Source: a virus
IMG/VR virus record: IMGVR_UViG_3300042549_003384
Coordinates: 1-26,797 of that record
DNA length: 26,797 nucleotides
Direction: 5' to 3' (one strand)
Under the pieces are notes generated by a model, which saw nothing but the letters and a program-made list of their open reading frames with translations, was not told the DNA's origin and searched no databases. Position numbers and translations under genes: made by a program. The stretch's first letter is position 1. The number at the start of each line of letters is the position of its first letter. Shown here in pieces: positions 1 through 26,797 of the stretch.

Positions 1-1854
1 GAATACTGCTATATGAACCTGCGCCGCCCAACCGCCGCCAAGAGCGTTACCAAACATAGTCATACAACGGAAAAAATCTTTTGTTGTGACGTAATTTTTT
101 TCACCATTAGCTAAAAGCATGAATTGATTACCAAAGGCTTTTCTAAATCCATTGTAGGCAGCATCGCCGTTTTCACTCATGGCTAATGACACAGCATAGT
201 TATTATCTGGCATAGGAGTGGCAAAATTGACTCTGAAAAATCCTTGATATTCGGAAATTGTAGAAGATATATTTCCTGAACCATTAAATGCTATTACAGA
301 TCCTCCTATAGTACCAATACCCACGAAGTTTGCCCATGCACGGCATCCATATACTTTTCCAGCAGATCCATAACCCGAATCTGCATACATGTCTCCCATA
401 CTATTGACGAAAAACTTAGCGGTTCCGTTTGAACCGGCCCATAGTGGAACACCTGTTGTTGAATTGAATACGCCGCCGTATCCGCTTGCTGAATTACCAT
501 ATACACCAAATGCATAAGTTCCGGAAGTAGACTCACCATAAACACCGATATTCGTAGAAGATTTGCCGTAAACACCAACATTATTTGTTGATTCTGCATA
601 AACACCACGATTAGATGCTGATGTGAAATATCCACCATAACTTGTTTGAGATACGCCTGATATACCATATCCACTGGAAGACTGTCCTTGAACAGCATTA
701 TCAGATGTTGAAATACCTACTACACCTGCGCCACTTACCGATTCGCCTTTTACGCCAGTTCCATCATATGCTTTACCCCAAACACCCATCGAACCGTCAT
801 TGCCACCAACTCTACGAGTTGCTTCGCCCATGATACCAATACCATCCGGGTTGATGGCATAGATACCTTTTTGTCCTAATTGTGCGGCTGGTATTGTTGC
901 TGTAATAAAGTTACCGAAGCTTGCGGTGCTTCTGAAATTTGCTGATCCATTAACATCTAGTTTAAATGTAGTTGGTGTAACACCAACACCTATATTACCT
1001 TCGTTAGTTACTCTAAGAATACCTGATTGAGTATCAGAAGAAAATATAATGTCATTGGTAGAAAATTCGTTAAAGATTTCCCATCTGTTCAGACCTTGTC
1101 TTCTGAATCTAATGGACATGTTTTGTGTGCCATCAGAATCTAGTAGAACTAGTGGGTTATCAGTATTACTTCTGATATGTAATGTGCCAGAGGGTGAACT
1201 AGTTCCTAGTCCCAGTCTAGAACCAAAAGGAAAGAACAAACTTCCTGCAAATGTAACACCTGAGGTGTTTGATAGTTTTGTTGCTGCAATCTGGTCAGCA
1301 TATGAAAACGCATCATTTGCTTTTAAAAATGCTGCATTGGCATGTAAATATGCCGCATTGGCCCTACCAAATGCAACATTTGTTAATGTATAGTTTGTAT
1401 TTACTTTACTATGAATGGTGTTAGCAAACGAATAGATTAGATTGGTTCTTGCTCTTAGACCATTGACAGAATCATTAATCTGAATAGAAAGATTGTTGGC
1501 AAAGTTATAAGCAGAGTTGGCGTGAATAAATGCCGATCTTGTATTATTGACAGTTCCGTTTGCGGCCTGAAAAGCAAGGTTTGCCTTTAAAAAAGCATAT
1601 CCCATATTATCATCAACTTGGGTCGCATAGAAGAATGCGGAATTAGCCTTATCAAAAGCAGAATTAGCATGTCTGAAAATGACATTCGTGCTTCGATTGG
1701 CGGCAATGTTGATATTGTTTGAAGTATTGGCAAGTTGACCAAGAGTATTATAAACCTCTAAGAAGTTATCATTGACTTTTGTAAATGATACTCTGAGTGT
1801 ATCACCTTGTCCATCATTTGGATATGTACCAATTTGTATTCTTTGTAAAGGCAT
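1..1854 (-). CDS. Tail fibre / receptor-binding-type protein, 3' end cut by window edge
   Basis: The frame is open for 618 codons from the ATG at 1854 to base 1 with no stop, so the C-terminus lies outside the window. Residues 1-35 (IQIGTYPNDGQGDTLR, then a DNFLEVYNT motif) match the N-terminal anchor of the 288-residue fibre just upstream. Next come irregular Asn/aromatic heptads (FDKANSAF, FIHANSAY), a beta-rich shaft (GTSSPSGTLHIRS), and from about residue 357 to 467 about eleven 10-residue units of the type GVxGxSxSGx. The last visible part (FRVNFATPMPDNNYAVSLAM, then GGGWAAQVHIAVF) resembles C-terminal domains of other phage fibres, which usually stop within a few residues of such an AVF motif. 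A perfect TATAAATA late promoter precedes it. Receptor binding is inferred from position and architecture; no S74 chaperone is visible. Confidence 0.85.
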   Translation of the reverse strand, partial: MPLQRIQIGTYPNDGQGDTLRVSFTKVNDNFLEVYNTLGQLANTSNNINIAANRSTNVIFRHANSAFDKANSAFFYATQVDDNMGYAFLKANLAFQAANGTVNNTRSAFIHANSAYNFANNLSIQINDSVNGLRARTNLIYSFANTIHSKVNTNYTLTNVAFGRANAAYLHANAAFLKANDAFSYADQIAATKLSNTSGVTFAGSLFFPFGSRLGLGTSSPSGTLHIRSNTDNPLVLLDSDGTQNMSIRFRRQGLNRWEIFNEFSTNDIIFSSDTQSGILRVTNEGNIGVGVTPTTFKLDVNGSANFRSTASFGNFITATIPAAQLGQKGIYAINPDGIGIMGEATRRVGGNDGSMGVWGKAYDGTGVKGESVSGAGVVGISTSDNAVQGQSSSGYGISGVSQTSYGGYFTSASNRGVYAESTNNVGVYGKSSTNIGVYGESTSGTYAFGVYGNSASGYGGVFNSTTGVPLWAGSNGTAKFFVNSMGDMYADSGYGSAGKVYGCRAWANFVGIGTIGGSVIAFNGSGNISSTISEYQGFFRVNFATPMPDNNYAVSLAMSENGDAAYNGFRKAFGNQFMLLANGEKNYVTTKDFFRCMTMFGNALGGGWAAQVHIAVF

Positions 1855-1881
1855 TTTGCTTTTCCGATGTTATTACTTTAC

Positions 1882-1889
1882 TATTTATA
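1882..1889 (-). promoter_or_regulatory. T4-type late promoter (TATAAATA)
   Basis: An exact match to the T4 late-promoter core lies in the 43-base gap between the 288-residue fibre and the fibre that runs off the left edge. Initiation about 5-7 bases downstream would leave a leader of roughly 20 bases. The position in a gap, on the coding strand, supports it; there is no -35 element, as is usual for T4-type late promoters. Confidence 0.7.
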
Positions 1890-1897
1890 ATATTACT

Positions 1898-2764
1898 TTA
1901 CCAAGTATCCACACTCCAAGAAACTCTCTTCCAGATGTCGGCAGAACCATTGCTATAAGTTTCTGAACAATAATATAGGTAACTGGCATTAGCAGAAAAC
2001 ATTCCTAGAGTATCACCACTAACACCCTTACTAGTAGAAGGCACGGAAACCAAGAAGTTATTTGCCTTACCAAACGCAGAATTTGCATGGTTAAAAGATG
2101 CAATTACATTCGTTCTAACACCATAAGCAAAATCATTTACTGTATTGGCAAAATCAAAAGATGCGATGGTATTGGATCTTACACCAAAAGCAAGGACATT
2201 TATTGTATTGGCAAAGTCGTATATTAGATTGGCAGCATAGAATGATGACTCTGTGTTTTGTGCAATACCATAAGTAAAAGCATTAAGCGTATTGGCAAAA
2301 CTAAAAGCGGAATTGGTGTTTGCTCTAACGCCATGAGCAAAAGTATTGATATCATTTGCAAATGAGTATATAGTGTTAGAAAGATTAAAAGCAGCATTTG
2401 TATTTGCAGCAACACCATAGACAAAAGAGTTCAATGTATTGGATGTATTGAATACAATTGTTGCATTGTTACTAGCATTGTTGGCCAAAATTGCAGAAGT
2501 ATTTGATTGATCAAAGGCAAAATTGGCAACATTCATTACAGCATATGCAATATTAGCAAAACTGTTGGTCGTTGCTATAGCATCATTTGCCTGAGTAAAA
2601 CCTAAGTTAGCAGTTAAAAATGCCGCATTAGACTTGGCATGTAACTCATCTTTGGTATTATAGAGTTCTGTAAAGTTGTTACTTACTTTAATAAACGCAT
2701 TTCTAATTTTATCGCCTGTTCCATCATTTGGTGATGTGCCTACATTAATTGTTTCTTCTGACAT
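1898..2764 (-). CDS. Fibre-like virion protein with 21-residue Asn/aromatic repeats
   Basis: This 288-residue protein starts 4 bases after the gp15 stop, so it is probably translated from the same message. Residues 4-37 (INVGTSPNDGTGDKIR, then NNFTELYN) are an anchor domain common in phage fibre proteins and shared with the next fibre downstream. Residues about 45-235 are low-complexity repeats rich in Ala, Asn, Phe and Tyr; the clearest are 21-residue blocks of the form FANTVNxFAYGVRTNxxASF, which keep a heptad-compatible phase. The last 50 residues (PSTSKGVSGDTLGMFSAN, ending WKRVSWSVDTW) are not repetitive and may be a tip or cap. No chaperone domain is present. A collar, whisker or short fibre attached near the neck is possible because of the gp13-gp14-gp15 context, but its location on the virion cannot be seen. 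Confidence 0.8.
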   Translation of the reverse strand: MSEETINVGTSPNDGTGDKIRNAFIKVSNNFTELYNTKDELHAKSNAAFLTANLGFTQANDAIATTNSFANIAYAVMNVANFAFDQSNTSAILANNASNNATIVFNTSNTLNSFVYGVAANTNAAFNLSNTIYSFANDINTFAHGVRANTNSAFSFANTLNAFTYGIAQNTESSFYAANLIYDFANTINVLAFGVRSNTIASFDFANTVNDFAYGVRTNVIASFNHANSAFGKANNFLVSVPSTSKGVSGDTLGMFSANASYLYYCSETYSNGSADIWKRVSWSVDTW

Positions 2765-2768
2765 TTGC

Positions 2769-3863
2769 CTACTCTACGTCTGTTGAAATTACTAGATCAT
2801 CCGCACTTATTCTCCAAGTATCCGTTGAATAGATGATAGGAGGCGTCTGTGCCTTAAAGTAATCTGATGGTTCTGTGATAACAATTGTGTATCCATAATC
2901 ATCTGATGGTTCGGCAGTAATAGGATCTGGTTTTATATTAATAGAAACCAACTTAGTTGGTGAACCATCGAATGATGTAACATTCGCATATGCATTTGTT
3001 GATACGGCATGTATTGTAGAATTTGTTTGAAAACGTCCTTGAATGCCACCAATATGTAGAACATTACTAACTTTATCGTGTTTCACCACAATGGCATATG
3101 CAGATGCGTCTCTATAACTATTTCCTTGATATACAAAATCGTTTATCTTAAAACTACTGTTTGCTGGTAGTCCACTTATGTTTAGTCTTGAAATGTGACC
3201 AGGGACCAAAGTTTGCTCTTGCCAGATATTTGTATTAACTTCACGAATGATTTTAGGATAACTAATAGGTCCATAATAGTTAACCTTCATCGTAAAGTTC
3301 AATGTCCAGTTTACATATCTGACTGAATCATAGTTGCCTTCATATTGTATATCGTTTGATACACTATTTAAAATGATAGGAATATCTTTAAGAAACGCCA
3401 AATCAGGTACCATGTCAACAGTAACAGTAAAATCTGGATTAAAAAATGGTAGAATCTGCTCTACTATCTGTGTTCCATCATCGATGTTTCTTGTATAAAT
3501 GTTTAGTTGAAATGTGATATCATAAGGCACACCCATGTAAGTTGATGCACCACGGGTTGAATTATATTCTTTAGCGTTTCTTAGTAAAGAGTTTTGCTTT
3601 CTTGAAGAATCATAGTTGATACCTGTAATCTCAAATCCCATTCTTGGTAGAATGTTTTGAACCTGTTTCATTAAGTCTGGATCTGAAAATAAACGAGTAA
3701 CCATCTTTTCTTTGGGAGAATAGATGATAGGCACAAGGAATCTTTGTATTTCTTTTCCTGTGTTATTATCTTTTCTAACCAAAGTAATATCATCAAACAA
3801 TCTACCAAATAGAATGACTGTCTTTTTAGTAAGTTGATGATAGAAGTGTGCGTTTTTTAACAT
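2769..3863 (-). CDS. 15: Tail completion and sheath stabiliser protein, T4 gp15-like
   Basis: In T4, gp15 forms the hexameric ring that caps the tail tube and sheath and joins the tail to the neck. The N-terminal two thirds have the family layout: HFYHQLTKKTVILFGRLFDD at residues 6-25, PIIYSPKEKM near 46, a LPRMGFEITGINYDSSRKQN stretch near 70-90, then YTRNIDDGTQIVEQILPFFN near 125-145, which closely parallels the T4 sequence around its VEQILPYF motif. At 364 residues it is longer than T4 gp15 (272); the extra C-terminal part of about 140 residues has a beta-rich look and is not recognised. The ATG at 3863 abuts the gp14 stop directly, which suggests translational coupling. The order gp13, gp14, gp15 matches T4-like genomes. 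Confidence 0.9.
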   Translation of the reverse strand: MLKNAHFYHQLTKKTVILFGRLFDDITLVRKDNNTGKEIQRFLVPIIYSPKEKMVTRLFSDPDLMKQVQNILPRMGFEITGINYDSSRKQNSLLRNAKEYNSTRGASTYMGVPYDITFQLNIYTRNIDDGTQIVEQILPFFNPDFTVTVDMVPDLAFLKDIPIILNSVSNDIQYEGNYDSVRYVNWTLNFTMKVNYYGPISYPKIIREVNTNIWQEQTLVPGHISRLNISGLPANSSFKINDFVYQGNSYRDASAYAIVVKHDKVSNVLHIGGIQGRFQTNSTIHAVSTNAYANVTSFDGSPTKLVSINIKPDPITAEPSDDYGYTIVITEPSDYFKAQTPPIIYSTDTWRISADDLVISTDVE

Positions 3864-4685
3864 TTATATTGACCCAAACGGATTTATTTCTGATAGATCC
3901 AGTATCAATACAGAGTTATTAGCAAACTCCTCATTATCAGATAGATCATGTGTAAAGTTTGTAGTTGTGTCAATGACACCTTTTGTCTTATACACGGCAT
4001 GATTTGTGTTACCATAAACGTTGGCATTATTGGCAAAAATACCGTCAACATTATATATGAACATGGTTCCGTTTGACTTGAACCATTCTTTGATTATGCC
4101 TGATGCGGTATTATTTGCCCAAGAACCGTCAGAAGATTGATAGATTGTTTCACCATCCAAATACGATCCTGAACCTGAAGTGTTTAGTGTAATCTTGATA
4201 GTGTATGCGTTTTCTTCTTCAACCTGATCAATTTCTTCAACACCAGTATCAAACTGTTCCTGACTGAAGCGAAAGTCTTCACAACGCATTTCATAAACGA
4301 ATGGATGACGATTGCCCAATGAGAAGAACATAAGTTTCTTTTCAATGAACTTAATCTCAAACATACGGTGTAACAAAGGTACCCAAACAAGATCGCCCTC
4401 TTGTGGACGTTCTCTTAGTGAGGATGGCACCTGTCTGACAAACGAACGGCGTGAGATAACAAAGTTTGATGTATCTCTAATCTCTAGTCCAAACTTGGAA
4501 AAGAAATCACCATCACCTTCAAAACCTTCGGTATTGGCAATGTATGCTTCAATCAAATATGCTTTGTTGAACTTAACTTTGGTTGCCTCACCAAATATCA
4601 TATCCATATCGTCCAAGGATTCTCTTGGAATATAGTAACAGTTATGACCCATTATTTGAATAGATTCAACAATCACATCTTCCAT
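3864..4685 (-). CDS. 14: Neck protein, T4 gp14-like (start uncertain, probably further upstream)
   Basis: gp14 is part of the neck that seals the filled head and receives the tail. Family features are VESIQIMGHNCYYIPRES at residues 7-24, DMIFGEATKVKFNKAY near 28-43, a GFEGDGDFFSKFGLEI stretch near 54-69, and PQEGDLVWVPLLHRMFEI near 94-111. The coordinates use the only ATG (4685), but this start has no Shine-Dalgarno sequence. T4 gp14 has about 40 residues before the matching VAESIQ motif. The same frame stays open upstream to 4778 and encodes a plausible gp14 N-terminus (NGYFNNFPSQNRLGNEHSLM). An ATT at 4749-4751 has AAGGAG 7 bases upstream, giving a 295-residue protein; CTG at 4767-4769 is another option. 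The upstream homing endonuclease gene ends inside this stretch. Confidence 0.9.
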   Translation of the reverse strand: MEDVIVESIQIMGHNCYYIPRESLDDMDMIFGEATKVKFNKAYLIEAYIANTEGFEGDGDFFSKFGLEIRDTSNFVISRRSFVRQVPSSLRERPQEGDLVWVPLLHRMFEIKFIEKKLMFFSLGNRHPFVYEMRCEDFRFSQEQFDTGVEEIDQVEEENAYTIKITLNTSGSGSYLDGETIYQSSDGSWANNTASGIIKEWFKSNGTMFIYNVDGIFANNANVYGNTNHAVYKTKGVIDTTTNFTHDLSDNEEFANNSVLILDLSEINPFGSI

Positions 4686-4752
4686 AAGAGAGTGTTCGTT
4701 ACCTAATCTATTCTGTGAAGGAAAATTATTAAAATACCCGTTGACAGGAATG

Positions 4753-5547
4753 TTAGTTCTCCTTGCCAGTGTTTTTATTCATTGTTCTTCCCCTTATCCA
4801 GTTAGTTCCTGGACATTCAAAACTTTTTTTATTGAATGTTCCGTCTGTCCACCAAAAAGCCTTGGAAAAAAGTTCTATATTTTTAGGTAATCTACCCTTC
4901 AACGTAGCACTGATCTTTTTGCCAACCTCTTTCATTTTTCCTTCAGGATGTTTTTTTCCATAGAAGGGATTTTTTTCTCCTAACATACGTTCTCTTAACT
5001 TTTGTTTAGTTTCTTCGGATAAAGTTTTACCATAGTTAGGATGGTTTTCACCACTATTTATTTCTGATAATAATCTTTTAAACTCTTCGGATCTTTTTTT
5101 GCCTCTATTACCTGCTGCTCTTTTTTCTATATGCTCTTTAGTTTGTGGAGGCAGATTTTTTCTACCAAGAAGATACTTTTTTTTATAAACAGGATCTTGG
5201 TGTAACTTTTTAGAAGCCTCAGATAACTTTTCTCTTATGGTTAATCTATTGTTTTCATCGGCCGACCAATGACCCCATTTATGTTTTCTAAGATTATAAT
5301 ACTTTTTACCAAGTTCTTCTTCCGATATCATTGATAACCATTTATGTTCAGTTTCTAATAGTATATTTCTATCTAAAACCTTTTCAAGTATTTTTCTTTT
5401 AAAATCTTCGGATCTTCTTCTGTAAGCATCTCTCATTCTATTAGAAGAACAAATGTAACCATCATCTTCTGTTCCCCAATGAGAACCTAGATAAAACATT
5501 TTTCTTTTTTTATCAAACCATATATAAATGAATCCATATTTTTCCAT
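4753..5547 (-). CDS. Free-standing GIY-YIG homing endonuclease with NUMOD3 repeats
   Basis: This 264-residue protein is a probable DNA endonuclease that spreads its own gene. GIY-YIG signatures: GFIYIWFDKK at residues 5-14 (FIY replaces GIY), FYLGSHWG at 18-25 (YLG replaces YIG), a basic RMRDAYRRR segment, the likely catalytic Glu in ETEHKW (65-70), and Asn in YYN (83-85). Residues 105-205 carry NUMOD3-like DNA-binding motifs (GKTLSEETKQKLRE; GEKNPFYGKKHPEGKMKE). The C-terminus (FWWTDGTFNKKSFECPGTNW) is typical of phage homing endonucleases. It lies between gp13 and gp14, where T4-like phages normally have no gene. AGGAGG precedes the ATG by 5 bases but is enclosed in a 10-bp hairpin. Its last codons hold the AAGGAG that may serve gp14. 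It is paralogous to the endonuclease gene at 16244-16822. Confidence 0.9.
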   Translation of the reverse strand: MEKYGFIYIWFDKKRKMFYLGSHWGTEDDGYICSSNRMRDAYRRRSEDFKRKILEKVLDRNILLETEHKWLSMISEEELGKKYYNLRKHKWGHWSADENNRLTIREKLSEASKKLHQDPVYKKKYLLGRKNLPPQTKEHIEKRAAGNRGKKRSEEFKRLLSEINSGENHPNYGKTLSEETKQKLRERMLGEKNPFYGKKHPEGKMKEVGKKISATLKGRLPKNIELFSKAFWWTDGTFNKKSFECPGTNWIRGRTMNKNTGKEN

Positions 5548-5570
5548 ATAAACCTCCTGTGGTTTATATG
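5545..5570 (-). promoter_or_regulatory. RBS- and start-codon-sequestering hairpin of the endonuclease gene
   Basis: The leader contains CATATAAACC, a 6-base loop ACAGGA, and GGTTTATATG: a perfect 10-bp stem. The 3' arm includes the GG of the AGGAGG ribosome binding site and ends in the ATG start codon itself, so a transcript that reads through from upstream would hide translation initiation. The CTAAATAC motif at 5570-5577 touches the 5' arm, so a transcript starting there would lack most of that arm. Confidence 0.75.
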
Positions 5571-5577
5571 TATTTAG
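5570..5577 (-). promoter_or_regulatory. Late-type promoter candidate (CTAAATAC) of the endonuclease gene
   Basis: CTAAATAC lies in the 44-base gap between gp13 and the endonuclease gene. The 16-base block CGATTTTACTAAATAC is identical before the second endonuclease gene (16842-16857), which marks it as a conserved cassette. It differs from the T4 late core TATAAATA at the first two positions (CTAAATA). Promoter activity is an inference. Confidence 0.55.
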
Positions 5578-5591
5578 TAAAATCGAGTGTG

Positions 5592-6341
5592 CTACCCCAC
5601 CAAAAATCCCGGAGGTTGCTCGTATGTGCTTCTAATCTCTTGCTCTATTGCAGCAATTTCTGAGGTTGCTTCGTTAAAGATATCAACACCACGCATTGTT
5701 ACACCACCTGGTAGTTGCATCTTATCAAACTTGGACATGTTGGTTCCCCACTGTTTCTTGACATAAGCAGTGGATAACTTCTTAAGCATACGGTCATTCC
5801 AAACCCTAGTGTATGTTGTTGGATCTGTAATGATAATACCTTCTACAACAATATATTCACCTACTTCAATATCATTTTTCCAATCCCAATCGATGTATAG
5901 TTTGTTAGTAATACGATTAAAACGAATTGGTTGTTGACCTGTAAAAATAAGATTAAGTGTAGCAAGATGTTGCATCGTCAGTGAATAATTAACGTATGAA
6001 GTTGATGAAAGATCCCATAGATCGTTAAGTCGCAACTGATATCTTAGGTCAAACATGTTCATGGCAAGATGAGATCCACCAACAGGAAATACACGAATGG
6101 CCCCGATAAGAGAATTACTTACTGTGATATACTCGTTATCGAGGTCAGTTTGTGTTATTTGATGCTTGACATAACTTCTTTCAGTACCGTTGAAATGAAA
6201 CTCATTCCAAAACTCAAAGGCGAGTTCAATTGCATCTTCAACCTGCACATCATCAACATTCACCTGAACAACAGGATAACCTAATTGCCTCAGGCAAAAG
6301 TCTTTTAGTTCTTCTTTATTGGCAGGTTGGGACTGCGACAT
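5592..6341 (-). CDS. 13: Neck protein, T4 gp13-like
   Basis: gp13 works with gp14 at the head-tail joint to stabilise packaged heads. The N-terminus is typical of the family in T4-like phages: KEELKDFCLRQLGYPVVQ at residues 9-26, NVDDVQVEDAIELAFEFWNE at 28-47, and a HFNGTERSYVKHQIT segment. Later motifs are IGAIRVFPVG near 79-88, LNDLWDLSST near 105-114, and WNDRMLKKLSTAYVKKQWG near 181-199. The length of 249 residues is shorter than T4 gp13 (309). AAGGAAG precedes the ATG by about 6 bases and follows the stop of the 62-residue gene, so the two are probably co-translated. The endonuclease gene follows after 44 bases. Confidence 0.9.
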   Translation of the reverse strand: MSQSQPANKEELKDFCLRQLGYPVVQVNVDDVQVEDAIELAFEFWNEFHFNGTERSYVKHQITQTDLDNEYITVSNSLIGAIRVFPVGGSHLAMNMFDLRYQLRLNDLWDLSSTSYVNYSLTMQHLATLNLIFTGQQPIRFNRITNKLYIDWDWKNDIEVGEYIVVEGIIITDPTTYTRVWNDRMLKKLSTAYVKKQWGTNMSKFDKMQLPGGVTMRGVDIFNEATSEIAAIEQEIRSTYEQPPGFLVG

Positions 6342-6350
6342 TTAACTTCC

Positions 6351-6539
6351 TTATTCTACTGGTGCTTCTGGATTCTCAGTGAGACCTAGTGCCTCTGCTG
6401 GAACCTGCTGCTGAACCTGATACTGAATAGCAGGAATAAGTGCAGCAACTTCAGCATATGGTCTTGCCATAAGAAGTGAAACAATAAAGTTCCAATCAGC
6501 AAGAGTTAGAGTTACAGTAAGCGGTGTTGTCTGATCCAT
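6351..6539 (-). CDS. Small conserved phage protein, function unknown
   Basis: This 62-residue acidic protein begins with a Thr/Leu-rich strand (PLTVTLTLADWNFIVSLLMA), followed by an amphipathic helix (RPYAEVAALIPAIQYQVQQQ) and a Pro/Glu tail. Short proteins with a LTLADWNxxxxxLxxRPFxEV pattern are frequent beside tail fibre genes in large phages; I know no function for them. AAGGAG lies 9 bases before the ATG. A CTAAATA promoter candidate and a hairpin lie in the 55-base gap behind the giant fibre gene, so this gene may open the gp13-gp14-gp15 transcription unit. Confidence 0.75.
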   Translation of the reverse strand: MDQTTPLTVTLTLADWNFIVSLLMARPYAEVAALIPAIQYQVQQQVPAEALGLTENPEAPVE

Positions 6540-6579
6540 TTTGTATTTCTCCTTATATGGTATATTTCAACCTACTTGT

Positions 6580-6586
6580 TATTTAG
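6580..6586 (-). promoter_or_regulatory. Late-type promoter candidate (CTAAATA) before the neck gene unit
   Basis: GACTAAATAAC lies in the gap between the giant fibre stop and the 62-residue gene, 41 bases before its ATG. The same CTAAATA core occurs before both endonuclease genes and near 13701-13735, and it is rare elsewhere in the window on this strand. It directly follows the hairpin at 6588-6613. Confidence 0.45.
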
Positions 6587-6587
6587 T

Positions 6588-6613
6588 CAAGGTCTCACGG
6601 ATGCGAGGCCTTG
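6588..6613 (-). terminator. Hairpin at the end of the giant fibre gene, possible terminator
   Basis: CAAGGCCTC and GAGACCTTG form a 9-bp stem with one C-A mismatch around an 8-base loop, and the stop codon of the giant fibre gene lies at the start of the 3' arm. No U-run follows on the transcribed strand, so intrinsic termination is uncertain; it could instead protect the 3' end of the fibre message. Confidence 0.3.
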
Positions 6614-9600
6614 TAGTCGTCAAATTCTTTTCTAAGTGCTTCATGCTTATCATTGAGTTCTTTGACTGCATTGATCAATGGTAGGATGAATGCGTCAATA
6701 CCAACTGCCAGTGTGCCATCGCTTTCTTGGGTAAGACCCACGAACTTTTCAATGTCACAGTCTTCCATAGCCTGCTTGACATTTTGTGCAATGAGACCTT
6801 CTTGAACAGTTTCAGTATCACGATCATTTACTTCATTGTAATAGTTAGTTAGTTCTTTAGGAATCTCATAGTTTGGTTTCCACTGGAACTTTACAGGATT
6901 GATACGCTTGATAAACTCAAGACCAATAGCATTTGGAACAATGTTAGTCTTAAGTCTTTCGTCTGATGCCTGTGTCCATGTTACTGTTGCTGTGGCAAAA
7001 GTTGATGAATAGATTCTATTGGTACCGTTACCGAATGTTACAGTGTTATCAGCCTGACCTGTGGTATTTAAACCAAGAACAATCTGATTGACAGCAGATG
7101 CGGCAGACGCCTGAGCATTATAACCAACAATGGTGTTACCGGTACCAGTTGTGTTTGTTGCACCTGCATTATAACCAATAGCGACGTTATTGATACCTGT
7201 TGTTGTAGCAATAAGTGCTGTTCTACCTACAGCGGTATTGTTAACAGCATATGTATTATTAAACAGTGCTTGATGACCAAATGCAGAGTTACCAACGCCT
7301 GTTGTATTGCTATACAGTGCCTGATAACCAATGGCAGTGTTAATGTCGCCAGTTGTATTCTGACGCATTGCTTGGAAACCGATAGCAGTATTAAACTGAG
7401 TAATGGTGCTGGTTCTTAATGCTTCATAACCGACAGCAACATTATTTTTACCGGTGGTATTACTATACAATGACTGGTAACCAACAGCGACATTAAAGTC
7501 ACCAGTGGTTGTTTGACGTAGAGCTTGATAACCAACAGCAACGTTATATTGTGTAATGGTAGCATTGTTCAATGCTTGGAAACCAAACGCAGTATTGTTA
7601 GCACCTGTAGTGTTAGAATACATTGCCTGATGACCAACAACAGTATTACCACCACCAACAGTGGTCTGACGCATTGCCTGAACACCAATAGAAATATTGT
7701 TAAGTGTGGTGGTTGCTGTAATCATAGATTCAGCACCAATTGCAATGTTATTACCACCAGTTGTATTATTAGCCATACACTGTTGACCAACAGCAACGTT
7801 ATTAACACCTATTGTATTCGAATCAAATGCTTGATAACCAACAGCAACGTTGCCTGAACCTGTTGTATTAGCATACATTGCGTTATAACCAACAGCGGTG
7901 TTAAAGTCACCGGTGGTTGTCTGACGCATTGCCTGAGTACCAACGGACACATTGTAATTAGTATTTGTTGATGTGAGTAGAGATTCAAATCCGATAGCAA
8001 CATTGTTATTACCAACGGTATTACTATACAGTGCACTAAGACCTAGTGATGTATTGTTAGATCCAACGGTGTTACTATACAGTGCACCATGTCCTACTGC
8101 ATTATTGTAAGATCCGGTTGTATTGTTACCAAGAGATTGGCGTCCTACTGCGGTATTATATGTGCCTGTAGTATTACTTACTAGTGAGATAGTACCTATA
8201 GCGGTATTGAAAAAACCAATTGTATTAGATACCAATGCTTGGAAACCAAAAACAGTATTGCCTCCACCGGTGGTATTACTATACAATGACTGATAACCAA
8301 CAGCGGTGTTAAAGTCACCGGTGGTTGTCTGAGACATTGCTTGGAAACCAAGTGCAACATTGTATTGTGTAATGGTGCTGGTTCTTAATGCTTCATAACC
8401 AACAGCAACATTGTTAGCACCAGTGGTGTTAAATTGTAATGCATTAATACCAATAGCAAGATTACCACTACCAATGGTATTGCTCAAAAGCGCACTAGGA
8501 CCAATAGCAATGTTTAGAGATCCCGTGGTGTTTGCTGGCAATGCATTACCGATAGCAATATTATTATTACCAATTGTATTGGAAAATAGTGCTAGATAAC
8601 CAACAGCAACGTTACTTGTACCTGTTGTATTGGTATACAGTGCCTGATAACCAACAGCGGTGTTTTGGTCACCGGTGGTATTGTTACGCATTGCACGGAA
8701 ACCAATAGCAATATTATACAGAGTAGCATTGGCGGTAAAAAGTGATTCATAACCAATAGCAGTATTATTGTTACCACTGATGTTGGTATATAATGCATTA
8801 GGACCAAATGCAACATTGTTGCTACCAATAGTATTATTATAGAGTGCATTAAGACCAACACCGGTATTAGTAATACCGGTTGTGTTAGACAACATTGCTT
8901 GATGTCCAAGAGCAGTATTGTTTTGCCCTGTGGTGTTGGCTTGTAGTGCTTGATGACCCAGAGCGACATTGTATCTACCTTGGGTATTGGAAATTAGAGT
9001 ATGATATCCAATAGCAGTATTGTTAATACCTGTTGTATTATTATATAATGCATTGTGACCAAAAGCAATGTTATATCCACCAGTGGTATTACTATACAAT
9101 GACTGATAACCAACAGCAGTGTTATAGTCGCCAATGGTTGTCGAACGCATAGCACGATAACCAACAGCAGTATTAAAAGTTGCAATTGTGCTACTAGTCA
9201 AAGCATCACGGCCTATGGCAACAATACCAATACCAGTTGTATTGGTATACAATGCATAAGGACCAATTGCAACGTTATTGCCGCCTCCGGTGGCGCTATA
9301 CATTGCCTGTAAACCAATGGCAACATTACTAGCACCAATTGTATTAGAATACAATGTCTGATAACCAACAGCGGTGTTAAAGTCACCGGTGGTTGTCTGA
9401 CGCATTGCCTGAGTACCAATAGCAACATTATAAGCAGTGATGGTAGAACTGTAAAGTGATTCTACACCAACAGCAACATTGTTAACACCTGTTGTATTAT
9501 TGAACAATGAACTGTAACCAACAGCGGTGTTATTTCCACCTACTGTATTGCTATACAATGCACGGAAACCAATAGCAACGTTTTGAAAAGATGCAATACT

Positions 9601-12597
9601 GGAAAACATTGAACGATAACCGATGGCCACGTTACTATAACCAGTTGTATTGTTATAAAGAGTTCCTTCACCTACGGCAACATTGGCAGAACCTGTGGTA
9701 TTCAATTGCATTGAAATTCTGCCGATGGCAGTATTGTCAGTTCCTATGGTGTTAGCATACAATGCATTTAGACCTATCGCAACATTATAATTACCGGTGG
9801 TATTACTATACAATGACTGATAACCAACAGCGGTGTTAGAATCACCAGTGGTTGTCTGGCGCATTGCATAATAACCAATAGCGACGTTGTATTGTGTAAT
9901 GGTGCTGGTTCTTAATGCTTCATAACCGACAGCAACATTGTTAGCACCAGTGGTATTACTAAAGAGTGCTTGATAACCATATGCTGAGTTGTTAACACCT
10001 GTGGTATTGCTATACAATGTCTGATAACCAACAGCGGTGTTAAAGTCACCGGTGGTTGTCTGACGCATTGCCTGAGTACCAATAGCAACATTGTATGTCG
10101 TGCCATCAGCGGTATACATCGATTCGTAACCAATAGCCACGTTGTATGTGCCAGACTTGTTATTCAACATAGAAGCATAACCAATAGACACCAAACCAGT
10201 CGAGGTCAATGCTCCACTAGCGGCAGCATAACCAACAGCAATGTTATATGAACCTGTATTGTTTGCGAGAGCATTTACGCCGATAGCAGTATTGTTGATA
10301 CCTGTGCTGTTATCGTTAAGTGCTTGATAACCAAAGGCTGAGTTGCCGCTTACTGTAGTGAAACGGGCAGCAAGAAATCCAACAGCGGTATTAAGAGTGC
10401 CGGCCTCATTGAATTGAAGAGCATCATGACCAACAGCAACATTGCCAACAGCGGTAGTGTTGGATTGCAGAGCAGCATAACCAACAGCAACATTATAAAT
10501 ACCGGTGGTATTACTATACAATGACTGATAACCAACAGCAGTATTAAAGTCACCGGTGGTTGTCTGACGCATGGACTGGAAACCGATAGCAGTATTATAT
10601 TGTGTAATGGTAGCATTGAACAATGCTTGGAAACCAAACGCAGTATTGTTAGCACCTGTAGTGTTAGAATACATTGCCTGATGACCAACAACAGTATTAC
10701 CATCACCAACAGTGGTCTGACGCATTGCCTGACCACCAACAGCAACGTTGTTAGAACCAGAAACATTTGTAACAAGAGCATTTAGACCAATAGCAACGTT
10801 CCATTGACCAACAGTGGTAGCGTATAGAGAACTAGTACCAACTGCAACATTATAACGTCCTGTTGTATTGTTATACAGTGCCTGATAACCAACAGCAGTG
10901 TTATAATCACCTGTAGTGGTCTGACGCATGGACTGGAAACCGATAGCAGTATTATACTGAGTGATGGTACTGCCAAACAATGCATTAACACCAACAGCAA
11001 CATTCTGATTACCGGTTGTATTGGATTGTAGTGCTTGCAAACCAATAGCAACGTTATTATTACCTATTGTATTAAATGCTAATGTGTTGTAACCAAGAGC
11101 AGTATTGTTAACACCAGTTGTATTATTATATAATGCATTGTGACCAAAAGCAATGTTATATCCACCAGTGGTATTACTATACAATGACTGATAACCAACA
11201 GCGGTGTTTTGGTCACCGGTGGTATTGTTACGCATTGAGTTGAAACCAACAGCAACGTTGTAATTTGTAGCATCAGAAGTATAAAGTGCCGCACGACCAA
11301 TAGCAACGTTGTTGCTTCCTGACACATTGCTATACATTGCATAGTATCCAAGTGCAACATTTCCACCACCATTAACAGTGTTAAACAGTGTGTTATTACC
11401 AACGCCAACATTGTAGATGCCGACGGTGTTATAATAAAGAGAATTGGTACCAATAGCAGTGTTCTGTAATCCGGTCGTATTGCTATACAATGACTGATAA
11501 CCAACAGCGGTGTTTTGGTCACCAGTAGTGGTCTGTCGCATTGCATAATAACCAACAGCAACGTTATAGTAAGTATTATTACTAAGCGCCATTGCATCAT
11601 ATCCAACAGCGGTGTTAAAACTACCAGAAACGTTTGTTGTTAATGCGTTGGTACCAACTGCGGTATTTCTATTACCAATGGTGTTAGCACCCATAGTATT
11701 ATAACCTAGAGATGCATTTGATGATCCGGTGATGTTTGCATTAAGTGAATTATAACCTAGAGCAGCATTGTATTGACCTCCAGTATTATTATACATAGAA
11801 AACTGGCCAACAGCAGTATTAACATTACCGGTTGTATTGAGAACCATTGCTTGGTGACCAATAGCAACGTTGCCTCCGCCTGTTGTATTCGATTGCAATG
11901 CAGAAACACCAATAGCAACGTTGGTGTTACCGATAGTGTTATTTGTTAGAGCATTGGTACCGATTGCAATATTTTGTATACCAACGGTATTAGCATCTAG
12001 AGCACCAAATCCAATAGCAACATTGTTTGCACCTGTAGTATTTGCATATAGTGCCTGGTAACCAACAGCAACATTGTAATCACCGGTGGTTGTTGAACGC
12101 ATTGCAAATCTACCAATAGCAACATTGTATAGTGTGCCATCAGCAGTGAAAAGTGCATCAACACCAACAGCAACGTTATAACTGCCGCTGACATTGGTAG
12201 TAAGTGCTCCATTTCCTACCGCTACATTCTGAAGGCCAACAGTGTTATTATACAGTGTGTTATGTCCAACTGCGGTATTTCTGATACCAGTTGTATTACT
12301 ATAAAGTGCAGCGTAACCAACAGCAACATTGTAATCACCGGTGGTTGTTGATCGCAATGCACGGAAACCAATAGCAGTATTGAATTGGGTGATCGTGCTA
12401 GTTCTTAATGATTCCGAACCAACAGCAACGTTAGTGCTGCCTGTTGTGTTACTATAAAGTGCTTGATAACCCAAGGCAGCGTTTTGAACACCAGTAGTGT
12501 TACCTACCAGTGCGCCAAAACCTACCGCTATATTTGTTGTTGATGTTGATGAGCCGCCGTGGTCTAGAACAACGTTGCCTTGGATCTTAATTGCCAT
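6595..12597 (-). CDS. Giant tail fibre: 107 tandem 17-residue repeats plus S74 chaperone
   Basis: This 2000-residue protein has a 21-residue N-terminus (MAIKIQGNVVLDHGG, then SSTSTT), exactly 107 tandem units at residues 22-1837 with consensus NxAxGxxALxxNTTGxx, and a C-terminal peptidase S74 intramolecular chaperone. The chaperone starts at SDERLK: Ser1878 is the expected self-cleavage residue and Lys1883 has the spacing of the Ser-Lys pair described for endosialidase chaperones. It continues with NPVKFQWKP and EGLIAQNVK and ends in a coiled coil (AVKELNDKHEALRKEFDDYK). Cleavage would leave a mature fibre of 1877 residues. The repeats recall YadA-type beta-roll heads (NxVAIG), so a trimeric beta-solenoid rod is likely; one turn per unit would give roughly 50 nm. 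Its RBS overlaps the end of the glycosyltransferase gene 8 bases upstream. Confidence 0.92.
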   Translation of the reverse strand: MAIKIQGNVVLDHGGSSTSTTNIAVGFGALVGNTTGVQNAALGYQALYSNTTGSTNVAVGSESLRTSTITQFNTAIGFRALRSTTTGDYNVAVGYAALYSNTTGIRNTAVGHNTLYNNTVGLQNVAVGNGALTTNVSGSYNVAVGVDALFTADGTLYNVAIGRFAMRSTTTGDYNVAVGYQALYANTTGANNVAIGFGALDANTVGIQNIAIGTNALTNNTIGNTNVAIGVSALQSNTTGGGNVAIGHQAMVLNTTGNVNTAVGQFSMYNNTGGQYNAALGYNSLNANITGSSNASLGYNTMGANTIGNRNTAVGTNALTTNVSGSFNTAVGYDAMALSNNTYYNVAVGYYAMRQTTTGDQNTAVGYQSLYSNTTGLQNTAIGTNSLYYNTVGIYNVGVGNNTLFNTVNGGGNVALGYYAMYSNVSGSNNVAIGRAALYTSDATNYNVAVGFNSMRNNTTGDQNTAVGYQSLYSNTTGGYNIAFGHNALYNNTTGVNNTALGYNTLAFNTIGNNNVAIGLQALQSNTTGNQNVAVGVNALFGSTITQYNTAIGFQSMRQTTTGDYNTAVGYQALYNNTTGRYNVAVGTSSLYATTVGQWNVAIGLNALVTNVSGSNNVAVGGQAMRQTTVGDGNTVVGHQAMYSNTTGANNTAFGFQALFNATITQYNTAIGFQSMRQTTTGDFNTAVGYQSLYSNTTGIYNVAVGYAALQSNTTAVGNVAVGHDALQFNEAGTLNTAVGFLAARFTTVSGNSAFGYQALNDNSTGINNTAIGVNALANNTGSYNIAVGYAAASGALTSTGLVSIGYASMLNNKSGTYNVAIGYESMYTADGTTYNVAIGTQAMRQTTTGDFNTAVGYQTLYSNTTGVNNSAYGYQALFSNTTGANNVAVGYEALRTSTITQYNVAIGYYAMRQTTTGDSNTAVGYQSLYSNTTGNYNVAIGLNALYANTIGTDNTAIGRISMQLNTTGSANVAVGEGTLYNNTTGYSNVAIGYRSMFSSIASFQNVAIGFRALYSNTVGGNNTAVGYSSLFNNTTGVNNVAVGVESLYSSTITAYNVAIGTQAMRQTTTGDFNTAVGYQTLYSNTIGASNVAIGLQAMYSATGGGNNVAIGPYALYTNTTGIGIVAIGRDALTSSTIATFNTAVGYRAMRSTTIGDYNTAVGYQSLYSNTTGGYNIAFGHNALYNNTTGINNTAIGYHTLISNTQGRYNVALGHQALQANTTGQNNTALGHQAMLSNTTGITNTGVGLNALYNNTIGSNNVAFGPNALYTNISGNNNTAIGYESLFTANATLYNIAIGFRAMRNNTTGDQNTAVGYQALYTNTTGTSNVAVGYLALFSNTIGNNNIAIGNALPANTTGSLNIAIGPSALLSNTIGSGNLAIGINALQFNTTGANNVAVGYEALRTSTITQYNVALGFQAMSQTTTGDFNTAVGYQSLYSNTTGGGNTVFGFQALVSNTIGFFNTAIGTISLVSNTTGTYNTAVGRQSLGNNTTGSYNNAVGHGALYSNTVGSNNTSLGLSALYSNTVGNNNVAIGFESLLTSTNTNYNVSVGTQAMRQTTTGDFNTAVGYNAMYANTTGSGNVAVGYQAFDSNTIGVNNVAVGQQCMANNTTGGNNIAIGAESMITATTTLNNISIGVQAMRQTTVGGGNTVVGHQAMYSNTTGANNTAFGFQALNNATITQYNVAVGYQALRQTTTGDFNVAVGYQSLYSNTTGKNNVAVGYEALRTSTITQFNTAIGFQAMRQNTTGDINTAIGYQALYSNTTGVGNSAFGHQALFNNTYAVNNTAVGRTALIATTTGINNVAIGYNAGATNTTGTGNTIVGYNAQASAASAVNQIVLGLNTTGQADNTVTFGNGTNRIYSSTFATATVTWTQASDERLKTNIVPNAIGLEFIKRINPVKFQWKPNYEIPKELTNYYNEVNDRDTETVQEGLIAQNVKQAMEDCDIEKFVGLTQESDGTLAVGIDAFILPLINAVKELNDKHEALRKEFDDYKASHP
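7087..12534 (-). repeat. Tandem coding repeat, 107 units of 51 bases (three units of 48)
   Basis: The repeat covers residues 22-1837 of the giant fibre. Units 43, 45 and 79 are one residue short; all others are 17 residues. The bookkeeping closes exactly: 21 + 1816 + 163 = 2000 residues. Asn at position 1, Ala at 3 and Gly at 5 are nearly invariant. Some distant stretches are almost identical in DNA, for example 7570-7681 with 10621-10732, and 9033-9117 with 11118-11202. Confidence 0.95.
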
Positions 12598-12604
12598 TTA
12601 AGTA

Positions 12605-13303
12605 TTACCTTCTATTGAATAGTTTTATCCATTCATAAAAATTGCCTACCCATCTTTTCTCACCGCTATGTCCGCAATTGATAAGTGGGTCTATATAAAC
12701 TTTGCCTCCTAGACGGATCCAGTTGTCACAGAATACTATATCCTCTGACCATAGGTCTCCGTCTACAAGTTTAACATCGAAAACCATACGTGATGGTTCT
12801 GCTTTGCCTAATTCTTTGTATTCTTCGGCAGCATCCCAAATCTTGGTAATGGCCGACTTACGAATACGCATAAAACCTGTTGCTACTCCGTCAACTACCG
12901 CAAGTCCGTTATCTTCTACCTTGAACTCACCAAGTAACTTGACTGAAAATGTTGGGTTGTCATTCTTCTTAATGACAGGTGCCGCCACAATATCAACATC
13001 ATGATTTAGTAATCTAAAAAGATCCTGAGGTTGCCAATCAACGTCCGTATCAACGAATACTAGATCGTCAACTCCAATATCATGAGCAATCTTAAAAATA
13101 TCGTTTCTGGCCCTTTGCACCAATGCGTCAAAAGATACATAGATGGGCATAATATTGATATTATTTAACATTCCAATTTTAATAGATTCGGTCAGTGCGG
13201 CGCAGTGCCAAACACCAACCTTACCATCATACGATGGTGCAGCCACCATGACGGTACGCATTGGTGGCTGCTCATTTTTCTGTTCGTTCATTTCATTACT
13301 CAT
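12605..13303 (-). CDS. GT-A-fold glycosyltransferase-like protein
   Basis: This 232-residue protein probably transfers a sugar from a nucleotide-sugar donor in the cytoplasm. It begins after a polar leader with RTVMVAAPSYDGKVG, and has the metal-binding DxD motif as D85-T-D87 in VFVDTDVDW, preceded by an ARNDIFKIAHDIG helix. The pattern DLFRLLNHDVDIVAAPVIKK near 94-113, ATGFMRIRK near 141-149 and WSEDIVFCDNW at 185-195 is typical of phage and bacterial GT2-like enzymes. A late His (H212) could bind the metal. The start codon has GGAG upstream. The giant fibre gene begins 8 bases after its stop and uses an RBS inside its last codons, so the fibre is a reasonable candidate acceptor, but the acceptor and sugar cannot be read from the sequence. 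Confidence 0.8.
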   Translation of the reverse strand: MSNEMNEQKNEQPPMRTVMVAAPSYDGKVGVWHCAALTESIKIGMLNNINIMPIYVSFDALVQRARNDIFKIAHDIGVDDLVFVDTDVDWQPQDLFRLLNHDVDIVAAPVIKKNDNPTFSVKLLGEFKVEDNGLAVVDGVATGFMRIRKSAITKIWDAAEEYKELGKAEPSRMVFDVKLVDGDLWSEDIVFCDNWIRLGGKVYIDPLINCGHSGEKRWVGNFYEWIKLFNRR

Positions 13304-13325
13304 AGTATAACTCCATATTAAATGT

Positions 13326-13664
13326 TTACTTTGAAACTACTGTCTTAAGATCACTTAGGTCAAAGTCAGAAACGACTGCTTCAACGGCTGGTGCTGGGTT
13401 TGGATCTGGATTTTGTGACTGCCAATGTGCTTCATAAATGTGATCGTATGTCTCTGGAATCAATGCCAAGATATCTGCCTTAGAAAAGTCGGATGGTGTC
13501 TTGATGGAACTCTCAGGAAGGTCTACATCAAAATCATAGGTGCGGGACCAACCATTAAGACTGTCTACGAAATCAACTGTAAACTTCCAGTTGATAACAG
13601 CATCATCAGCGGTTCTTACGGTGGGGGTTGCTTTGGTTAGTGTTCTGGTATGTGAGCGTGCCAT
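13326..13664 (-). CDS. Unknown 112-residue protein between short fibre and glycosyltransferase
   Basis: I do not recognise this protein. It has a basic N-terminus (MARSHTRTLTKATPTVRT), a predicted beta segment (INWKFTVDFVDSLNGWSRTY), and a C-terminal half with SKADILALIPETYDHIYEAH and an acidic end. No membrane segment or signal peptide is seen. The start is well supported by GGAGG 6 bases upstream. Two CTAAATA motifs and one TATAAATA at 13701-13745 suggest it opens a late transcription unit with the glycosyltransferase and the giant fibre. A small virion or fibre-assembly protein is possible. Confidence 0.7.
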   Translation of the reverse strand: MARSHTRTLTKATPTVRTADDAVINWKFTVDFVDSLNGWSRTYDFDVDLPESSIKTPSDFSKADILALIPETYDHIYEAHWQSQNPDPNPAPAVEAVVSDFDLSDLKTVVSK

Positions 13665-13699
13665 CTTCGACCTCCCTTTCTGGATTACTAGGCATTCAA

Positions 13700-14497
13700 T
13701 TATTTAGATGTTAGGTCATCTATTCTTCTATTTAGCTTATTTATATCCTCTCGATGCTCTTTTACTGCTGCAATAAGGAAAGAAATGATATCAATATAAG
13801 AAAGTGTTTTGATACCATCTTCTCTAACGGTAATGATATCTGGTAGAATTTCTTCTACTTCCTGAGCAATGAGGCCATAAGAGGTTTTGGTTGTATTCTT
13901 CCAGTTAAAACTTACAGGATTCAACTGTGACAAGGTGATCATTGGATCAGTAATAGGTTGAATATTATCTTTCAAAATCATATCAGACACGTTGTCAAAG
14001 TGCTGTGCAAACATTGTCTGAGAAGTGGTAACGTTACCTGTGAAAGTTAGAGAACCTGCGAAGGTAATACCAGATGTATTGGAAAGTTTAGTATTGGCCC
14101 AGTTATTCGCTGCGGCACCAACTGAAATGGTATAGTTATTAACTGCTGGAAACTGCGTCTGTATAGCAGTATTGATTGTATTGGCCCAGTTATTCGCTGG
14201 TGTTAAGTTAGCATTAATGGTAAGTGCATCATTGATGGCGTCACCAGTAATTTCAATATTGGTACCTTGGTTGATAGTTAGAAAATCATTTACCGTATCT
14301 GCAATAAGCAGAGTACCAGCAGCATTGATTGTTCCGTAAGAAGGGTTACGAGAATAGAATGAGGCAATTGCCGTATTGGATGATTTGTAATAGAGAACAC
14401 CGTCGGCATAGTTAATCGCAAGTTCGCCAAAAGCAAGAGAACTTGGAGCAGCAGATGGTGTGGCAGATTTCTTTAACTGAATTACTGTGTTAGCCAT
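13700..14497 (-). CDS. Short tail fibre with S74 intramolecular chaperone
   Basis: The N-terminus of this 265-residue protein (MANTVIQLKKSATPS, then LAFGELAINYADGVLYYKSS) is a virion-anchor domain common in phage fibres and shared with the 422-residue fibre. A short beta-rich shaft follows (NNWANT occurs three times; SGITFAGSLTFTGNV). The last 95 residues are a peptidase S74 chaperone: SDMILKDNI with Ser171 as expected self-cleavage residue and Lys176 five residues later, NPVSFNWKN, SYGLIAQEVEEILPD, and a terminal coiled coil (VKEHREDINKLNRRIDDL). Such chaperones drive trimerisation and are then released. Its ATG overlaps the stop of the upstream coiled-coil gene by one base (TAATG), so the two are probably translationally coupled. 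Confidence 0.88.
   Translation of the reverse strand: MANTVIQLKKSATPSAAPSSLAFGELAINYADGVLYYKSSNTAIASFYSRNPSYGTINAAGTLLIADTVNDFLTINQGTNIEITGDAINDALTINANLTPANNWANTINTAIQTQFPAVNNYTISVGAAANNWANTKLSNTSGITFAGSLTFTGNVTTSQTMFAQHFDNVSDMILKDNIQPITDPMITLSQLNPVSFNWKNTTKTSYGLIAQEVEEILPDIITVREDGIKTLSYIDIISFLIAAVKEHREDINKLNRRIDDLTSK
13701..13707 (-). promoter_or_regulatory. Late-type promoter candidate (CTAAATA), overlaps a stop codon
   Basis: CTAAATAA overlaps the TAA of the 265-residue fibre gene, 37 bases before the next ATG. A second CTAAATA is at 13729-13735. Confidence 0.4.
13738..13745 (-). promoter_or_regulatory. T4-type late promoter (TATAAATA) in the 3' end of the short fibre gene
   Basis: An exact late-promoter core lies 74 bases before the ATG of the 112-residue gene, inside the last codons of the 265-residue fibre. 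Clustering with two CTAAATA motifs within 45 bases makes a promoter region for the glycosyltransferase and giant fibre unit plausible. Confidence 0.5.
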
Positions 14498-14949
14498 TAA
14501 AAGTCGTCAATCTTTTCTTCCGGTTCTACTGCCACTTCTTTCACAATGTTCTTTGTATTTATTGCCTTTTTTACAGAGGTTTTGGGTTTCTCTTTTGTCT
14601 TTAGAATCTGTTCTCTTAACTTCTGATTCTCTTGTTTTTTTTCAATAAACTGTTTCTTAATATCATTATATTGGTTTGTCAAAGTATCCATGTGGGATAC
14701 TTTACTTTTCATGGCATTGAACTGTTCTTCCCATGATTTGGCATTACGATATGCCTCACTGATTTCGTCATCGGATTTTCTACTATCTTCAAGGTTAGAA
14801 CGCAACTGACCTATAATCTGTTCTTTTTCCTGCACCAGGTCACTTGCAATTTGAAGTTTAGTCTTTAGTTGCAATATAACATTAATATACTCATGGACTG
14901 TTCCAACAGCATTTTCAACATACACATTTATAAATTTTTGATCATCCAT
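14497..14949 (-). CDS. Coiled-coil protein of unknown function
   Basis: This 150-residue protein starts with MDDQKFINVYVENAVGTVHE, followed by an almost continuous charged helix from about residue 20 to 118 (heptads such as LQIASDLVQEKEQIIGQLRS and QFIEKKQENQKLREQILKTK). A Lys-rich linker and an acidic end (EPEEKIDDF) complete it. No catalytic motif is visible. It lies between two fibre genes that share an N-terminal anchor and overlaps the start of the second by one base, which suggests a role in fibre assembly or scaffolding. That role is inference from position only. Confidence 0.75.
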   Translation of the reverse strand: MDDQKFINVYVENAVGTVHEYINVILQLKTKLQIASDLVQEKEQIIGQLRSNLEDSRKSDDEISEAYRNAKSWEEQFNAMKSKVSHMDTLTNQYNDIKKQFIEKKQENQKLREQILKTKEKPKTSVKKAINTKNIVKEVAVEPEEKIDDF

Positions 14950-14965
14950 AACAAATCTCCACTAG

Positions 14966-16234
14966 TTAGAATGTGCCTCCGTCAAGCATAGCAAATGATG
15001 GAACACCGGTTGCGTCTGACTGTAATACTTGTCCTTCAAGAGTTGCAGCAGCGGTTACTTTAAGTGCGCCAGTGTTGTTACCGTATAGAATACCATTTGA
15101 GGTGAACGATGTTCTACCAGTGCCACCATAAGGAACTGTTACTGTATCAGCATTCCAAGTACCAACGGTTACTGTGCCAAGACCTGTAATGCCAGTATAT
15201 GATCCAGAAATTCTTGCAGATGCTACTGTACCAGTGGTCAAGAATGTGGCGTTTGCTGCCTGTGCTGTAGCAGAGTTTGCTAGTGCGAACGCCTGATTTG
15301 CATGAGTATGACCAGCATTGGCGTGAGCAAAACCAGCGTTAGCAACTGCATAAAGAATGTTACCAGTGGCATATGAGGCGTTAGCATGAGCAAAGGCGGC
15401 ATTGGTTACAGCATAACTAATATTACCGGTGGCATATGAAGCATTGGCATGTGCGTATGCGGCGTTAGATGTTCCAAATGCTGCGTTAGAATTATCATAA
15501 GATGACTTGATCCACAAGATGGCATTAGCACCACCAAGTGTTAGGTTACTGGTGATAAAGTCTGCATTAAGAGCAGCATTGACCATATTGTTGGCATAAG
15601 GAACAAACAGAGAGTTGTTACCCTGTAGTTCGATATCCAAACCTTGGAATAGGTAGTATTGTTTGGTTACATGATCTCTCACAAGACCGGTATGAACATT
15701 TGCTGTTGTTGCATTGGCATAGTTTGCAACAAAACCAATGTCTAATAGATCGGTGCCCGTATAGTTATTGGCAGCAAGATAGATTAGAGAGTCACCAACA
15801 ACCAAGTTGTTTGATGAAATTGTTGTTGCATTACCTGAAAAGTAAAGATTACCAGTGATAGATAAATCACCAGTGATTGTTCCGCCAGTGAGTTTGTTTA
15901 AATACGTTGTCTGTGAATATGTATTCAGAGAGTTGGCATAACTGAAACCTGCATTGGCATGAGCAAAAGCAGCATTGGCAACATCAAATATTGTATTTGA
16001 GTGAGTGTAAACTGAATTGGTTCTACTAAATGCTGAGTTTGTTAGATCAAAGATTGTATTTGAATTATCTAGAAAGAACTTACCACCAATAGCAACTACG
16101 CCTAGACCGTCTGAGGTACCAATAAATAGTTTACCAGACTGATAAGAATATGCGAGTTCGGCAGCGGAAAGAGAACCATCGGTTGGAACCGCTGTAGAAC
16201 TTGATCTTTTAATTTGGATTACTGTGTTGGCCAT
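14966..16234 (-). CDS. Tail fibre protein without chaperone domain
   Basis: This 422-residue protein has an anchor domain at residues 1-50 (MANTVIQIKRSSSTAVP, then ELAYSYQSGKLFIGTSDG), 7 heptads with Asn at residues 59-101, and a beta domain at about 117-215 (GDLSITGNLYFSG, NNLVVGDSLIYLAANN, DIGFVANYANA, HTGLVRDHVTKQYYLF) that is widespread in phage fibres. A second block of 11 Asn heptads spans 250-320, and a C-terminal domain contains the fibre motif TVPYGGTGRTSFTSNGILYG before ending in LDGGTF. There is no S74 domain, so folding must rely on another helper or on the tip itself. The gene follows the second endonuclease gene; GGAG in the last endonuclease codons is the likely RBS. Confidence 0.88.
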   Translation of the reverse strand: MANTVIQIKRSSSTAVPTDGSLSAAELAYSYQSGKLFIGTSDGLGVVAIGGKFFLDNSNTIFDLTNSAFSRTNSVYTHSNTIFDVANAAFAHANAGFSYANSLNTYSQTTYLNKLTGGTITGDLSITGNLYFSGNATTISSNNLVVGDSLIYLAANNYTGTDLLDIGFVANYANATTANVHTGLVRDHVTKQYYLFQGLDIELQGNNSLFVPYANNMVNAALNADFITSNLTLGGANAILWIKSSYDNSNAAFGTSNAAYAHANASYATGNISYAVTNAAFAHANASYATGNILYAVANAGFAHANAGHTHANQAFALANSATAQAANATFLTTGTVASARISGSYTGITGLGTVTVGTWNADTVTVPYGGTGRTSFTSNGILYGNNTGALKVTAAATLEGQVLQSDATGVPSFAMLDGGTF

Positions 16235-16243
16235 AGTTGAAGA

Positions 16244-16822
16244 TTACTCCGTTGATTTAATCCATCTTAATTTATTTATTCGTTTCATATTTTCACTTCT
16301 GATCCGTCTAACTTCCTCTGTAACACCATTTTTCATAGCAACTTTAACTCGTTTAACGTAATCTTCATCTTGCCACAATTCTAATGATTTTTTTCTTCTT
16401 AGTTCTTTTTGTTCTGGATTCTCAAACTGTTTCTTGTTTGCTTTTCTTATCTTATCTTTAAATTCATCACTTCTTATTTTACCTTGGTTACTTTCTGAAA
16501 TTTTACGTTTAGTTTCTTCGGAATGATTGTAACCTTTAGTAGAAGGTGTGGTTGCTTTTAAAGTTTTATTATAGTACCTTATGTTTACTTGATCAGGATT
16601 TATCATATTAAGCCATCTTTGTTCTTCTTTTATTAATGCTTCTTTGTCATAAACACGGGATATTATACGTCTCTTAAAATCTTTTGGGCGTCTTTTGAAA
16701 GCCTCTCTCATTGAATTTGAGGAACAAACGTAACCATCATCTTCTGTTCCCCAATGTCTTCCAACATAAAATTTTATATTCTTTTTATCAAACCATATAT
16801 AAATGAATCCAAACTTTGTCAT
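16244..16822 (-). CDS. Free-standing GIY-YIG homing endonuclease
   Basis: I chose the ATG at 16822 (192 residues) rather than the upstream ATG at 16879 because GGAG lies 6 bases before it and the protein then begins MTKFGFIYIWFDKK, like its paralogue at 4753-5547. GIY-YIG signatures are FIY, FYVGRHWGTEDDGYVCSS, a basic REAFKRRPKDFKRR segment, the likely catalytic Glu in KEEQRW, and Asn in YYN. A NUMOD3-like segment follows (YNHSEETKRKISESNQGK) and then a Lys/Arg-rich C-terminus. It is shorter than the paralogue and lacks its FWWTDG-type end. It sits between the 77-residue gene and the 422-residue fibre, and its leader has the same CGATTTTACTAAATAC block and an RBS hairpin. Confidence 0.88.
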   Translation of the reverse strand: MTKFGFIYIWFDKKNIKFYVGRHWGTEDDGYVCSSNSMREAFKRRPKDFKRRIISRVYDKEALIKEEQRWLNMINPDQVNIRYYNKTLKATTPSTKGYNHSEETKRKISESNQGKIRSDEFKDKIRKANKKQFENPEQKELRRKKSLELWQDEDYVKRVKVAMKNGVTEEVRRIRSENMKRINKLRWIKSTE

Positions 16823-16824
16823 AT

Positions 16825-16846
16825 AATACTCCTGTTTTGAAGTATT
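16825..16846 (-). promoter_or_regulatory. RBS-sequestering hairpin of the second endonuclease gene
   Basis: AATACTTC, loop AAAACA, and GGAGTATT form an 8-bp stem with one G-U pair; the GGAG is the ribosome binding site for the ATG at 16822. The 5' arm overlaps the CTAAATA promoter candidate at 16843-16849, so a transcript initiated from that motif would lack the arm. Confidence 0.6.
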
Positions 16847-16849
16847 TAG
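16843..16849 (-). promoter_or_regulatory. Late-type promoter candidate (CTAAATA) of the second endonuclease gene
   Basis: It is part of the 16-base block CGATTTTACTAAATAC, identical to that before the other endonuclease gene. It lies in the gap after the 77-residue gene and overlaps the 5' arm of the hairpin. Confidence 0.5.
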
Positions 16850-16862
16850 TAAAATCGTGTTT

Positions 16863-17096
16863 TTAAAACTCTCCACCATTAATTGATGGCAATTCTTTAA
16901 CTACAAATTTTCCACTTGCCTCATCATAAACAATTGTTTCGTTGTTATCTAAACTTGTGGCATCAACATCGTTTAATTGTGCAAGATACTGTGCCGATCC
17001 ACCTTTACCGATTAGTCCAACAGATTTTATTTGTGATTCTTGTTGAACGTTTATTGATATTCTGTTTTTAGGTTGAGTTGTAACCTTGATAGACAT
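16863..17096 (-). CDS. Small probable virion protein
   Basis: The middle of this 77-residue protein (YLAQLNDVDATSLDNNETIV, then YDEASGKFVVKELPSI) has the pattern L-x-D-V-D...L-x-Y-x-x-x-x-x-K-F/W found in many phage fibre-associated proteins, where it recurs as a short beta module. It ends in INGGEF, similar to the LDGGTF end of the 422-residue fibre downstream. It begins 7 bases after the 114-residue gene. A fibre connector or adaptor is a reasonable guess but not shown. Confidence 0.7.
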   Translation of the reverse strand: MSIKVTTQPKNRISINVQQESQIKSVGLIGKGGSAQYLAQLNDVDATSLDNNETIVYDEASGKFVVKELPSINGGEF

Positions 17097-17103
17097 ACTT
17101 TTC

Positions 17104-17448
17104 CTATCTTGTTATGCCGTGAGTTACATAAACCATACCTTCAATCAATCTTAGTGTTTCATTCATGTTACCGGGATTTACAGTCTTAACATCAAAGAAG
17201 TAACTACCAGGTCTTAAATTACTAGTATTAGATGCAGTCATTGATAATTGTATTTTACCATTTGCTGCATCTGGAATTGAACAAGTCAAGTTTGCGGAAG
17301 CATTGACTGATAAAAGAGAACGTCTTAACTGACTGGTTACAACATAACCATCAGTGTTTTGAGGTAAATTTGAATCATCGTCGTTTAGTTCAATAACAAC
17401 ATCAAAATCTGCACCTTTATCTATGTAAAGTTCTACATATTCGGTCAT
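17104..17448 (-). CDS. Small beta-sandwich-like virion protein
   Basis: This 114-residue protein has the arrangement of a phage structural family: a start like YVELYIDKGADFDVVIELND, a central SQLRRSLLSVNASANLTCSI, IQLSMTASNTSNLRPGSYFF near residues 69-88, and an end of LRLIEGMVYVTHGITR. Related proteins in other phages resemble the N-terminal Ig-like domain of baseplate upper proteins, but the assignment here is by pattern only. Its ATG overlaps the stop of the 549-residue fibre gene by one base (TAATG), indicating coupled translation, and the 77-residue gene follows within 7 bases. Confidence 0.75.
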   Translation of the reverse strand: MTEYVELYIDKGADFDVVIELNDDDSNLPQNTDGYVVTSQLRRSLLSVNASANLTCSIPDAANGKIQLSMTASNTSNLRPGSYFFDVKTVNPGNMNETLRLIEGMVYVTHGITR

Positions 17449-19097
17449 TACTTTTCTTCCAACTCTTTGACTCTAGCGTTAAGTTCTTTTACCGCTTCAA
17501 TAAGAAATGCAATGATACCGTCATAGTTAACTGACTTCTTATTATTTATCTGTTCTACAAGTTCCGGAATAACTTTCTCGATGTCTTGTGCCAAAACACC
17601 GTAAGACTTTTTACCGTTATTCTTCCATGTGAAACTGTATCCATAAATTCCATCAATTTTCTGTAGTGAATCTTGAATTACTGTAACATTATCTTTATAC
17701 TGAGCATCTGATAGTGAGTTAAAGTGTGTGGCAGTAACAGTTCCTGTATTTGGATTGAATGTCAAACTTTGGGTTGCTACGTTTATGAAACCAATAGAAT
17801 TGTTTGTTGCACCTGTAAATGTGATATAGAAGTTATTACTGTTATTTGCATTTTCATTGGTAATACCAAGAGCATTGTTTGCAAGAGAGTAGATAGTATT
17901 AACACGTTCAAACACAGTATTTGAATTAAAATATGCCCAGTTAGCTGTGTTGGAGACAACATTTGAATATGCATAGACAGCATTGGCATGAGCAAAAGCG
18001 GAATTGGTTAGTGTATAATTAATGTTCTGAGTAGCATAACCACTATTGGCATGAGCAAAAGCAACATTTGTTAATGTGTAATTGATATTTTGTGTGGCGT
18101 AAGATGCATTGGCATGAGCATAGGATGCATTTGATGATATGTAAACAGCATTAGCATGGGCAAAACCAGCATTAGAAGTATTAGCCACGACATTAGCAAA
18201 TGCATATACAGCATTAGCATGAACAAATCCTGAGTTGGATGTATTCGCTACAACATTGGCAAAGGCATATACAGCATTAGCATGGACAAAACCAGCATTG
18301 GAAGTATTGGCTACTACATTGGCAAAGGCAAAAGACGCATTAATCAGAGCATATTGAATGTTACCAGTAGCATATGCGGAATTGGCATGAGCAAAGGCAG
18401 CATTAGCATCGCCATGAATACTATTAGCAGTTGTGTAAACAGCATTAACTCTAGTAAAAGCGGAATTTGTAAGAGTATAATTGATATTACCAGTAGCATA
18501 TGCGGAATTGGCGTGTGCGTATCCTGCATTTGAGGTATTAGCCACAACATTAGCAAAGGCATAAGCAGCATTGGCATGAGTGAATGCCGAATTGGTTAAA
18601 GTATAGTTGATGTTTTGAGTAGCATAACCACTATTAGCATGAGCAAAAGCAGCATTGGTTACAGCATAGCTAACATTACCAGTGGCATATGAAGCATTAG
18701 CATGAGCAAAAGATGCTACAACATTTGTTTGAACACCATATGCAAATATGTTTACGGTGTTAGCAAATGAGAATGATGCCACTGCATTGGCATTAACACT
18801 ATTTGCGTAATCATAAACACTGTTAGAAAATGTATAGACGTTACCTGAATATCTTTGAACTTTGTTTACAGAGTTGGCTGAAGCAATAGCAACGTTAGAT
18901 GTATCTCCTACTGGATCAGTAGAGAATGCTAAATCAAAGAATACGTTCTGTCCTGCTTGAAATCTAGGACTAACTGTAAGTGCAGCACTGTTGGAAGTAA
19001 AGTAAGCAAGATTATTTCCGTATGCAACAATTAACTGATTAGTTTTAGTTCTCCACTCGTCAAATGTATCCGTGAGTTCTACGTTTGCTATTGTCAT
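17448..19097 (-). CDS. Long Asn-heptad tail fibre with S74 chaperone
   Basis: The N-terminus of this 549-residue protein contains TFDEWRTKTNQLIVAYGNNL (residues 11-30), a segment typical of T4-like fibre or collar proteins. From residue 92 the chain is heptad-repetitive; between residues 134 and 421 Asn occurs at every seventh position, 42 times without a gap, with Tyr or Phe usually three residues later (pattern xYAxxNA). A beta segment (YITFTGATNNSIGFINVATQ) leads to an 87-residue S74 chaperone beginning SDAQYKDNV: Ser463 is the expected self-cleavage residue and Lys468 follows five residues later. SFTWKNNGKKSYGVLAQDIE and a terminal coiled coil (AVKELNARVKELEEK) complete it. The gene abuts the 72-residue gene upstream, and a TATAAATA lies inside that gene. 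Confidence 0.9.
   Translation of the reverse strand: MTIANVELTDTFDEWRTKTNQLIVAYGNNLAYFTSNSAALTVSPRFQAGQNVFFDLAFSTDPVGDTSNVAIASANSVNKVQRYSGNVYTFSNSVYDYANSVNANAVASFSFANTVNIFAYGVQTNVVASFAHANASYATGNVSYAVTNAAFAHANSGYATQNINYTLTNSAFTHANAAYAFANVVANTSNAGYAHANSAYATGNINYTLTNSAFTRVNAVYTTANSIHGDANAAFAHANSAYATGNIQYALINASFAFANVVANTSNAGFVHANAVYAFANVVANTSNSGFVHANAVYAFANVVANTSNAGFAHANAVYISSNASYAHANASYATQNINYTLTNVAFAHANSGYATQNINYTLTNSAFAHANAVYAYSNVVSNTANWAYFNSNTVFERVNTIYSLANNALGITNENANNSNNFYITFTGATNNSIGFINVATQSLTFNPNTGTVTATHFNSLSDAQYKDNVTVIQDSLQKIDGIYGYSFTWKNNGKKSYGVLAQDIEKVIPELVEQINNKKSVNYDGIIAFLIEAVKELNARVKELEEK
17835..18698 (-). repeat. 42 uninterrupted Asn heptads (21-base coding repeat)
   Basis: This block encodes residues 134-421 of the 549-residue fibre. 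Longer DNA repeats of several heptads (for example units encoding YATGNINYTLTNSAF and AFANVVANTSNAGF) recur within it, and similar units occur in the 422-residue fibre at about 15270-15490. Confidence 0.9.
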
Positions 19098-19316
19098 TTA
19101 CTTTACTAGCCCTTTTAATAGTTCTTTAATCTCCGAGATATCATTTTTAAGAGTATCGATTTCGTTTATCATAACTTCTAATCTATGTTCTTTTAGTTTT
19201 CTTTTCTTATAAGCATCCAATGCCTCATTATCTTTATTTATAAGAATGCCGTCACAAGATTTATAAAAACCTGGTGCTTCCGTCTTGTGCATAATCTCAG
19301 GACTTTTTTGCGACAT
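19098..19316 (-). CDS. Small coiled-coil protein, conserved type in T4-like phages
   Basis: This 72-residue protein has a short N-terminal segment (APGFYKSCDGILINKDNEAL) followed by a charged helix with leucine heptads to the end (EVMINEIDTLKNDISEIKEL). Small proteins with an INxDNEAxxAYKxRK pattern followed by a coiled coil are common in T4-like marine phages; I know no function. The start overlaps the 3' end of the methyltransferase gene by 20 bases, and its stop abuts the ATG of the long fibre. Confidence 0.75.
   Translation of the reverse strand: MSQKSPEIMHKTEAPGFYKSCDGILINKDNEALDAYKKRKLKEHRLEVMINEIDTLKNDISEIKELLKGLVK
19235..19242 (-). promoter_or_regulatory. T4-type late promoter candidate (TATAAATA), intragenic
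   Basis: An exact late-promoter core lies inside the 72-residue gene, 138 bases before the ATG of the 549-residue fibre. It could give the fibre cluster its own late transcript. Its position within a coding sequence lowers confidence. Confidence 0.4.
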
Positions 19317-20400
19317 AATCTTCCTCTACGTAACCTTTTCTATACCAGAATGGGTTTCTGGAGATTCGTTGCATATCCATAATCTCAGATACCCTAAACT
19401 CATCAATCTCTCTATTGATAGATAAAAAGTGTTTTGCATTTTTACTAATTTTTTTCGCATACTCTTCGGCATTTGCACGACCAAACTGAGTTAGACCATC
19501 ACAGTTAATAACCAAGTCATAATTACCGTCAAATTCTTCTGGTGAAATCAGACTGACATTATGATCAGGTAGATTTGTATCTAGAAAAAACTTGGCACTG
19601 GTAGATACGGTAGGAAGATCAATCATAGTTAGATTTTTATAACCCATTTTATGAAGATAATATTCTAAGTATCCTACTCCGCCACCAACATTAGCAATTT
19701 TGATTTCTTTTTTATTCCAATATGTTTCTGAAATACGCAATGCAATACCTAACGCCATGATATCACGATCACTGTATAACCCATGATGCTCTGTTAGTAT
19801 GCCAAAATGCTTTCCTTGATACTTTGGAGCAGATACATCAATGTCCATCGATTCTTCAAGCATATCAAGATATTTGTCAGGACTTACAGCATAGTGTTTA
19901 AGATAACTCATATCATGTTGATATTGTTCAGGACTAAATGTGCTGATTATACCAACAGCCTCAAACAAAGTAATAAACTTATCATAGATACCAAAACCAG
20001 TGTTTGACTGAATCTCGTCCTTATTTTCAACTAGACGATTATACAACCACTCACCTTGTGCTGTTCCATGACACAGTGGTTTGGCAAACATATTACTAAG
20101 ATACTGATATAGCATATCATAGTTTCTTAGTTCAAGATATTCAACAAACTCGGCATGTGTAGGAATAATACCACCCCAAATAATGCCACCTGCCTCAAGG
20201 TTTTCGTTTTTCATTCTTTGTTCAAAGTAGTCACATACATCTTCAAGAATCTTATCATCTCTCTTAGGACTTAATCCCCACCCGATTTCAAAACCACCTT
20301 CAACCGGTGGGTGAGTAATCATGAGGAAACCGTTGAAATAATTCGACGGTAACCTCACTGGCCAAGACATCATCTTCAGTTCTTTTTGCGCTTTTTCCAT
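19297..20400 (-). CDS. SAM-dependent methyltransferase, sugar O-methyltransferase-like
   Basis: The start at 20400 gives 367 residues; it is preferred over the ATG at 20415 because AAAGGTG precedes it at suitable spacing. The C-terminal half has a Rossmann methyltransferase core: IKIANVGGGVGYLEYYL at about residues 233-249 (motif I), MIDLPTVS about 15 residues later (acidic residue after strand 2), and YDLVINCDGL (motif near strand 4). The GGGxGYL...IDLP arrangement, with a long helical N-terminal region, is typical of proteins annotated as putative sugar O-methyltransferases. It lies directly behind the DUF4815 gene, with the glycosyltransferase 6 kb further on, so surface-glycan modification is a plausible role. 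The substrate is unknown. Confidence 0.75.
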   Translation of the reverse strand: MEKAQKELKMMSWPVRLPSNYFNGFLMITHPPVEGGFEIGWGLSPKRDDKILEDVCDYFEQRMKNENLEAGGIIWGGIIPTHAEFVEYLELRNYDMLYQYLSNMFAKPLCHGTAQGEWLYNRLVENKDEIQSNTGFGIYDKFITLFEAVGIISTFSPEQYQHDMSYLKHYAVSPDKYLDMLEESMDIDVSAPKYQGKHFGILTEHHGLYSDRDIMALGIALRISETYWNKKEIKIANVGGGVGYLEYYLHKMGYKNLTMIDLPTVSTSAKFFLDTNLPDHNVSLISPEEFDGNYDLVINCDGLTQFGRANAEEYAKKISKNAKHFLSINREIDEFRVSEIMDMQRISRNPFWYRKGYVEEDYVAKKS

Positions 20401-20416
20401 ATTAACACCTTTCATA

Positions 20417-23400
20417 TTAAATCTGCATCGCCATTGCTCTTAGGTCTGCCACTCTTGGAACAACGGCAGAGTTTGTTGAAGTTAGAACAATCTTTACAGT
20501 GAAATACTTATAACTTGTAAATATTGTTCCGTTTGACTCATACTGAAATTCACCAATGTTACCTGTCTTTAGAGTAGGAGAGAATGTGAATGAGAACTCT
20601 CTGAAGTCCAGTCTATTAACAACAGAAGAATATAGATTGTCACCGTTAGATTCTTTTATCAGTTCAATCCAATTCTTGTTTTCGATAGGATCAGGATCAT
20701 TTGCATTCTTGACCTTAACATAAACTTTAACATTTGTTCCTGGTGGTCTGTATGCTGTTAGATAAACCTTGATATCTTCCGCATCTTGACCATCAGCAAG
20801 AGTAACTGTCTGTGATATATATTTATTGATGGCGTTTCCGCCTGATTTACCATCTTCACCTGATGTATCGTTATTGATAATATTATCAATTATGATAGAA
20901 TGTGTAGCATCAAGATCAAGAATAGGTGTAACATACTCAGAAAGGTTTGTCATTGTAACTCTAACTTGATTTGATGGAATACCACCTAGAGAGTTCAATT
21001 CATCTGATCTTGAATAGATAACCTTATCATTTGGCCAATAGTATGTTTCTGATTCTACAATTGGAGTCCAAGAACCAAGTGTAGTAGAATTATTTGAAAC
21101 AGTGGCCATTTCATAGTTTAGATCAGTCTTCAAGAAGTCAAGAACTTTAGGTTCAAAACTTGTTGAGGAGTAAGGATAGTTCTCAATAGATGCAATATTT
21201 GCTGAATATTTGGATCCAGAACTAATATCTACAATCAGGTCATCAACTTTGAACCCGCCTGTTGAATTGATCATTTCAAAATATACATTTGGTGCGGTTT
21301 CATCACAATATGAAAGAACCGCAGTGTTATTGGCAACAGAACTTACAGAAGCACTAACCTTGAGATATGTGCTTCCATTGAAGGCATCAATTGTTTCTCC
21401 TGCTCTGAAGAATGTATTAGATACTCTAATCTGTGTTCCTGATGGAATTGACAATACCGTACCAATGGTACCTGAAGTCTTACCTCTAACAATATTACCA
21501 ACAGAGAATGATCCATTTGCACCTGTTAGAAGTAGAGTATCGCCTGTTGAGAAATAGTCGCCAACTAGATTTCTGAATGAAGATGAAGTGTTCTTCAAAT
21601 AGAACTTCTCAACTGGGTTATTTCCTAGAATAACGGTTGCAGAACCTGGTGTGAACTTAGCACGATATACCTTAATTGTAAGGTCAACATCCTGCACTGC
21701 TTCCCATTGCTTATTATTTGTTGTTGTAAAGAAAGTACCAGTCTTCATTCTGTCATTTACAGGATTACCGGTGTTTCTATCAATTTCACCCATTCTAGAA
21801 ATCCAAACATATGTATCTGGATCGACTGTCATGTATGATGGTGAAAATGTGTGAACAACGAACGCATATTCTTTACCATTCATCAAGAAGATAGGTGCAG
21901 AGAACTTAACTTGAACGGGGTTATTGGCACCGTTTGCAGATACAGGAATGTCTGCATTTTCAACGTAAACAACAGATCCTGGAACCTGTGAGTTAGTAAC
22001 ACGACCGCCATTGTCCATTTCACGAACTTCGAACCACATTCTGCGTGTAGCAGACTTGCGAGCAACGAAGACATCGAATCCGGTGCAGAATACACCTTCT
22101 TCATCTTGTGGTGCCTGAACCAATATAGAGTATGCGACACAGCAATTGTGAACAACATATCCTTCAACGATATAGGTATAGTTACCATCTAGTGATAGAT
22201 CGTGAACAATAAAGTTAGGATCGAAGTCACCCTTTACAGGAGCAACATCATCGTAAGCAACAAAACTATCAACTAGTTTATCGTTAATAATTTCATATGT
22301 CTTTAGATAATCGCCAGAGTCTAGTGACTTCTCACGGTTTTCACCAATAAGAACTTTGCCATTGTCTGTGCCTGGATCGTTGATGATAACCTCTGGTCTC
22401 CAAGTCTTATAACCAGTCTTAGTTAAGAACAAGTGATCGTCGGTTGTCCAGAAATTTGCACCCTTGAAGCGATACATATCACGCTTGCCGACTTCAATGG
22501 TCTTATTCTTGGTTACTGTATTAATAACACCATTATCACCAATGACCTTATCACCAACAACAATATCCTTGATGGCCTTCCATGTCATGTCGGCCATAAG
22601 CACTCTTGCTTCTGGATCGAAGCAGCAATGTGCCTTTGGTGGTGGAGGTGGTGACCAAGTGTTTGGTAGAACAATTTGAGTATTTGATGAAAACTGTTCT
22701 GAAATATCTTCTGATGTTTTTAGATATCCTTTGGTCGAATAAACAGTTCTTTGTAGAGTCTGTTTAGTACCGTCAGCAAAGAAGTAGTTTGATGCAATGG
22801 TTGATGCATCAGTTTCATCGGTAACATCAATTGGATTAGCCTGAGAACTATCCATAATAACAAGTCTTCTAGATCCTGTTCTGAACTTAGGAGCATCAGT
22901 AGCACCGCTAATCTGGAATCTGAAATATAGATCACCCGTATCTCTAACAATTAGAGGACTAATTGAATTGGCAATACCTGTTACAGGATCAGGAACAATG
23001 TAGGTAATGTTAACATTTGCTGTGGTGCTAACACCAGTTTCTACTCTTACATTACCAGTGTAGTTATTAGCATCTGGTGTAATTGGTTGATTATTAGCAG
23101 ATTCGTTATACTGCTTAAATGTAAGTGGTGTGCAATAGTTAGTTACATTGATACCATCAAACCATACACTCATCTTACTGAATGGCTTTAGACCTGTACC
23201 ATTAACAGTAATTATTTGAGGTCTGATATAAGGAACTATTGAAGATGAAATAACTTTATTTGAACCAGCAGCAGAATCAGAACTGATCTGAGCAAACCAG
23301 TTTTTACCCACTCTGGTGTTGTTATAGAGTGTTTCAATGGTAGCAGTTCCACCACCCTTTGAAGAAGTCCAGTTTTTGGCTGCTGCTTTTGCTTCATCGG

Positions 23401-26400
23401 CAGTACCATAAACACCAACTTTGGTCTTGCTGGTACCAGATCCTCTATAAAGAACATAACCTGTGATGTTTGACTTCCAATTTTCCCATTCGGTGTTGAT
23501 AAGACTTTTATTAATCTTAACATCAACAGAACCAGAAGGAGGATCAGCAGCCGAGATTGATGTAATGGTCGCTGAGATACCCTTATAAGTATTATTAGAA
23601 TAGAAGAAGTTAACTTGTTCGCCTATATTATAAGAAGTTGCATTTTCTGTAGAGACAGAAATTACTTTTGCACCATTAAATAATGTATTGATAATTGAAC
23701 CTTGTGTTCCTGAAGTTACACCCTTAACTATATCACCTTTATCAACATACTTAAAGTAGTTTGGAACATGACTTGCAATTATAGAACTTACCTGCATGTA
23801 AGCAGCGTTAGAGTTCCAATAGAAGTTAACCGATTCACCGTTGGTAAATCCTGTTGTGTTTGCAGTAACATTTAGACCTTGTGTGTCAATTCTTACAATG
23901 TTTTGCTTATCGAACATGACACTAGTGATTCTGGCATTAGCACCAGAAGTTAGGCCACGAACCATATCATTGACTGCAATCTTATGATTATACATAGGCT
24001 GAACAGAAATTGCCTGAGTGCTAATTCCTGTAAATCCATTGGCACGACCATTCTCATAATCTGGGTTAGGATTATATGTATATGGTGGGCGTGAAGTGCC
24101 GATAGGAGGATATCCGAAGTCAAGGCTAGACCAGATGTCGACCTTTTCGTTCTGTAAGAATGATGTTGTTGGATCAACTATAATTGATATAATATCACCG
24201 TTAGTATCGGTTTTAACACCAATGATCTGCTTAATAGTATTTGAAGATGCACCTCTTGCATAGTATCCAACAAGAGAAGGACCGCCAGGTGCTCTTGGAA
24301 CACCATTTGGATAGAAATAATATTTTCCGTCAGCAGGATCTATGGCGACGTTCGGATCATTGATAGAAACGGATTTTGCAATTCCATACGTAACTGCCAG
24401 AGCAATGAAATTACCTGCCAGATTATTCCAAATTGGATTGGTAATATAGTACCATGATCCATTGTATTGAATTAATGAATACTTAGTGACAGCGACGGTC
24501 GAGATGATAGGATTACTAATATTTGGTTTAATAACACCAATAGTAGTATTAGCAAAATAACTCTCATTATTTGTTGAACCAAGTAGTATGGTTGCATTTG
24601 AGACTAGAGTTGCGTTATTTGAACTTGAAAGTGAAAGGTTAGAACCTACGGTAATACCAACACCTATTGTTGATCCGGATGAAATAGTAAGTGTCTCATC
24701 TGGAAGTTGTGTGGTGTCTACCCAAACATCTTGTGAAGGTGTTAGTTTTAACTGGCCAGAGAATAGATAAGTTCCTCTTTCAATATTTCTAATATCAGTG
24801 ACTCTATTCTGTTCAAACAAAGTTGTTTCTGTATAAGGGAACATAACCAAACCGTCTCTAACAACGGCATTTGATAGACTCTTAACTTTATATGGAATAG
24901 ACTCTGTAGTGAACAGTGGTCTAATTGCCAATTCAACAGGATCAGTAACAATTCTGAAATCTGGGTTAGTGCCTTTTGCTGAGAGGGTTGTGTCTCTGAA
25001 TGTATCAACGAAGATACCATTCTTAAAGCGTTCCTGACCAAATGCGTCTAGAACTTTAAGGTTGACAGCATCTTTTTCAAGTAGTGTTAATGAAGCATAA
25101 TACTCTAGATTTTGGATTCTCTTTTCCAGACCACCAATGTCTTTCATGGTCCATCCACGAATAAGAGTTTTGGTGACTTTACAAGTCAAGTCTTTTCTTC
25201 TTAGAGCATTACCAAAGAATGGTGACAATGAAGGATATGGTGCAATATCAAGTACCGCAATCAACATCTGATTTTCAAGAGCATTTGGTGGAACAGGATC
25301 TTCACCTGGTGATCCCTGAACAACAGCAATTGTATTGTCTTTTGTTACCACAACAATATCTGATCTTCCAAGATAATAAGAATAGTTATATGTCAAATCA
25401 CTTGAAGGAACAGGAGTCTTCATATTACCTGACATATAATATAAAGATGTGGTACGAGCGGGGTTGGTTGCTGCTGATGATGGTGAAATTGTATCGATTG
25501 CAGTTATTCTCTTAACTGGTCTAAAATCGATATAATTCTTAAGATCACAAATAGTTGAACCATTTGAAATATAAACAGGAATATTTTCTGTTCTGATATT
25601 GTTATTAGCATTGAACAGAGTATCATTATCCTGAATTGGATAAGAGTCTACTGTGAAGAAACCACCCTTACCTGAATAATCTGGTTCAAAGTAGTCAAGT
25701 TCAATCATTAGATAATCTGTGGCAGTTAATGCCAATGCACCACTCTTTTGAACGAATGCAATATCATAATGAGTATCTTTTTGTCCGTTGTTTAGTGTAA
25801 AATATTTGGTAACATCCGTACCATCGGTCATTGAACTTGGAGCGGAACCAGTCTTCTTGACAATCTTTCTAACGGCATAAACGTCACTGAATCCTAGATA
25901 AAATGGACCAACAATACCGGCTGTTGCACAATTAATCTTAACAAGTCTTTGTGTCTTTAACTTCTTAACGGCTTCCGAAGAATTTGACACATAAAGTTTA
26001 TATGTCAACGTTGTATTTGCAACGGCAGTTGGGAAAGTTTCTTTAAGATCAATTGTCATTGATGTAGGTGTAACACTTACGGATCTCTGAGCACCGGAAT
26101 CAAGACCAACACCAGTTATATCAATAATGTCACCGGCTTTATATGCTTTATAAACACTATTACTGGTAATAGAAAGATTAGGAACAGATGTGGAAAGTTC
26201 TAGTCTTGTATCTGTGATAATATTAGCAATATAGAATGTATTAGCGAGACCAGAAAATTCCAACTTGTCGCCTACATTAAGTCTAGTAAAGTATGTTCCT
26301 GAACCGTTAACGGTTGTTCCGGATGCTGTTACTGTTGCTCCCCACAAAGGACCAATGTTCAATGCCGAACCGCATGTAAGTATAAGATCCTGTCTCTTAT

Positions 26401-26797
26401 CCGTATCTGATAGAGTTGTGGTGCCGTAAGGCAACCTTTCATTTGTAGGACCTGTCAAGTTGATTGTAAGAATACCTGAAGTGGAAATTGATAATGCGGA
26501 TGACACACCGTCTGTTCTATTAACAAAATAATCTACGGTTGGTGATCCGTCTGTATTTCTTATTGATCTAACTGCTTTTGAACCAGCATAGAAAAGCATA
26601 GGTGAATTAGTTACATCTTGTAGAGCAGCACCACTTGGTGAAATAACAACGTCAGCACCAGCGGCCGCAGTTGTAGCATTTCCAATGTATAGTGATCTGG
26701 TTTCATTAAAAGACCTTCCGGTATTCATTCTAATATCTGTTAGATAGATATTATACTCAGCATCAAATCCAGGTGTTCCGCCCACATATTCAATACC
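20417..26797 (-). CDS. DUF4815-type virion protein containing a mini-intein, 5' end cut by window edge
   Basis: The frame is open to the right edge (GIEY precedes the GTG at 26785), so the true start is probably outside. Numbering from that GTG, 2122 residues are present. Family features are NIYLTDIRMN near the N-terminus, DFRPVKRI, GWTMKDIGGLEKRIQNLEYY near 540, RFKNGIFVDTFRDT, GLKPFSKMSVWFDGINVTNY near 1200, and FRTGSRRLVIMD near 1300. A Pro-rich linker (SPPPPPKAHC) leads into a 160-residue intein (1388-1547). The C-extein begins CCVAYSILVQAPQDEEGVF, the counterpart of the conserved DP-x-AQSF-x-V motif in relatives. Such proteins are very large virion components of T4-like phages, probably at the baseplate or fibre base. 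Without the intein at least 1966 residues remain. Confidence 0.88.
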   Translation of the reverse strand, partial: GIEYVGGTPGFDAEYNIYLTDIRMNTGRSFNETRSLYIGNATTAAAGADVVISPSGAALQDVTNSPMLFYAGSKAVRSIRNTDGSPTVDYFVNRTDGVSSALSISTSGILTINLTGPTNERLPYGTTTLSDTDKRQDLILTCGSALNIGPLWGATVTASGTTVNGSGTYFTRLNVGDKLEFSGLANTFYIANIITDTRLELSTSVPNLSITSNSVYKAYKAGDIIDITGVGLDSGAQRSVSVTPTSMTIDLKETFPTAVANTTLTYKLYVSNSSEAVKKLKTQRLVKINCATAGIVGPFYLGFSDVYAVRKIVKKTGSAPSSMTDGTDVTKYFTLNNGQKDTHYDIAFVQKSGALALTATDYLMIELDYFEPDYSGKGGFFTVDSYPIQDNDTLFNANNNIRTENIPVYISNGSTICDLKNYIDFRPVKRITAIDTISPSSAATNPARTTSLYYMSGNMKTPVPSSDLTYNYSYYLGRSDIVVVTKDNTIAVVQGSPGEDPVPPNALENQMLIAVLDIAPYPSLSPFFGNALRRKDLTCKVTKTLIRGWTMKDIGGLEKRIQNLEYYASLTLLEKDAVNLKVLDAFGQERFKNGIFVDTFRDTTLSAKGTNPDFRIVTDPVELAIRPLFTTESIPYKVKSLSNAVVRDGLVMFPYTETTLFEQNRVTDIRNIERGTYLFSGQLKLTPSQDVWVDTTQLPDETLTISSGSTIGVGITVGSNLSLSSSNNATLVSNATILLGSTNNESYFANTTIGVIKPNISNPIISTVAVTKYSLIQYNGSWYYITNPIWNNLAGNFIALAVTYGIAKSVSINDPNVAIDPADGKYYFYPNGVPRAPGGPSLVGYYARGASSNTIKQIIGVKTDTNGDIISIIVDPTTSFLQNEKVDIWSSLDFGYPPIGTSRPPYTYNPNPDYENGRANGFTGISTQAISVQPMYNHKIAVNDMVRGLTSGANARITSVMFDKQNIVRIDTQGLNVTANTTGFTNGESVNFYWNSNAAYMQVSSIIASHVPNYFKYVDKGDIVKGVTSGTQGSIINTLFNGAKVISVSTENATSYNIGEQVNFFYSNNTYKGISATITSISAADPPSGSVDVKINKSLINTEWENWKSNITGYVLYRGSGTSKTKVGVYGTADEAKAAAKNWTSSKGGGTATIETLYNNTRVGKNWFAQISSDSAAGSNKVISSSIVPYIRPQIITVNGTGLKPFSKMSVWFDGINVTNYCTPLTFKQYNESANNQPITPDANNYTGNVRVETGVSTTANVNITYIVPDPVTGIANSISPLIVRDTGDLYFRFQISGATDAPKFRTGSRRLVIMDSSQANPIDVTDETDASTIASNYFFADGTKQTLQRTVYSTKGYLKTSEDISEQFSSNTQIVLPNTWSPPPPPKAHCCFDPEARVLMADMTWKAIKDIVVGDKVIGDNGVINTVTKNKTIEVGKRDMYRFKGANFWTTDDHLFLTKTGYKTWRPEVIINDPGTDNGKVLIGENREKSLDSGDYLKTYEIINDKLVDSFVAYDDVAPVKGDFDPNFIVHDLSLDGNYTYIVEGYVVHNCCVAYSILVQAPQDEEGVFCTGFDVFVARKSATRRMWFEVREMDNGGRVTNSQVPGSVVYVENADIPVSANGANNPVQVKFSAPIFLMNGKEYAFVVHTFSPSYMTVDPDTYVWISRMGEIDRNTGNPVNDRMKTGTFFTTTNNKQWEAVQDVDLTIKVYRAKFTPGSATVILGNNPVEKFYLKNTSSSFRNLVGDYFSTGDTLLLTGANGSFSVGNIVRGKTSGTIGTVLSIPSGTQIRVSNTFFRAGETIDAFNGSTYLKVSASVSSVANNTAVLSYCDETAPNVYFEMINSTGGFKVDDLIVDISSGSKYSANIASIENYPYSSTSFEPKVLDFLKTDLNYEMATVSNNSTTLGSWTPIVESETYYWPNDKVIYSRSDELNSLGGIPSNQVRVTMTNLSEYVTPILDLDATHSIIIDNIINNDTSGEDGKSGGNAINKYISQTVTLADGQDAEDIKVYLTAYRPPGTNVKVYVKVKNANDPDPIENKNWIELIKESNGDNLYSSVVNRLDFREFSFTFSPTLKTGNIGEFQYESNGTIFTSYKYFTVKIVLTSTNSAVVPRVADLRAMAMQI
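22145..22624 (-). other. Mini-intein (Hint domain) inside the DUF4815 protein
   Basis: This is a 160-residue Hint domain with all splicing blocks. Block A is CFDPEARVLMADMTW (Cys1, with the usual spacing to Val8); block B is TDDH with His64, in GANFWTTDDHLFLT; block F is IVHDLSLDGNYTYIVEG; block G is YVVHN followed by Cys+1. The penultimate His and terminal Asn are present. The block F position that is often His is Tyr149. No LAGLIDADG or HNH endonuclease motif is present and the length fits a mini-intein, so it is not self-mobile now. Spliced exteins would join ...PKAHC to CCVAYS..., or PKAH to CCVAYS if the preceding Cys were used as residue 1. Splicing itself is inferred. Confidence 0.88.

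Follow-up and report, generated by a model that had tools for sequence, protein, structure and literature searches.

The stretch of DNA analysed here (26,797 nt, hereafter the window) comes from an IMG/VR record of 26.8 kb only, and carries a free-standing homing endonuclease gene between the neck protein genes gp13 and gp14. The beginning of this gene raises a question, as its ribosome-binding site (RBS) and start codon lie in a perfect hairpin overlapped at its edge by a late-promoter motif: does this leader control the endonuclease, and in what way could it do so among late virion genes? The features concerned are the following.

5592..6341, minus strand: gp13 neck protein (PHROG head-tail adaptor Ad2), the upstream gene and source of read-through RNA
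5594-5592, minus strand: TAG, the gp13 stop codon, followed 5' to 3' by CACACTCGATTTTA
5584..5589, minus strand: CACTCG block directly behind the gp13 stop codon, specific to the endonuclease family
5571..5577 (reading 5577-5571), minus strand: CTAAATA late-promoter motif, of the Aeh1 type (PMC1524935)
5545..5570, minus strand: the whole hairpin, a perfect 10-bp stem with a 6-nt loop
5570-5561, minus strand: 5' arm of the hairpin, CATATAAACC
5560-5555, minus strand: loop, ACAGGA
5554-5545, minus strand: 3' arm, GGTTTATATG, including the ATG (5547-5545) and followed by GAA
5553..5558, minus strand: Shine-Dalgarno (SD) sequence, AGGAGG
4753..5547, minus strand: predicted GIY-YIG homing endonuclease of 264 aa with two NUMOD3 stretches, between gp13 and gp14

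NUMOD3 (two stretches, E 6e-20) was the sole Pfam finding in the window endonuclease, and the Pfam GIY-YIG profile reaches 1 of 22 family members. The N-terminal domain of an AlphaFold model has a beta-beta-alpha-beta-alpha order (residues 4-72), and the best structural matches of the model are to the catalytic domain of I-TevI (Z 7.8 over 82 residues, 3.0 A). The family-invariant residues (G5, Y8, Y19, G21, R45, E67, and N85) include the GIY-like and YxG positions and presumably correspond to the catalytic residues of I-TevI. On the basis of the model, the gene reads as an intact GIY-YIG homing endonuclease, and gp13/gp14 junctions were found both occupied by the endonuclease and empty.

The sequence-only reading of this DNA had described a perfect 10-bp stem around the SD with the ATG in the stem, which was confirmed on the minus strand (5570-5561 / 5554-5545). 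Two of its details required adjustment. The SD is enclosed by the stem for four of its nucleotides, which lie in the loop, but the last two belong to the 3' arm itself, and the octamer CTAAATAC, said to abut the 5' arm, is adjacent to it but overlaps it by one base (C). RNA folding placed the stem in both the minimum-energy and the centroid structures of the 221-nt read-through leader, while the z-score of -2.3 for a 91-nt fold was computed on the opposite strand, where the palindrome pairs too. An Rfam search and a tRNA scan of the window returned no matches. There are two perfect stems of at least 10 bp with loops of 3–10 nt in the window, compared with 0.28 per dinucleotide shuffle; the stem on its own is therefore just mildly unusual, and the case rests on the relatives of the gene. 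The other such stem of 10 bp (9224-9248) lies inside a 2000-aa repeat protein. CTAAATAC is without enrichment window-wide (2 seen, 1.4 expected), but each of its copies lies shortly before one of the two homing endonuclease genes. The second of these genes has the following features.

16244..16822, minus strand: 192-aa endonuclease belonging to the same family, flanked by tail-fibre-type genes
16820..16849, minus strand: its leader, CTAAATACTTCAAAACAGGAGTATTATATG, with a stem starting within the promoter motif (AATACT/AGTATT)

The stem of this second leader is weak and was matched by 15 of 40 shuffles.

Relatives of the window endonuclease are encoded on at least 572 stretches, and the IMG/VR scans yielded 36, 10, and 80 loci (in overlapping sets). 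The sites at which they occur are gp13/gp14, gp14/gp15, gp18/gp19, gp19/gp20, after gp23, after gp8, gp25/gp6, after uvsY, among tail fibers, and in non-structural regions of phiM12 and phiN3. Relatives in isolated phages were found in the Sinorhizobium phages phiM12, phiM7, phiM19, and phiN3 and in Rhizobium phage RHph_I1_18. These share the protein family and the leader design of the window gene but differ in insertion site (gp25/gp6, gp19/gp20, and non-structural regions), and they are annotated as HNH DNase-like or as putative homing endonuclease, with the leader left without annotation. The label "HNH DNase-like protein" is carried by family members whose fold is GIY-YIG (KF381361 66017-65208, KR052481 63666-62857, and MW015081 62536-63246), and a more distant match in S-SRM01 bears the annotation "translation initiation factor 2."

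A search for the same leader before homologous endonuclease genes had been suggested with the sequence-only reading, and found NTAAATA or CTATATA 18–48 nt (median 30) ahead of the start codon in 66 of 72 distinct leaders, drawn from relatives in IMG/VR and in Sinorhizobium and Rhizobium phages. The exact motif [CA]TAAATA occurs in 61 of the 72, as against 3% in shuffles. Most of the 56 non-redundant leaders have a stem over the SD or the AUG that starts at or inside the motif, the 5' arm extending into the motif itself in 42 of them. Examples of such stems are AATTGTATCT/AGATACAATT (L028), CATTATAAC/GTTATAATG (L038), CATCGTAAC/GTTACGATG (L092), and AAATACTCCCAG/CTGGGAGTATTT (L045). Two geometries can be distinguished, namely class A, with the SD in the 3' arm (38 leaders), and class B, with the AUG in the 3' arm and the SD largely in the loop (15 leaders, including that of the window gene).

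The arms of these stems vary together. Binding of each leader's own arms was computed at -10.6 kcal/mol and that of swapped arms at -6.4 kcal/mol, and none of 20,000 permutations equalled the true pairing, a test which ignores kinship among leaders that are related by descent. The permutation result holds for class B alone too. Descent by itself would be insufficient to keep the arms paired, as the arm sequences have changed too much. G-U pairs make up 41 of the 520 stem pairs, which points to an RNA structure rather than a DNA palindrome. A stem neither conserved nor covarying in relatives would have spoken against the proposed hairpin; the stem is conserved and its arms covary. Given the motif in 66 of 72 leaders and the covarying arms, the leader design is not due to chance.

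The opening cost, defined as the free energy to open the region from the SD through the AUG, was 11.7 kcal/mol for the read-through form of the 56 non-redundant leaders, 3.3 kcal/mol for the predicted short form and 6.3 kcal/mol after shuffling of the leader. For 42 of the 56, at most 2 of 40 shuffles reached the opening cost observed. The controls, 42 non-endonuclease genes with a late motif on the same contigs (a set including L110, really a family member missed by the filter), gave 5.0 kcal/mol for read-through and 3.4 kcal/mol for short transcripts. A gain of at least 5 kcal/mol was found for 45 of 56 endonuclease leaders and 5 of 42 controls (p 1e-13). By site, this gain was seen for 16 of 22 leaders located at gp13/gp14 and for 17 of the 20 located at other late structural sites. 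Promoters were kept in L011 and L031 without a clear RBS-sequestering stem. In L031, located after gp23, a terminator-like stem stands in place of the RBS hairpin and the SD is free. In several of the leaders L031, L042-L045, L048, L050, L108, and L116, a T run follows the stem, which may have a double role as terminator. In the leader of L094, a hairpin (CTCCTGTAGAAA..TTTACAGGAG) occurs twice in tandem with almost unchanged sequence, and there is no clear late motif.

A -10 element resembling TATAAATA is present in the window as CTAAATA, a late promoter in Aeromonas phage Aeh1 (PMC1524935), and the same motif stands before other late genes. No gp55 gene was found in the window; phiM12 encodes gp55, gp33, and gp45. 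In T4, the late motif lies at -13 to -6 (PMC1524935), and when this spacing is assumed for the window gene the transcript would start at A5565, removing 5 of the 10 bases of the 5' arm and leaving 5 pairs. The predicted short transcript of the median leader, in comparison, loses all stem pairs. Folding of the read-through and short window leaders, also proposed earlier, showed the former to be costlier to open (11.4 against 5.2 kcal/mol). The claim that a short transcript would lack most of the 5' arm and expose the RBS is accordingly borne out in direction by the calculation, as the arm would be shortened and the computed cost falls, but half of the arm is not most of it and the predicted short leader stays partly folded. 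It can refold with downstream sequence, so that opening it would still take about 5 kcal/mol wherever the transcript starts within 6–12 nt past the motif, while a start just 1–2 nt past it would leave most of the hairpin. The switch of the window gene is predicted to be real but incomplete, like that of segB.

Endonuclease-free gp13/gp14 junctions (n = 54) are tight, with a median gap of 4 nt (47 measurable), and [CA]TAAATA occurs in the 60 nt before gp14 at only one of the 54. As these junctions are tight and 53 of 54 lack the motif, promoter, hairpin, and upstream block must have come with the endonuclease. The last of these is a CACTCG/CGACCG-type block ~8–12 nt upstream of the motif, shortly past the stop codon of the preceding gene; 31 of the 55 endonuclease promoters have it, as against none of the 42 other late promoters. 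An upstream operator resembling the homing site was considered and rejected, as hits of a matrix built from 20 leaders were scattered over 33 endonuclease-free gp13/gp14 junctions.

In T4, the same device postpones translation to the late phase (PMC2988022, PMC3014915). When put through the same calculation as positive controls, the T4 leaders gave read-through and short costs of 13.4/1.4 (I-TevI), 15.4/5.6 (segB), and 16.9/4.0 kcal/mol (e). The window gene shares with I-TevI the GIY-YIG nuclease, a late promoter inside an RBS-sequestering hairpin and the pattern of a read-through leader costlier to open than the short one. However, I-TevI is borne by the td intron in an early/middle gene, whereas the window gene is free-standing in a late operon. 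The stems also differ: the 5' arm of I-TevI and of most relatives includes the promoter, and their 3' arm the SD, but the window gene has its AUG in the arm and most of its SD in the loop. The earlier statement that the window gene follows exactly the logic of I-TevI can therefore be kept for the design, as judged by the same calculation, but not for the detail, the window gene belonging to the minority class with a short leader that is partly folded.

Free-standing endonucleases controlled in this way were already known, namely T4 segB and Aeh1 mobE (PMC2988022, PMC3014915). As described there, both combine an RBS hairpin with a late promoter; mobE is an HNH endonuclease in an nrd gene, whereas the window gene is GIY-YIG and lies among virion genes, and segB lies in the tRNA region. 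T4 e, soc, and 49 likewise have an RBS hairpin in longer transcripts, with late promoters just upstream of the RBS in e, but are resident phage genes rather than mobile ones, and their described purpose, demonstrated in the case of e, is to prevent translation early in infection. The kind of mechanism is known from I-TevI, I-TevII, I-TevIII, segB, Aeh1 mobE, e, soc, and 49. As far as the literature searched shows, what is new is the family-wide cassette, the class B geometry, the endonuclease-specific upstream block and the use in late operons: a family-wide cassette at many sites was not described for segB or mobE in the literature examined, and no paper on the leaders of this endonuclease family was found in the literature searched.

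Four other explanations of the hairpin were weighed. The promoter could mainly serve gp14 and later genes, with the hairpin keeping the endonuclease low and no productive short transcript being made. T4 endonuclease genes can indeed bear promoters for downstream essential genes (PMC2988022), and in the window gene the predicted short leader opens only in part, but endonuclease-free junctions manage without a promoter (motif in 1 of 54), and loss of all stem pairs from the median leader would be pointless if the endonuclease were not to be made, which makes this explanation unlikely. Somewhat less likely again is a DNA operator, the inverted repeat being bound by a protein such as the endonuclease itself. 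I-TevI binds an operator overlapping its own late promoter (PMC2988022), and the block upstream of the promoter is specific to the endonucleases (31 of 55 against 0 of 42). An operator, however, would need no coverage of SD or AUG, one of which is nearly always covered by the paired region; the arms differ widely yet still pair, with G-U among the pairs (41/520), and a promoter-plus-block matrix favored no particular match when run on gp13/gp14 junctions free of the endonuclease. Autorepression by way of the upstream block may nonetheless act in addition to the hairpin.

A role of the stem in terminating or attenuating transcription between gp13 and the endonuclease is highly improbable: the window stem has three G-C pairs and is followed on the coding strand by GAAAAAT instead of a U run, the scan calls it on the opposite strand only, and termination there would also sever gp14 from gp13. 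What speaks for termination is a run of five T between SD and start codon in 8 of 56 leaders and the strong terminator-like stem of L031 with its free RBS. A chance palindrome in AT-rich DNA, as two such stems in the window might suggest, is hardly credible and is refuted by the relatives, as 56 leaders show conservation with covariation that most other late genes lack.

The site is thus read as a late promoter overlapping an RBS hairpin, by which expression of a mobile free-standing GIY-YIG endonuclease would be controlled; the probability of this reading is put at about 0.83. Its computed basis comprises the hairpin and the motif, the fact that both are conserved while sequences change, the family specificity and the absence of promoter and leader at endonuclease-free gp13/gp14 junctions, and from these we infer promoter activity, start site, translational silence, and purpose. 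The interpretation given from the sequence alone is on the whole supported, by the covarying stems in relatives and by the I-TevI and segB leaders. In the proposed mechanism, CTAAATA serves as a late promoter of the T4 type and shares sequence with the 5' arm of a hairpin that would enclose the SD and, in the window, pair the AUG. RNA entering from gp13 would hold the full hairpin, leaving the endonuclease silent while this RNA still yields gp13 and gp14. RNA from the endonuclease's own promoter would have lost half of the 5' arm in the window, and up to the whole of it in most relatives, and would be translatable. As leader and gene move together, the endonuclease would be insulated from whichever operon receives it. 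The earlier suggestion that it is expressed only from its own promoter is consistent with this, and may hold.

The upstream genes of the window endonuclease are late virion genes, so the usual early or middle transcription from upstream does not apply here. The read-through RNA probably also has a late origin.

6580..6586, minus strand: CTAAATA, the likely late promoter of the read-through transcript, upstream of a small ORF (6539-6351) and gp13

With this promoter (6586-6580), the hairpin would not be simply an early/late switch at this site. Nor is it likely to be a holdover from an ancestor in an early region, as the device is kept with covarying arms at late sites. In late operons, where most family members lie, the device should act on dose, setting the amount of endonuclease, and in early or middle regions it would govern timing as well. 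A device known from a few T4-group genes is thereby extended to mobile endonucleases of uncultured phages, a family numbering in the hundreds. Compensatory changes are seen to maintain it even in late operons, where avoidance of early translation cannot be the reason. This raises the question of whether self-limited dosage is what makes mobile endonucleases tolerable to phages.

The downstream gene also differs where the endonuclease is present.

3864..4751, minus strand: gp14 neck protein, homology beginning at ATT (4751-4749)
4764-4759, minus strand: gp14 SD, AAGGAG, inside the 3' end of the endonuclease gene

No in-frame ATG, GTG, or TTG precedes the conserved N-terminus of gp14 in 16 of 37 cases next to an endonuclease, as against 1 of 70 without (p 4e-8), some of the loci counted being close relatives of each other. 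ATT, ATC, or ATA stands exactly at the Met position in 13 of the 16, including the window; non-canonical starts are those of the window (4751-4749, minus strand), L062, L066, L069, L082, L110, L127, L129, L132, L134, L148, L152, and L158. The remaining three and the one endonuclease-free case are apparent single-base frameshifts. A strong gp14 SD from the 3' end of the endonuclease is kept in several loci. Judging from these sequences, it is plausible that the endonuclease target covers the gp14 start codon and so causes the start change, possibly as self-protection. A combined reading would join a self-insulating cassette (acting on dose, not time), a CACTCG-type block as autorepression site and a gp14 change from ATG to ATT/ATC/ATA that shields the carrier's target; taken as a whole this is tentative and rather doubtful. 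If true, self-protection would push a virion gene, gp14, onto a near-cognate start.

Shifts of the gp14 frame by one base, at a T-rich stretch a few codons past the ATG, were seen in L025/L026/L068, L145/L146, and L150 (with endonuclease) and in L171 (without), some of them in more than one contig and so perhaps not assembly errors. L158, with gp14 beginning at ATT, has an apparent endonuclease remnant upstream. Elsewhere in the window, a Hint/intein-like insert of ~160 aa (CFDPEARVLMAD...VVHN then C; 22627-22141, minus strand) lies in a 2122-aa structural protein, with weak Hom_end_hint and intein matches. The 2000-aa protein at 12597-6595 (minus strand) has short NTAVGY-type repeats and a PHROG assignment of virion structural protein/tail spike, and ends in an SDERLKTNI segment like tail-fiber chaperone domains.
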